Assembly (NCBI GenBank): GCA_030680805.1
Contig: JAUXUK010000060.1
Coordinates: 1 to 64,000 of the forward strand
From: Sulfuritalea sp.
GTDB taxonomy: Bacteria > Pseudomonadota > Gammaproteobacteria > Burkholderiales > Rhodocyclaceae
Reading direction: 5' to 3'
DNA: 64,000 bases
Below the pieces are notes generated by a model, which was given only the letters and a program-made list of their open reading frames with translations, made no database searches and was not told the DNA's origin. Positions 1 to 64,000 of this stretch are shown here, in pieces. The position numbers and the translations under genes were made by a program. How positions within the stretch are numbered: the stretch's first letter is position 1; every line of letters starts with the position of its first letter.

Positions 1-139
1 AATGGTCATGCCGGGCGACAACATTGCGATGACGGTGCGGCTGATTGCCCCGATCGCAATGGAAGAAGGTCTGCGCTTCGCCATCCGTGAAGGCGGTCGT
101 ACCGTCGGCGCCGGTGTCGTTGCCAAGGTCATCGAATAA
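1..139 (+). CDS. tuf: Elongation factor Tu, C-terminal fragment (truncated by window start)
   Basis: Translation [45 protein letters not shown] matches the EF-Tu C-terminus; directly upstream of rpsJ. Confidence 0.97.
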
Positions 140-145
140 CATTTG

Positions 146-174
146 TTGCAATACGGCGAAAAGGGCGATAAAAT
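146..174 (+). promoter_or_regulatory. Putative sigma70 promoter of the S10 operon
   Basis: TTGCAA (146-151), 17-nt spacer, TAAAAT (169-174) in the tuf-rpsJ gap. Confidence 0.6.
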
Positions 175-218
175 CTCGCCCTTTCGCGATTTGCGACCCC
201 GCTCTTTAAGGATTTGTA

Positions 219-530
219 ATGCAAAGCCAAAAGATTCGCATCCGCCTCAAGGCCTTCGACTATCGTTTGATTGATCAGTCGGCGCTTGAAATCGTAGAGA
301 CGGCCAAGCGCACCGGCGCAGTTGTACGTGGCCCGGTGCCGCTGCCAACGCGTATCGAGCGCTTTGACGTTCTTAGGTCGCCGCACGTCAATAAGGCTTC
401 GCGGGATCAGTTCGAAATTCGTACACACCTGCGCCTGATGGACATCATCGATCCGACTGACAAGACGGTCGATGCGCTGATGAAGCTGGATCTTCCCGCT
501 GGAGTGGACGTCGAGATCAAATTGCAGTAA
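219..530 (+). CDS. rpsJ: 30S ribosomal protein S10
   Basis: [22 protein letters not shown]; family and synteny. Confidence 0.99.
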
Positions 531-636
531 TTCGCAGCAGGGACGCCGGCTTTTTCTGGCGTCTGTCGTGGTGACGTTTGTCGCCGAATCTTGAAAGTGG
601 GCCCGGCCAATCGTAGCTGGGGTTTAGGAGAATAAA

Positions 637-1281
637 ATGAGTCTAGGCCTTGTTGGACGCAAGGTCGGCATGACGCGCGTGTTCGCCGAAGATGGAACTT
701 CCATTCCGGTGACCGTGCTCGATGTGTCGAACAACCGCGTCACACAAATAAAGACGCCTGAAACGGACGGCTATGCCGCTGTTCAGGTGACCTTTGGCAA
801 ACGTCGTGCCAGCCGGGTAAGCAAGCCGGCGGCGGGGCATCTCGCCAAGGCCGGCGTCGAAGCCGGTGAAGTTCTCAGGGAATTCCGCGTTGCGCCGGAT
901 CAACTCGCCAGTTTCAAGCCGGGCGACGTGGTCGCTGCCAGTATTTTCAGCGTGGGTCAGAAAGTTGACGTAAGCGGCACATCGATCGGCAAGGGCTTTG
1001 CCGGTGCGATCACCCGCCACCATTTCTCGTCGAACCGTGCGTCTCACGGTAACTCCTTGTCGCATAACTCGGCGGGCTCCATCGGCATGGCGCAGGACCC
1101 GGGCAGGGTCTTTCCAGGGAAGAAAATGGCCGGTCACCTTGGTGACGTCGCTCGTACGACGCAGAATCTGGAAGTCGTGCGCATCGACGAAGCGCGCCAA
1201 CTCTTGCTCGTCAGGGGTGCAGTGCCTGGCGCCAAGGGGGGTGATGTGATCGTCGCCCCGGCCGTCAAGGCATCCAACTGA
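637..1281 (+). CDS. rplC: 50S ribosomal protein L3
   Basis: [16 protein letters not shown]; synteny. Confidence 0.99.
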
Positions 1282-1292
1282 GCGGGGATGAT

Positions 1293-1919
1293 ATGGAACT
1301 TAAACTAATCAACGCCCAAGGTCAGTCATCCTCCACCGTGACAGCGTCTGACGCGCTGTTCGGTCGCGACTTCAACGAAGCGCTGGTGCATCAGGTGGTG
1401 GTCGCCTATCAGGCCAACGCGCGCGCCGGCAATCGCAAACAGAAAGATCGTGAAGAGGTGCATCACAGCACCAAGAAGCCATTCCGCCAGAAGGGTACTG
1501 GTCGCGCTCGCGCCGGTATGACTTCCTCGCCTCTGTGGCGCGGTGGCGGCCGGATCTTCCCGAACACCCCCGAAGAGAACTTCACGCAAAAGGTCAATCG
1601 CAAGATGTACCGTGCGGGCTTGGCGGCAATCCTGTCCCAACTGGCTCGCGAAGACCGATTGGTGGTGATTGAGGACTTCGCCATCGAAGCCCCGAAGACC
1701 CGCCTCTTTGCGCAAAAACTGAAAGCTTTGGGTTTGGGCTCGGACCCGGTGCTGCTTGTGACGGATAGCCTTGATGACAATCTGGCGCTGGCGTCGCGGA
1801 ATTTGCCGAATGTGCTGGTGCTGGAAGCGCATCAGGCCGATCCGGTATCCCTGGTTCGCTTTCCCAAGGTGATATTCACCAAGGGGGCGGTGGCCAAGAT
1901 CGAGGAGATGCTGGCATGA
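1293..1919 (+). CDS. rplD: 50S ribosomal protein L4
   Basis: [25 protein letters not shown] motif; synteny. Confidence 0.99.
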
Positions 1920-2230
1920 GCAAGAACTTCAATCCGGAACGTCTGCTGCAAGTGCTGGTGGCCCCGCAGATTTCCGAGAAGGCCACTTACATTGCCGACA
2001 AGAACGAGCAAGTGGTGTTCATCGTGACACCCGACGCAACGAAGCCTGAAGTCAAGGCGGCGGTGGAAATGCTGTTCAAGGTCGAGGTCAAGTCAGTGCA
2101 GATCGCCAACCTCAAGGGCAAGGTCAAGCGTTCCGGTCGCAACGTCGGCCGCCGCAGCGACATCAGGAAGGCTTTCGTCTGCCTCAAGCCTGGTCAGGAA
2201 ATCAACTTTGCTGAAGGGGGGGCTGCTTAA
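1916..2230 (+). CDS. rplW: 50S ribosomal protein L23
   Basis: Sequence and position between rplD and rplB. Confidence 0.98.
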
Positions 2231-3064
2231 ATGGCTCTCGTAAAAGTCAAGCCGACCTCACCGGGTCGTCGTGGTGTCGTCAAGGTGGTTAACCCGAATC
2301 TGCACAAGGGCCGCCCGCACGACAAACTCGTTGAATCGAAGACCCGAACCGCGGGCCGCAACGCGCACGGCCACATCACCACGCGGCACATGGGTGGTGG
2401 CCACAAGAAGCTTTATCGCGTGATCGATTTCCGTCGCGACAAGGATGGAATCCCGGGCAAGGTCGAGAATCTTCAGTACGACCCGAATCGTTCCGCCAAT
2501 ATTGCGCTGGTGCTGTACGCTGATGGCGAGCGCCGTTACATCATTGCCACCAAGGGAATGGTTGTCGGTCAGGCGGTTCTCAGTGGTCCCGAGGCGCCGA
2601 TCAAGCCGGGCAATACCCTGCCGATTCGCAGCATTCCCGTCGGCACGACGATTCATTGCGTCGAAATGATGCCGGGCAAAGGTGCTCAGATTGCGCGTTC
2701 CGCAGGCACCTCGGCTCAGCTTCTGGCGCGTGAAGGTACCTATGCCCAGGTTCGGCTGCGGTCAGGCGAGATTCGCCGCATCCACGTTGAATGTCGTGCG
2801 ACGATTGGTGAAGTTGGCAACGAGGAACATAGCCTGCGCAAGATCGGCAAGGCCGGTGCGATGCGCTGGCGCGGTGTTCGCCCGACTGTTCGCGGCGTGG
2901 CGATGAACCCAGTCGATCACCCGCATGGTGGTGGTGAAGGACGTACCGGCGAAGGACGCGTTCCTGTCAGTCCCTGGGGTCAGCCGACCAAGGGCTATCG
3001 CACCCGCAACAACAAGCGCACGGACGTCATGATTGTCCAACGCAGGCCGAAAGGTAAGAGGTAA
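2231..3064 (+). CDS. rplB: 50S ribosomal protein L2
   Basis: [15 protein letters not shown] motif. Confidence 0.99.
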
Positions 3065-3067
3065 GAC

Positions 3068-3349
3068 ATGGCACGTTCTATCAAGAAGGGCCCGTTCATC
3101 GATGCCCACCTGCTCAAGCGGGTGGATGCAGCACGCGCCTCCAACGACAAACGCCCGATCAAGACCTGGTCGCGCCGTTCGACCATTCTTCCGGATTTCG
3201 TGGGATTGACCATCGCCGTGCATAACGGCAAGCAGCACATTCCGGTCTACGTGTCGGAAAACATGGTCGGTCACAAGCTTGGCGAGTTCGCGCTGACGCG
3301 AACTTTCAAGGGCCACACGGGCGGCAAGAAAGCCGTCGCGAAGAAGTAA
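3068..3349 (+). CDS. rpsS: 30S ribosomal protein S19
   Basis: [19 protein letters not shown]. Confidence 0.99.
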
Positions 3350-3355
3350 GGAGCG

Positions 3356-3688
3356 ATGATGGAAACCAACGCAAACCTGCGCGGTGTCCGGCTTTCCGCC
3401 CAAAAGGGTCGCCTCGTTGCGGACCTCGTGCGCGGCAAGCCGGTCGATCAGGCACTCAGCATCCTGGCTTTTTCGCCCAAGAAAGGCGCCGGTATCATCA
3501 AGAAGGTGCTCGAGTCGGCTATTGCCAACGCTGAACACAATGACGGCGCCGACATCGACGCATTGAAGATCACCCGCATCTATGTCGAAAAGGGCACGGT
3601 GCTCAAGCGCTTTACCGCGCGAGCCAAGGGACGCGGCAATCGCATCCTCAAGCCTACTTGTCACATATTTGTGACTGTTGGCGATTAA
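3356..3688 (+). CDS. rplV: 50S ribosomal protein L22
   Basis: [27 protein letters not shown]; start 3356 or 3359. Confidence 0.98.
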
Positions 3689-3697
3689 GGAGGGCAC

Positions 3698-4594
3698 ATG
3701 GGACAAAAGATTCATCCGACCGGTTTTCGTCTTTCGGTCACGCGCAACTGGACTTCCCGCTGGTACGCCAACAGCAAGTCGTTTCCGCAGATGCTCAAGG
3801 AAGACCTTGAGGTTCGCGAATACCTGAAGAAGAAACTGGCGCACGCGTCTGTTGGTCGCGTCGTCATCGAGCGCCCGGCCAAGAACGCCCGCGTTACGGT
3901 TTATAGCGCCCGTCCGGGTGTGGTGATCGGCAAGAAGGGCGAGGACATCGAGCACCTGAAGGCCGAACTCCAGCGCAAGATGGGCGTACCGGTGCATGTC
4001 AATATCGAAGAGATTCGCAAGCCGGAGATCGACGCCCAGTTGATCGCCGACTCGATAGCCCAGCAGCTCGAGAAGCGCATCATGTTCCGCCGCGCCATGA
4101 AGCGCGCGATGCAGAATGCCATGCGACTTGGTGCCCAGGGCATCAAGATCATGAGCTCGGGTCGCCTTAACGGTGCTGAAATCGCCCGCAGAGAGTGGTA
4201 TCGCGAAGGGCGCGTGCCCTTGCATACCTTGCGCGCAGATATTGACTACGGAACTTCCGAAGCGAAGACCACGTACGGCATCATCGGCATCAAGGTATGG
4301 GTGTTCAAGGGTGAGATTCTGTCGCGTAGCGAAGCGCTGCTTGCTACTCCGGAGCAGCCCGCTGTCGACGATCAGCGGAAGCCGCGCCGCAGTCCCGGCA
4401 AGCCACGGACCGAGAGCGAGGGCGAAGCCAAGCCTGCTGCCCGTCGCACGTCCGCCAAGAAGGCTGATGAAGCCAAGCCGGAAGCCAAGCCGGAAGCTGT
4501 TGCTGCCGCGCCGAAGACCCCCGTCAAGCGTATTCGCAAGGCCCCGGCCAAAGCCGAGGGTGTCGATAGCGCAGCGAAAGAAGGCAAGGAGTAA
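3698..4594 (+). CDS. rpsC: 30S ribosomal protein S3 with long Ala/Lys/Pro/Glu-rich C-terminal extension
   Basis: [26 protein letters not shown] domain [13 protein letters not shown]; 298 aa with low-complexity tail. Confidence 0.99.
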
Positions 4595-4597
4595 AAC

Positions 4598-5011
4598 ATG
4601 CTGCAACCTGCCCGCAGAAAGTATCGCAAGGAACAAAAGGGCCGCAACACCGGGCTCGCTACCAGGGGTGCCAAAGTCAGCTTTGGCGAGTACGGCCTCA
4701 AGGCCATTGGCCGCGGTCGTCTTACGGCGCGCCAGATTGAGGCTGCCCGTCGTGCCATGACTCGTCACATCAAGCGTGGCGGCCGTATCTGGATTCGCAT
4801 TTTTCCGGACAAGCCGATTTCGAAGAAGCCCCTTGAAGTCCGGATGGGTAACGGCAAGGGTTCCCCGGAGTATTGGGTCGCCGAGATCCAGCCCGGCAAG
4901 GTTTTGTACGAGATGGATGGAGTGGACGAGGTGCTGGCACGGGAAGCCTTCCGCCTGGCAGCTGCCAAGCTTCCGCTCGAGACCACTTTCGTTACCCGTC
5001 ATTTGGGATAA
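4598..5011 (+). CDS. rplP: 50S ribosomal protein L16
   Basis: [19 protein letters not shown]. Confidence 0.99.
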
Positions 5012-5014
5012 GCC

Positions 5015-5209
5015 ATGAAGACAAGTGAGCTAAGAGCAAAGAACGACGAGGATCTGCAAAAGGAGTTGCTGGAATTGCGCAAGGCGCAGTTTGGGCTTCG
5101 CATGCAGGTCGCCACACAGCAGCTGACCAACACCAGTCAGGTCGGCAAGGTGCGCAAGGATATTGCGCGCGTTAAAACCATTCAGCGTGAGAAGGCGGCG
5201 GCGAAATGA
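5015..5209 (+). CDS. rpmC: 50S ribosomal protein L29
   Basis: [31 protein letters not shown]. Confidence 0.98.
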
Positions 5210-5478
5210 CGGATGCGACCACTCAAACCGTACGACGCACCCTTCAGGGCCGGGTCGTTTCGGACAAAATGCAGAAGACCGTGACGGTGCTGATTGAGCG
5301 CAAGGTAAAGCATCCCGTGATCGGCAAGATCATGACGCGCTCAAAAAAGTATCACGCCCACGTTGAGGGACTGGAAACGGCCGCTGGCGATCTGGTACAG
5401 ATCGAAGAATGTGCCCCAATTTCCAAAACCAAGGCATGGCGCGTTGCCAAGGTTATCGAGAAGGCACGCGCCGCTTGA
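5206..5478 (+). CDS. rpsQ: 30S ribosomal protein S17
   Basis: [27 protein letters not shown]. Confidence 0.98.
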
Positions 5479-5522
5479 TCGCTTGCCAGTATGGAGCGGC
5501 CAAGCGATATCGGAAATAGTTG

Positions 5523-5550
5523 TTGACAACAAGGTGGCGGGATGTAAAAT
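5523..5550 (+). promoter_or_regulatory. Putative spc-operon promoter
   Basis: TTGACA (5523-5528), 16-nt spacer, TAAAAT (5545-5550) in the rpsQ-rplN gap; same location as the known E. coli spc promoter. Confidence 0.65.
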
Positions 5551-5662
5551 CTCGCCTCTTTACTCGGCCAGGGTAGTTCCTTCCTGGCATTCCAGCCCCT
5601 AGCGGGCTCCAAGACTGATCGCGAGAGTTGAGTCATTCGCGGATTAAGTTGGAGATGAAAAA

Positions 5663-6031
5663 ATGATTCAAATGCAGTCTTTGCTGGATGTCGCCGATAA
5701 CACTGGCGCGCGTTCGGTCATGTGCATCAAGGTGCTTGGTGGTTCCAAGCGTCGCTATGCGGGCATTGGTGACGTCATCAAGGTCAGCATCAAGGATGCC
5801 GCACCGCGCGGTCGCGTTAAAAAGGGCGAAGTCTATAGCGCAGTGGTAGTGCGTACTGCCAAGGGCGTGCGTCGTTCTGACGGATCGCTTATCAAGTTCG
5901 ATGGCAATGCAGCAGTATTGCTGAACAACAAGTTGGAGCCGATCGGCACGCGTATCTTCGGCCCGGTAACGCGCGAACTGCGCACCGAGCGATTCATGAA
6001 GATCGTCTCGCTGGCGCCCGAGGTTCTTTGA
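5663..6031 (+). CDS. rplN: 50S ribosomal protein L14
   Basis: [33 protein letters not shown]. Confidence 0.99.
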
Positions 6032-6053
6032 ACCGGCAATCAAGGACTCGATC

Positions 6054-6371
6054 ATGAACAAGATTCGCAAAGGTGACGATGTAGTCGTCACCGCAGGCAA
6101 AGACAAGGGCAAGCGCGGTGTCGTGCTGAACTGGCTTGACGCAGACCGCCTTCTGGTCGAGGGCATCAACCGCGTCAAGAAGCACACCAAGCCCAATCCC
6201 ATGAAGGGTATTCAGGGCGGCATTGTCGAGAAAGAAATGCCGATCAATATTTCCAATGTGGCGCTGTTCAATCCTGCCACCCAGAAAGCGGATCGCGTCG
6301 GCTTCAAGCAACTCGACGATGGCCGCAAGGTTCGGGTGTTCAGGTCGAACGGCGAAGTTGTTGACGCGTAA
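6054..6371 (+). CDS. rplX: 50S ribosomal protein L24
   Basis: KOW motif [24 protein letters not shown]. Confidence 0.98.
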
Positions 6372-6380
6372 GGAAAACTC

Positions 6381-6920
6381 ATGGCGCGCTTGCAGGAGTA
6401 TTACAAACAGACGGTGGTCCCGGAACTTCTGACGAAGTTCGGTTACAAGTCCATCATGGAAGTTCCGCGCATCACCAAGATCACCTTGAACATGGGTGTT
6501 GGGGAAGCGGTAGGTGACAAGAAGATTCTGGATCATGCTGTCGCTGACATGACCAAAATCGCCGGGCAGAAGCCGGTAGTCACCAAGGCGCGCAAGGCGA
6601 TCGCCGGCTTCAAGATTCGTGAGGGTTATCCGATAGGCTGCATGCTGACGTTGCGCGGGAACCACATGTACGAGTTTCTTGATCGCCTGGTGACCATTGC
6701 CATGCCGCGTATCCGGGATTTTCGGGGTATCTCCGGCAAGGGCTTTGACGGGCGTGGCAACTACAACGTCGGGGTCAAGGAACAGATCATTTTCCCCGAA
6801 ATTGAGTACGACAAAATCGACGCGTTGCGTGGCATGAACATCAGTATCACCACGACCGCAAAGAACGACGAAGAAGCGAAGGCGCTTCTCGCCGCATTCA
6901 AGTTCCCCTTCAAGAACTGA
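6381..6920 (+). CDS. rplE: 50S ribosomal protein L5
   Basis: [20 protein letters not shown]. Confidence 0.99.
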
Positions 6921-6927
6921 GGGACGT

Positions 6928-7233
6928 ATGGCGAAACTAGCTCTTATTAATCGCGAGGAAAAGCGCGCAAAAACGGTGGCGAAGTACGCTGCCAAACGCG
7001 CCGAACTCTTTGCTGTGATCAACAACGTCAAGCTGTCGGATGAGGAGCGCATGGATGCGCGCCTGAAGCTCCAGCAGTTGCCCCGCAACGCGAGTCCGTC
7101 CCGTCAGCGCAATCGTTGCGCATTGACAGGCCGTCCTCGCGGCGTGTTCCGCAAATTTGGCCTGTGCCGCAACAAGCTGCGTGAGATTGCCATGCGCGGC
7201 GAAGTGCCTGGCATGACCAAGGCAAGCTGGTAA
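6928..7233 (+). CDS. rpsN: 30S ribosomal protein S14
   Basis: [30 protein letters not shown]. Confidence 0.98.
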
Positions 7234-7243
7234 GGAGAGCGAT

Positions 7244-7639
7244 ATGAGCATGACCGATCCAGTTGCCGACATGTTGACCCGCATCCGCAACGCGCAGATG
7301 GCGGAGAAACAGTCTGTTTCCATGCCTTCCTCCAAGCTCAAGGTGGCGATTGCCAAGGTGCTGAAGGACGAGGGTTACATTGATGATTTCGCCATTCGCG
7401 AGAACGGCGCCAAACCCGAGCTCGACATCGCGCTGAAGTACTACGCCGGGCATCCGGTGATTGAGCGCATCGAACGTGTTTCCAAGCCCGGCCTGCGTGT
7501 CTACAAGGGCAAGGACGAGTTGCCCCGCGTCATGAACGGGCTGGGTGTTGCCATTGTCTCCACGCCGAAGGGCGTGATGACCGACCGCCGGGCGCGGGCG
7601 GGCAACATGGGCGGCGAAGTTCTCTGCATCGTCGCCTAA
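7244..7639 (+). CDS. rpsH: 30S ribosomal protein S8
   Basis: [20 protein letters not shown]. Confidence 0.99.
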
Positions 7640-7651
7640 GGAGCCGCTCTC

Positions 7652-8185
7652 ATGTCACGAATTGCAAAGTATCCGGTCGACGTGCCCAAGGGCGTCGAAG
7701 TCACGCTCTCCGATAGCGAGATTTCCGTCAAGGGCCCGCTGGGAACGCTCAAGCAGTTTCTGCTGCCGGCGGTGAAAATCGAGAGAGACGGCGAAAAGCT
7801 GCTCTGCCGCGCGATTGAGGGCGCTCCCAACGCCGGTGCCATGTCGGGCACCATGCGCGCGCTGCTGAATAACATGGTCATCGGGGTCACCAAGGGCTTC
7901 GAGAAGAAGTTGACCCTGGTTGGCGTTGGATATCGTGCCCAAGCCCAGGGAGCCAAGCTGAACCTTACGCTCGGCTTTTCGCACCCGGTGGCGCATGACA
8001 TGCCGAACGGTATCAAAGTCGAAACGCCGACCCAGACGGAGATCCTGATCAAGGGGATCGACAAGCAGGTGGTTGGTCAGGTGGCCGCTGAAGTGCGTGC
8101 TTACCGGTCGCCGGAGCCCTACAAGGGCAAGGGTGTCCGCTATGCCGACGAAGTGGTTGTCATCAAGGAAACCAAGAAGAAATAA
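7652..8185 (+). CDS. rplF: 50S ribosomal protein L6
   Basis: C-terminal [16 protein letters not shown]. Confidence 0.99.
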
Positions 8186-8200
8186 TCGAGGCGCTGAATC

Positions 8201-8554
8201 ATGGAAAAGAAACAGGCTCGTCTGCGCAGGGCGCGCAAAACCCGCGCCAAAATTGCGGAGCTCAAAGTGGTGCGCCTCGCGGTGCATCGCAGCAACTTGC
8301 ACATCTCTGCCCAGATATTCTCCGGGTGCGGCACTCGTGTTTTGGCTGCTGCTTCGACCATGGAGCCGGAAGTACGGAGCCAGGTGCCGAACGGCGGCAA
8401 TGTTGGTGCCGCCAAGACGGTTGGCAAACTTATCGCCGAGCGGGCCAAAGCGGCCGGCATCGAGCAGGTTGCGTTCGACCGCTCCGGTTTCCACTATCAC
8501 GGCCGCGTCAAGGCGCTGGCTGAAGCCGCCCGTGAGGGCGGTCTCAAGTTCTAA
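8201..8554 (+). CDS. rplR: 50S ribosomal protein L18
   Basis: C-terminal [27 protein letters not shown]. Confidence 0.98.
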
Positions 8555-8565
8555 GCGAGACGGAC

Positions 8566-9093
8566 ATGGCTAAACCTCAAGGCAGGAAACAGCACCAGGC
8601 CCAGGAAGAGCGCGACGATGGCATGCGCGAAAAGATGGTGTCGATCAATCGCGTCACCAAGGTGGTGAAGGGCGGCCGGATTCTCGGCTTTGCCGCACTG
8701 ACCGTGGTGGGTGACGGCGATGGCGGCATCGGCATGGGCAAGGGCAAGTCCCGGGAAGTTCCGGTTGCCGTGCAAAAGGCGATGGAAGAGGCGCGCCGCA
8801 AGATGTCCAAGATCAGCCTCAAGGACGGCACGCTGCACCACACAGTTACCGGCAAGCATGGCGCTACCACAGTGCTGATGTCCCCCGCATCTCCTGGTAC
8901 CGGCGTTATCGCCGGCGGCCCGATGCGCGCCGTGTTTGAGGTCATGGGGATTACCGATGTGGTGGCCAAGACCATCGGCTCGACCAATCCCTACAACGTA
9001 GTGCGCGCAACGTTGCATGGCCTGCTGGCCATGAGCACCCCGGCCGAGATCGCTGCCAAGCGCGGCAAGGCCATCGCTGAAATCCTGGAGTGA
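8566..9093 (+). CDS. rpsE: 30S ribosomal protein S5
   Basis: [31 protein letters not shown]. Confidence 0.99.
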
Positions 9094-9096
9094 GCC

Positions 9097-9279
9097 ATGG
9101 CTGACAAAACAATCAAGGTCACGCTGGTAAAGAGCGTCATCGGCACCAAGCAGGACCATCGTGCAACAGTGCGTGGACTTGGCCTGAAAAGGCTCAACAG
9201 CTCGGCGGTACTTGAGGATACGCCCGCAGTGCGCGGCATGATCCGCAAAGTGGCCTATCTGGTGAAGTGCGAAGGCTAA
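9097..9279 (+). CDS. rpmD: 50S ribosomal protein L30
   Basis: [27 protein letters not shown]. Confidence 0.98.
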
Positions 9280-9289
9280 GGGGATATTG

Positions 9290-9742
9290 ATGAGCATGGA
9301 ACTTAACAACCTGAAGCCTGGTGCCGGCTCCAAGCATGCAGCCAAGCGCGTTGGACGCGGAATTGGCAGTGGCCTTGGCAAGACGGCTGGTCGTGGACAC
9401 AAGGGCCAGAAGTCGCGTGCCGGGGGATTCCACAAGGTGGGTTTCGAGGGCGGACAGATGCCGCTGCAGCGTCGCTTGCCGAAGCGCGGCTTCGTTTCGC
9501 TGACCGCCAGCCGCAATGTCGAAGTACGTTTGTCCGAGCTGGACAAGCTTCCCGTCGAGGAAGTTGATCTGCTGGTTCTCAAGCAGGCTGGAGTGATTGC
9601 CGGTGATGCCTTGTCAGCCAAGGTTATCCTGTCGGGCAAGCTCAACCGCAAGATCGCGCTGAAGGGTGTTGGTGCGACGAAGGGTGCTCGTGCTGCGATC
9701 GAAGCGGCCGGCGGCTCCGTAGCAGACATCGCCGCCGCCTGA
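9290..9742 (+). CDS. rplO: 50S ribosomal protein L15
   Basis: [41 protein letters not shown] opens at 9287. Confidence 0.98.
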
Positions 9743-9763
9743 TAGCGAACGAGGATAGACCAC

Positions 9764-11092
9764 GTGGCAAGTCCCCAGGCAGCAGCTCTCGGCAAGACCG
9801 GCAAGTTCGGCGACCTTTGGCGCCGACTCTGGTTCCTGCTGGGCGCCCTGGTGGTATTCCGGATTGGCGCGCATATTCCCGTGCCCGGGATCGATCCGGT
9901 AAAACTGGCGGAGTTGTTCCAGAGTCAGCAGGGCGGGATTCTCGGTGTCTTCAACCTGTTTTCGGGCGGTGCGTTGTCGCGCTTCACCCTGTTTGCGCTG
10001 GGTATCATGCCTTACATCTCCGCGTCGATCATCATGCAACTGATGACGATCGCGGTGCCCACGCTTGAGGCGCTGAAGAAAGAAGGCGAGGCCGGACGGC
10101 GCAAGATTACCCAATATACCCGCTACGGCACCGTGGGCTTGGCTTTGTTCCAGGGACTGGGCATGGCTATTGCCCTTGAATCGCAGGCTGGACTGGTACT
10201 TGATCCGGGCCTGATGTTCCGTTTTGTTACCGTCCTTACGCTGCTTACCGGCACCATGTTCCTCATGTGGCTGGGCGAGCAGATCACCGAGCGCGGTCTG
10301 GGCAACGGCATTTCGATCATCATCTTTGCCGGTATCGTGGCCGGTTTGCCGAGCGCGCTGGGCGGTCTCTTCGAACTGGTCCGAACCGGTGCGATGCATC
10401 CGTTGTCCGCCTTGTTCATTTGTGGTGTTGCGGTTCTCGTGACAGGTTTCGTGGTCTTTGTCGAAAAGGGCCAGCGCAAGATTCTGGTGAATTACGCCAA
10501 GCGGCAGGTTGGCAACAAGGTCTACGGCGGTCAGAGTTCCCATTTGCCCCTGAAGCTGAACATGTCCGGCGTCATTCCCCCGATCTTTGCCTCATCGATC
10601 ATCCTGTTCCCGGCGACTGCCGCCGGCTGGTTCGGTTCGGGTGAGGGCATGACGTGGCTCAAGGACATTGCGGCGACGCTGTCACCGGGCCAGCCGATCT
10701 ACGTGTTGCTGTACGCAACGGCCATCGTGTTTTTCTGCTTCTTCTACACCGCGCTGGTGTTCAATTCCAAGGAGACGGCGGACAACCTGAAGAAGAGCGG
10801 TGCCTTTGTTCCCGGCATTCGTCCCGGCGACCAGACGGCGCGCTACATCGACAAGATCCTGACCCGCCTCACTCTGGCCGGCGCAATTTACATAACTGCG
10901 GTTTGCCTGCTGCCCGAATTCCTTATTCTGAAATGGAACGTTCCGTTCTACTTCGGCGGCACGAGCCTGCTGATTATTGTTGTGGTGACGATGGATTTCA
11001 TGTCGCAGGTCCAAGCGTATGTAATGTCGCACCAGTATGAAAGTCTTCTGAAAAAGGCCAACTTCAAGGGGGCCGGTTTCCCGGCTCGCTGA
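9764..11092 (+). CDS. secY: Preprotein translocase subunit SecY (GTG start)
   Basis: 442 aa polytopic protein with [21 protein letters not shown]. Confidence 0.99.
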
Positions 11093-11095
11093 CCC

Positions 11096-11314
11096 ATGTC
11101 CAAGGAAGATGTCATTGAAATGCAGGGAGAGGTCGTCGAGAATCTCCCGAACGCCACGTTCCGGATCAAACTTGAAAACGGGCATGTGGTTCTTGGCCAT
11201 ATCTCCGGGAAGATGCGCATGCACTACATACGCATCCTGCCGGGTGACAAGGTTACCGTGCAACTGACGCCTTACGACTTCTCCAAAGCTCGTATCGTGT
11301 TCCGCGCAAAGTAG
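11096..11314 (+). CDS. infA: Translation initiation factor IF-1
   Basis: [41 protein letters not shown]. Confidence 0.98.
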
Positions 11315-11336
11315 TTAACAATTCCGGAGAAATCCA

Positions 11337-11450
11337 ATGAAAGTTCTGGCTTCGGTCAAACGTATCTGTCGCAATTGCAAGGTCATCCGCCGCAAAGGCG
11401 TGGTCAGGGTCATCTGTACCGACCCGCGCCACAAGCAGCGCCAGGGTTGA
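11337..11450 (+). CDS. rpmJ: 50S ribosomal protein L36 (Zn-binding C+ form); absent from the supplied ORF track because it is short
   Basis: [37 protein letters not shown], 37 aa; conserved position before rpsM. Confidence 0.97.
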
Positions 11451-11475
11451 TACAGCGATTCAGATCAGATAGAAT
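11447..11475 (+). promoter_or_regulatory. Putative alpha-operon promoter upstream of rpsM
   Basis: TTGATA (11447-11452), 17-nt spacer, TAGAAT (11470-11475). Confidence 0.6.
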
Positions 11476-11542
11476 CTACGGTTCGCATTTTTCAGCTAGC
11501 CCACCACACCGCATTCACTAACGGCGACGAACAGGTAAGCAC

Positions 11543-11908
11543 ATGGCTCGTATAGCAGGCGTCAACATCCCGAATCACCAGCACGCGGAGATTGCTTTGA
11601 CCGCGATCTACGGTATTGGCCGCACTCGCGCACAGAAAATCTGTGACGCCGTCGGCGTCAAGCGTTCGGCCAAGATCAAGGAACTCACGGACACCGAGAT
11701 GGATCGTCTGCGGGAAGAGGTAGGCAGGTTCACCGTCGAAGGCGATTTGCGCCGCGAAACGACGATGAACATCAAGCGCCTCATGGATCTTGGCTGCTAT
11801 CGCGGAGTGCGTCATCGGCGTGGTCTGCCTGTGCGCGGTCAGCGTACCCGCACCAACGCGCGTACCCGCAAGGGGCCGCGCAAGGCTATTTCGATGGGCA
11901 AGAAGTAA
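11543..11908 (+). CDS. rpsM: 30S ribosomal protein S13
   Basis: [31 protein letters not shown]. Confidence 0.99.
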
Positions 11909-11923
11909 ACCAGGAACCTCTAC

Positions 11924-12313
11924 ATGGCTAAGACCGCAACCAAAGTTCGCAAGAAGGTAAAGAAGAACGTCGCTGAAGGCATTGCGCACGTTCACGCTTC
12001 CTTCAACAACACCATCATCACCATCACCGACCGCCAGGGCAATGCCCTGTCATGGGCAACTTCCGGTGGCGCCGGTTTCAAGGGTTCGCGCAAGTCGACT
12101 CCGTTTGCCGCGCAGATTGCTGCAGAAGCTGCCGGCAAGGCTGCTCAGGAATGTGGTGTCAAGAATCTCGAAGTTCGCATCAAGGGCCCTGGCCCCGGGC
12201 GCGAATCAGCGGTGCGTGCGCTCAATGCGCTTGGCATGAAGATTACCAGCATTACCGACATTACCCCGATTCCCCACAACGGATGCCGGCCGCCCAAGCG
12301 CCGCCGCATCTAA
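11924..12313 (+). CDS. rpsK: 30S ribosomal protein S11
   Basis: [39 protein letters not shown]. Confidence 0.99.
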
Positions 12314-12333
12314 GGCAATAAGGATACGACACC

Positions 12334-12963
12334 ATGGCCCGCAACCTAGACGCCAAGTGCCGCCAGTGCCGCCGCGAGGGCGAGAAGCTCTTCCTCAAAG
12401 GCGAGAAGTGCTTCACTGACAAATGTTCCGTCGAGCGCCGCGCATACGCGCCCGGCCAGCACGGCCAAAAATCCGGACAGCGGCTGTCCGGTTACGGCAC
12501 GCAACTGCGTGAAAAACAAAAGATCCGTCGTATTTACGGCGTGCTTGAACGGCAGTTCCGCAAAGTGTTCGGCGATGCCGAGCGCAAAAAGGGACAGACC
12601 GGCGAGAATCTGCTGAAGCTTCTGGAAGGCCGCCTCGATACCGTGGCGTACCGCATGGGGTTTGGCGTCTCGCGCGCGGAAGCCCGCCAGGTAGTTCGCC
12701 ACAACGGAGTGCTGATCAACGGCCGGCGTGTTGATATCCCGTCGTATAGCGTGCGTCCCGGCGATGTCATCCAGTTGCTCGACAGCACTCGCGGCCAGCT
12801 ACGCACCAAGGCTGCTCTGGAAGCGGCCGAGTCCCGCGGCTTCCCCGCATGGCTCGAAGTGGATGTCAAGGCCGGCAAGGGTGTATTCAAGTCATACCCT
12901 GCACGCGAAGACCTGCCGCCCTCGATCAATGAGGGTCTGGTCGTCGAACTGTATTCGCGCTAA
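12334..12963 (+). CDS. rpsD: 30S ribosomal protein S4
   Basis: [26 protein letters not shown]. Confidence 0.99.
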
Positions 12964-12974
12964 TTAGTAGTTTT

Positions 12975-13003
12975 GCACCTGGCGTCCACCGGACGCCAGG
13001 TGC
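12975..13003 (+). promoter_or_regulatory. Perfect intercistronic hairpin between rpsD and rpoA
   Basis: GCACCTGGCGTCC-acc-GGACGCCAGGTGC: 13-bp perfect stem, 3-nt loop, no T-tract. Confidence 0.75.
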
Positions 13004-13018
13004 CTTCCATTTGAAGGA

Positions 13019-14002
13019 ATGCACATGCACACACTTCTGAAACCCCGGAGTATCGATGTCCAGCAGCTTTCGCCGCTGCATGCCCGCGTGGTCATGGAGC
13101 CGTTTGAACGCGGCTACGGCCACACGCTGGGCAATGCCTTGCGCCGCATCCTGCTGTCCTCGATGGAAGGCGTTGCCCCGACCGAGGTGTCGATCGAAGG
13201 CGTCCTCCACGAGTACTCGACGCTGGATGGCGTTCGCGAGGATGTGGTTGACGTTCTGCTGAATCTCAAGGGTGTGGTGCTGAAGATGCACAATCGCCGC
13301 GAGGCTACGCTCACCCTCTCCCGCAATGGCGAGGGCGTGGTAACGGCGCGCGACATCGAGACCACGCATGACGTCGAGATCGTCAATCCCGATCACGTCA
13401 TTGCCCACATTGCACCCGGCGGCAAGCTCAACATGCAGATCCGCGTCGAGTCCGGCCGCGGCTACGTGCCGGCCAACCAGCGCGAAATCGCCCGCGAGAA
13501 CCGCGCCATTGGCCAGATCATGCTTGACGCGTCGTTCAGCCCGGTGCGTCGTGTCAGCTATTCGGTTGAGTCCGCCCGCGTCGAGCAGCGCACCGACCTC
13601 GACAAGCTGATTCTCGACATCGAGACCAACGGCGCCATCGACAATGCCGAAGAAGCAGTGCGCACGGCAGCCCGCATCCTGATGGAGCAGCTGTCGGTGT
13701 TTGCCGATCTCGAAGGCACGCCGATGTCCGCCGAAGCGCCGAAGCAGACTTCGGTTGACCCGGTTCTGGTGCGTCCGGTGGATGACCTGGAACTCACGGT
13801 CCGTTCCGCAAATTGCCTCAAGGCTGAGAACATCTATTACATCGGCGACCTGATTCAGCGCACCGAAACCGAATTGCTGAAGACCCCGAACCTGGGGCGC
13901 AAGTCGCTCAACGAAATCAAGGAAGTGCTGGCTTCACGCGGCCTGACCCTGGGCATGAAGCTCGAAAGCTGGCCGCCCGCCGGACTGGAAAAGCTGGCCT
14001 GA
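13019..14002 (+). CDS. rpoA: DNA-directed RNA polymerase subunit alpha
   Basis: [21 protein letters not shown]-terminal [16 protein letters not shown]. Confidence 0.99.
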
Positions 14003-14103
14003 TTGGTTTAACACCGGGCTTCGACCCGGTTGCGTCATTTGCCATATTTGTCTGATTTGTTTCACTTGCTGCACTGATTTACAAACTCTCGATAACCATT
14101 AAC

Positions 14104-14129
14104 CGGCCACTTGCATCGCGCGGTGGCCG
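14104..14129 (+). promoter_or_regulatory. Leader hairpin immediately 5' of the rplQ RBS
   Basis: CGGCCAC...GTGGCCG 7-bp perfect stem followed by AAAAAAA and the ACGAGG RBS. Confidence 0.4.
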
Positions 14130-14150
14130 CAAAAAAACGAGGACATCAAA

Positions 14151-14543
14151 ATGCGTCACGGTAACGGACTTCGCAAACTCAATCGAACCTCTGCGCATCG
14201 CCAGGCGATGCTGCGCAACATGGCGGTCTCCCTGCTGCGTCATGAGGCCATCAAGACCACTCTGCCCAAGGCCAAGGAATTGCGCCGCGTGGTCGAGCCC
14301 CTGATCACCCTGGGCAAAAAACCCAGCCTGGCCAATCGTCGGCTGGCATTCGATCGCACGCGCGATCGCGACATCGTCGGCAAGCTGTTCGATGTGCTCG
14401 GCCCGCGCTACGCCACACGCAACGGCGGCTACCTGCGGATTCTCAAGATGGGTTTTCGCGACGGCGACAATGCGCCGATGGCCTTCGTCGAATTGCTGGA
14501 TCGTCCCGCTGAGGAAGCGGTCGAGGCTGTCGCCGCCGAATAA
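14151..14543 (+). CDS. rplQ: 50S ribosomal protein L17
   Basis: [32 protein letters not shown]. Confidence 0.99.
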
Positions 14544-14559
14544 GCTGGTTGCGGCATTG

Positions 14560-14588
14560 AAAAAGCCAGGCGATGCCTGGCTTTTTTG
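14560..14588 (+). terminator. Intrinsic terminator, probably bidirectional (rplQ / cysN convergent)
   Basis: AAAAAGCCAGGCGATGCCTGGCTTTTTT between convergent genes. Confidence 0.85.
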
Positions 14589-14607
14589 CTTTCAGGACAG
14601 CCCTTCC

Positions 14608-15891
14608 TCAGAGGATCATTCCCGCTCCGACAGTGTTGTTGGTCGATTCGTCAATCACGATGAATGCACCGGTACTGCGGTTTTCGGCGTAAGCATCGAC
14701 GCACAGGGGCTGCGCCAGCTTGAAGGCAACACGCGCAATGTCGTTCATGCCCAGACGTTCGGCGGGCATCTGCTTCAGGGTGTTGATGTCCAGTCGGTAG
14801 CCAATCGTCTCCAGCGCAGCCTTGCTTTCCCTTGTGGTCTGGCGGATCAGATATTTGCGTTGCGGGTCAAGCGGGGTTTCGCCCAGCCAGCAGAGCATGG
14901 CCTCGATTCGCCGTGTCACCAGCGCCGAGTTTTTGTGGCGGACGATCATGTCGCCGCGGGACACATCAACCTCGTCTTCCAGCAGCAGCGTGACCGACTG
15001 CTCGGCGATCGCCCGCGGCAGTGAAGTGCCGTAAATCTCGATTGCCTTGACGCGCGTCCTTTGTTCCGATGGCAACACCAGCACTTCGTCGCCCACCGCA
15101 ATCTCGCCCGATTCGACGCGACCCATGAAGCCGCGATAGTCATGCAGTTTCGGATCGCCTGCCTTCTGCGGCCGGCAGACAAACTGTACCGGGAAGCGGA
15201 AGGCTTCATCACGCTCACTGTGCGCCGTGGGGGCATTTTCCAGGATGTCGAGCAGCGTCGGTCCCTGGTACCAGTCGAGTCGATCGCCGCGATCGACGAT
15301 CATGTCGCCGGTCAAGGCCGACAGCGGAATGAAACTGACGTCGCCAATGCCCAGTGTCGCCGCGAACTCGAGGTACTCGCTACGAATGCGTTCGTAGGTG
15401 GTTTGATCGTAGTCCACCAGATCCATCTTGTTGATCGCCACGATGATGTGCGGGATGCCGACCAGATGAGTGAGATACGAATGGCGCCGGGTTTGGGTCA
15501 GCACCCCCTTGCGGGCGTCGATCAGGATGATCGCCAGATTCGCGGTCGACGCCGCGGTGACCATGTTGCGGGTGTACTGCTCGTGGCCGGGCGCGTCGGC
15601 AATGATGTACTTGCGCCGTCCCGTGGTGAAGTAGCGGTAGGCGACATCGATGGTGATGCCCTGTTCGCGCTCGGCCTGCAGGCCGTCGGTCAGCAGTGAA
15701 AGATCAACGCTCTCGAGGCCGCGCCGCTCGGAGGTGCGTGCAATCGCGTGCAGGGTGTCGGCAAGAATGGTCTTGGTATCGTAGAGCAGCCGTCCGATCA
15801 GTGTGCTCTTGCCATCGTCCACGCTGCCGCAGGTGAGGAAACGCAGCAGCCCGTTGTCGATTTCCGGCAGGCGTTCAATGGCGCTCATCAA
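14608..15891 (-). CDS. cysN: Sulfate adenylyltransferase subunit 1 (GTPase)
   Basis: RFLTCGSVDDGKSTLIGRLLYDTK, DAPGHEQYTRNM, NKMDLV GTPase motifs. Confidence 0.97.
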   Translation of the reverse strand: MMSAIERLPEIDNGLLRFLTCGSVDDGKSTLIGRLLYDTKTILADTLHAIARTSERRGLESVDLSLLTDGLQAEREQGITIDVAYRYFTTGRRKYIIADAPGHEQYTRNMVTAASTANLAIILIDARKGVLTQTRRHSYLTHLVGIPHIIVAINKMDLVDYDQTTYERIRSEYLEFAATLGIGDVSFIPLSALTGDMIVDRGDRLDWYQGPTLLDILENAPTAHSERDEAFRFPVQFVCRPQKAGDPKLHDYRGFMGRVESGEIAVGDEVLVLPSEQRTRVKAIEIYGTSLPRAIAEQSVTLLLEDEVDVSRGDMIVRHKNSALVTRRIEAMLCWLGETPLDPQRKYLIRQTTRESKAALETIGYRLDINTLKQMPAERLGMNDIARVAFKLAQPLCVDAYAENRSTGAFIVIDESTNNTVGAGMIL

Positions 15892-16811
15892 AAATATCCT
15901 TCCTTCTTGCGTTGTTCCATCGAGGCTTCGGAGGTCTGGTCGTCCAGACGGGTCTCGCCGCGCTCGGTAATGGTCGTGGTTGCCGTTTCCTCAATGATGC
16001 GGGCCACCGTGTCGGCGTCGGATAAAACCGGCGCGGTACAGGTGATGTCGCCAACCGTGCGGAAGCGCACGGTCAGTTCCTCGACGACATCACCCGGGCG
16101 AGCCGGCGTCAATTCGGTGACCGGTTGCAGCAGTCCGTTCTTTCGCACTACCGAGCGTTTATGCGCAAAGTAGATCGACGGCAGATCGAGTCCTTCGCGT
16201 TCGATGTACTGCCACACGTCGAGTTCGGTCCAGTTGGAAATGGGGAAGGCGCGAATGTTCTCGCCCTTGTGCACCCGTGCATTGAACAGGTCCCACAATT
16301 CCGGTCGCTGGTTCTTCGGATCCCACTGGCCGAACTCGTCGCGGAAGGAAAAAATCCGTTCCTTGGCCCGTGCCTTTTCCTCGTCGCGTCGCGCGCCGCC
16401 GATGCAGCAGTCGAAACCGAATTCCTCGATCGCTTCGAGCAGCGTCACCGACTGATGTTTGTTGCGCGACTCGTTGGCCGACTTGAGCACGACGCTGCCG
16501 CGTCGCATCGAGTCCTCGACCGAACGCACGATCAGCCGCTCGCTTAACTGGCAGGCGCGAAAGTCGCGAAAATCGATGACTTCGCTGTAGTTGTGGCCGG
16601 TGTCGATGTTGAGCAGCGGAAAAGGAAAGCGCCCCGGGCGGAAGGCTTTTTCCGCCAGGCGCAGCAAGACCAACGAATCCTTGCCGCCGGAGAACAGCAG
16701 AGCGGGGTTGGCGCACTGTCCGGCCACTTCGCGCAGGATGTGGATGGACTCTGACTCCAGCCAATCCAGATGCGACAGCGTGGCGTGCTGCTGCAGGGCC
16801 AGCGTACTCAT
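15888..16811 (-). CDS. cysD: Sulfate adenylyltransferase subunit 2
   Basis: LDWLESESIHILREVAGQCANPALLFSGGKDSLVLLRLA; start chosen at MSTLALQQ. Confidence 0.97.
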   Translation of the reverse strand: MSTLALQQHATLSHLDWLESESIHILREVAGQCANPALLFSGGKDSLVLLRLAEKAFRPGRFPFPLLNIDTGHNYSEVIDFRDFRACQLSERLIVRSVEDSMRRGSVVLKSANESRNKHQSVTLLEAIEEFGFDCCIGGARRDEEKARAKERIFSFRDEFGQWDPKNQRPELWDLFNARVHKGENIRAFPISNWTELDVWQYIEREGLDLPSIYFAHKRSVVRKNGLLQPVTELTPARPGDVVEELTVRFRTVGDITCTAPVLSDADTVARIIEETATTTITERGETRLDDQTSEASMEQRKKEGYF

Positions 16812-17695
16812 GTGCCGATTCCTTGCCTGGCAATGCGCTGCAACTTGCCGTCGACCAGATGCAGGCCGCATTCCTCGGTCTCTTCGGTTTGGCTTCGGCC
16901 GGCACCTGACGGTGCCTTAACCCCGGCTTCGCCGACGTTAGCCTCCGCCGAAGCGCGAACAAATGTTCCGTCCGGCCTCCTGTGGAGGCCGCACTCTTTG
17001 GTGTCCGCGCTTTCCCACCACCAGCGGCCGGCGCGCACGTCTTCGCCGGGCTGAATAGCGCGGGTGCAGGGGGCGCAGCCGATGCTCGGATAGTTGCGGT
17101 CGTGCAGTCGGTTGTAGGGCACCTTGTTGGCTCGCAGGTACACCCAGACTTCCGCCTCGCTCCAATCCGACAATGGACTTGCCTTGACGAGGTTGTTCGT
17201 GGTGTCCTGGGCGATCACTTTCAGCTTGTCGCGGGTGGTCGACTGCGCGGCGCGCAAGCCGGTGACCCAGGCGCCCTTGCCGGCCAGTGCGCGTTGCAGC
17301 GGTTCGACCTTGCGCGCATGGCAGCAGGCCTTGCGTGCTTCGACCGAATCGTAAAAGCCGTGGCTGCCGTGGGTGCGGGCGTAGGCTTCGACAGCGTCAT
17401 GTCGCGGAAAGAAGATGTCGAGCTTGCGGCCGTAGTGTTTTTCGGCCTGGTGGATCAGCTCGTAGGTTTCGACCGGCAGGCGGCCGGTGTCGAGCGAGAA
17501 CACGCCGATGTTGATGTCGTTGTGCCAGATCAGGTCGGTCAGCACCATGTCCTCGGCTCCCAGGCTGTTGGCAAAGACCACGGGAGCGTAGTCGCGCGCA
17601 ATGTTGCGCAGGAGCAGGGCGGCACGCGCGGCCTTCTCGGCCACGATGTCGATCAGCTCGGGATTGGCCAGGTCAGGCAGGGATTCTCGGATCAT
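16808..17695 (-). CDS. cysH: APS reductase (4Fe-4S type) with duplicated C-terminal ECGLH motif
   Basis: Cluster motifs KACCHARK and IGCAPCTRA; two ECGLH motifs 41 codons apart; start at MIRESLPDLANPEL. Confidence 0.95.
   Translation of the reverse strand: MIRESLPDLANPELIDIVAEKAARAALLLRNIARDYAPVVFANSLGAEDMVLTDLIWHNDINIGVFSLDTGRLPVETYELIHQAEKHYGRKLDIFFPRHDAVEAYARTHGSHGFYDSVEARKACCHARKVEPLQRALAGKGAWVTGLRAAQSTTRDKLKVIAQDTTNNLVKASPLSDWSEAEVWVYLRANKVPYNRLHDRNYPSIGCAPCTRAIQPGEDVRAGRWWWESADTKECGLHRRPDGTFVRASAEANVGEAGVKAPSGAGRSQTEETEECGLHLVDGKLQRIARQGIGT
16892..16954. repeat. Palindromic element inside the cysH coding sequence
   Basis: Outer arms GCTTCGGC (16892-16899) / GCCGAAGC (16947-16954); inner GGCACC-tgac-GGTGCC hairpin; lies between the two ECGLH codon sets. 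Confidence 0.55.
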
Positions 17696-17705
17696 GGCGT
17701 TCTCG

Positions 17706-18233
17706 TCAGGCAGTACGGCGACGGAAAAGAGGTTCGGGGAGGTCGGTGCCGGCTTGATACACCTCGGGGAAGTCGTCGAAGGCGGCAAGAGCTTCCTCGG
17801 TGTTGCGGCCTTCACCGAGCACGAAGCTGTCGAAGCCCACGCGATTGAGGAAGAAGATCTGGTCGCGGCCGATGTCGCCAAAGGCGCGCAGTTCGCCGTC
17901 GTAGCCGTAGCGTTCGCGCAGCAGGCGCGCAGTGGAGTAGCCGCGGCCATCGGCAGCCTTGAGGAAATGCACGGCGATCACGGTGAAGTCGTCGATATCC
18001 TTGGCGATCTCGGCCACGTCGTCCTCCGGCGAGAGCCAGATGCCGAGCGGCGTGCCGTGCTCGTACTCACGGGCAATCAGGCAGGCCTTCTTCGATTTCC
18101 ACACCGAGACGGGCACCAGCAACGGGCCGACCGGCAGGCAGACATCGAACGGCGCCACGCCGTCGACCAGGGTCACGACTTTCCATGCGTCATCCTGCAG
18201 GCGACGCTCCTTGATGATCTGTTTGTTAGCCAT
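17706..18233 (-). CDS. DUF934 family protein (sulfite reductase-associated)
   Basis: MANKQIIKERRLQDDAWKVV..., between cysI-like and cysH as typical for betaproteobacteria. Confidence 0.85.
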   Translation of the reverse strand: MANKQIIKERRLQDDAWKVVTLVDGVAPFDVCLPVGPLLVPVSVWKSKKACLIAREYEHGTPLGIWLSPEDDVAEIAKDIDDFTVIAVHFLKAADGRGYSTARLLRERYGYDGELRAFGDIGRDQIFFLNRVGFDSFVLGEGRNTEEALAAFDDFPEVYQAGTDLPEPLFRRRTA

Positions 18234-19908
18234 TTGCGACTCTCCTTTGTTGGGTGGCTTGGGGATATGCAGCGTTGCGGAAGACTTCTTCGCCGATGCG
18301 GTCGAAGGTGTCGATGAAGCGTTCGTCGGCATGACGGTGCGCGAGATAGGCGCCGATCAGGCGCTCGATTGCGTCGGGCACTTCGGCCGCGGCGAAAGCG
18401 CGGCCGATTACTTCGCCGATGCGGGCGTCATTGCCCTGGCGGCCGCCGACGGTGACCTGGTACCACTCCTCGCCGTTCTTATCGACGCCGAGGATGCCGA
18501 TCGCGCCGAGGTGGTGGTGGCCGCAGGAGTTCATGCAGCCGGAGATGTTGAGCTCCAGCTCGCCGATGTCGTGCTGGTAGTCGAGATCCTCGAAGCGTTC
18601 CTGGATCGCGGTGGCGATGGGTAGCGAACGCGCATTGGCCAGGCCGCAGAAGTCGCCGCCGGGGCAGGCGATCAGGTCTTGCAGCAGGCCGACCGTGGGT
18701 GAGGCGAGGCCGGTTGCCTTGGCCCGATGCCAGACGGTGTAGAGCTCGCGCTGGGGTACGTCGGCGAGGATCAGGTTCTGTTCGTGCGAGACGCGCAGTT
18801 CACCGAAACTGAAGCGCTCGGCCAGCTTGGCGGCCGCCTCCATCTGGTCGCTGGTGGCATCGCCGGGGGCGGTGCCGGGTTTTTTCAGCGACAGTGTGAC
18901 GGCAGCGTAGCCGGCCACCTTGTGCGCCTGTACGTTGCGCTGGACCCAGCGTGCGAAGGGCTTGTCCTCGCGCAGGTGGGCGAGATGGCAGAGGTCGTCG
19001 GGCGCGAGGGTTTCATACTCCGGCGCAGCGAATTGCGCCGAGACGCGAGCGACTTCGGTAGTGGTCAGCGTCGACGGACCATCCTTCAGGTGCGACCATT
19101 CTTCGTCGACCTGCCGGGCGAACTCTTCGCGCCCGAGTGCCTTGACCAGGATCTTGATGCGCGCCTTGTAGGCATTGTCGCGGCGGCCGTGGCGGTTGAA
19201 GACGCGCACCAGCGCCTCGGTGTAGGTCAGCAGATGTTGCCAGGGCAGGAACTCGCGTACCACTTGGCCGAGCAGCGGGGTGCGGCCGAGGCCGCCGCCG
19301 GCATAGACCTTGAAACCGATCGCGCCGTCAGCATCCTGCAGCAGCTGAAGGCCCAGATCATGCACCTGGATCGCCGCGCGATCTTCAGTGGCGCCGGAGA
19401 TCGCGACCTTGAATTTACGTGGCAGGTAGGCGAACTCCGGGTGGAAGGTCGACCATTGGCGCAGGATCTCGGCCCAGGGGCGGGGATCGGCGATCTCGTC
19501 GGCGGCGATGCCGGCGAAGTGATCGGTAGTGACATTGCGGATGCAGTTGCCCGAAGTCTGGATCGCATGCAGTTCGTCCTGCGCCAGTTCGGCGAGGATA
19601 TCGGGAACGTCGGGCAACTTGACCCAGTTCAGTTGCAGGTTGTGGCGTGTAGTGAAGTGGCCAAAGCCGCGGTCATAGCGCCGCGCAATGTTCGCGAACT
19701 TGCGTAGTTGTTTCGCCGAGAGCAGGCCGTAGGGGACTGCAAGGCGCAACATCGGGCCGTGGCGCTGGATGTAGAGGCCGTTTTGCAGGCGCAGCGGGCG
19801 AAATTCGTCATCCGTGAGTTCGCCGGCGAGATAGCGCCGGGTCTGGCCGCGAAACTGGGCGACGCGGGCCTGGACAATGGCGTGGTCGTAGTCGTCGTAT
19901 TGGTACAT
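18226..19908 (-). CDS. cysI: Nitrite/sulfite reductase, siroheme/4Fe-4S hemoprotein
   Basis: TSGNCIRNVTTDHFAG, CPGGDFCGLANARS, LNISGCMNSCGHHHLGAIGILG cluster-ligand motifs. Confidence 0.92.
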   Translation of the reverse strand: MYQYDDYDHAIVQARVAQFRGQTRRYLAGELTDDEFRPLRLQNGLYIQRHGPMLRLAVPYGLLSAKQLRKFANIARRYDRGFGHFTTRHNLQLNWVKLPDVPDILAELAQDELHAIQTSGNCIRNVTTDHFAGIAADEIADPRPWAEILRQWSTFHPEFAYLPRKFKVAISGATEDRAAIQVHDLGLQLLQDADGAIGFKVYAGGGLGRTPLLGQVVREFLPWQHLLTYTEALVRVFNRHGRRDNAYKARIKILVKALGREEFARQVDEEWSHLKDGPSTLTTTEVARVSAQFAAPEYETLAPDDLCHLAHLREDKPFARWVQRNVQAHKVAGYAAVTLSLKKPGTAPGDATSDQMEAAAKLAERFSFGELRVSHEQNLILADVPQRELYTVWHRAKATGLASPTVGLLQDLIACPGGDFCGLANARSLPIATAIQERFEDLDYQHDIGELELNISGCMNSCGHHHLGAIGILGVDKNGEEWYQVTVGGRQGNDARIGEVIGRAFAAAEVPDAIERLIGAYLAHRHADERFIDTFDRIGEEVFRNAAYPQATQQRRVANG

Positions 19909-19917
19909 GGTGTTTCC

Positions 19918-20706
19918 TCAGGCGAGAATCAGCTTGCCGCCAACCAGCAGCAGCACGGAAGCCAAGAGGCCGCGCAGTGCGCGTTCCGGAACCCTGGCGG
20001 CGAAATGGGCGCCCAGCGCGATGCCGGGCAGCGACCCGATCAGCAGCGAAACCAGAAGCACCACATCGACCGTGCCCAGCCACCAGTGGCCGAGGCCGGC
20101 GACCAGAGTCAGCGGCACGGCGTGGGCAATGTCGGAGCCGACAATGCGGCGCGTGGCGAGTTGCGGGTAGAGGAAAGTCAGGGCCGTGACGCCAAGCGAG
20201 CCGGCACCGACCGAGGTGATCGTCACCAGCACACCGATCACGGCGCCGGCCAGTATCGTGAGCGGCGCGCGGTGCTTTGAAGAGTCGGCGCTGGCGCTGC
20301 GGCGCTTGGCCAGGTCGAGCAGGCGCTGGCGGAAGAACAGGGAAAGGGCAGTCAGCAGCAAGGCGACGCCGAGCAACACCGAGATCAAGCTCGTGGTGCC
20401 GTGGCCCTGCACGCCGAGTTGCGCCAGCAGCAGCAGGGTCAGGCCGGCGGCGGGCACGCTACCCAGCGCAAGTCGACCGGCGATGGTCCAGTCGATGTTG
20501 TCGTGACGATGATGCACCCAGGAACCGCCGCTCTTGGTGATCGCCGTGTAAAGTAAGTTAGTACCCACTGCGGCTGCTGGCTTGAAGCCGAAGAGCAGTA
20601 CCAGTAGCGGTGTCGTCAGCGAACCGCTGCCGACGCCGGTCAGGCCGACGAGGAGGCCGACGGCAAAGCCGGACAAGGGAAGCAGGGGATTGAGTGCGAA
20701 TTCCAT
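19918..20706 (-). CDS. Sulfite exporter TauE/SafE family membrane protein
   Basis: LPLSGFAVGLLVGLTGVGSGSLTTPLLVLLFGFKPAAAVGTNLLY; adjacent to sulfur genes. Confidence 0.9.
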   Translation of the reverse strand: MEFALNPLLPLSGFAVGLLVGLTGVGSGSLTTPLLVLLFGFKPAAAVGTNLLYTAITKSGGSWVHHRHDNIDWTIAGRLALGSVPAAGLTLLLLAQLGVQGHGTTSLISVLLGVALLLTALSLFFRQRLLDLAKRRSASADSSKHRAPLTILAGAVIGVLVTITSVGAGSLGVTALTFLYPQLATRRIVGSDIAHAVPLTLVAGLGHWWLGTVDVVLLVSLLIGSLPGIALGAHFAARVPERALRGLLASVLLLVGGKLILA

Positions 20707-20728
20707 GATGCAGTGCATCGTAGCGACT

Positions 20729-20777
20729 TCTTATAGTCCAGAAAAATACCTTATGGCTATTTGTATATAACTATAAG
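20729..20777. promoter_or_regulatory. Candidate CysB-responsive divergent control region
   Basis: AT-rich gap with half-site-like TTATAG (20731-20736), CTTAT (20750-20754), CTATAAG (20771-20777) between tauE and cysB. Confidence 0.4.
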
Positions 20778-20790
20778 ATATAATTGGCCC

Positions 20791-21732
20791 ATGAAGCTCC
20801 AGCAACTACGTTATCTGGTGGAAGTCGAGCGGCGCGGCTTGAACGTCTCGGCGGCGGCCGAGGCGCTGTTCACTTCGCAGCCAGGGGTGTCCAAGCAGAT
20901 CGGCCTGCTCGAGGACGAACTGGGTCTGACGATTTTCGAGCGCAGCGGCAAGCGGCTTACCGCTATCACGGCACCCGGCCGCATCGTGCTGGCCATGGCG
21001 CAGCGCATGCTCGTGGAAGCGCAGAACATGAAGCGGGTGGGCGAGGACTATGCGGCGGAAAGCAGCGGCACGCTGTCGATCGCGACCACCCACACCCAGG
21101 CGCGCTACACGCTGCCGCCAGTGATCCGGCGCTTCGTTCAGCGCCATCCGGCAATTCGGCTGCACATCCAGCAAGGCAGTCCGTTGCAGGTTGCGGAGTG
21201 GGTCATGGATGGCAGTGCCGATCTCGGTATCGCCACCGAGGCGCTGGACCGGCACGAGGAACTGCTGACCCTGCCCTGCTTCCAGTGGGCGCATCTGGTG
21301 GTTACGCCTGCGGACCACCCCTTGCTGGCCAGCCATCCGCTAAGCTTGACGGCACTCGCGGAGTATCCGTTGATCACCTACGACGCGACTTTTACCGGCC
21401 GCTCGCGCATCGACCGGGCATTCGAGCGCCAGAACCTCCGGCCCCAAGTGATGCTGACGGCGATCGATTCGGATGTGATCAAGACGTACGTTGCGCTCGG
21501 CCTCGGTGTTGGCATCATCGCCGAAATGGCCTTCGATCCGGCGCGCGACGAAGCGCTCGCCGCTATGCCGGCACGCCATCTGTTCGAGGGCAATACGACG
21601 CGCGTGGGCTTTCGCCGCGACGTCTGGCTGCGAGGCTACGAATACGATTTCATGGAACTGCTGGCACCGCAACTGACGCGGGGCATGGTCGAGGCCACGC
21701 TGAAGGGTGAAGGCGCCGATCCCGGCCTCTGA
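20791..21732 (+). CDS. cysB: LysR-family regulator CysB
   Basis: MKLQQLRYLVEVERRGLNVSAAAEALFTSQPGVSKQIGLLEDELGL; divergent from cys genes. Confidence 0.92.
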   Translation: MKLQQLRYLVEVERRGLNVSAAAEALFTSQPGVSKQIGLLEDELGLTIFERSGKRLTAITAPGRIVLAMAQRMLVEAQNMKRVGEDYAAESSGTLSIATTHTQARYTLPPVIRRFVQRHPAIRLHIQQGSPLQVAEWVMDGSADLGIATEALDRHEELLTLPCFQWAHLVVTPADHPLLASHPLSLTALAEYPLITYDATFTGRSRIDRAFERQNLRPQVMLTAIDSDVIKTYVALGLGVGIIAEMAFDPARDEALAAMPARHLFEGNTTRVGFRRDVWLRGYEYDFMELLAPQLTRGMVEATLKGEGADPGL

Positions 21733-21844
21733 TTCCGTTCGACTCGGGAGATTTCCTTGTCGGCGAACACGATGTTCGCGAGTCCGGAAGCTAGAATGGC
21801 GTCAGTCCGCGATTGCCGTACATTCCAGAGAGCGAGGTTTGACC

Positions 21845-22102
21845 ATGCCCTATACATCTGATCTTGTCCATGAACTGAACACCCTGATACGTTTCAATCT
21901 GGAGACCAGTCAGCAGGGCATCAAGGTGCACAAGACCGCCGATCCCGCGGTGATCGAAGCAGTTCGCCGCCTGCACGCCAAGGGCTTGCTGACACAGGTG
22001 GACGGCGGCTATCTGACGGGTCTCGGCAGGGACGCGGCAGAGCATGCCCAAGCCATGCTGACCATACTGACTTCGGACGCCACCGCTGCGGCAACCCCGT
22101 AA
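21845..22102 (+). CDS. TIGR02647 family small protein
   Basis: MPYTSDLVHELNTLIRFNLETSQQGIKVHKTADPAVIEAVRRLHAKGLLTQVDGGYLT. Confidence 0.7.
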   Translation: MPYTSDLVHELNTLIRFNLETSQQGIKVHKTADPAVIEAVRRLHAKGLLTQVDGGYLTGLGRDAAEHAQAMLTILTSDATAAATP

Positions 22103-22113
22103 CGGAATATCGC

Positions 22114-22653
22114 CTAAGGACTTTCGTCGGCGGCGTCGCCGGTTTCGGGCCTGCCTTCGAGCTCGCGCAGTTCCCGGAACAATTCGCGGTAAGCCCGCGG
22201 TGGCTTGCCCTGCTGCGCTTCTTTCAGTGCGTTGCGGCGCAGCTGGCGCAGGTGCTGCATATCCGCATGCGGATAGTCGCGGGCAAGTTCACTGAACACC
22301 GCTTCGTCTTCCATCAAGCGCGTGCGCAGCCTTTCCAGTTGGTGCTGACGGATGTTGGCCGCTTCGGACTTTCCCTTGATTTCGTTCATCGCCGCCTGTA
22401 ACGGAGCGGCATCGATATCGCGCATGATCTTGCCGATGTACTGCATCTGGCGCCGCTTGGCCTCGTGCTTGGTGAAACGCTGGGCATCAAGCAGCGCTTC
22501 GCGCAGCCGTTCCGGCATGTCGATCTTCGCCAGTCGGTCTTTCGACAGCGCCACCAGTTCCGCGCCCAGATCCTGCAGCGCGGTCATCTCCCGCTTCAAT
22601 TGCGATTTGCTGGGGCCGGAATATTCGTCCGGCTCGTTATAGATATCTTCCAC
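22114..22653 (-). CDS. yjgA: DUF615 ribosome-associated protein (YjgA/DarP)
   Basis: MEDIYNEPDEYSGPSKSQLKREMTALQDLGAELVALSKDRLAKI; divergent from pmbA as in many proteobacteria. Confidence 0.92.
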   Translation of the reverse strand: MEDIYNEPDEYSGPSKSQLKREMTALQDLGAELVALSKDRLAKIDMPERLREALLDAQRFTKHEAKRRQMQYIGKIMRDIDAAPLQAAMNEIKGKSEAANIRQHQLERLRTRLMEDEAVFSELARDYPHADMQHLRQLRRNALKEAQQGKPPRAYRELFRELRELEGRPETGDAADESP

Positions 22654-22704
22654 GGTTATGATTATAGCTTCGCGATTCGAGTACCACTCTTAAAGGGTTC
22701 CTGC

Positions 22705-24042
22705 ATGTCCCAAGCTTTTGCTCACTCCCAGGAGACATTGCGCGCATTGGCGCAGGCTGTTCTCGATCATGCCGCCGCCAAGGGCGCCACAGCCTGCGAG
22801 GTTGATGTCTCGGAGGGCTTCGGCCAGTCGGTCAGCGTGCGCCGGCAGGAAGTGGAAACCATCGAATACAACCGCGACAAGGGGCTTGGCGTCTCGGTGT
22901 ATATCGGCCAGCGACGCGGCCATGCCAGCAGCTCGGATTTCTCGCCGGCAGCGCTGAGAGCCTCGGTCGAGGCCGCGCTCTCCATTGCACGATTCACTGC
23001 CGAAGACGATTGCGCCGGCCTGCCCGATGCCAAGCTTCTGGCGAAGCGGAGCATGGATCTGGACCTGTTTCATCCCTGGGACATTTCCGTGGAGGCGGCG
23101 ATCGACATCGCGCGCCGCTGCGAGCAGGCCGCCTTCGATGTCAGCCCGCTGATCAAGAACTCTGAAGGCGCCAGTGTTTCCGCGCAAACTTCCCATTTTG
23201 TTTCCGCCAACAGCCTGGGCTTCATGGATGGCTTTGCCACGTCGCGGCACTATGTGTCCTGCTCGGTGATCGCCGGAGAAGGCGAGGACATGCAGCGCGA
23301 CGATTGGTATACCACCCGTCGCAATGCCGATGGATTTCCCGATGCGGCGCTGATTGGCGACTACGCGGCGCGACGGGCGCTGTCGCGTCTCGGCGCGCGC
23401 AAGCTGAAGACCCGCAAATGCCCGGTAATTTTCGAAGCCCCGCTGGCGTCGGGATTGATCGGCAGTTTTGTGCATGCGGTCTCCGGCGGCGCACTCTATC
23501 GCAAGACATCCTTCCTGCTCGATAGCCTTGGTCGGCAGCTGTTCCCGGAGTTCGTCCAGATCAGCGAACGGCCGCATATCCGCGGTGCTTTCGCGTCCTC
23601 GCCCTTCGACGACGATGGGGTCGCGACCCACGATCGCGAGGTGGTGAAGAACGGTGTGCTGCAAGGCTACTTCCTGTCCACCTACTCGGCGCGCAAGCTG
23701 GGCATGGAGACCACCGGAAACGCCGGTGGCGCACACAATTTGCTGGTTCAGCCCGGGAAGAACGACCTCAAGGGGCTGTTGCGCGAAATGGGCACGGGGC
23801 TGCTGGTCACCGAACTGCTCGGCCAGGGAGTGAATTACGTAACCGGCGACTATTCGCGCGGGGCGGCGGGGTACTGGGTGGACAAGGGCGAGATCGCCTA
23901 TCCGGTGGAAGAAATCACCATAGCCGGCAACCTGCGCGAGATGTTGCGTGGCATTGTCGATATCGGCAATGACATCGAGGTGCGGGGTTCGAAGCAGGTG
24001 GGTTCGGTTCTGGTCGATCGCATGACGATCGCCGGCAACTGA
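22705..24042 (+). CDS. pmbA: Metalloprotease PmbA/TldE
   Basis: 445 aa; VRRQEVETIEYNRDKGLGVSVYIGQRRGHASSSD; divergent from yjgA. Confidence 0.95.
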   Translation: MSQAFAHSQETLRALAQAVLDHAAAKGATACEVDVSEGFGQSVSVRRQEVETIEYNRDKGLGVSVYIGQRRGHASSSDFSPAALRASVEAALSIARFTAEDDCAGLPDAKLLAKRSMDLDLFHPWDISVEAAIDIARRCEQAAFDVSPLIKNSEGASVSAQTSHFVSANSLGFMDGFATSRHYVSCSVIAGEGEDMQRDDWYTTRRNADGFPDAALIGDYAARRALSRLGARKLKTRKCPVIFEAPLASGLIGSFVHAVSGGALYRKTSFLLDSLGRQLFPEFVQISERPHIRGAFASSPFDDDGVATHDREVVKNGVLQGYFLSTYSARKLGMETTGNAGGAHNLLVQPGKNDLKGLLREMGTGLLVTELLGQGVNYVTGDYSRGAAGYWVDKGEIAYPVEEITIAGNLREMLRGIVDIGNDIEVRGSKQVGSVLVDRMTIAGN

Positions 24043-24188
24043 GTCGGCGCCTGAGAGAAACCGAAAGCCGGCGCTTGCCGGCCCGCGTCCCTGGATACCG
24101 TCCCTTGAGGGACATAAAGCGGAATCCCCGGCAGACAGAGTCCGATATGGCGAAGCAACGCCGCCCGGCAAAATCCCGGCAATCCGGC

Positions 24189-24216
24189 TTGACCGCAAAG
24201 CAGGGTTTGATATGCT
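24189..24216 (+). promoter_or_regulatory. Putative sigma70 promoter of the PilZ-domain gene
   Basis: TTGACC (24189-24194), 16 nt, TATGCT (24211-24216). Confidence 0.5.
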
Positions 24217-24380
24217 AATAGCCCCATTTCCGGTAGAGTTCGGGACGCAGTCTTTGATCCGCCTCCTTTGGAGCCGCCGCCATACGAGCCGCGGGCCATG
24301 TCCGATCCCGCCACAGGAGTTTCCCGAACAATCTCGCTGCATCGCCGTGTTGATAGCAGCATGCTGGAAGGTAGAACGCC

Positions 24381-25295
24381 CTGAAATCATTTCTTGGAAT
24401 CTCTCTTGGGGAACACGCTTCGCAAAACGATGACGCGGAAGCGGTCAGTGCCCCGCGGAAGCTGGACCTCAACAAGCTGAAGACGCTGATCGATTTTTTC
24501 CCGATCGGGAAGAAGCTCTCCTATTCCCCCGAGTACAAGAAGGAAATAGTTTTCGACACGCTTGTGGTCGCCTACTGCGTGAACGGGAGTTTTGTCTATT
24601 CCGGGGAGTCGATCGATCGCGATTCCGATGGTTATCCGACCATGTTCCACACCGACGAAAACAAGGAGCGCATCCCGGTTTCGCGTGTCAAGCTGTTGCA
24701 ACTGCTGGTTCCGGATACGACCGAGCTTGAACTGAAGCTCGATTACGCGCGGCGAGCGCTTATCGGCCGCGGGCGGCAATTCATCAAGGGCAACTCCATC
24801 TCCCTGATTTCCAAGGCGGGGACCCGGGGGGTGTCGACCATCGATACCGAGGTGGCGAAGAATTTCATTCTGAAGGATGGTCCTTACGCCAACACGCAGA
24901 TGATCCTGCTTACGCCGGAACTGTCCAGCCTGACGGTTACCGATCAGCGGAAAAAGGCTCGCGCAAAAACATCCGTTCCCGTCAGGGTGTCGTTGGCGGA
25001 CGGGAGGTTGCCGGGGTCCTACACGATTGCCGATATTTCCGATGGCGCCGTGCGCATCCGGGTGCGAGACCGAGATACAACGATGCCGGAAGTGAACCGG
25101 GGCGACGAAGTGTTTCTTGACATCGATCTGGGTGAGTCGGAACGGCACTACACCATCAAGGGATCAGTCTTTCGTCGCTCGGCGGAGACGTGCATCATCC
25201 AGTTGGAAGGGCTCCTGAACGACGGCCGATTTGGCAGTTTCAGTCCGCTCGACATGCTGGAGCTGAAGGCGGGCTTGCTCAACTACGGCGAGTGA
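24381..25295 (+). CDS. PilZ-domain-like protein, probable CTG start (supplied track starts at GTG 24564)
   Basis: Frame open from stop TAG at 24372; GGAAGG RBS-like sequence before CTG; RKKAR...DISDG PilZ-like segment. Confidence 0.65.
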   Translation: MKSFLGISLGEHASQNDDAEAVSAPRKLDLNKLKTLIDFFPIGKKLSYSPEYKKEIVFDTLVVAYCVNGSFVYSGESIDRDSDGYPTMFHTDENKERIPVSRVKLLQLLVPDTTELELKLDYARRALIGRGRQFIKGNSISLISKAGTRGVSTIDTEVAKNFILKDGPYANTQMILLTPELSSLTVTDQRKKARAKTSVPVRVSLADGRLPGSYTIADISDGAVRIRVRDRDTTMPEVNRGDEVFLDIDLGESERHYTIKGSVFRRSAETCIIQLEGLLNDGRFGSFSPLDMLELKAGLLNYGE

Positions 25296-25353
25296 ACCGT
25301 AGCTGATTGCATCCCGCAGTTTCCCGCGGTTTCCCGAAGTTTTCCGCAGGCCC

Positions 25354-26694
25354 TCAGGGTGAGCGCGCGCTGTCGACATCAGCCAGGTTCCGCTCGTCGA
25401 CGTAGACCCTCGCGGACTCGACCTCCTCGCGCGCGAAGCAGGTCACAATGACGTTGCTGTGCACGGCTGCCTTTGAGAGAACCTCGACGGCGCAGCGGCC
25501 GTAGGCGCTTTCGATGGTGGCCAGCAAATTGCGGGCATAGGGGCTGGCAAGTTTTCCGTCAAGAATCAGGTTGGCCAGCATCACGCCGCCCGGCTTCAGT
25601 GCGCGGCGCGTGTCGCGCCAGAATTCGCGCGTGACGAGATGGCCGGGGATCGAGGTACGCGCGCTATAGACATCCACCACCAAGGCGTCATAACGGCGCG
25701 CGGTCTCGATCACGAAGCGGCGCGCGTCGGCGGCGACGAACTCGCCACGCGCCGCTTCGCGCAGGAAATCGCGTTCGGCGATTTCGCGGATGGCCGGGTC
25801 GATGTCTACGTAGGTGTAGCGGTTGGCGGGCTCGCGGTGGGACAGCGTGAATCCGCCCGCGCCCAGCACCAGAATGTCGCGGTCGCGGAAACCAAGATCG
25901 TCGAGCAGGACATGCCGCAGGTGCCGCACGTAGCGCGTATAGAGGGGCGGCTCGCTGCTGTCCATCAGCGACGCCACCTGATTGTTCACGCGGAAGACGC
26001 GAGGCGACCGCATGCCTTCCCGCGTCACGATTTCGACCTCGTAATCGGCATAGGCCGTGTCGGCACGCTGGCGGTCACCGAGATTTGCGGCGATGCTGAT
26101 GCCGGTCACGCCCGCCAGCAAGCCCGCTGCCAGCGGTCGAGGACGCTGTACCAGTGCGGCGCCGCCGACCAGCATCACCGCGCCGAGCAGCACGGCAGCC
26201 CACACGCCGAACAATTGCATGACGCCCAGCGAGAGGGTGACCGAGCCGAGAAATGAACCGAGGGTCGACCAGTAGAGCGCCCGGCCCGCGGCTTCTCCGC
26301 TGCGCTGCGCGTGCATCAGGTTGGTCAGTATCGGCACCGTCTGTCCCAGCAGCCAGGCCAGCGGACACAGTATTGCACCGACAAAAATCAGGTAGGCCAT
26401 GGCCGCCGGCGCATTGGCAAAGATGGCGTTGACACTGCCTCCCGCGAGACCGGCGCCCATCAGTGCCGCGGAGATCAGGAAATTGCGCGCCACAACCGTT
26501 CGGTAGCCTGCCGCGACGCGGCTGCCGGAGTGGTAGCCGAGAGCGAGGGCCAGCAGGAACAGGCCGATGGTCGGTGCCGTGATGACGATGGAACTGCCGA
26601 CATGGGGAATCAGCCGCCGCAGGGCGATGATTTCGGCGCCGAGCGAGCAATAGCCCTCGATGAAAACGATGGTGAACAACAAGCGTGGCGACAT
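25354..26694 (-). CDS. Membrane-bound spermidine synthase-like / SAM-dependent methyltransferase fold protein
   Basis: N-terminal TM helices, then DILVLGAGGFTLSHREPANRYTYVDIDPAIREIAERDF. Confidence 0.75.
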   Translation of the reverse strand: MSPRLLFTIVFIEGYCSLGAEIIALRRLIPHVGSSIVITAPTIGLFLLALALGYHSGSRVAAGYRTVVARNFLISAALMGAGLAGGSVNAIFANAPAAMAYLIFVGAILCPLAWLLGQTVPILTNLMHAQRSGEAAGRALYWSTLGSFLGSVTLSLGVMQLFGVWAAVLLGAVMLVGGAALVQRPRPLAAGLLAGVTGISIAANLGDRQRADTAYADYEVEIVTREGMRSPRVFRVNNQVASLMDSSEPPLYTRYVRHLRHVLLDDLGFRDRDILVLGAGGFTLSHREPANRYTYVDIDPAIREIAERDFLREAARGEFVAADARRFVIETARRYDALVVDVYSARTSIPGHLVTREFWRDTRRALKPGGVMLANLILDGKLASPYARNLLATIESAYGRCAVEVLSKAAVHSNVIVTCFAREEVESARVYVDERNLADVDSARSP

Positions 26695-26883
26695 GGGGAC
26701 GATACGGGTAGCGAGGTTTGCGACTTTACCCCAACTAAAACTCGGCGCTGGCGATACGGCGATACGGCGTAGCGGTTCTCTGCGCCGTAAAATGCAGTGC
26801 CATGCCCATTTCGATCAACTCCCCGTCAGTCAAGGTATCCATCGTGCTGCCATTTCCCTGCGCCGAGAGTGGCTGACCTTGCC

Positions 26884-28023
26884 ATGAGCAGTTTGCCGCT
26901 CGTTGAGTGGACCGAGGACGGCGCGGCGCGGTCTGCCCGCTGGCATTCCGAAGGCGGGGCGCCGGCGCCGAAACGCGTGGTCGTTGCCGATGATCGCATC
27001 ACGGCCGACGCTGCCTATCGATTGGCGTGCGAAGGCACTGCCTTGCTGTGGCGGGGCGATTTCAACAATGCGCGCCAGTTGCTGCAGGCCATGGCGCGGC
27101 GCGTCGATCGCAAGCCGCGCAAAGCGGCGGCATCGACAACGGCTCCGGCCGAGGCTTTCCATTTCTACCGTCAGGCGCAATCGCTGCGTGCACGCACCCT
27201 GGGCATGCTGTTGCTGCCCTTCGATGGCGACTACCGGCTGCCGCTGCGACGGGCGCCCGACGTGCGTCAGGCCTGCGTCGAAGCCTATGGCGATGGTGCC
27301 GCGCCATTCGTCGCGTCGTTGAGGGAATTGCTGGGCCTGATCGGTGCGCACGAATGGCGCAAGAAGGGTGTCGAGGTGCCGGCACTGGGCCAGCGTATCC
27401 ATCCGCATTACGGCGTCTTTGCTCCGGTGCGCGGCGAGTATGTCGGCCTGGTGGCCGCGGCGCCGCTGCCGTCCGGATGCACGCTGGCTTTCGACATTGG
27501 CACCGGCACCGGCGTCCTCGCCGCGGTGCTTGCGCGGCGGGGCATCGCGCGCATCGTTGCCACCGACCAGGATCCCCGGGCGCTGGCGTGCGCTCGCGAG
27601 AATATCGAACGCCTCGGGCTGGCGGCGCAGGTGGACGTGGTGGCGGCCGATCTGTTCCCGCCGGGCCGCGCGTCGCTGGTGGTGTGCAACCCGCCATGGG
27701 TTCCGGCCCGCGCCGGTTCTCCGCTCGAGCGCGCCGTCTACGACCCCGACTGCCGCATGCTGATGGGATTCATCAAGGGCCTTGCGGCGCATCTGGAGCC
27801 GGGCGGCGAAGGCTGGCTGGTGCTCTCCGACATTGCCGAGCATCTGGGTTTGCGCTCGCGCGCCGAACTGCTGGCTGCCTTCGATGAGGCAGGCCTCGAC
27901 GTGGCGGGGCGGATCGACGCCAAGCCCGGCCATCCGCGTACCGCAGACACCACCGATCCGCTGCATGCCGCACGTGCCGCGGAACTGACTTCGCTTTGGT
28001 GCCTGACGGTGAGGAACGGGTAG
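26884..28023 (+). CDS. Class I SAM-dependent methyltransferase
   Basis: LAFDIGTGTGVLAAVLARRGIARIVATDQDPRALACAREN ... VVCNPPWVPA. Confidence 0.85.
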   Translation: MSSLPLVEWTEDGAARSARWHSEGGAPAPKRVVVADDRITADAAYRLACEGTALLWRGDFNNARQLLQAMARRVDRKPRKAAASTTAPAEAFHFYRQAQSLRARTLGMLLLPFDGDYRLPLRRAPDVRQACVEAYGDGAAPFVASLRELLGLIGAHEWRKKGVEVPALGQRIHPHYGVFAPVRGEYVGLVAAAPLPSGCTLAFDIGTGTGVLAAVLARRGIARIVATDQDPRALACARENIERLGLAAQVDVVAADLFPPGRASLVVCNPPWVPARAGSPLERAVYDPDCRMLMGFIKGLAAHLEPGGEGWLVLSDIAEHLGLRSRAELLAAFDEAGLDVAGRIDAKPGHPRTADTTDPLHAARAAELTSLWCLTVRNG

Positions 28024-28043
28024 AATCGATCAGACCTAAAGCA

Positions 28044-31000
28044 ATGCAAGAGATGATGCCGCTCGAGGACAGCAAGCAACTCTTTCCGCGCAAGTTCTGG
28101 CCGACGCTGGTCATGTTCCTTGTGCTGGTCATTGTTTTTGGCGTCTACGTCGACTCCGAAAAGCAGATTGATCGTGCCAACGATCAGCGGCATTTTTCCC
28201 TGTTGCTCGCCCAGCAACTGCGGCAGTCGTCGGATGATCTGACCCGCATGGCCCGCACCTATGTGGTCACCGGTGACCCGCGCCACAAGAAGTACTACCA
28301 GGACATACTGGATATTCGCAACGGTAAAGCGCCGCGGCCGGAAGGCTATCTTTATGCTTACTGGGATCTGGTGCTGGCGGCAGGAAGGGCCCCGCAGACG
28401 AGTAGTGGGCCGGCGATAGCCTTGCTCGAGCTGATGCGTCAGGCGGGATTTACTGAAGTCGAATTGCAGAAGCTGGCCGAGGCCAAGTCGAATTCCGACG
28501 GGCTGACGGTCATCGAGTTCGAGGCCATGAAACTGGCCGAGGGCTCGGGTCCCGCTGCCGCGGTAGCCCGTACCAGAGCGCTCATGATGATGCACGACGC
28601 CAGCTACCATCAAGCCAAGGCGGCCATCATGAAGCCGATCAACGAGGCCTATCGGATGATGGACACGCGCACCGCCGATCAGGTGCTGGCGGCTGAGCGC
28701 ACCGCCGTTCTGTTCCGCTTCGTGTTCATTTTTTTCTTTCTCGGCGCTGCGTTCATGCTCTGGCGGGCGCGTGCCGCCCTGCACGCGACGCTGGGAGGAT
28801 CGGCAGACGAGATTCACGCGCACATCTTCGGAATCGGCCGGGGTAATTTTTCTTCGTCCATCATGGTCCCTGCCGGAATGGAGGAAAGCGTGCTCGCTGG
28901 TTTGTCTGCCATGCAGGACAGGCTGAAGGCGGACCAGACGGCGCGCGAAGTGGCCAATACCGAATTGCGCCTGTCGCAGGAGAGGTTTTTGACGGCCTTC
29001 AGTTCCTGCCCGGTCGCGGCATCGATAGCCGCAGCGGACGACGGGCGTTTCATGGAGGCCAACGACAATTACGAACGGGATTTCGGCTGGCCCAGAAGCG
29101 AGCTGATCGGCAGGACCTCGGTGGAGGTCGGCATCTGGCCGGATCAGGCGACGCGCGCACCGTGGGCCGAGGCGATTCGCCGCGAAGGCCGGCTGGTCAA
29201 CTACGAGACGGTCTGGATGCACAAGAATGGCGAGCGGCGCAATGTCAGCCTGTCGGCCGAGACTACCGAGCTCAACGGCAAGACCTGCATCCTGGCCTAT
29301 GCCACCGATATCACGGCGCGCAAGCGGGCCGAGCAGGCACTGGTGTCCAGCGAAACGCGGTTGCGCGCCGTGCTGGATGGCGTGCAGAGCGGTGTGGTGA
29401 CGATTACCGAGAACGGCATCGTCGAATCCTTCAACCAATCCGCCGAACGGATGTTCGGTTACGGCGCGGACGAGGTCGTCGGCAGGAATGTCGCCATGCT
29501 GATGCCGGCGCCTTACAGTGCGGCGCACGACGGGTATCTCGAGAACTACCGCCGCAGCGGCATCCGCAAGGTCATCGGCTTCAGTCGCGATGTTATCGCC
29601 CGACGCAAGGACGGCTCAACATTTCCGATCGAGCTGGGCGTCACCGAGACGTTCCTGAACGGGACGAGGTTCTTCATCGGCAGCGTCAGCGACATCAGTT
29701 TTCGCAGGAAGGCCGAGGCCGAGCTGCGCATCGCGGCGACGGCCTTTGAATCCCAGGAGGGCATGGTCGTCACCGATCCCGCCGGCGTGATCCTGCGGGT
29801 CAACAAGGCGTTCACGGAAATATCGGGCTACACCGCCGAAGAGGTCATCGGTCAGACGCCGCGCCTGCTGAAGTCCGGCCGCCACGACGCCGCGTTCTAT
29901 GCCGCGATGTGGGAGAGCCTCGCCAGCACGGGAGCATGGCAGGGAGAAGTCTGGGACCGGCGCAAGAACGGCGAGATATATCCAAAGTGGCTGACCATCT
30001 CCGCGGTAAAGGGCGATGACGGGGTCGTAACCCACTATGTCGGCACGCATCAGGACATCACCGAGCGCAAGAATGCGGAGGAAAGAATCAAGGAACTGGC
30101 CTTCTTCGATTCCCTTACTCGCCTGCCCAACCGCACGCTTCTGATGGATCGCCTGAAGCAGGCCATGACCGCCGGTAACCGCAACGGGACGTTCGGTGCC
30201 GTGCTGTTCATCGACCTCGATCATTTCAAGACGCTGAACGATACCCTGGGCCATGACAAGGGCGACCTGCTGCTGCAGCAGGTGGCGCAGCGTCTCGCGG
30301 CCAGCGTGCGCGAGGGTGACACCGTGGCGCGGCTGGGCGGCGACGAGTTCGTGGTGGTGCTGGGCAGCCTGAACAAGACCGCCGGGGAGGCCGCCAACGA
30401 GACCGAAGCCGTGGGAGAAAAGATTCTCGCTGTCCTCAATCAGACCTATCTGCTCGGGGATATTGATTACCGCAGCACGGCGAGCATCGGCGCCACCCTG
30501 TTTCGCGGGCATGAGACCTCCATTGAGGATTTGCTGAAACAGGCCGACCTCGCCATGTACAAGTCCAAGGCAACCGGGCGCAATGGCCTGCATTTTTTCG
30601 ATCCGGCGATGCAGACGGTGGTGGTCGAGCGAGTCGCACTGGAAATGGGTTTGCGCACGGCCATCGAGGGCAATCAGCTCCTGCTCCATTACCAGGCCCA
30701 GGTGGGCGCAGCGGGACGCGTCACGGGGGCCGAAGCCCTGGTGCGCTGGCGGCATCCCGAGCGCGGCATGGTGTCTCCCGCCGAGTTCATCCCCCTGGCC
30801 GAAGAAACCGGGCTGATCCTGCCTTTGGGCCAATGGGTGCTGGAAACCGCCTGCGCCCAGCTTGCGCAGTGGGCAATCCGGCCGGAAATGGCCCATCTCA
30901 CGCTGGCCGTGAATGTGAGTGCGCAGGAGTTCCGCGACCCCGACTTTGTCTTGAAGGTGGTGGCGATCCTCAATCAGACCGGCGCCAACCCGAATCGGCT

Positions 31001-31394
31001 CAAGCTGGAACTGACCGAAAGCCTGCTGGTGGACAATGTGGAGGACGTCATCGAAACGATGTTTGCGCTGAAGGCCCGGGGCGTGGGCTTTTCGCTGGAC
31101 GATTTCGGCACCGGCTATTCCTCGCTGTCCTATCTGAAGCGCCTGCCGCTGGACCAGTTGAAGATCGACCAGTCGTTTGTGCGCGACATCCTCATCGACC
31201 CGAACGACGCCGCGATTGCCCGGACCATCGTGGCGCTGGCCGAAAGCCTCGGACTGGGCGTGATCGCCGAGGGCGTCGAGACTGAAACGCAGCGCGCCTT
31301 CCTCGCCAGTGCGGGCTGCCAGGCTTACCAGGGCTATTTCTTCAGCAGACCGCTGCCGGTCGAGGGCTTCGAGGAGTTTGCGCGCCGGGTTTGA
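28044..31394 (+). CDS. Membrane PAS-GGDEF-EAL protein
   Basis: TM helices, multiple PAS domains, RLGGDEFVVVL and GAEALVRWRHP motifs. Confidence 0.92.
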   Translation: MQEMMPLEDSKQLFPRKFWPTLVMFLVLVIVFGVYVDSEKQIDRANDQRHFSLLLAQQLRQSSDDLTRMARTYVVTGDPRHKKYYQDILDIRNGKAPRPEGYLYAYWDLVLAAGRAPQTSSGPAIALLELMRQAGFTEVELQKLAEAKSNSDGLTVIEFEAMKLAEGSGPAAAVARTRALMMMHDASYHQAKAAIMKPINEAYRMMDTRTADQVLAAERTAVLFRFVFIFFFLGAAFMLWRARAALHATLGGSADEIHAHIFGIGRGNFSSSIMVPAGMEESVLAGLSAMQDRLKADQTAREVANTELRLSQERFLTAFSSCPVAASIAAADDGRFMEANDNYERDFGWPRSELIGRTSVEVGIWPDQATRAPWAEAIRREGRLVNYETVWMHKNGERRNVSLSAETTELNGKTCILAYATDITARKRAEQALVSSETRLRAVLDGVQSGVVTITENGIVESFNQSAERMFGYGADEVVGRNVAMLMPAPYSAAHDGYLENYRRSGIRKVIGFSRDVIARRKDGSTFPIELGVTETFLNGTRFFIGSVSDISFRRKAEAELRIAATAFESQEGMVVTDPAGVILRVNKAFTEISGYTAEEVIGQTPRLLKSGRHDAAFYAAMWESLASTGAWQGEVWDRRKNGEIYPKWLTISAVKGDDGVVTHYVGTHQDITERKNAEERIKELAFFDSLTRLPNRTLLMDRLKQAMTAGNRNGTFGAVLFIDLDHFKTLNDTLGHDKGDLLLQQVAQRLAASVREGDTVARLGGDEFVVVLGSLNKTAGEAANETEAVGEKILAVLNQTYLLGDIDYRSTASIGATLFRGHETSIEDLLKQADLAMYKSKATGRNGLHFFDPAMQTVVVERVALEMGLRTAIEGNQLLLHYQAQVGAAGRVTGAEALVRWRHPERGMVSPAEFIPLAEETGLILPLGQWVLETACAQLAQWAIRPEMAHLTLAVNVSAQEFRDPDFVLKVVAILNQTGANPNRLKLELTESLLVDNVEDVIETMFALKARGVGFSLDDFGTGYSSLSYLKRLPLDQLKIDQSFVRDILIDPNDAAIARTIVALAESLGLGVIAEGVETETQRAFLASAGCQAYQGYFFSRPLPVEGFEEFARRV

Positions 31395-31440
31395 GATGCC
31401 CCGGGCACACTGCCGGGTGGTCGGCGGTTCACTGATGTCC

Positions 31441-31467
31441 TAAGGTTTCTCCGCAAAGTGCCGTAAC
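31441..31467 (+). promoter_or_regulatory. Candidate sigma28 (FliA) promoter
   Basis: TAAGGTTT-N11-GCCGTAAC versus consensus TAAAGTTT-N11-GCCGATAA. Confidence 0.5.
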
Positions 31468-31498
31468 AGTAGTACTGACTACGCAGGAGCGCCGGAAC

Positions 31499-31645
31499 AT
31501 GAAATTCAAGGTGAATTACAAGGGAATCCAGAAGTACATCGGCCAGTTGGAATTGGCCAATGCTTATCTGGCGAAGCACTGGGGCTCGGTTTCGAGGGCC
31601 TATGAACTTGGAGTCAAGCTGGAGCTTGTGCAGCAAGGCAGATAA
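31499..31645 (+). CDS. 48-aa hypothetical small protein, absent from the supplied ORF track
   Basis: RBS AGGAG then MKFKVNYKGIQKYIGQLELANAYLAKHWGSVSRAYELGVKLELVQQGR*; own candidate promoter and terminator. Confidence 0.65.
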   Translation: MKFKVNYKGIQKYIGQLELANAYLAKHWGSVSRAYELGVKLELVQQGR

Positions 31646-31686
31646 AGGAGCCCCCGGTCTTGCGCGCAGAAGCATTCCCCGAGCCC

Positions 31687-31724
31687 CCAAAAACAAACCC
31701 CGCCATGGCGGGGTTTGTTTTTGG
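31687..31724. terminator. Bidirectional intrinsic terminator, 38-bp perfect palindrome
   Basis: CCAAAAACAAACCCCGCCATGGCGGGGTTTGTTTTTGG between convergent sORF and dctP. Confidence 0.92.
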
Positions 31725-31754
31725 CGCCGGCCATTGCTGACCGGATCAATCGCC

Positions 31755-32873
31755 TTACTTCTTCTTCGCCGGCGCTGCCTTGGCCTTGGCAAAACGACCG
31801 GTCTGCATGAAGTTGTCGAAGCCGGCTTCGGTGAAGCGGAACCACAGGTGCTGCTCGTCGCGAAATGCGGCGTAGTCCGAATAGACCTTCTTCCACGCCG
31901 GATTCTTGTTCGACAGATCGTCGTAAAGCGCCATGGCGGCCTCGTAGGCGGCCACCATGATGCTCTTGTCGAACTGATGCAGCTTGGCGCCGGCGGCGAC
32001 CAGACGCTTGAGCGCCGCCGGGTTCTTGGCGTCATATTTGGCCTGCATCACCACGTGGGCATGGGAGGCGGCAGACGCGAGAACAGCCTTGTAATCCGCC
32101 GGCAGCGCGTCATAGGCTTTCTGGTTCACGTAGAGCGAGAGCTGCGGACCGCCTTCCCACCAGCCGGGGTAGTAGTAGTGCTTGGCGACCTTGACGAAGC
32201 CCAGCTTCTCGTCGTCGTAGGGGCCGACCCACTCGGTGGCGTCGATGGTGCCTTTTTCCAGGGCCTGGTAGATTTCGCCGCCGGGGATGTTCTGCGGCAC
32301 ACCGCCGATGGCCGACAGCACCTTGCCGCCGAAGCCGCCGATGCGCATCTTGAGGCCCTTGATATCGGCCAGCGACTTGATTTCCTTGCGGTACCAGCCG
32401 CCCATCTGGGCGCCGGTGTTGCCCATCGGGAAATTCACGATGTTGTAGTTGGCATAGAACTCGCGCAGCAATTTCATGCCGTTGCCTTCGTACATCCAGG
32501 CGGTCATCTGGCGGCTGTTGAGGCCGAAGGGAATCGCGCAGTCGATGGCGAAGGTGTCATCCTTGCCGAAGAAGTAATACGGGGCGGTGTGGGCGCACTC
32601 GACGGTGCCCTGCTGCACGCCATCCACCACGCCGAAAGCCGGCATCAGTTCGCCGCCGGCATGGACGGAAATGACGAACTTGCCGCCGGTCGCGTCCGAG
32701 ACCGCCTTCGAAAAGGTTTCGGCCGCGCCGTAAATGGTGTCGAGCGCCTTGGGGAAGCTCGATGCCAGGCGCCAGCGAATGGCGGGGGCGGCTTGCGCGT
32801 GAACCGCCGGTGCGGCACCGGCAGCCAGGATGCCGGCAATACCGGCATTTTGCAGAAACTTGCGACGTTCCAT
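31755..32873 (-). CDS. dctP: TRAP transporter substrate-binding protein (TakP-like, 2-oxo acid type)
   Basis: MERRKFLQ Tat-like signal; WRLASSFPKALDTIYGAAE, GNTGAQMGGWYRKEI, IDATEWVGPYDDEKLGF resemble TakP. Confidence 0.85.
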   Translation of the reverse strand: MERRKFLQNAGIAGILAAGAAPAVHAQAAPAIRWRLASSFPKALDTIYGAAETFSKAVSDATGGKFVISVHAGGELMPAFGVVDGVQQGTVECAHTAPYYFFGKDDTFAIDCAIPFGLNSRQMTAWMYEGNGMKLLREFYANYNIVNFPMGNTGAQMGGWYRKEIKSLADIKGLKMRIGGFGGKVLSAIGGVPQNIPGGEIYQALEKGTIDATEWVGPYDDEKLGFVKVAKHYYYPGWWEGGPQLSLYVNQKAYDALPADYKAVLASAASHAHVVMQAKYDAKNPAALKRLVAAGAKLHQFDKSIMVAAYEAAMALYDDLSNKNPAWKKVYSDYAAFRDEQHLWFRFTEAGFDNFMQTGRFAKAKAAPAKKK

Positions 32874-32955
32874 GTATGGATCTCCTCGTTGTTGTTTAAA
32901 CATGACGACTGGGCCGGATTGGTCCGTCGCCAGATGCTACACCACAAAACCTTTC

Positions 32956-34743
32956 CTATTTTCCCTTCCTGAGCGACTGCTCCAGGGCCTTGGCGGGATC
33001 GTCCTCGGCCTCTTCCGCTTCCGCCTTTTTCTCTTCCTCGCCCTCGGCATTTTCACCCTCTTCGGCCGCGGCTTCGAGATCGACGGGCGGGGCTTCGAGC
33101 TGGGGATCCGATGCGCTGGCCACCGGCGGCTTGTCCAGGCTATCCAGCACCAGGTTGGGATAGATCACCACGGCAGCGACCATGATTACCTGCAGCACGA
33201 TGAAGGCGATCGCGCCGCTGTAGATCTGGTTGGTGGTCACGGCCGGGATGCGCTCGCCGGTAATGCGGTCGTTGTAGTCGCTCTTGGCAGCGACGCTGCG
33301 CAGGTAGAACAGCGCAAAGCCGAAAGGCGGCGTCAGGAAGGAGGTCTGCAGGTTCATCGCGATGATGACGCCGAACCAGATCAGCGCATCGCTGCCGGCC
33401 GGCAGCAGCGCGGGCAGCAGCTTTTCGGCCACCGGCACCAGCAGCGGCACGACGATGAAGGCGATCTCGAAGAAGTCGATGAACATGCCGAGAATGAAAA
33501 CCAGCAGGTTCACCACAATGAGGAAGCCCATGGCGCCGCCCGGCATCTTGCTGAACAGGTGCTCGATGAAGATGTGGCCGTCGGCGGCGTTGAAGGTGAA
33601 GGAAAACACCGTCGAGCCGATCAGGATGAAGAGTACGAAGATCGCCAGCTTGGTGGTGTTTTCCAGCGCTTCCTTGAGCAGCCGCATTTCCAGCTTGCGC
33701 CGCGCCAGCGCCATGATGAAGGCGCCCAGCGCGCCCATGGCGCCGCCCTCGGTAGGGGTGGCGAGGCCGAGGAAGATGGTGCCGAGCACGAGGAAGATCA
33801 GCACCAGCGGCGGGATCAGGACGAAGGTTACGCGCTCGGAGAGCTTCGACAGCAGGCCGAGCTTGAGCACATGGTTGACGATGGCCAGCGCCAGGGCGAC
33901 AAAGGACGCGATGGTCATTGACAGGATCAGCACCTCGTCGCCCGGCGCTGCATTTTCACGGCCGGTCCAGCCCCGGATCAGGCCGTCATGGACCTGGCTC
34001 CAGGCGAAGCCCGCCGCCGCGGCAATCACCAGCAGCACGAGCAGCGATCGGTGGCCGGAAGAGCCGTTGGCTTCCTTGTAGATGCGCGCTTCGGGCGGCA
34101 ATGCCGGCACCCAGGCCGGCTTGACGATGGCGACCAGGATCACGAACCCCGCATAACAGCCAACCAGCATCAGGCCCGGGACCAGCGCGCCGGCATACAT
34201 GTCGCCGACGCTGCGGCCGAGTTGGTCGGCCATCACGATCAGCACCAGCGAGGGCGGAATCGCCTGCGCCAGGGTGCCCGAGGCGGTAATGACGCCGGTG
34301 GCGATGGTGCGGTTGTAGCCGTTGCGCAGCATGATGGGCAGGGAGATCAGGCCCATCGAGATCACCGCGGCGGCGACCACGCCGGTGGTCGCCGCCAGCA
34401 GCGCACCGACGAAGATGACGGCCAGCGCCAGGCCGCCGCGCACCGGGCCGAACACCTGGCCGATGGTTTCCAGCAGATCCTCGGCCATGCCGCTCTTTTC
34501 GAGGATGATGCCCATGAAGGTGAAGAAGGGAATCGCCAACAGCGTGTCGTTCTGCATGATGCCGAATACGCGCAGCGGCAGTGCCTGGAACAGGGAAGCC
34601 GGGAACAGCCCGGCTTCCATGCCGAGAAAGCCGAAGAACAAGCCCGTCGCGGCAAGCGCGAAAGCCACCGGGAAGCCGGTGAGGAGGAACAAAAGCAGGC
34701 CGCCGAACATCAGCGGCACGAAATTCTGGGCGATGAATACCAT
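32956..34743 (-). CDS. dctM: TRAP transporter large permease (DctM) with acidic C-terminal tail
   Basis: Polytopic protein; FGIMQNDTLLAIPFFTFMGIILEKSGMAEDLLE; tail EEGENAEGEEEKKAEAEEAEDDPAK. Confidence 0.9.
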   Translation of the reverse strand: MVFIAQNFVPLMFGGLLLFLLTGFPVAFALAATGLFFGFLGMEAGLFPASLFQALPLRVFGIMQNDTLLAIPFFTFMGIILEKSGMAEDLLETIGQVFGPVRGGLALAVIFVGALLAATTGVVAAAVISMGLISLPIMLRNGYNRTIATGVITASGTLAQAIPPSLVLIVMADQLGRSVGDMYAGALVPGLMLVGCYAGFVILVAIVKPAWVPALPPEARIYKEANGSSGHRSLLVLLVIAAAAGFAWSQVHDGLIRGWTGRENAAPGDEVLILSMTIASFVALALAIVNHVLKLGLLSKLSERVTFVLIPPLVLIFLVLGTIFLGLATPTEGGAMGALGAFIMALARRKLEMRLLKEALENTTKLAIFVLFILIGSTVFSFTFNAADGHIFIEHLFSKMPGGAMGFLIVVNLLVFILGMFIDFFEIAFIVVPLLVPVAEKLLPALLPAGSDALIWFGVIIAMNLQTSFLTPPFGFALFYLRSVAAKSDYNDRITGERIPAVTTNQIYSGAIAFIVLQVIMVAAVVIYPNLVLDSLDKPPVASASDPQLEAPPVDLEAAAEEGENAEGEEEKKAEAEEAEDDPAKALEQSLRKGK

Positions 34744-35342
34744 CAGCGGACTTCCTCTCGAACGTGGGCGGCGTGTTCCTCGATCTCGTGACCGATTTCG
34801 TCCTTGGCCGCGGTTTCGATGTGGCTGATGACATCCGGACCGGCGCCGCTGAGAAAGGCGGCGCGCTTGATCAATTCGGACAGGCCCTGCAGCGCCAGCA
34901 GGGTAAAGCCGAGGGGAATCAGGCCGTACATCGGCCAGCGGATCAGGCCGCCGGCGTTCTGCGACATTTCACCGCTTTTCCATGCGTTCGCGAAGGTCGG
35001 CCAGGAGAGCGTGACGAGTATGTAGCACAGCGGAAACAGGAAGACGACGATGCCGACCACGTCGATGAGGTTGCGCGTCTTCGCCGAAAGATGGTTGGAG
35101 ATGAAGTCGATGCGGACATGGGCGTTCTTGAGGAGGGCGAAGCCGGAACCGAGCATGAAGACCGAGGCGAACAGATACCACTGGATTTCCAGTAGGGCGT
35201 TCGAGCTCATGTCGAAGGCCTTGCGCACGATGGCATTGCCGGCCGAAATCAGCACGGCGGCGAGGATCAGCCACATCAGGCCGCGACCGAGACGGTCGTT
35301 CAGGCCATCGATCAGGTGCGACACTTTCAGCATGGCGTTCAT
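34743..35342 (-). CDS. dctQ: TRAP transporter small permease (DctQ)
   Basis: Four-TM small subunit; NALLEIQWYLFASVFMLGSGFALLKNAHVRIDF; overlaps dctM. Confidence 0.9.
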   Translation of the reverse strand: MNAMLKVSHLIDGLNDRLGRGLMWLILAAVLISAGNAIVRKAFDMSSNALLEIQWYLFASVFMLGSGFALLKNAHVRIDFISNHLSAKTRNLIDVVGIVVFLFPLCYILVTLSWPTFANAWKSGEMSQNAGGLIRWPMYGLIPLGFTLLALQGLSELIKRAAFLSGAGPDVISHIETAAKDEIGHEIEEHAAHVREEVR

Positions 35343-35549
35343 GCGCGAACCTCCGGGGTTGCCAAATGACCGCGCCGACAACGCAAGGAGGCATTGCCGT
35401 GGGGTGCGCGGACATGGCTGCGGAGCATATTAACCCGGGCCTTGAACATTTGTTGATTCAAGCGCTTCTCCTCGTTTGCCGCTTTCGGCATCTGTGTGCC
35501 GGATAAACCCTCGACGAGGGTTTACGCAGGAATCCTGAGTCGTGGATCA

Positions 35550-35562
35550 TTGGTAAGACCAA
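35550..35562. promoter_or_regulatory. FadR/PdhR-type operator 1
   Basis: TTGGTAAGACCAA, matches PdhR/LldR-type TTGGTnnnACCAA. Confidence 0.65.
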
Positions 35563-35648
35563 AAGATGAGAAATAATACGGGCCGATATAAGCGCTGTCA
35601 ATAGGTGTTTCAGATTTTTGCTGCCTGACCGCATGGCTATTGATATTG

Positions 35649-35659
35649 TGGTCAGACCA
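35649..35659. promoter_or_regulatory. FadR/PdhR-type operator 2
   Basis: TGGTCAGACCA, 27 bp 5' of the regulator start. Confidence 0.65.
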
Positions 35660-35675
35660 ATGTTATATTTAACAA

Positions 35676-36407
35676 ATGGATGTCAAGATGATCGCCCCCA
35701 AGCTCGCCGACGTTGTCGCGCGGGAGATTGAACAGCGCGTGCTCGAAGGCCGCCTGAAGCCGGGCGACCGACTGCCGTCCGAGCGCGACTTGTCGGTGCA
35801 GCTCGGCGTTTCGCGCGCCTCGTTGCGCGAGGCGATCCAGAAGCTCGCCGCGCGCGGGCTGCTGGATAGCCGGCAAGGCGGCGGCACTTTCGTCACCGAT
35901 CGGCTGGATTCGAGCTTCGGCAACCCGTGGGAGGAAATCCTGCGCGATCACCCAGGCGTCCATGAGGACATGCTGGAATTTCGCCACATGCTGGAGGGGC
36001 GTGCTGCCGAATGCGCGGCGACGCGGGCCACGGTCGCCGACCGCGAGCGTGTGCGGCAATGCCTCGCGGCACTCGAGGACTCCTTCGGCGGCCAGGACCT
36101 GGATCTCCAGGTGGATAGCGATCTGGCCTTCCATCAGGCCATCGCCGAGGCCTCGCACAACGTCATCGTCGGCCACCTGACTGCCAGCCTGTTGCGCCTG
36201 ATGCGCGACAACCTGCGGCGCAACCTGAGCGAACTGATGCAGGTGCCCGCAGCCCGTGACGCCCTGCTCGACCAGCATCGGGCGGTGTGGCACGCCATCG
36301 AGCAAGGGGATGCCGAGCAGGCGCTGGCCGCTGCCGCCAGCCATATCGGCTACGTGCGGCAGAACCTGACCCGCATGCTGCGCAGCGACGCACGCCACAA
36401 GGCTTAA
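35676..36407 (+). CDS. FadR-subfamily GntR regulator (PdhR/LldR-like)
   Basis: IEQRVLEGRLKPGDRLPSERDLSVQLGVSRASLREAIQKLAARGLLDSRQGGGTFV; FCD-type C-terminus. Confidence 0.9.
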   Translation: MDVKMIAPKLADVVAREIEQRVLEGRLKPGDRLPSERDLSVQLGVSRASLREAIQKLAARGLLDSRQGGGTFVTDRLDSSFGNPWEEILRDHPGVHEDMLEFRHMLEGRAAECAATRATVADRERVRQCLAALEDSFGGQDLDLQVDSDLAFHQAIAEASHNVIVGHLTASLLRLMRDNLRRNLSELMQVPAARDALLDQHRAVWHAIEQGDAEQALAAAASHIGYVRQNLTRMLRSDARHKA

Positions 36408-36417
36408 AATCGGGGGC

Positions 36418-37062
36418 ATGACCTCGGCACACATCACCCGCTTTTGCCTCATCCGTCACGGCGAAACGGACTGGAACGGCGAAAAGCGCATCCAGGGACA
36501 CATCGACATTGATTTGAATGCGGCGGGCGAAGCCCAGGCGCGGGCCGTCGGACAGGGCCTGGCGGAACATTCCTTCGCCGCGGCATACAGCAGCGACCTG
36601 CAGCGCGCGTGGCGCACGGCGCAGATTGCTACCGCCGGCATGGGCCTCGCCGTGTCGCCAGCGCCGACTTTTCGCGAGCGACATTTCGGCGTGCTGCAAG
36701 GCGTCACCTCGCAAGAAGCGCGCGTGCAGTATCCGGACGTATTCCATCACCACCACGCGCGCACGCCGGACTATGACTACGAGAACGGCGAATCGCTGAT
36801 TGTTTTTGCGGCGCGCGTGAGGGCCGGGCTTGAAGCTCTGGCCGTGAGCCATCGCGGCCAGAACGTGCTGATATTCACCCATGGCGGCGTGCTTGATGTC
36901 GTTTATCGCGCGGCGACCGGCCGGCCGCTCGAGGCGCCGCGCGATTTCACGCTGCCGAATGCGGCCTTCAACTGGGTGGAACACGGACCCGATGGCTGGC
37001 GGCTGATTTCATGGGCCGATTGCCGTCACCTGAATCGGGCGCTCGACGAGGTGCTCGAGTAG
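36418..37062 (+). CDS. Histidine phosphatase family protein
   Basis: [33 protein letters not shown]. Confidence 0.9.
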
Positions 37063-37141
37063 CCGGGTGGCGGGCGAATTGCGAAGCGGTAGGGGGCGGA
37101 TGCTAAAATCGCGCATTCCCATCCACCTACGGATTTCCGCC

Positions 37142-38386
37142 ATGTTTGCCAAGCAGAACACCCTCGCCAAGAGCGATCCCGAACTCTGGGCCGCGATCCA
37201 GAACGAAAACCGCCGCCAGGAAGACCACATCGAACTGATCGCCTCGGAGAACTATGTTTCCTGGGCGGTGATGGAAGCGCAGGGTTCGCAACTGACCAAC
37301 AAATACGCCGAAGGCTATCCCGGCAAGCGCTATTACGGCGGCTGCGAACATGTCGATGTGGCCGAACAATTGGCCATCGATCGCGCCAAGAAACTGTTCG
37401 GCGCCGATTGCGCCAACGTCCAGCCCCATTCCGGCTCCCAGGCCAACCAGGCCGTATTTTTCGCCTTCCTCAAACCGGGCGACACCATCCTCGGCATGAA
37501 TCTGTCGATGGGCGGGCACCTGACCCACGGTATGCCGCTCAACATCAGCGGCAAGTGGTTCAGCATCGTCCCCTACGGCCTCGACGAGAACGAGGAAATC
37601 GATTACGCGGAAATGGAGCGGCTCGCCCACGAGCACAAGCCCAAGCTGATCATCGCCGGCGCCTCGGCCTATGCGCTGAAGATCGACTTCGAGCGCTTCG
37701 CCAAAGTGGCGAAGGCGGTCGGCGCCATCTTCATGGTGGACATGGCGCATTACGCCGGGCTCGTCGCGGCCGGCTTCTACCCCAATCCGGTGCCGCATGC
37801 CGACGTGGTGACCTCGACCACCCACAAGACCCTGCGCGGCCCGCGCGGCGGCCTGATCCTGATGCGCGCCGAACACGAAAAGGCGATCAACTCGGCGATC
37901 TTTCCCGGTTTGCAGGGCGGCCCGCTGGAACACGTCATCGCGGCCAAGGCCGCGGCCTTCAAGGAGGCGATGACGCCCGAGTTCCGCAACTACCAGGAAC
38001 AGGTGATCGAAAACGCCCAGGTGATGTGCAAGGTGCTGAAGTCGCGCGGCCTGCGCATCGTTTCCGGGCGCACCGAGTCGCATGTCTTCCTGGTCGATTT
38101 GCAGGCCAAGAACATTACCGGCAAGGACGCGGAAGCGGCTTTGGGCCGCGCCCACCTCACGGTGAACAAGAACACGATTCCCAACGATCCGCAGAAGCCT
38201 TTCGTCACCTCCGGCATCCGTCTTGGCACGCCGGCCATGACTACACGCGGCTTCACCGAGATCGAAGCCGAGCAGGTCGCCAATTTGATCGCCGACGTGC
38301 TCGATGCGCCGCACGATGAAGCGGTCTTGGCGCGGGTGCGCGGCGAAGTATCGGCGATGTGCAAGAAGTTTCCGGTGTATGGCTGA
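37142..38386 (+). CDS. glyA: Serine hydroxymethyltransferase
   Basis: [43 protein letters not shown]. Confidence 0.98.
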
Positions 38387-38408
38387 CCGGCATGAATCCC
38401 ATAATTCC

Positions 38409-38514
38409 ACCGCAGAGGCGCAGAGGCGCAGAGAAAGGCGACGCAGAGAAATTCAACCAGGAGCCTTGCTTCTGCTTTCTCTGCGTTACCTCTGTGCCTC
38501 TGCGCCTCTGCGGT
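38409..38514. repeat. Inverted repeat built of GCAGAGG-type heptamers
   Basis: ACCGCAGAGGCGCAGAGGCGCAGAGAAA... / ...TTTCTCTGCGTTACCTCTGTGCCTCTGCGCCTCTGCGGT. Confidence 0.85.
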
Positions 38515-38549
38515 AAAGTCTTTTCCATTTCCGACTAGTCCGGCTTAGG

Positions 38550-39023
38550 ATGAAGTGTCCTTACTGCTCCGACGAGAACACCCAGGTTGTTGACACCCGG
38601 GAGAACGAAGACGGCGACACGGTGCGCCGCCGCCGTCGCTGCCTGGCTTGCGACAAGCGCTTCACCACCTATGAGCGCGTCGAACTCAATCTGCCGCAGG
38701 TGGTGAAGAAGAACGGCAGCCGCACCGATTACGACCGCGACAAGCTCAAGGCCAGCATGATGCTGGCGATGCGCAAGCGCCCGGTCACCACCGAAAGCAT
38801 CGACCTGGCGCTCGATCGCATCGAGGAAAAACTGGTGCAGCTGGCGCTGCGCGAAGTGGCGTCGGACCGCATCGGCGAGCTCGTGATGCGCGAACTGAAG
38901 AGGCTCGACAAGGTGGCCTACATCCGCTTTGCTTCGGTCTATCGCAACTTCGAGGACGTCGATGAATTTTCCGACGCGATCCGCGAAATCAAGAAGCCGC
39001 GGCAGCCCCGGGCCAAATCGTGA
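38550..39023 (+). CDS. nrdR: Transcriptional repressor NrdR
   Basis: [43 protein letters not shown]. Confidence 0.98.
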
Positions 39024-39058
39024 TCGGCGCGTGATCGACTGCGGTACATGAGAGCCGC

Positions 39059-40192
39059 ATGAACTTTTCAGCCGCCGATCACACCTTCATGGCGCGCGCC
39101 CTGCAACTGGCGCAGCGCGGCCTGAACAGCACCACGCCGAATCCCCGCGTCGGCTGCGTCGTCGTCAGGAATGGCTGGGTGATCGGCGAGGGCTGGCACG
39201 AACAGGCTGGCCTGCCGCACGCTGAAGCCGTCGCGCTGAATGAAATAGTCGGCGCTGGCTCGCTCTGCGTACCTGGGAATCCGCTTCGCGGGCAGGCAAC
39301 GGCGAAAGGTGCCACGGTCTACGTCACGCTGGAACCCTGCAGCCATTTCGGCCGCACGCCGCCCTGTGCCGATGCGCTGATCGAGGCCGGCGTTGCTCGC
39401 GTCGTGGCCGCGATGCCCGACCCGAATCCGCTGGTGGCCGGCCAGGGTCTGGCGCGCTTGGCCGCCGCCGGCATCGAGGTTGGCAGCGGCCTGCTGGCAG
39501 CCGAGGCGACGGAACTCAACATCGGTTTTGTGTCGCGCATGACGCGCGGCCGCCCGTGGCTGCGGCTGAAGGTGGCCGCGAGCCTCGACGGCAAGACGGC
39601 ACTCAACAATGGCGTTTCGCAATGGATCACCGGGCCGGATGCCCGACGCGACGCCCATGCGTGGCGCGCCCGATCTTGCGCGGTGCTGACCGGCATCGGC
39701 ACGGTGAGGGACGACAATCCGCGACTTACCGTGCGCGAGGTGCCGACCACGCGCCAGCCGCTCAGGGTGGTGGTCGACAGCCGCCTCGAAACGCCACTGG
39801 ATGCGGCCGTACTGGAGGGAGGCAATGTGCTGATCGCCGCCGCGCAGGACGATGCGATTCGCAGTGCCGCCTTGCGCCAGCGCGGCGCCGAGATCGTGCT
39901 GCTGTCCAATGCGCAGGGCAAGGTGGAACTTGCCGACCTGATGCAGGAGCTCGGCCGGCGCGGCATCAACGAAGTGCTGGCCGAAGCCGGTACCCGGCTC
40001 AACGGATCATTGCTGCGCGAAGGCTGCGTCGACGAACTGCTGATCTACCAGGCGCCGATCCTGATCGGCGATGCCGCACGCGGCATGTTCGGTCTGGCGG
40101 AACTCACCGACCTGGCCGGCGCCATGCGTTTGAACATCATCGAGCGCCGTGCCGTCGGCGCCGACTTTCGCATCCGAGCCCGCTTTGCGTGA
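39059..40192 (+). CDS. ribD: Riboflavin biosynthesis deaminase/reductase RibD
   Basis: PHAEAVAL, GATVYVTLEPCSHFGRTPPC motifs; about 15-aa extra segment between them. Confidence 0.96.
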   Translation: MNFSAADHTFMARALQLAQRGLNSTTPNPRVGCVVVRNGWVIGEGWHEQAGLPHAEAVALNEIVGAGSLCVPGNPLRGQATAKGATVYVTLEPCSHFGRTPPCADALIEAGVARVVAAMPDPNPLVAGQGLARLAAAGIEVGSGLLAAEATELNIGFVSRMTRGRPWLRLKVAASLDGKTALNNGVSQWITGPDARRDAHAWRARSCAVLTGIGTVRDDNPRLTVREVPTTRQPLRVVVDSRLETPLDAAVLEGGNVLIAAAQDDAIRSAALRQRGAEIVLLSNAQGKVELADLMQELGRRGINEVLAEAGTRLNGSLLREGCVDELLIYQAPILIGDAARGMFGLAELTDLAGAMRLNIIERRAVGADFRIRARFA

Positions 40193-40571
40193 CGGAGAAG
40201 ACGACGGGCATCGCGACTTTCCGGGGCGCGGACTGCTGATCAATGTCCTGCGCGTGTTTCACATCGCCGGCCTCGCGGGGATTTCCGCGGTGATTCTGGC
40301 GGGCATGGGCGGCGCCGAACGCTGGGGCGCGCTGATGCTGATCTCGGGGCTGGGCATCGTCGCCCTCGATGCCTGGGCCAACCCTGTTTACTTCAGGCAG
40401 GCCAAGGGCCTGGGTACGCTGCTGAAGATCGCGCTGGTCGCGCTGCTGGTGGTTTGGGAGGCGGGGCGTCTGCCACTGTTCTGGTTCGTGCTGGCGTTTT
40501 CGGTCGCGCTCAGTCATGCGCCCGGACGCTTGCGCCACCGCGTATTGATTTCGGGCTGCAAGGGGCTGTAG
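40149..40571 (+). CDS. Small hypothetical membrane protein (start uncertain)
   Basis: Hydrophobic segments FHIAGLAGISAVILAG, ALMLISGLGIVAL, LLKIALVALLVVW; overlaps the ribD end. Confidence 0.5.
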   Translation: MPSAPTFASEPALRDGEDDGHRDFPGRGLLINVLRVFHIAGLAGISAVILAGMGGAERWGALMLISGLGIVALDAWANPVYFRQAKGLGTLLKIALVALLVVWEAGRLPLFWFVLAFSVALSHAPGRLRHRVLISGCKGL

Positions 40572-40694
40572 CAATTCTCACGGCGTGCGCTTTTGCACGG
40601 CGCCGGATTGCGGTCGCGCCTATGCTATATTCACCACGCGGTGTCCGCCCCCGGCAACGGGAACGCGCAGGCGGAACATGAGGAGGCTGGGGCA

Positions 40695-41213
40695 ATGGCG
40701 ATTTGCGAAGTGCACAGCCACGGCATGGCTGGCAAGCGCATGCGGGACGATGCCAGGCGAGGAAGGCAAGCCGCATTCACACTGACCGAGTTGTTGATCG
40801 TTATCGCCTTGATCGGAGCGCTTGCGGCGATCGCGATCCCCAACTACCGGGAATACCGGGAGCGCGCCAACGTCGCCAAGGCCATCACTGACATCACGAG
40901 CATAGCCCAGGCGCTCAAGGCCTACGAAAACGACAATAGAACCTACCCGGCCAGCCTCACGGCATTGGGCATCACGCTCCCCACCGATCCGTGGGGGCGT
41001 GCATATGTATATCTGGCGATCGACATAGTCCCGCCACCCAATACCGGCCAGAAGCGCAAGGACAAGAACCTAAATCCGCTGAACAGCGATTACGACCTCT
41101 ACAGCATGGGACCGGACGGCCAGACGCAGAAACAACTCACCGCCGCCAAGGCGAGGGACGACATCGTGCGTGCCGACAATGGGCGCTTCATCGACGTGGC
41201 CTCGAAGCATTGA
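40695..41213 (+). CDS. Type II pseudopilin (GspG-like)
   Basis: FTLTELLIVIALIGALAAIAIPNYREY prepilin signal; DPWGRAYVY and SMGPDGQ motifs. Confidence 0.85.
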   Translation: MAICEVHSHGMAGKRMRDDARRGRQAAFTLTELLIVIALIGALAAIAIPNYREYRERANVAKAITDITSIAQALKAYENDNRTYPASLTALGITLPTDPWGRAYVYLAIDIVPPPNTGQKRKDKNLNPLNSDYDLYSMGPDGQTQKQLTAAKARDDIVRADNGRFIDVASKH

Positions 41214-41258
41214 GGCCTGCCGGCGCTTCGGCGCGGCACGGGCTTGCTTCGTGATGTC

Positions 41259-44054
41259 ATGAATTGGATTCGCGGATTCGGTCTGGGCAGTCGCGTCGCG
41301 CGGCGGTTGTTCGTCCTCTTCCTGCTGGCTTCGTTGATTCCCGTGGGCGGATTGGCCTATTTCGCGTACACCGAGGTCAGTCACCTGTTGACCGAACTCA
41401 ACTACCGCCGCCTGCAGCAGGATGCCAAGGCATCCGGCATGGGCCTCATCCAGCGCCTGAATTGGCGCGAGCAGGCCCTCAAGCGTCTGGCCGAGCGATT
41501 GACCGGCCGGGAGGGTTCCGGCGGGTGGATGGAGATTCCGTCGCAGATCGAAGGCATTCAGCATCTGGAAATCGTGGGACAGGAGGTGCTCGGCGAACTC
41601 GGGCCGACTCAGAGCGAGCATCTGCGCAGGTCGGGTGTCGTGTTGCGCCTGACGCAAGGGCTGGAGCCCTTCATGCTGGTCGCCATACCGGGCTCGTCCA
41701 GGCTGATACGGGCGCGACTGGAGCCAGCTTCGTTGTGGCGCGACGAGGAAGCGGCTGATCGCTACTGCATTTTGACCGCGGGCGGAGCGTCCCTCTACTG
41801 CACGGCAGATCTGGCCGCACCGTCCGGGCAATGGCTGGCCAGTCTTGCCGGGCAGAATTCCGGTGTGTTTCCCTGGCAGGTGGGGGGCGAGGATCATATC
41901 GCCGCATACTGGCGCGCGGGTTTGCAGGCAAACTATGCCAATGACGGCTTCATTGTGGTGGTGAGCGAGGCCAAAAAGGATGTGCTGGCTATTCTGACGC
42001 GCTTCCGGCAGACGCTGCCGGCCATCATGGTCCTTGCCTTGGCTCTGGCGGCGTGGTTCTCCATCGCCCAGATCCGCCGCCAGATGCGCCCCCTGGAGCG
42101 TCTCGAGGCCGGTACGCGGCGCTTGGCGCAGGGCGATTTCGGCGGCCGGGTGGAGGTGAAAGGCAACGACGAGTTCGCCAGCCTGGCGGAGTCCTTCAAT
42201 CACATGGCGGAGAGTCTCAACCACAAGTTCCACCTGCTGCGGGCCCTCGGCGAACTCGATCGCGCCATACTCGCCGTATCCGAGATGGATCGCGTCGCTG
42301 CAATGCTGCTCGCGCATGTCCCGCTGGCTGTGCCCTGCGACGGCGCCGGCATATTGCGCCGCGATCCGAAGGGCGGGAACCGCTTGTTAACCATGGACAC
42401 TGAAGCGCCGACTTTGGAGACCGTCGAGCGGATCTGCCCGGAAGGTTCCGCAATGGCGGACTGGAGCGATGACCGACCCTGGTTCGCGCTGGATCTCGCG
42501 CTGCCCGGTAATGACTGCCTGCGGCACTTTGCCGACAAGGGGGCGACGGTCGCGCTGGCTTTCCCCGTGCGTGCCAGAGAGCACATCGAAAGCGCGTTGA
42601 TTCTGGCCTACCGGCAACTGCCACAGGATGCGGGAGACATGGTTCAGGCAGGGCGAAGCCTGGCGGACAGGCTTGCGGCGGCGGAATCCAGCATCGCCTG
42701 GGAGGGCAAGCTCTATCGCCAGGCGCACTATGATGCGCTGACCGACCTTCCAAATCGCGTCATGTTGCGCGACCGGATGGAGCAGGCACTGTTGCGCGCC
42801 GACCGCGAAGGCCTGTCGGTTGCCGCAATGCTGGTGGATCTGGATGACTTCAAGCAGGTCAACGACAGCCTCGGGCACAACGCAGGCGACCGGCTGCTGG
42901 TATTGATCGCAGAGCGTCTGACCAGCCAGGCGCGTGGCACCGACACGGTGGCGCGGCTGGCCGGCGATGAATTTGTGGTATTGATCACCGACCTGAAAAA
43001 GGACAGTGCGATTTCGGTTGTCGACCGCATCGCCAGCAAGATCAGCGCGGAACTGGCCCGCCCGGTGGACCTGTCCAGCCGTCGCGTAAGCGCGCCTGCA
43101 AGCATCGGCATCGCCCTGTATCCGGAAAACGCCGCAGGGGGCGAGGACCTGCTGATAGCCGCCGATGCGGCAATGTACGAATCGAAGCGGAACCGGCGCG
43201 GCGGCTACCGGTTCTATTCCGCCAGCATGAATGCGGCGGTGCGCCAGCATTTCGATCTCGCCCAGGAGCTGCGCGAAGCGATGGACCGGAAGGAGTTTTT
43301 TCTGGTCTATCAGCCGAAGGTCGAGGCAGCCACCGGGCGCGTTGTCGGCGCCGAGGCGCTGGTGCGATGGGCATCGCCGAAGCGCGGGTTGGTTCCACCG
43401 ATGCAATTCATCCACGTGATTGACGAAATCGGCCTGCAAGGACGTTTGGGCGAGTGGGTCCTCGACACCGCCTGCGCGCAGGTGGTCGCCTGGGACAGGA
43501 TGGGTTATCAGTCTCTCTCCATTTCGGTCAATGTTTCACCGGCGCAGTTCCACAACGGAGAAATCATGGTGCACGTGCGGGAAGCGCTTCTGCGACACGG
43601 GCTTGATTCCCGGCATCTCGAGCTGGAGGTTCTGGAGTCGATGGCGGTCCACGATTTTGCGGGCACCAACTCGATCCTGGCCGAATTGCGGGAGATGGGC
43701 GTCGGCATCGCCCTGGACGATTTCGGGACAGGCTATTCCTCGCTCGTCTATCTGACGCAATTGCCCGCCAATGTGCTGAAAATAGATCGCGGTTTCATCA
43801 TCGCCCTGCTTTCAGGAAGGCGGCAGCAAGCGATCGTCGAGGGCATCATCTCGCTGGCGAAGGCCCTGGACTATGTCGTGGTTGCGGAGGGCGTGGAAGA
43901 GCAGGCGCAGGTGACGATGCTCGCGGCCATGGGCTGCGATTTGTTCCAGGGCTACCTGTTCAGCCGGCCATTGAGCGCCAAGGATTTTGTCGCGTTTCTC
44001 GATGGGGCGGCGGCACATACGGCGATCGCGGAACTTTCTCGCCCGCAGTCGTAG
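41259..44054 (+). CDS. Membrane HAMP-GGDEF-EAL protein
   Basis: N-terminal TM/sensor region, HAMP-like segment, RLAGDEFVVLI (AGDEF), GAEALVRWASP; start 41244 also possible. Confidence 0.9.
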   Translation: MNWIRGFGLGSRVARRLFVLFLLASLIPVGGLAYFAYTEVSHLLTELNYRRLQQDAKASGMGLIQRLNWREQALKRLAERLTGREGSGGWMEIPSQIEGIQHLEIVGQEVLGELGPTQSEHLRRSGVVLRLTQGLEPFMLVAIPGSSRLIRARLEPASLWRDEEAADRYCILTAGGASLYCTADLAAPSGQWLASLAGQNSGVFPWQVGGEDHIAAYWRAGLQANYANDGFIVVVSEAKKDVLAILTRFRQTLPAIMVLALALAAWFSIAQIRRQMRPLERLEAGTRRLAQGDFGGRVEVKGNDEFASLAESFNHMAESLNHKFHLLRALGELDRAILAVSEMDRVAAMLLAHVPLAVPCDGAGILRRDPKGGNRLLTMDTEAPTLETVERICPEGSAMADWSDDRPWFALDLALPGNDCLRHFADKGATVALAFPVRAREHIESALILAYRQLPQDAGDMVQAGRSLADRLAAAESSIAWEGKLYRQAHYDALTDLPNRVMLRDRMEQALLRADREGLSVAAMLVDLDDFKQVNDSLGHNAGDRLLVLIAERLTSQARGTDTVARLAGDEFVVLITDLKKDSAISVVDRIASKISAELARPVDLSSRRVSAPASIGIALYPENAAGGEDLLIAADAAMYESKRNRRGGYRFYSASMNAAVRQHFDLAQELREAMDRKEFFLVYQPKVEAATGRVVGAEALVRWASPKRGLVPPMQFIHVIDEIGLQGRLGEWVLDTACAQVVAWDRMGYQSLSISVNVSPAQFHNGEIMVHVREALLRHGLDSRHLELEVLESMAVHDFAGTNSILAELREMGVGIALDDFGTGYSSLVYLTQLPANVLKIDRGFIIALLSGRRQQAIVEGIISLAKALDYVVVAEGVEEQAQVTMLAAMGCDLFQGYLFSRPLSAKDFVAFLDGAAAHTAIAELSRPQS

Positions 44055-44096
44055 CACCCGACCGGGGCCGACCGGCGGTCGACGGCGCAAAGGGCG

Positions 44097-44846
44097 TCAG
44101 GCGCGACCGCACACGCTGCAGCCCGGATCCTTCGGCACGCGAATCTCGCGCCATTCCATGCCGAGACCATCGAGCAGCAGCAGTCGACCGGCAAGGCTGG
44201 CGCCGCAGCCAATCACCAGTTTCAGGGCTTCGGCCGCCTGCACCGTGCCGATAATCCCGGTGATCGGGGCGAAAACGCCCATCACCGCGCAGCGCACTTC
44301 CTCGACATCCTGACCTTCGGGAAACAGGCAGTGGTAGCAGGGCGCGTTCGGCTGGCGTGAATCGAACACGGCCACCTGCCCGTCGAAGCGGATCGCCGCA
44401 CCCGACACCAGGGGCTTGCCGAGTTTGACGCAGGCGCGATTGACGGCATGGCGCGTGGCAAAGTTGTCGCAGCAGTCGAGGACGATGTCGGCCAGCGCGA
44501 CTTCCTCTTCCAGCCGCTGGCCGGAAAGTCGTTCGGTCAGCGCGATGACATGGCATTCGGGGTTCAATTCGCCCAGCGTGCGCTGGCCGGATTCGCTCTT
44601 GGCCATGCCGACGGCGTCGGTGCGATGCAGGATCTGGCGTTGCAGGTTGGTCAGGTCGACCGTGTCGCCGTCGGCCAGCACCAGCGTGCCGATGCCGGCC
44701 GAGGCCAGGTAGTAGGCGGCGGGGGAACCCAGGCCGCCGGCGCCGATGACCAGCGCGCGCGCATTGACGATGTTGTCCTGGCCTTCGATGCCGATCTGCG
44801 GCAGCAGGATGTGGCGGCTGTAGCGCAGCAGTTGGTCGTCAGTCAC
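44097..44846 (-). CDS. moeB: Molybdopterin-synthase adenylyltransferase / ThiF-HesA family
   Basis: RYSRHILLPQIGIEGQDNIVNARALVIGAGGLGSPAAYYLASAG. Confidence 0.88.
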   Translation of the reverse strand: MTDDQLLRYSRHILLPQIGIEGQDNIVNARALVIGAGGLGSPAAYYLASAGIGTLVLADGDTVDLTNLQRQILHRTDAVGMAKSESGQRTLGELNPECHVIALTERLSGQRLEEEVALADIVLDCCDNFATRHAVNRACVKLGKPLVSGAAIRFDGQVAVFDSRQPNAPCYHCLFPEGQDVEEVRCAVMGVFAPITGIIGTVQAAEALKLVIGCGASLAGRLLLLDGLGMEWREIRVPKDPGCSVCGRA

Positions 44847-44854
44847 TGCCGCGG

Positions 44855-45337
44855 CTACCGTTCCTGGCGCAGCTCCGGCGGGGTTTCGTCGTGGTCGCCG
44901 TGCGGGTGATGTTCCCAGGCCTTGGAATAGACCTCATGCGATTTCTTGATCAGGCGTTCGGGAACGCGCATGTTGCGCATCTGGGTTTCCTCGCAGAAAT
45001 ACACGACGGCGCGCATCACCTTGCTGTACACGCTGCCGTCGAGATGAAAACCCTGCCTCACCAGCGCAGACTCGAGTCCTTCCAGCGAGTAGTCGCTGAT
45101 CTCGTACCAGATCGACAGGCTGTAGGGCGCAAGTCCGGTATCGATTTCCATGCCCTCGAGTCCGGCGAGGAGTTTGCGGGCTTCCTCGACATGCTCCGGG
45201 TGACGATGGTCGAAGCGCAATTCGCGATGCTTGCGCGTACCGGGTTGCGGGACGAAGGCCGCCGGACGCACGCGGTGCTTGCCGTCGCGCTTTTCATCGC
45301 GCAGCTCGCGTGCCTTCTCCGGAGTCATCTTGGTCAT
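44855..45337 (-). CDS. Conserved hypothetical protein
   Basis: 160-aa ORF with good coding character, same strand as moeB/ctpA. Confidence 0.65.
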   Translation of the reverse strand: MTKMTPEKARELRDEKRDGKHRVRPAAFVPQPGTRKHRELRFDHRHPEHVEEARKLLAGLEGMEIDTGLAPYSLSIWYEISDYSLEGLESALVRQGFHLDGSVYSKVMRAVVYFCEETQMRNMRVPERLIKKSHEVYSKAWEHHPHGDHDETPPELRQER

Positions 45338-45389
45338 TGTGCGTGACTCGCCATCAAAGCTTGTGAAGAAATCGTAGCGAGCGGGCCGC

Positions 45390-45450
45390 AGCGGGGTGCG
45401 GCCGGAGCGCAGCTACCGGAATGTACGTGTCTGTACATGAGGATAGCGAG
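45390..45450. repeat. Intergenic element with ATGTAC/GTACAT dyad
   Basis: ATGTACGTGTCTGTACAT in the ctpA downstream gap. Confidence 0.4.
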
Positions 45451-45499
45451 CACCGCCCAATCCCCGATCCGGCACGCGCAGTAGATTTATTCATAAGCG

Positions 45500-46906
45500 T
45501 TAACGTTTGATGATCTGCCAGACCTTGAGCAGATTAACCGCCTGTCCCAACTGGTAGTCTTTGGGCGAGGCGAACTCAAGTGGCGCGCGCGGCGCTTCCT
45601 CCGCTTCGTCGGTCTTGCCCTTCTTGCCATTCTTGGTCTGCGGCTTGGGCGGCGCGGGCTCTGCAGGTTTGTCCTTGTCGCCGCCGAGATGGCGTTCCAG
45701 GTCGGCCTCGCGCACGCGCTCGCGTGATTCCCCGTTGGCTGTTTCCTCGACGATGACGTCGGGCGTGATGCCCTTGGCCTGGATCGAACGTCCCGACGGG
45801 GTGAAGTAGCGCGCCGTGGTGAGCTTGATCGCCGCGTTGTTGGACAGCGGCAGGACGGTTTGCACCGAGCCCTTGCCGAAAGTCTGGGTGCCCATGATCA
45901 CGGCACGTTTGTGATCCTGCAGCGCGCCGGCGACGATTTCCGAAGCGGAGGCCGAGCCGCCATTGACCAGCACCACGATCGGCGTGGTCTTGGCGAAGGC
46001 AGGCAGGTTCTTCATGAAGTCATCCTTGTAGCCGCGCTGATAGTCTTCGGGGCTTGCCGTGTAGCGGCGCTTGGCGTCTTCGGTGCGGCCATCCGTCGAG
46101 GTGACCAGCGTCTTGGGCGGCAGGAAGGCGGCCGAAACCCCCACCGCGCCGTTGAGCAGGCCGCCGGGGTCGTTGCGCAAATCGAGCACCAGACCCTTGA
46201 TGCCATCGCCCTTGGCGTCCTTGTCTGCCTTCGCCAGCTTTTCAAGGTGCTTCACCACGTCCGGGGCGGTTTCCTCCTGGAACTGGGTGACCCGCAAATA
46301 GCCGTAGCCGCCTTCGAGCAACTTGGACTTGACGCTGGTAACCTTGATTTTCTCCCGCGTCAGCGTGACTTCGAAGGGCTTGGTTTCGCCCTTGCGCACG
46401 ATGGTCAGGCGGATCTGTGTCTTCGGTTTGCCGCGCATCTTTTTCACGGCGTCGTTCAGCGTGAGGCCCTTGACCGGGGTATCGTCCAGCTTGATGATCA
46501 GATCGCCCGGCTTCAGGCCGGCCCTTTGCGCCGGGGTGTCGTCGATCGGCGCCACGACCTTGACGTAACCGTCCTCCATGCCGACTTCGATGCCGAGGCC
46601 GCCGAACTCGCCCTGCGTACTGACCTGCAGGTCCTTGAACGAATCGGCATCGAGATACGCGGAGTGCGGATCGAGATTGGCCAGCATGCCGCTGATGGCA
46701 TGGGTGATGAGTTTCTTGTCCTCGACCGGTTCGACGTAGCCCTGCTTGATGGCGTTGTAGACATCGGCGAAGCTGCGCAGCTCCTCGATCGGCAGGGCTG
46801 ACGTGGCCGCATCCTTGCCGGCGCTGGCGGAAAAGTTCAGGCTGACGAGGATTCCGGCGATCAGACCGGACGCTACCAGACCCACTTGTTGCAGCTTGCT
46901 GCTCAT
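45500..46906 (-). CDS. ctpA: S41 family C-terminal processing peptidase
   Basis: Signal/TM, PDZ, VLVNGGSASASEIVAGALQDHKRAVIMGTQTFGKGSVQTV. Confidence 0.95.
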   Translation of the reverse strand: MSSKLQQVGLVASGLIAGILVSLNFSASAGKDAATSALPIEELRSFADVYNAIKQGYVEPVEDKKLITHAISGMLANLDPHSAYLDADSFKDLQVSTQGEFGGLGIEVGMEDGYVKVVAPIDDTPAQRAGLKPGDLIIKLDDTPVKGLTLNDAVKKMRGKPKTQIRLTIVRKGETKPFEVTLTREKIKVTSVKSKLLEGGYGYLRVTQFQEETAPDVVKHLEKLAKADKDAKGDGIKGLVLDLRNDPGGLLNGAVGVSAAFLPPKTLVTSTDGRTEDAKRRYTASPEDYQRGYKDDFMKNLPAFAKTTPIVVLVNGGSASASEIVAGALQDHKRAVIMGTQTFGKGSVQTVLPLSNNAAIKLTTARYFTPSGRSIQAKGITPDVIVEETANGESRERVREADLERHLGGDKDKPAEPAPPKPQTKNGKKGKTDEAEEAPRAPLEFASPKDYQLGQAVNLLKVWQIIKR

Positions 46907-47025
46907 AGGAACTCCGAAGGACTCAAAGGCAATTTGAACACCCCCACCCCCCATGCCCCGCCCGGGCGGGGGCTACTGGTTGGCTCGCTACGCTCGAAAA
47001 TCAAGGGCGACTCGTGTGAAGCATA

Positions 47026-48243
47026 CTAGCGATTGCTGGCCCATTTCAGGGGATCGAACGGTTGGCCCCGGTGCCTGAGTTCAAAGTATAAACCCGAGTC
47101 CGGGTTGCCGCCGCTGTTTCCCACCGTGGCGATGGATTCGCCACTTTTGACTGCGGCCCCCACGGCGGCCAGCAGGGACTCGTTGTTGCCATAGACGGAC
47201 AGGAAGTCGTCACCGTGATCGATGATCAACAGGTTGCCGAAGCCGCGCAGCCAGTCCGAGAACACCACGGCGCCTGGGGCCACGGCCTTGACCTCGGCGC
47301 CTTCGGCGGCGCGGATGAAGACGCCTTTCCAGCTCGCGCCGCCTTCCGCGCGCGGGCTGCCGAAGCGGCCGGCAATGGTGCCCTTGACCGGCAGGCGGAG
47401 CTGACCGCGCAAGGCCGCAAAGGCGCCGCCGACATTGCCCGGATCATGGCTTTTGATCTTCGGGCCTCTCGCGGTCGCCGTACCGCCAGCGCCGAGTTTT
47501 TGGGAAGGTTTCTTCGTTGCGGCGATGCGGGCCAGTCCTTCGATCAGTTTCGCCAGCCGCTGCTCGTCGCGCTTCAGGGTGGTGATTTCACGGCGCTGCG
47601 CCTTGAGGCGGTCGGCAATCGCGGCCAGGGTCGTCAAGCGCTGCTTCTTGCGGTCGAGCAGTTGGGCGCGGCTTTCCTGTTGCCGGCGTTCGATCTCGGC
47701 CAGTTGTTCCTGCCGTTCGCGGGCCGCCTCCGCAAGGCGCTTTTTCTCGGCGGCGACGGCGCGCAACTGCTGGATCAGGTCGGCCTTGGCACGCGAGAGT
47801 TGGGTCAGGAAATACTTGTCGCGCGCCGACTGGTTGGGGTCGCGGCCTGACAGCAGCAGCTTCAGGGCATCGGAATCGCCGCCGACAAACTGGCGATTGA
47901 GGAGGCGCGCCAGCTGGTTCTGCTGCGCACCGGTCTGGCGGTCCAGCCGCTGGCTCTGCACATCGAGATCGGCCAGATCGGCTTTCAGGTTGGCGCGTTC
48001 GCCGCCCAGTTCATGCAATTGCCGGTTGACGTTGGAGATCGCCGATTCGGTTTCGCGCAACTGGTCGGCGGCGTAGGTTTTGGATTCCTCGGCCGCCGCC
48101 ATGTCGCGGCGCAGGGCCTCGATGCGGCCTTTCAGGTCCTGCAGTTCGCCCTTCTTCGAGTCGACGCTGGCGGCGAATGCCGTCGCAGCGAAGAGAGCAG
48201 CAAAACATAGAGCATTGACGCAAATTTTGCGTCCGGGAATCAC
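47026..48243 (-). CDS. envC: Murein hydrolase activator EnvC (M23 domain)
   Basis: Coiled coil plus LytM-like [35 protein letters not shown]; before ctpA. Confidence 0.92.
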
Positions 48244-48989
48244 GCCTTTGCTTTGCCCTGATTCGCCACTGCCTGCATGGCCGCCTTGATGGCGTCTGCA
48301 TCGCCCAGGTAGTAATTGCGGATCGGTTTCAGGTCGGCATCCAGTTCGTACACCAAGGGCTGCGCGGTGGGGATGTTGAGGCCGACGATGTCGGCGTCCG
48401 ATACCTTGTCGAGGTACTTGATCAGCGCGCGCAGGCTGTTGCCATGCGCGGCAATGACCACCTTCTTGCCCGACTTCACCATCGGCGCGATGGTTTCATG
48501 CCAATACGGCAAAAAACGCTCCACGGTGTCCTTGAGGCATTCGGTGCGCGGGAACTGGTCGGGCGGAAGGTCGGCGTAACGTGGGTTGCCGGTCTCCAGG
48601 CGCGGATCGTCCTCGGCCAGCGGCGGCGGCGGCGTGTCGTAGGCGCGGCGCCAGACCAGCACCTGCTCGTCACCGTACTTGGCCGCGGTTTCGGCCTTGT
48701 TGAGTCCCTGCAGTGCGCCGTAGTGGCGTTCGTTGAGGCGCCAGGAGTGCTGTACCGGAATCCACATGCGGTCCATTTCCTCGAGCACCGTCCACAGCGT
48801 CTTGATCGCGCGGCGCAGCACCGAGGTGTAGGCGATGTCGAAGGCATAGCCTTCCTTTTTCAGCAACTGGCCCGCGGCGACCGCCTCGGCCATGCCTTTT
48901 TCGGTGAGGCCGACGTCGGTCCAGCCGGTGAAACGGTTTTCCTGGTTCCAGGTGGATTCGCCGTGGCGAAGCAGAACGATCTTGTACAT
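48240..48989 (-). CDS. gpmA: 2,3-bisphosphoglycerate-dependent phosphoglycerate mutase
   Basis: [32 protein letters not shown]. Confidence 0.97.
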
Positions 48990-49020
48990 GGTGAAAGCCT
49001 TAACGCAGAGCAATAGCAGT

Positions 49021-49039
49021 ATTCTATAATATTCAGAAT
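49021..49039. promoter_or_regulatory. Candidate ArsR-family operator
   Basis: ATTCTATAATATTCAGAAT (ATTCT...AGAAT dyad) between divergent gpmA and arsR-like gene. Confidence 0.4.
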
Positions 49040-49079
49040 TGCCGCCACAACCGACACCACAACCTGGGACCCGCATGGC

Positions 49080-49397
49080 ATGCATACCGCAATCAACGAT
49101 CTGATAGGCAAGCAGGAGCATATTGAAACCGCGGCGCGGGCGCTGAAGGCGATTTCGCATCCCTTGCGCCTGAAAATTCTCTGTGTCGTGGGTGACCAGG
49201 AAACCTGCGTGCAGGACATTGTCGAAGCGGTGGGAACCTCCCAGAGCAATATCTCGCAGCACCTCGCGATTCTGCGCGACAAGGGCGTCCTGCAAACCCG
49301 CAAGGACGCCAACCGGGTTTTTTATCGCATCGCCGATCCGCGCACCCTCCAGCTCATCGCTTTGATGCGCGAGGTGTTCTGCGGCATCTCAGCCTAG
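49080..49397 (+). CDS. ArsR-family regulator, BigR/SqrR-like candidate persulfide sensor
   Basis: ArsR winged helix [23 protein letters not shown]; Cys35 and Cys101 spaced 66 residues. Confidence 0.85.
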
Positions 49398-49412
49398 AGG
49401 GAATAGACCACA

Positions 49413-49823
49413 ATGGAATTTCTGCAGGAGAACATTATTTGGGTGGCCTTGGCTTTCGTCAGCGGCGGCATGCTGGTGTGGCCGATGGTGGCTGGCGGTA
49501 CGGTGGCGCATCTGACGCCGGCGGAAGCCACGCTGATGATGAACCGGGAAGACGCACTGGTGCTGGATGTGCGTGAAACCGGCGAGTGGGGCTCCGGCCA
49601 CATCCACGGCGCGCGCCATATCACCCTGGGCCAGCTCGGCACTCGCATGTCCGAGATAGAGAAGTTCAAGGAGAAGCCGATCATCGTCGTCTGTGCCTCC
49701 GGCAACCGCTCCGCGTCTGCCTGCGGCCAACTCAAGAAGGGAGGCTTCGGAAAAGTGTATAGCCTCGGCGGCGGGATCTCGTCCTGGATCGGCGCCAATC
49801 TTCCCCTGACGACCAAGTCCTGA
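49413..49823 (+). CDS. Membrane-anchored rhodanese (YibN-like)
   Basis: N-terminal TM; ALVLDVRETGEWGSGHIHGARHI; active site CASGNRS. Confidence 0.93.
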   Translation: MEFLQENIIWVALAFVSGGMLVWPMVAGGTVAHLTPAEATLMMNREDALVLDVRETGEWGSGHIHGARHITLGQLGTRMSEIEKFKEKPIIVVCASGNRSASACGQLKKGGFGKVYSLGGGISSWIGANLPLTTKS

Positions 49824-49837
49824 GCACGGAGTTTCAA

Positions 49838-50095
49838 ATGTCCAAGGTTCTGATGTATTCGACAGCGGTGTGTCCCTTCTGTGTGCGCGCCGAACAGCTG
49901 CTGACGCGCAAGGGCGTGACGGATATCGAGAAGGTGCGCGTCGACCTCGAGCCCGCGCGGCGCGAAGAAATGATGCAGCGGACCGGCCGCCGCACGGTGC
50001 CGCAGATCTATATCGGCGAGACCCATGTCGGCGGTTGCGACGAGCTTTATGAACTGGAACACCAGGGCAAGCTCGATTCACTGCTGGCCGCGTAG
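49838..50095 (+). CDS. grxC: Glutaredoxin 3
   Basis: YSTAVCPFCVRAEQLL, RTVPQIYIGETHVGGCDEL. Confidence 0.95.
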   Translation: MSKVLMYSTAVCPFCVRAEQLLTRKGVTDIEKVRVDLEPARREEMMQRTGRRTVPQIYIGETHVGGCDELYELEHQGKLDSLLAA

Positions 50096-50130
50096 AATTA
50101 CTCTTTTTCCACCTTACCGATCAATTCATC

Positions 50131-50586
50131 ATGAGCGACGAGCAGCCGGTTTTCAGCATCGAAAAAATTTACGTCAAGGATCTCTCCATCGAGGTGCCCA
50201 ACGCACCCCAGATTTTTCTGGAGCGCGAGACGCCAAGCATCGAAGTGCAGATCCAGAGCGCGGCGAAGACCATTGGCGACGGCATGTATGAAGTGGCGCT
50301 GACGGTCACGGTGAATGCGAAGGAAGGCGAAAAGGCCTTCTTCCTGGTGGAGGTGGTGAAGGCCGGGATCTTCCAGATCCGCAACGTGCCGGAGCAGGAT
50401 CTGGAGCCGATTCTCGCCGTGGCCTGCCCGAACATCCTGTTCCCCTATGTCCGCGAAACGGTTTCCGACGCGATCAATCGCGCCGGTTTCCCGCCGGTGA
50501 TTCTTGCCCCGGTCAACTTCGAGTCGCTCTACCAGCAACGCCTGATGGAACAGCAGCAGGGCGAGAGCAAGATCCAATTGCAGTAA
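50131..50586 (+). CDS. secB: Protein-export chaperone SecB
   Basis: FSIEKIYVKDLSIEVPNAPQIFLERETPSIEVQ. Confidence 0.97.
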   Translation: MSDEQPVFSIEKIYVKDLSIEVPNAPQIFLERETPSIEVQIQSAAKTIGDGMYEVALTVTVNAKEGEKAFFLVEVVKAGIFQIRNVPEQDLEPILAVACPNILFPYVRETVSDAINRAGFPPVILAPVNFESLYQQRLMEQQQGESKIQLQ

Positions 50587-50593
50587 GTCGGCG

Positions 50594-51034
50594 ATGGCGA
50601 CACGGCGATTTCTTGCGGTAGTGACGGTGCTGGCTGCGACATCGCCGGCATTCGCGCTTGACTACCGCAGTGTCACCGAGGCGGCGCCTGCCTACGACGC
50701 GCCTTCGGCCAAGTCGAAACCCTTGTTCGTGGTGCTGGCCGGTACGCCGGTCGAAGTCGTCGTCAGCCTCGACGGCTGGTCCAAGGTGCGCGACGGCAAG
50801 GGGGATCTGACCTGGATCGAAAAGAAACATCTGTCGGACAGGCGCACGGTCATGGTGCGCGCCGACCGTACCCAGGTTCGTGCGGCGGCCGATGACAAAG
50901 CTGCGCTGACATTCGAGGCGGAGCGCGACGTGGTGCTGGAACTCCTCGAAGCCGCTCCCGGCGGCTGGGTGAAAGTGAAACACCGCGACGGCCAGACCGG
51001 TTTTCTCAAGGCGCCCCAAGTCTGGGGCCTGTAG
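50594..51034 (+). CDS. Periplasmic SH3-domain protein
   Basis: Signal peptide plus two SH3-like segments. Confidence 0.8.
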   Translation: MATRRFLAVVTVLAATSPAFALDYRSVTEAAPAYDAPSAKSKPLFVVLAGTPVEVVVSLDGWSKVRDGKGDLTWIEKKHLSDRRTVMVRADRTQVRAAADDKAALTFEAERDVVLELLEAAPGGWVKVKHRDGQTGFLKAPQVWGL

Positions 51035-51076
51035 GGCTCGCGACGGGCACGCCATGATCATGATGGAGCGTGCGCG

Positions 51077-52057
51077 ATGCGGATAGCGGTGCTTGGCGCG
51101 GGGGCCTGGGGTACCGCGCTGGCCATTGCGTTTGCCGGCCGGCATGCAGTCAGCCTGTGGGCGCGCGATGCGGCGAGCGCTGCGGCCATGGCGAGCCAGC
51201 GTGAAAACCAGCGTTACCTTCCGGCCTGCCATTTCCCCGATGCCTTGCAGGTTACGACCGACATGAAGGCCGCACTGGCCGACGCCGATCTGGCGATCCT
51301 CGCCGCCCCACTGGCCGGCCTGCGACCTCTGCTGGAGCAGTTGAAGATCATCGCCCCGACCCTGCCCTTCCTCTGGGTGTGCAAGGGGCTGGAAGCCGGC
51401 AGCGGCTTGTTGCCGCATCAGGTGGTGGCCGAGGTGATGGGCGATGCGGTATGTGGCGTTCTGACCGGACCGAGTTTTGCCCTTGAGGTGGCGCGCGGCC
51501 TGCCTACCGCCGTGACGCTGGCGGCGACGGATGCCGCCTTTGCCGAGGCGACTGCGCAGAATTTGCACGGCGGTAACTTGCGCATCTATGCCAACGAAGA
51601 CCTGATCGGGGCCGAAGTCGGCGGCGCGGTGAAGAACGTACTGGCGATCGCCACCGGCATTTGCGATGGTCTCGGACTGGGGCTCAATGCGCGCGCCGCC
51701 CTGATCACCCGCGGACTGGTGGAGATCACGCGGTTTGGCGAGGCGCTCGGCGCGCGGCGCGAAACCTTCATGGGGCTGGCCGGCATGGGCGACCTGATTC
51801 TCACCTGCACCGGCGAGCTTTCGCGCAATCGCCGTGTTGGCTTGTTGCTGGCGGAAGGGAAGGCGCTGCCCGACATTAGTCGTGAGCTCGGCCACGTCGC
51901 CGAGGGTGTGCCGGCCGCGCGTGAAGTCGCCCGCCGCGCGGCTGAACTGGGAATCGAGATGCCGATCACGCGGGCCGTGGCGGCCGTGCTCGATGGCCGC
52001 ATCACTCCTCGCGCTGCCGTGGAACAACTGATGGCGCGCGATCCGAAGCACGAATGA
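51077..52057 (+). CDS. gpsA: Glycerol-3-phosphate dehydrogenase [NAD(P)+]
   Basis: [40 protein letters not shown]. Confidence 0.97.
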
Positions 52058-52062
52058 AGTCG

Positions 52063-52527
52063 CTACGAGCCGCCGGCGAATCCCTGCTGCCGCCATGCTT
52101 CATACACCATGATGGCGACGGCATTCGACAGGTTCAGGCTGCGGTTCCCGGGTATCAGGGGCAGGCGCAGGTGGCGGTTTTCATCGATGTCGGCCAGCAC
52201 GCTCGCCGGCAGCCCGCGCGATTCCGAGCCGAAGACGAAGACGTCGCCGGGGAAAAACTCGGCGCTGGCGTGACGGCGATTGGCCTTTGTCGTCAGGGCG
52301 AACAGTCGGGCGTCGCCCAATGCCGTGCGGCACGTGGGCCAATCCGGATGCACCGTGACACAGGCCATCTCGGCGTAGTCCAGTCCCGCGCGGCGCAACT
52401 GCGCGTCGGACAGATCAAAGCCGAGCGGTTCGATCAGATGCAGTTTTGCACCGGTATTCGCGCAAAGCCGAATCACATTCCCTGTATTGGGCGGGATTTC
52501 CGGGGCCACGAGAACGACATGGAACAC
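52063..52527 (-). CDS. trmL: tRNA (cytidine(34)-2'-O)-methyltransferase
   Basis: MFHVVLVAPEIPPNTGNVIRLCANTGAKLHLIEPLGFDL. Confidence 0.95.
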   Translation of the reverse strand: MFHVVLVAPEIPPNTGNVIRLCANTGAKLHLIEPLGFDLSDAQLRRAGLDYAEMACVTVHPDWPTCRTALGDARLFALTTKANRRHASAEFFPGDVFVFGSESRGLPASVLADIDENRHLRLPLIPGNRSLNLSNAVAIMVYEAWRQQGFAGGS

Positions 52528-52643
52528 GTACGGACACCTCCGAAAACGGCTGTTTCTGTAAAATCAGATGATTAGCTTATGACTTTCGTGCAAAATCACA
52601 GCCGCGAAGGCCCCGATTCTAAGGCCGCTTTGGAGATCGCCTG

Positions 52644-54350
52644 ATGGCACGCCCGGAAAAAATCCGCCTTGGTGACATGCTGGTGCAGCAAAACCTCGTC
52701 ACCGGGGAGCAGCTCAAGCTCGCGCTTGACGAGCAAAAACGTTCGGGCCGCAAACTCGGTCGCGTTCTGGTCGAAAGCGGCTACGTTACCGAAGAGGGTA
52801 TTTCGATGGGCCTGGCGCGCCAGCTTGGTGCCGATTTCGTCGACCTCAAGACCTTCAAGCCCCAGCCGGAACTGATCAAGCTGCTGCCGGAAGCCCAGGC
52901 GCGCAGGCAGCGGGCGCTGGTGCTGAGCGAGCGCGCCGGCATGCTGGTGGTCGGCATGGCCGACCCGACGGATCTCACGGCCTTCGACGAAGTGGCGCGT
53001 GTGGTCAAGCGCGAGATCGACCTTGCCGTGGTGACCGAGAGCCAGTTGCTCTCTGCGATCGATCGTGTCTACAGTCGCGCGGCGGAAATCAGCGGTCTGG
53101 CCAAGGAACTCACGGCCGACATGGGTGACATCTCGACCGAGTTCGGCAACATTCTCGGCCTCACCGCCGGCGCCGAGGATGCGCCGGTCGTAAAACTGCT
53201 CAACACGGTGTTCGAAGAGGCGCTGAAGCTGCGTGCTTCGGACATCCACATCGAACCGCAGGAGAGGTCGCTCGTGATCCGCTTCCGCATCGATGGCGTG
53301 CTGCACGTGCAGACCGAAGCCGATGCGAAGATTTCCACGGCGCTGGTCTTGCGCCTCAAGCTGATGTCGGGCCTGGACATCTCCGAGAAGCGCCTGCCGC
53401 AGGACGGCCGCTTCGCCATCAAGTTGCGCAACACGTCGATCGACATTCGTATCTCGTCGATGCCGACCCAGCATGGCGAATCTGTCGTCATGCGCTTGCT
53501 GGCGCAGAACACCGGCCTGCTGCAACTCGACAAGCTGCAGATGCCGCCGCGCGTCCTCGAGCGCTTTCGCCATTCCATTGCGCGCCCATCCGGCATCGTA
53601 TTGGTCACCGGCCCGACCGGATCGGGCAAGACCACGACGCTGTATGCCGCGCTCAATGAACTGAACACCCCCGAAAAGAAGATCATCACCGTCGAAGACC
53701 CGGTCGAATATCGGCTGCCCGGCATCAACCAGGTGCAGGTGCATGAGAAGATCGACTTGTCCTTCAGTCGCGTGCTGCGCAGTGCATTGCGGCAGGATCC
53801 GGACATCATCCTGCTGGGTGAAATGCGCGATCAGGACACCGCCGAGATCGGCATGCGCGCCGCCATGACCGGTCACCTGGTGTTGTCGACTTTGCATACC
53901 AACGATGCGCTGTCCACGCCGATTCGCCTGCTCGACATGGGCGTGCCGCGTTACATGGTCGCCTTGTCGATCCAGATGGTGCTGGCGCAACGGCTGGTGC
54001 GCGTGATCTGTGAAAACTGCTCCGCTCCCCACACCCCGGCCCCGCACGAACATTTGTGGCTCAAGACAGAGCTCGGCGACCAGGTGGACCGCTCTTCGTT
54101 CAGAAGTGGCCAGGGCTGCAGCCACTGCGCCAACACCGGCTATCAGGGCCGCCAGGCCGTCTATGAAATTCTCGACATGAACAACGCGCTGGTCGAAGCG
54201 GTCAACCGGGGCGACCCCAACGAATTCATGCAGATCGGTCGCGAACAGATGGCCGGCAACACCCTGCGTCGGGATGCCGTGCGCCTGGTCGTCAGCGGTC
54301 GCACCACCATCGAGGAAGCGATGCGCATCAGCACGCAACTGGACGAGTAG
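52644..54350 (+). CDS. mshE: MSHA biogenesis ATPase MshE (GspE/PilB family) with MshEN domain
   Basis: Walker A GPTGSGKTTTLYAAL; N-terminal RLGDMLVQQNLVTGEQLKLALDEQ repeats; followed by mshG. Confidence 0.93.
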   Translation: MARPEKIRLGDMLVQQNLVTGEQLKLALDEQKRSGRKLGRVLVESGYVTEEGISMGLARQLGADFVDLKTFKPQPELIKLLPEAQARRQRALVLSERAGMLVVGMADPTDLTAFDEVARVVKREIDLAVVTESQLLSAIDRVYSRAAEISGLAKELTADMGDISTEFGNILGLTAGAEDAPVVKLLNTVFEEALKLRASDIHIEPQERSLVIRFRIDGVLHVQTEADAKISTALVLRLKLMSGLDISEKRLPQDGRFAIKLRNTSIDIRISSMPTQHGESVVMRLLAQNTGLLQLDKLQMPPRVLERFRHSIARPSGIVLVTGPTGSGKTTTLYAALNELNTPEKKIITVEDPVEYRLPGINQVQVHEKIDLSFSRVLRSALRQDPDIILLGEMRDQDTAEIGMRAAMTGHLVLSTLHTNDALSTPIRLLDMGVPRYMVALSIQMVLAQRLVRVICENCSAPHTPAPHEHLWLKTELGDQVDRSSFRSGQGCSHCANTGYQGRQAVYEILDMNNALVEAVNRGDPNEFMQIGREQMAGNTLRRDAVRLVVSGRTTIEEAMRISTQLDE

Positions 54351-54357
54351 GCGCGAG

Positions 54358-55587
54358 ATGCCCAGCTTCGCCTATCGCGGCCGCAACGACGCCGGGGACA
54401 TCGTGCAAGGCGTCATGGAAGGCGCTACTGCCGGGGCGGTGGCCGACCTGATCGTCGGCAGCGGCGTCACGCCGATGGAAATCAAGCCGACAACGGCTTC
54501 GACGGGCAAGGCCGGGTCGGGTATCGACCTCCAGTTGTTCAAGCAACAAGTCGAGCACATGGACGTGCTGCTGTTCTCGCGGCAGATCCATACCCTGTTG
54601 CGCGCCGGCGTGCCCATCATGCGTGCACTGGCCGGCTTGCAGGAATCCAGTACCAATTCGGCAATGCGGGATGTGCTGCAGGACGTGCGCGAAAGCCTCG
54701 ATTCCGGACGTGAGTTATCCTTGTCGCTGGCTCGCCATCCCAAGGTTTTTTCGCCCTTCTATCTGTCCATGGTCCGCGTCGGCGAAATGACCGGACGGCT
54801 GGAAGAGGTCTTCATCCGCCTGTTCGACCACCTTGCATTCGAGCGTTTCATGCAGGAGCAGGTCAAGTCGGCGCTGCGTTACCCATCATTCGTCGTTGCC
54901 GCCATGGGCATCGCCATCGTCATCGTCAACATTTTCGTGATCCCGGCTTTCGCCAACGTGTTCAAAGGGCTCGGCGCCGAATTGCCCCTGATGACGCGCC
55001 TGCTGATCGGCTTTTCCGACTTCATGGTGAACTGGTGGCATGCGATGCTTGTCGGCGTGATTGGTGCCTTTTTCGGCTTCAAGGCATGGCTGGGGACGTC
55101 CAGCGGCCGCTACACATGGGATCGCTACAAGTTGAAGATTCCGATTGCCGGAAAAATCATCCGCAAAGCCACCCTGGCCAGATTTGCGGCCAGCTTTGCG
55201 CTCGCCTCGCGTAGCGGCGTACCGATCATCCAGGCCCTGACCAATGTCGCCGAGACGGTGGACAACGCCTACATTTCGGACAAGGTCGAAAAGATGCGCG
55301 ACGGCGTTGAGCGCGGCGAAAGCATCCTGCGCACCTCGATTTCCGCTGGCGTGTTTACCCCTGTGGTGCTGCAGATGATTGCCGTGGGCGAAGAATCTGG
55401 CGCGCTCGACGACATGATGAAGGAAGTCGCCGACATGTACCAGAGCGAGGTCGAATACGAACTGAAGACCCTGGCGCAGCAGATCGAGCCGATCCTTATC
55501 ATTGCGCTGGGCATCATGGTCCTGATTCTCGCGTTGGGCATCTTCCTGCCCTTGTGGGATCTGGGCAAAGTATCGCTGAGGAAATGA
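54358..55587 (+). CDS. mshG: MSHA biogenesis inner-membrane platform protein MshG (PilC/GspF family)
   Basis: MPSFAYRGRNDAGDIVQGVMEG...; two GspF domains. Confidence 0.93.
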   Translation: MPSFAYRGRNDAGDIVQGVMEGATAGAVADLIVGSGVTPMEIKPTTASTGKAGSGIDLQLFKQQVEHMDVLLFSRQIHTLLRAGVPIMRALAGLQESSTNSAMRDVLQDVRESLDSGRELSLSLARHPKVFSPFYLSMVRVGEMTGRLEEVFIRLFDHLAFERFMQEQVKSALRYPSFVVAAMGIAIVIVNIFVIPAFANVFKGLGAELPLMTRLLIGFSDFMVNWWHAMLVGVIGAFFGFKAWLGTSSGRYTWDRYKLKIPIAGKIIRKATLARFAASFALASRSGVPIIQALTNVAETVDNAYISDKVEKMRDGVERGESILRTSISAGVFTPVVLQMIAVGEESGALDDMMKEVADMYQSEVEYELKTLAQQIEPILIIALGIMVLILALGIFLPLWDLGKVSLRK

Positions 55588-56087
55588 GCGAGGTAACGCC
55601 GCTTTCGCGCTCGCTGTTTCAAGTTTCGGTGGTGGTTGCCGTTATAGCCTTGCTGGCCGCCGTCTTGCTCAATTCGCTAAGCTATGTGCAGGAAAAGGCC
55701 GAGCGGACGATGGTCGAAGCGACGGTGCTGAACATGGAAAAGGGCCTGCAAATCGAGATCCAGACCCGGGAAATCCGTGGGCAGTCGGCGACCATCGGGG
55801 ACCTTGTCGGGGCCAATCCGGTGAACTGGCTGGCAAGTCCGCCGAAGGGGTACGCAGGGGTTTGCAAGAAGACAAAGGCGCCCGGCGAGTGGTGTTTTGA
55901 CGAGACGACGCGCGAAATTGCCTATCGGCCGCGGCTTGAAGCAAGCCTTGAATTCCGCGAGCCGGGAAGGCGGGACTTGCGCTGGCGCGTGGGGTCGGCC
56001 CAGGAAATCGCCGGGGGGCCGGCCGGAGATTCCGTCGTGGTGGGTGGAATCAGGGTGTTTTCCACTACCTCTTTCGTATGGCACTGA
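55584..56087 (+). CDS. MshF-like pilus accessory protein
   Basis: ATGA-overlap with mshG; single N-terminal TM; position matches mshF. Confidence 0.6.
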   Translation: MSEVTPLSRSLFQVSVVVAVIALLAAVLLNSLSYVQEKAERTMVEATVLNMEKGLQIEIQTREIRGQSATIGDLVGANPVNWLASPPKGYAGVCKKTKAPGEWCFDETTREIAYRPRLEASLEFREPGRRDLRWRVGSAQEIAGGPAGDSVVVGGIRVFSTTSFVWH

Positions 56088-56258
56088 TGGCGGGGTGCTG
56101 GTACACTCGACCCCCATGCGTTTTTCGATTTGAGCGCAATGCGCTGGTTGTGGGTACCGTTGGGGTACTTCAGGATTTTGCAGGAAACAACTGACGGTAT
56201 GGCCGTTTTCCCTCGTTGCCTCGGGCAGCATGGAGAGCGCAACTTTAAGGAGAGTCAA

Positions 56259-56840
56259 ATGAAACGCCAAACAGGTTTTACCCTGATCGAATTGATCGTG
56301 GTTATCGTTATTCTGGGCATCCTGGCGGCGACCGCGCTGCCGAAGTTTACCGATCTAGGGAGGGATGCGCGCGTCGCCAAGCTCCAAGCGGTGCGCGGTG
56401 CGGTGCAGGCGGCTGCCGGCTTGATTAACGGCACGGCGCAGGCGAGAGCGGGGGTCACCGACGCTGCTGCCTGCCCGGGCGGCGGCGCGGCCGCTACCAA
56501 TACTGTGAACGGGACTGTTTGTACGCAAGCGGGTACGGTTCTCCTTGCCAACTGGTATCCGACGGGTGCCGCCGCGATCAATGCAGCAGTAGGGGCCGGC
56601 GGAATTATTCCTGCCGCGGGGCTGACTACTCCTGTATTCGGTGCGGTCTTGGCGGATTTTAACCGGCAAGGATATGGCGTTGCGGTCGCAGGCACTACCA
56701 CTACGTTCTCGGTTATCGGCGGGCCAGGCACTGCGGCCGGCGTGAATCCAACCTGTTCGTTTACCTATACATCGGCTGCGGCGAATGGGGCTGCGCCTGT
56801 GGTCACAGGACCTACGGTAGCTACCACTGCGGGTTGCTGA
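56259..56840 (+). CDS. mshA: Type IV pilin, MSHA major/minor pilin (MshA/MshB-like)
   Basis: [62 protein letters not shown]. Confidence 0.85.
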
Positions 56841-56863
56841 AAATAGCAATAGCAGAGATCAAC

Positions 56864-56980
56864 GGGGCCAGGCTCAATTGATCGACAGGCGCGGGGTTTG
56901 ACTCCGGCGACAAGAGCGGCTTCGGTCGCTTTTGTCATTTCTGCCGGCGGCTTTTTGCCGTTCGCTCGGCAAACTCAGCA
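56864..56980 (+). repeat. Direct repeat copy 1 (DR-1)
   Basis: GGGGCCAGGCTCAATTGATCGACAGGCGCGGGGTTTGACTCC...; same order at +1068 bp. Confidence 0.9.
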
Positions 56981-57227
56981 TCTTCCCTTGCACATCACCT
57001 CTTTGCTTCGCGTCGGGCAAACGGGTGGTGGGTTCTAGTGCCCGATGTACAAAAGGGGACTCGAATTAGCCCCAGAATTCGGCTCCGACAACACGGCGGC
57101 TCGGGATATTTCCCGGGCCGTTGTTGTTTTGGATTCCGGCGATGGCGCAGCATATCGCTGTCAGCAGAGGGGCATTGAACGCGGCGGTTCAGGAGTGATG
57201 TCGGGGTATATTTGTTCTCCCCGTCCG

Positions 57228-57334
57228 CCGTCATTCCGGGCTTGACCCGGAACCCAGATTCGTTCATCTAATCAGGCCGTTAAAAAACCTGCCTTGATAG
57301 ACGAGATGGATTCAGGCCTGCGCCGGAATGACGG
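57228..57334. mobile_element. MITE-like element with 12-bp perfect terminal inverted repeats
   Basis: CCGTCATTCCGG...CCGGAATGACGG, 107 bp. Confidence 0.75.
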
Positions 57335-57444
57335 AAATTCAACAGGTTAGCGGTAGAACAAATTTACCGTGGGAGTGATATCGGGCTGTGTTCGTCTGCT
57401 TGTGCCGGAGTGCTACACTCGCTCGCGTGACTTGGAGAGGGCGG

Positions 57445-57675
57445 ATGAAATTTGAAATCGTTGGGGAAATCACCCATGTCGAAACGATTGCCCAAGGCAA
57501 CGGCATTCGTGATCTCGCGCACCTCCGAAGCCAGCACGGGCTGGGTAAATGGCGAAAAATGAAGGGCATTGCGCATGTGAAGTTGTCGGACGGCAGTACC
57601 TTGACAGCGGAAGTTCACTGGTATGAGGCTCATGGTATCGGCAAGGTGAAGCTGAAGATAAAGGAGTGGCTATGA
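57445..57675 (+). CDS. Hypothetical small protein, first gene of accessory pair
   Basis: MKFEIVGEITHVETIAQGNGIRDLAHLRSQHGLGKWRKMKGIAHVKLSDGSTLTAEVHWYEAHGIGKVKLKIKEWL. Confidence 0.75.
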   Translation: MKFEIVGEITHVETIAQGNGIRDLAHLRSQHGLGKWRKMKGIAHVKLSDGSTLTAEVHWYEAHGIGKVKLKIKEWL

Positions 57676-57899
57676 TCAAATTTGTTGTGTGTGTCTCGCG
57701 AGAGGACTGCGGGGATATTTCCACGGGCGACCTGATGCTTGGCCGCCTGTACGAAGTCATGGCGCCGGTCGACAGTCACGGCATGATCAGGGTGGTTGAT
57801 GACAGCGGCGAGGATTATCTTTATCCCGCCGACTTGTTTGAAGCAGTCGAGGTACAGGAGCAAACGGCGTCACGCCTGCATGAATTGTTGGTGGCATAA
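57672..57899 (+). CDS. Hypothetical small protein, second gene of accessory pair (ATGA-coupled)
   Basis: MIKFVVCVSREDCGDISTGDLMLGRLYEVMAPVDSHGMIRVVDDSGEDYLYPADLFEAVEV; start overlaps previous stop. Confidence 0.75.
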   Translation: MIKFVVCVSREDCGDISTGDLMLGRLYEVMAPVDSHGMIRVVDDSGEDYLYPADLFEAVEVQEQTASRLHELLVA

Positions 57900-57931
57900 G
57901 GAATGGCGTTTATCAGCCGAAAGCGCCGAAA

Positions 57932-58048
57932 GGGGCCAGGCTCAATTGATCGACAGGCGCGGGGTTTGACTCCTGCGACAAGAGCGGCTCCGGTCGCTTT
58001 TGTCATTTCTGCGAGCGCCATTTTGCCGTTCGCTCGAAGAACTCGGCC
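57932..58048 (+). repeat. Direct repeat copy 2 (DR-2)
   Basis: Gap-free alignment to DR-1 with few mismatches; weaker similarity continues about 60 bp further. Confidence 0.9.
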
Positions 58049-58173
58049 CGTTCCATTGTGCACCAAGCCTTGAATTGGCGTCTGGCAAAAAAGAGTTGGC
58101 CTCTCGTAGCCCGTGAGTTGCTTTGCGGTTCTGGAATACACTGCACGGAAGCGTTGGCGAGGGGGATTCCTGA

Positions 58174-58455
58174 ATGGCGGCACCGTGCGGCGGAGATCCG
58201 CTCGTTTGTATCGAGTTCTTGGTTCTGGGCATCGGGGAATTTCTCAAGGACTGGACCACGATGGTCATGCTCGCGATCCTTCTTGGCCTGCTGCTGCGCT
58301 TTCGCGCGGATCGGGCAAAAGCGCGAGAAGACGCCTATGGCAGGCACCTCGCGGCATTTGATAGCCGGCGCAGCCAGGAGGCGCAAACCGGGCCGCCCGC
58401 CGAGCTATTTACCGCGGTCTCGACCCGCCGCGGTGCGGATCAACCCCGGCGCTGA
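58174..58455 (+). CDS. Possible small membrane protein
   Basis: TTMVMLAILLGLLLRFRADRAKARED; coding status uncertain. Confidence 0.4.
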   Translation: MAAPCGGDPLVCIEFLVLGIGEFLKDWTTMVMLAILLGLLLRFRADRAKAREDAYGRHLAAFDSRRSQEAQTGPPAELFTAVSTRRGADQPRR

Positions 58456-58511
58456 CCCGATGCCTGCCCTGCGCCGCCCCTTGCCATGTGTCTACCGGAC
58501 TGACTGATCCA

Positions 58512-59033
58512 ATGATCCAGCCGACATCTCGTCCGCCGCACGGCCTGTCCGGCTTCACCCTGGTGGAACTGATCACGGTGATGCTGATCATCGGCATCAT
58601 GGCCGCCGTGGCGGTGCCACGCCTGAATCTTTCGGGGTTCGACGCCACGGGCTATCGCGACAAGGTAAGGGCGACCCTCGAATTCGCACGAAAGTCGGCG
58701 GTGGCGCAACGGCGGATTGTCTGCGTCGCCCTGGCTGCCAACGGCCTGACCCTCACCATCGACAACGTCACGCCGGAGACGGTCGCGGGACTTGGCACCT
58801 GCCCGCGCGCGCTGCCGCTGCCGGCGACCGACGCCGCCTGCGGCGGCCCGGCCAACGCCATCTGCCCACCCCCCAACGCCACCGTTGCACTGGCGGGCCC
58901 CGCCGCGCTCGCGTTTGATCCACTGGGTCGCGCCGCGGTGGTGCCGGCGGCGCTCTTCTATGACTATACCGTCACGGATGCCATGACGAACCTCACGGTC
59001 CGCGTCGAAGCGGAAACCGGCTATGTACGCTAG
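58512..59033 (+). CDS. mshC: MSHA pseudopilin MshC-like (GspH type)
   Basis: LSGFTLVELITVMLIIGIMAAVAVPRL; start 58488 or 58512. Confidence 0.85.
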   Translation: MIQPTSRPPHGLSGFTLVELITVMLIIGIMAAVAVPRLNLSGFDATGYRDKVRATLEFARKSAVAQRRIVCVALAANGLTLTIDNVTPETVAGLGTCPRALPLPATDAACGGPANAICPPPNATVALAGPAALAFDPLGRAAVVPAALFYDYTVTDAMTNLTVRVEAETGYVR

Positions 59034-59571
59034 AAGTCGCCAGCACGGCGTCACGCTGATCGAACTGATTGTCTTCATCGTGATCGTGGGTGTCGCGCTG
59101 ACCGGGATGCTGACGGTGCTCAATCTCACCGGGCGCAGTGGCGCCGACCCGATGATCCGCAAGCAAATGCTGGCGATTGCCGAAGGCCTGATGGACGAAG
59201 TCGCCGCGCAACCCTTTACCTGGTGCGACCCCAACGATCCGGCCGCCGCGACGGCCATCAGCGCTGCCGTCTGCGCGACGCCGGAAGTCATGGGCTTCGA
59301 GGCTGGCGAAACGCGTGGTGGCGCGGTCACGCCCTTCGACAATGTCAATGACTACAACGGCCTAGCCGGCATCAGCACAAGCATTACCGGCACTGCCATG
59401 CCGGCCGGTTACACCGCCGCCATCACGGTCGCGCCAAGTGCGCTCGGGCCGGCGGCCAGCCTGGTCCCGGCCGCCGCTTCATTGCTCATTACAGTGACGG
59501 TCAGCTTCAACACCGAAAATCTCACCATCGAAGGCTATCGCACCCGCTACGCGCCGAACTCGTTGCCATGA
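59023..59571 (+). CDS. mshD: MSHA pseudopilin MshD-like
   Basis: HGVTLIELIVFIVIVGVALTGMLTVLN ... MLAIAEGLMDEVAAQPFTWCDPNDP. Confidence 0.87.
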   Translation: MYARSRQHGVTLIELIVFIVIVGVALTGMLTVLNLTGRSGADPMIRKQMLAIAEGLMDEVAAQPFTWCDPNDPAAATAISAAVCATPEVMGFEAGETRGGAVTPFDNVNDYNGLAGISTSITGTAMPAGYTAAITVAPSALGPAASLVPAAASLLITVTVSFNTENLTIEGYRTRYAPNSLP

Positions 59572-60461
59572 CGCCCGCCATGACCCGCCGCCCGCCGCAT
59601 CGAACCGCCGGCTTCACCTTGGTCGAAGCCATCATCGCCATGGTCATCACCGGCATTCTGGCGGGCATTGTCACGGTCTTCATCAGCAAGCCGATACAGG
59701 GCTATCTGGATTCCGTGCGCCGCGCCGAACTCACCGACCAGGCCGACCTTGCCCTGCGCCGCATCACCCGCGACGCGCGCCTGGCGCTGCCCAACAGCCT
59801 GCGCGTCAACACGGTTGGTGGCGTGACGTATGTCGAGTTCATCATGACCAGCGCCGGCGGGCGCTACCGCGTCGAAGACGACGGATCGACCGGCGGCGAT
59901 TTTCTGAGCTATACCACCGTCGCCGATACGACCTTCGACGTGCTCGGGCCGGTGCCCGCCAGTCCGGCCATTGCCGCGGGTGATTTCATTGTGATTTACA
60001 ACCTCGGCCCCGGCAATGCGCCGGCCGATGCGTATACCGCTCCCGCGCCGGGCGGCAATCGCGCCACGGTGCAGGGCATTGCCGGCAACGTCATCACCCT
60101 GACCGCCAATCCCTTCGCTGCGCAAACCCCGCCGCTGCCTTCGCCCGATGCGCGCTTTCAGGTCGTGCCCGGAACGGTGCGCGCGGTGACCTACGCCTGC
60201 CCCGTTACCGGCACTCCGGCCAACAACCTGACGCGACAGTGGAACTACGGCTTCAATGTCGCGCAAGCCACCCCCCCGGCCGGCGGCACCACCGCAATCC
60301 TGGCCGGCGGTGCCACCTGCACCATCGAGTACGCGGCCAACGCGTCGGGGCGCAACGGTCTGTTGCTGGTCAACCTCACGCTGACTCAGGTGGACGCCGC
60401 GACCGGAATCGGCGAGAGCGTCAATCTGTCCCAGCAAATCCGCATCGACAACGCGCCATGA
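59568..60461 (+). CDS. mshO: MSHA pseudopilin MshO-like
   Basis: TAGFTLVEAIIAMVITGILAGIVTVFISKPIQGYLDSVRRAELTDQADLALRRI. Confidence 0.88.
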   Translation: MTPAMTRRPPHRTAGFTLVEAIIAMVITGILAGIVTVFISKPIQGYLDSVRRAELTDQADLALRRITRDARLALPNSLRVNTVGGVTYVEFIMTSAGGRYRVEDDGSTGGDFLSYTTVADTTFDVLGPVPASPAIAAGDFIVIYNLGPGNAPADAYTAPAPGGNRATVQGIAGNVITLTANPFAAQTPPLPSPDARFQVVPGTVRAVTYACPVTGTPANNLTRQWNYGFNVAQATPPAGGTTAILAGGATCTIEYAANASGRNGLLLVNLTLTQVDAATGIGESVNLSQQIRIDNAP

Positions 60462-60964
60462 CACCGCAATTCGCTCAGCTCCGCGCCGGCCCCCGTGGTT
60501 TCGCCATCGTCTCGGCCATTTTCATCCTGGTCGTGCTGGGTGCACTCGGCGCCTTCATCGTCAACGTCTCGACCAACCAGCAGACCGGCTCGTCGCTCGA
60601 CATTCAGGGTGTGCGCGCGTATCAGGCGGCGCGGGCCGGCGTCGAATGGGGTATTTATCAGGTGCAAGCCACGCCTGCCTACAACTTCAGCTACGGCACA
60701 CCGGCCGTAGCCGTCGGCAGCGCCAATCCCAACACGCGCGCCTGCCCCGCCTCACCTTCCTCGTTCGTCCCCGCCGGGCCCACGCTAGCCGGCTTCACCG
60801 TTACCGTCACTTGCATCGCGACAGTCGACCTCGTCAACGGCGGCCCGACCGTTTACACCCTGCAATCCACTGCCTGCAATCAACCCGCCGCCGGCGCCTG
60901 TCCCCCCGCGGTGCCCGCCGCCAGTATTGACTATATCGAACGTCGGGTCGAGGTCACGCTATGA
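60458..60964 (+). CDS. mshP: MSHA biogenesis protein MshP-like
   Basis: GFAIVSAIFILVVLGALGAFIVNVSTNQQTGSSLDIQGVRAYQAARAGVEWGIYQ; start 60458 overlaps mshO stop. Confidence 0.85.
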   Translation: MTPQFAQLRAGPRGFAIVSAIFILVVLGALGAFIVNVSTNQQTGSSLDIQGVRAYQAARAGVEWGIYQVQATPAYNFSYGTPAVAVGSANPNTRACPASPSSFVPAGPTLAGFTVTVTCIATVDLVNGGPTVYTLQSTACNQPAAGACPPAVPAASIDYIERRVEVTL

Positions 60965-61169
60965 ACTCTCACACATGCATGTCTTTCGATGAATGACGGC
61001 GCCGCGTCATTGCATCAAGTGTCTGGGCCGGTTGCCTGACAAACCCCGGGGCCTGCTCTGCCGTTCGTCGCCCTTGAGATACCGCAGGACGGGAACACAT
61101 CTGGCGCTCTTGCCAGCGCGCTGAATCAGGCCGAGAATCAGCCAAGAACGTAGACTTCAGAGGTTCGTC

Positions 61170-64000
61170 ATGTCGCAATTGAGAAAACTTGTCTGGCTCA
61201 TGGTTCTGGCGCTCTATCCGTCGCTCGCCAGCGCTGTGACCTATGCCAACGCCGCGACGACCTTTAGCTGGATAAACGCCTCAAGCCACACCAAGTTGGG
61301 GCCCACCACCGGCGGTCTCTATTCCCCCCTATATAAGTTCAGCAACACCGGCGGCTGTGGCTCGAACGTGCCGTATATAGATGACAGCATGTCGGACAAC
61401 CTCCCTATTGGCTTCACCTTCATGTATGGCGGGGTGAATTTCACCCAAGTACGCATCATGGCCAACGGTCGCCTGCAGTTCAACAACAACATCACCTGCG
61501 GCTATGGCAGTCCCGTCACCCAGCTGCCTTACCCGAATGCTGGCCTGAACTACACCATGCGGATCTACGGCGGCGACCTTGATCCGTCCATGCAATCGGA
61601 AATTGGAGCCGCCTACGTTACCAATTGCGTCAGCCGCGCATCTTGCTACGTGAGCTATGCCACGATCGGCACCGCGCCCTATCGCAGCTTTGTCGTGACC
61701 TGGAACAACGTTCCGGAGTGGACTTCTTTCACTGCGGCTACCGGCAGCTATAACGTACAAGTCATCCTGCAGGAGAACGGCGAATTCATCTATCAGTATG
61801 GCGCCAACGTACCCGGCCCGGGCAACACCGTGGCGCAGGTTGGCTGGCAGGTGGATAGCAATGACTACAATGTGCCCGCGGTCGGCTACCCCCCCGCCAA
61901 CACCGCCACGAAGTTTTACATCGCCCGGCCGGTCGCTGAATATCGAATGGAGCAGGTGAGCTGGAGCGGCACCGCGGCTGAGGTGCTGGATACCAGCGGC
62001 AACGGGCGTCACGGCGCAGCGGTATTCGCCGGCGCCTCGACGCGGCCGGTCGAGGTGGCGACCGGGAAGGTTTGCCGCGGCGGACAGATAGCGGACAACG
62101 CCACTGCGGCGGACATCAGCGCCATCGACACCGGGGTGTCGATCCCGGCCACGGTGGGTAGCGTCGGCACGATCAGCTTCTGGTACAGCAATTCCAGCAA
62201 CGACCGCATGCTGTTCGATGCATCGGTGGCCAGCGGCCAATGGTTCTACCTGATGCGCACCAACAACCGTACGCTGCGTTTTGTCGTCACCGACAGCAAT
62301 GGCGTGCGCCGAGCCGTGGAAACGGCAGCCAACGCCATACCCAATGCCGGCTGGACGCATATCGCGGTCACCTGGAACTTCAACGCACTGGCAGCGGCCA
62401 ATAGCGATCGGCTGCGCATTTACGTAAATGGCATCTTGTCGACAACATCCGCCTTTTCAACGACGGGCGCCGTATCCGCCAGCGTCGGTACGCTCTACAT
62501 CGGAGACAACCGTAGCGGGTTCATTGATGCTACCGGCCCCGGTACGGGACGTTCCGCAGGGAATCCCGGCGGCGCCAGTGCTACCATCGACGAATTCCGC
62601 ATTTACAACTACGAAGGTGGCTTGGCCCTAGTGCAGCGGGACATGAATCAGGCGGGCGCCTGCCTCAGCCACTATTCCATCACCACCTCAGGGACGCCCA
62701 CTGTCTGCCCGCCGGTTCAGCCGGTGCAGGTCACGGTCACCGCGCACGACAACTCGCATGGCGTAGTCACCATGCCCAACAACACGACGCAGGTTGTGTT
62801 GTCGATCGCGTCCACTTCGACGCCCAGCACCACGCCCACCGCCATTGCCAATGGCGGCAACTGGAGCCTGGTGTCGGGTTACGGAACCTTCAACAACGGC
62901 GCCGCCGATGACGGTGTGGCCACCTACATCTTCAACGGCGAGTATCAGGCGGTGCTGAGTTACCAGCCGACCGTTCCCGGCAACGTCTACGCCCACGTTA
63001 CTGACGGGCAAATCGTCGAGTCTGAAAACGTGGTGCTCCCGGTAACCGGGTGCCCCCCGTCGAGCTTCAACGGGTGCGAGCCGGCAACGCCGCAATGCAC
63101 GCCGACGGCGGCGCCCGCGCTCGGCTATGCAGCCCTGTACACCAAGCTCGCGAGCACGAGTTTCGGCCTTGAGGCGGTGGCGCTTCAGCCCGCCGGCACA
63201 CTGGAGAACACCTTCACCGGCAGCGTCGCCGTGGACCTGCTGGCCAACATCAATACCGGTGTTGCGCTCGGCGCAAACAACTGCCCAGGCAGCCAGGATG
63301 CGACCATCGCTCTCGGCAACGCGACCTTCACTGCGGGACGCGCGACTGTCAGCGGCATCAGCGTCGCCAGTGCCTACCGCGACGTGCGGATGCGCTTCAC
63401 CTGCTCGGCCATTGTCTGCGGCAGCGCCATTACCCATTGTTCCAGCGACAATTTCGCCGTTCGCCCGCAATCGTTCGCGGTGACGGCCAATCTCGGCGGC
63501 GCCACGCTGGCGGCCGGCAACAATTTCACCATGACGGCGACAACTGCGGTGCCTTCCGGCTACACCGGAACGCCGGCGGTCAACGCTGCACTGGTGCAGG
63601 ACCACAACGCGGCGGCAGCGGGCGTGTTAAGCGGCAGCTTCGCCGCCGCAACCGGGAGCAGCGCCTCGGGCACCTTCCAGTACCATGACGTCGGCACTAT
63701 CACACTGCTGGCTGGCGCGGTGACGGACAGCGGCTACACCACCGTCGATCAGGCGGGAGGCGATTGCGTTGCTGCCAGCGCCTCCAATACGCTGGTCAGC
63801 GGCAAGTACGGGTGCAATGTGGGGTCTGCCGTTGCCGGCCCCTTCGGTCGTTTCTACCCGCATCATTTCACCTATGCGGCGACGCTGACGCCGGCCTGCG
63901 TCGGCGGCGGCTTTACCTACATGAGTCAGCCAGCACTGGGGCTCAACCTGAGCTTGTCGGCGAAAAGCGCCAACGAAACCACGACGGCGCGCTATACCGC
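61170..64000 (+). CDS. mshQ: MshQ-like large exported adhesin with LamG/concanavalin-like domain (truncated by window end; absent from ORF track)
   Basis: Open frame of more than 940 codons from MSQLRKLVWLMVLALYPSLASAVTYANAATTFSWINASSH; LamG-like DTSGNGRHGAAVFAG...WTHIAVTWNF...IDEFRIYNYEG; directly 3' of mshP. Confidence 0.85.
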   Translation, partial: MSQLRKLVWLMVLALYPSLASAVTYANAATTFSWINASSHTKLGPTTGGLYSPLYKFSNTGGCGSNVPYIDDSMSDNLPIGFTFMYGGVNFTQVRIMANGRLQFNNNITCGYGSPVTQLPYPNAGLNYTMRIYGGDLDPSMQSEIGAAYVTNCVSRASCYVSYATIGTAPYRSFVVTWNNVPEWTSFTAATGSYNVQVILQENGEFIYQYGANVPGPGNTVAQVGWQVDSNDYNVPAVGYPPANTATKFYIARPVAEYRMEQVSWSGTAAEVLDTSGNGRHGAAVFAGASTRPVEVATGKVCRGGQIADNATAADISAIDTGVSIPATVGSVGTISFWYSNSSNDRMLFDASVASGQWFYLMRTNNRTLRFVVTDSNGVRRAVETAANAIPNAGWTHIAVTWNFNALAAANSDRLRIYVNGILSTTSAFSTTGAVSASVGTLYIGDNRSGFIDATGPGTGRSAGNPGGASATIDEFRIYNYEGGLALVQRDMNQAGACLSHYSITTSGTPTVCPPVQPVQVTVTAHDNSHGVVTMPNNTTQVVLSIASTSTPSTTPTAIANGGNWSLVSGYGTFNNGAADDGVATYIFNGEYQAVLSYQPTVPGNVYAHVTDGQIVESENVVLPVTGCPPSSFNGCEPATPQCTPTAAPALGYAALYTKLASTSFGLEAVALQPAGTLENTFTGSVAVDLLANINTGVALGANNCPGSQDATIALGNATFTAGRATVSGISVASAYRDVRMRFTCSAIVCGSAITHCSSDNFAVRPQSFAVTANLGGATLAAGNNFTMTATTAVPSGYTGTPAVNAALVQDHNAAAAGVLSGSFAAATGSSASGTFQYHDVGTITLLAGAVTDSGYTTVDQAGGDCVAASASNTLVSGKYGCNVGSAVAGPFGRFYPHHFTYAATLTPACVGGGFTYMSQPALGLNLSLSAKSANETTTARYT

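Follow-up and report, generated by a model that had tools for sequence, protein, structure and literature searches.

Does the short unit lying between two larger genes in the 64,000-nucleotide stretch of Sulfuritalea sp. DNA analysed here (the window) encode a protein of the flagellar regulon, a regulatory RNA, or neither? Judged from its sequence, the small gene is almost certainly a protein gene regulated by FliA (sigma28). Taking regulation and role together, we assign a probability of about 0.78 to the reading that it is an orphan gene of the late-class FliA regulon encoding a soluble microprotein.

The 48-aa protein and its family

The unit begins with a FliA (sigma28)-type promoter-like site (31441..31467, + strand), which consists of a -35 element TAAGGTTT (31441-31448) and a -10 element GCCGTAAC (31460-31467) separated by an 11-nt spacer, ctccgcaaagt. 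A Shine-Dalgarno sequence AGGAG (31485..31489, + strand) follows 18 nt after the -10 element, not about 30 nt past the promoter as the earlier note had it, and lies 9 nt 5' of the ATG. The small gene (31499..31645, + strand) starts with this ATG at 31499, 58 nt downstream of the promoter-like site, and terminates with a stop codon at 31643-31645, giving the 48 codons and exactly the 48-aa product quoted before. Downstream of the ORF, the 38-bp perfect palindrome that had been described (31687..31724, no strand) is indeed gapless, with arms 31687-31705 and 31706-31724 of 100% complementarity, and is likely a bidirectional intrinsic terminator common to the small gene and the convergent gene of a TRAP-type DctP solute-binding protein (31755..32903, - strand). 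The latter gene and the upstream gene of a PAS-GGDEF-EAL protein (27996..31394, + strand) both lie outside the small-gene unit.

The earlier note had proposed a search for homologues in Rhodocyclales, and conserved homologues were found in 18 genomes, all from the same family and distributed over 6 genera. Of 121 relatives, 13 proved to carry the gene in protein searches; a profile search across 299 genomes of the family recovered it from 14 (~5%; 6 of 68 genera). The nearest named homologues belong to Sulfuritalea and other Rhodocyclales MAGs, and identity among the homologues falls to about 35%. They share the motif M-x-F-x-V-x-x-K-G ... G-x-L ... W-G-S ... A-x-E-x-G-V-K-L, with 11 invariant columns among the 14 core members (M1, V5, K8-G9, G15, W28-G29-S30, A34 and G38-V39). 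As expected of a protein-coding microprotein gene, the reading frame is under purifying selection, with a dN/dS of 0.01-0.14 in most close pairs and up to 0.37 in a few, at dS values near 0.5-2.4, at which synonymous sites are close to saturation.

AlphaFold2 predicted the structure of the 48-aa protein from 22 aligned sequences with a pLDDT of 90.5 and a pTM of 0.64. The model adopts a compact strand-strand-helix-helix-strand fold, in which the invariant K8-G9 sits in the hairpin turn and W28-G29-S30 in the break between the two helices. Searches of the PDB by sequence and by fold revealed no significant resemblance to any solved structure. Altogether, the homologues in 18 genomes, the low dN/dS and the confident model indicate that the 48-codon ORF is a real protein gene under strong purifying selection.

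The 48-aa protein scores below the curated cut-off of every Pfam and NCBIfam family, and no credible homologue was found outside the family-level taxon, where sampling of the order and the class turned up only weak matches of short length. As far as searched, the family is restricted to one family-level lineage (Rhodocyclales, Sulfuritalea and relatives), and within the libraries searched it appears to be undescribed. Interrupted copies occur in genomes G022 (contig C208) and G046 (contig C21), which suggests that the gene is dispensable. In G046 (loci L072 and L075), the copy is interrupted by a stop codon, and a divergent, longer paralogue of 85 aa without a FliA-type site is located ~1 kb away; long versions resembling this paralogue are also present in G535 and G468 (L073 and L074).

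The FliA-type promoter and its conservation

The earlier description of the site at 31441-31467 as closely resembling the FliA consensus with N11 spacing is a fair one: it agrees at 12 of 16 positions with the E. coli/Pseudomonas consensus (the Pseudomonas version being TAAAGTTT-N11-GCCGATAA; PMC7286023), and at 13 of 16 with the local consensus derived here, TAAAGTTT-N11-GCCGTTAA / GCCGTAA. Nowhere else in the genome is its own pattern matched without mismatch, and a site of its score would arise at a background rate of 1.5e-5 per site under a FliA matrix that was derived from other genes. Moreover, as expected of a FliA regulon member, a FliA-type promoter at the correct spacing is conserved together with the gene across species. 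The earlier note had asked for the same promoter in front of the homologues, and 15 of the 18 copies have a FliA-type site; in nearly every member it lies 54-60 nt 5' of the start codon, even at 35-55% protein identity. At the 16 promoter positions, identity among the four closest members is 94-100%, compared to a near-random 32-33% in the 100 nt further upstream. Because the site is conserved, a chance origin can be excluded.

Established late flagellar genes of the same genomes were compared in both directions, with matrix scans covering contig C51, the window and the fetched loci. When trained only on the small-gene promoters of the other family members, a matrix gave its highest score within the 400 nt upstream of flgM to the promoter of that gene in each of the 16 carriers with a detected flgM; the distance to the ATG is 63-66 nt in those with a resolved start. 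The same matrix also selected good sites upstream of many flagellin genes (fliC). In the reverse direction, a matrix trained only on flgM and fliC recognised a site upstream of 15 of the 18 small genes and, at the same score, of 1 in 522 control ORFs from the same loci; its training sites had been located with the first matrix, hence the reverse test is not fully independent, though the positions of the flgM sites are consistent by themselves and agree with the published consensus.

A genome-wide search for the exact pattern with up to 3 mismatches gave 38 matches, compared to 70 for the reversed control. Since it is not enriched, the exact pattern cannot define the regulon, and the flgM/fliC-based matrices were used instead. 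Scanning with a loose, hand-weighted FliA consensus was too noisy for use. Upstream of the MCP genes of the own genome, the matrix revealed no FliA site that was clear enough for use, thus the regulon definition rests here on flgM and flagellin. The literature searched yielded no paper dealing with a FliA regulon of Sulfuritalea.

Further FliA-like sites were noted in the same genome. One near-perfect site, TCAAGTTT-N11-GCCGTTAT (55619-55645, + strand), lies within 55554-56087, a pilin-like ORF in a cluster resembling type II secretion/type IV pilus systems; it could be a chance match or an intragenic site, as FliA also binds such sites in E. coli (PMC4183435). Two tandem sites 72 bp apart, TAAAGTTT-N11-ACCGATAG and TAAAGCTT-N11-ACCGATAA, are found upstream of a flagellin gene at locus L142 (G000:C51:68801 and 68873, - strand). 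In addition, the sequence TAAGGGTTGTGGGATGCCTGCCTTAG is identical on seven contigs of this assembly (C12, C20, C51, C82, C88, C93 and C96), close to the end of C51 and, in C12 and C20, at position 113; it probably represents a repeat element coinciding with assembly breaks.

Co-occurrence with flagella and genomic context

The source assembly (G000) is a draft of 3.14 Mb in 107 contigs and 86% complete. A genome lacking fliA had been named as evidence against FliA control, but the own genome encodes both FliA (266 bits) and the anti-sigma factor FlgM, as expected of a genome with a FliA regulon. Their genes and that of flagellin are all on a separate contig, C51, which bears out the claim that the small gene is away from the flagellar locus. 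FliA scores above the cut-off in 16 of the 18 carriers. In G022, fliA is split over two contigs; G035, which is 98% complete, has the small gene with its promoter and two flagellins, and no fliA or flgM was found in it, probably a draft gap given the presence of flagellins. Each of the 18 carriers thus has fliA (one split) or flagellin.

Within the genus, the small gene is present in 9 of 21 FliA-positive and in none of 10 FliA-negative genomes (one-sided p = 0.015, with G022 taken as FliA-positive). Over the 121 relatives, the co-occurrence with FliA falls short of significance (p = 0.13; 0.33 with G022 counted as FliA-negative). As related genomes are not independent, counts of this kind overstate the number of events. 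Most flagellated relatives are devoid of the small gene, which is therefore accessory and cannot be essential for flagellar assembly in general. A second FliA/WhiG-type sigma factor above the family cut-off, besides the best one (~190-207 bits), was observed in G002, G007, G037, G043, G045 and G468.

The adjacency to a GGDEF-EAL gene pointed out before is real, but the link it seemed to imply did not hold. Among the carriers inspected, this neighbour is common to G000 and G002 only, the carriers of other genera have unrelated genes beside the small gene, and no conserved neighbour of the family was found; a functional link to the GGDEF-EAL gene was accordingly rejected. The terminator palindrome is kept in G002 and, near-perfect, in G024 only. 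With the neighbours varying and the palindrome rarely kept, the constant parts of the unit are the promoter and the protein.

Alternative explanations and the predicted role

In E. coli, sigma28 drives the small RNAs UhpU, MotR, FliX and FlgO (PMC10578931), and the small-gene transcript might likewise serve chiefly as a small RNA under FliA control, or as a dual-function RNA, with a secondary ORF. The predicted transcript of ~250 nt would terminate in a strong hairpin and folds with a z of -3.2, but much of this folding excess stems from the terminator, and the palindrome is absent from most family members. No Rfam family matches. Changes in the coding sequence are overwhelmingly synonymous (G000 and G024 differ at 10 of 28 synonymous and 1 of 104 nonsynonymous sites), which leaves the RNA sequence free to vary, and no conservation of RNA sequence or structure beyond the coding need was found. 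The resemblance to the E. coli RNAs lies in the short, here predicted, FliA-dependent transcript; those are UTR-derived base-pairing RNAs, whereas selection here acts on the protein. We consider a primarily RNA function quite unlikely. Slightly less likely still is a promoter of another sigma factor, for instance an ECF sigma factor with a CGTAA-like -10 element. It would account for the -10 element GCCGTAA in place of GCCGATAA and for the carrier G035, in which no fliA was detected. Nevertheless, the flgM promoters of the same genomes combine a GCCGTAA/GCCGTTA -10 element and the same spacer with a TAAAGTT/TCAAGTT -35 element, and several promoters of the small-gene family, TAAAGTTT-N11-GCCGTTGA or -GTCGTAAT, are ordinary FliA-like ones.

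Domestication of a small protein of phage or mobile origin under a flagellar promoter would fit the patchy distribution and the changing neighbours. Six family members weakly match phrog_15102, a 63-aa phage family of unknown function, and the nearest folds are small uncharacterised phage proteins, none of them significant (two with a probability of 0.99-1.00 and a TM of 0.73-0.87, but an E of 0.1-0.2). The profile similarity to phrog_15102 covers only residues 5-32 of the 48-aa protein, with E values of 8e-4 at best to 8e-3, and tblastn gave no phage relative. Against these hints, no homologue was present in 50,697 phage records or in viral contigs, no credible one was found on plasmids, and promoter and protein have remained linked across deep divergence. 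Such an origin is improbable, though it is the least improbable of the alternatives. Spurious ORFs are abundant in a high-GC genome, yet a chance ORF behind a chance promoter-like string is practically negligible and already refuted by the homologues, the dN/dS and the conserved promoter.

The sigma28-controlled, motility-linked microprotein put forward in the earlier note is thus strongly supported at the level of sequence, by homologues, purifying selection and promoter conservation, and the dual-function sRNA offered beside it is not, given the near-saturated synonymous sites, a palindrome confined to the nearest relatives and the missing Rfam family. Well supported are a conserved, selected protein, a conserved FliA-type promoter and a presence in genomes with flagellar genes. 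We propose that, once the hook-basal body is complete and FlgM has been exported, FliA-RNA polymerase would transcribe from 31441-31467, and the promoter is presumably active in vivo. The product would be a short monocistronic mRNA, to be translated into the 48-aa soluble protein. The latter might, as a small cytoplasmic adaptor or regulator, adjust the motor, chemotaxis or the change between swimming and life on surfaces; it would not be a structural part of the flagellum, because it is absent from most flagellated relatives. An accessory-regulator role is nonetheless tentative. Equally tentative is the broader possibility that these soluble proteins of ~45-50 residues form, in a subset of Rhodocyclales, a new direct regulator of motility or chemotaxis within the late flagellar programme, with for example the motor, a stator or a c-di-GMP enzyme as its target.

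Judged against E. coli and Campylobacter, the predicted regulation is of an already known kind. FliA of E. coli drives small orphan genes away from flagellar loci, such as flxA, ynjH and yjcZ (PMC4183435). The promoter architecture is shared with the class III/late regulon of E. coli, with -35/-10 elements of the TAAAGTTT-N11-GCCGATAA type, but the -10 element here is GCCGTAA/GCCGTTA, and the 48-aa protein shares no Pfam or NCBIfam family with the named regulon members. The Feds of Campylobacter jejuni are, as summarised in a later paper, sigma28-dependent genes without a direct part in assembly (Barrero-Tobon and Hendrixson 2012, cited in PMC6196472); they belong to a distant phylum-level lineage, and the small gene is likened to them by that description.

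Through orphan FliA-regulon genes, lineages equip a universal machine with accessories, and microproteins of fewer than 50 residues easily escape annotation. The present family, which is found in some flagellated bacteria but not in other, closely related ones, offers a clean and testable example with one gene, one promoter and one small, confidently modelled fold. Moreover, the local consensus TAAAGTTT-N11-GCCGTTAA / GCCGTAA is usable for mapping late flagellar regulons in this lineage.
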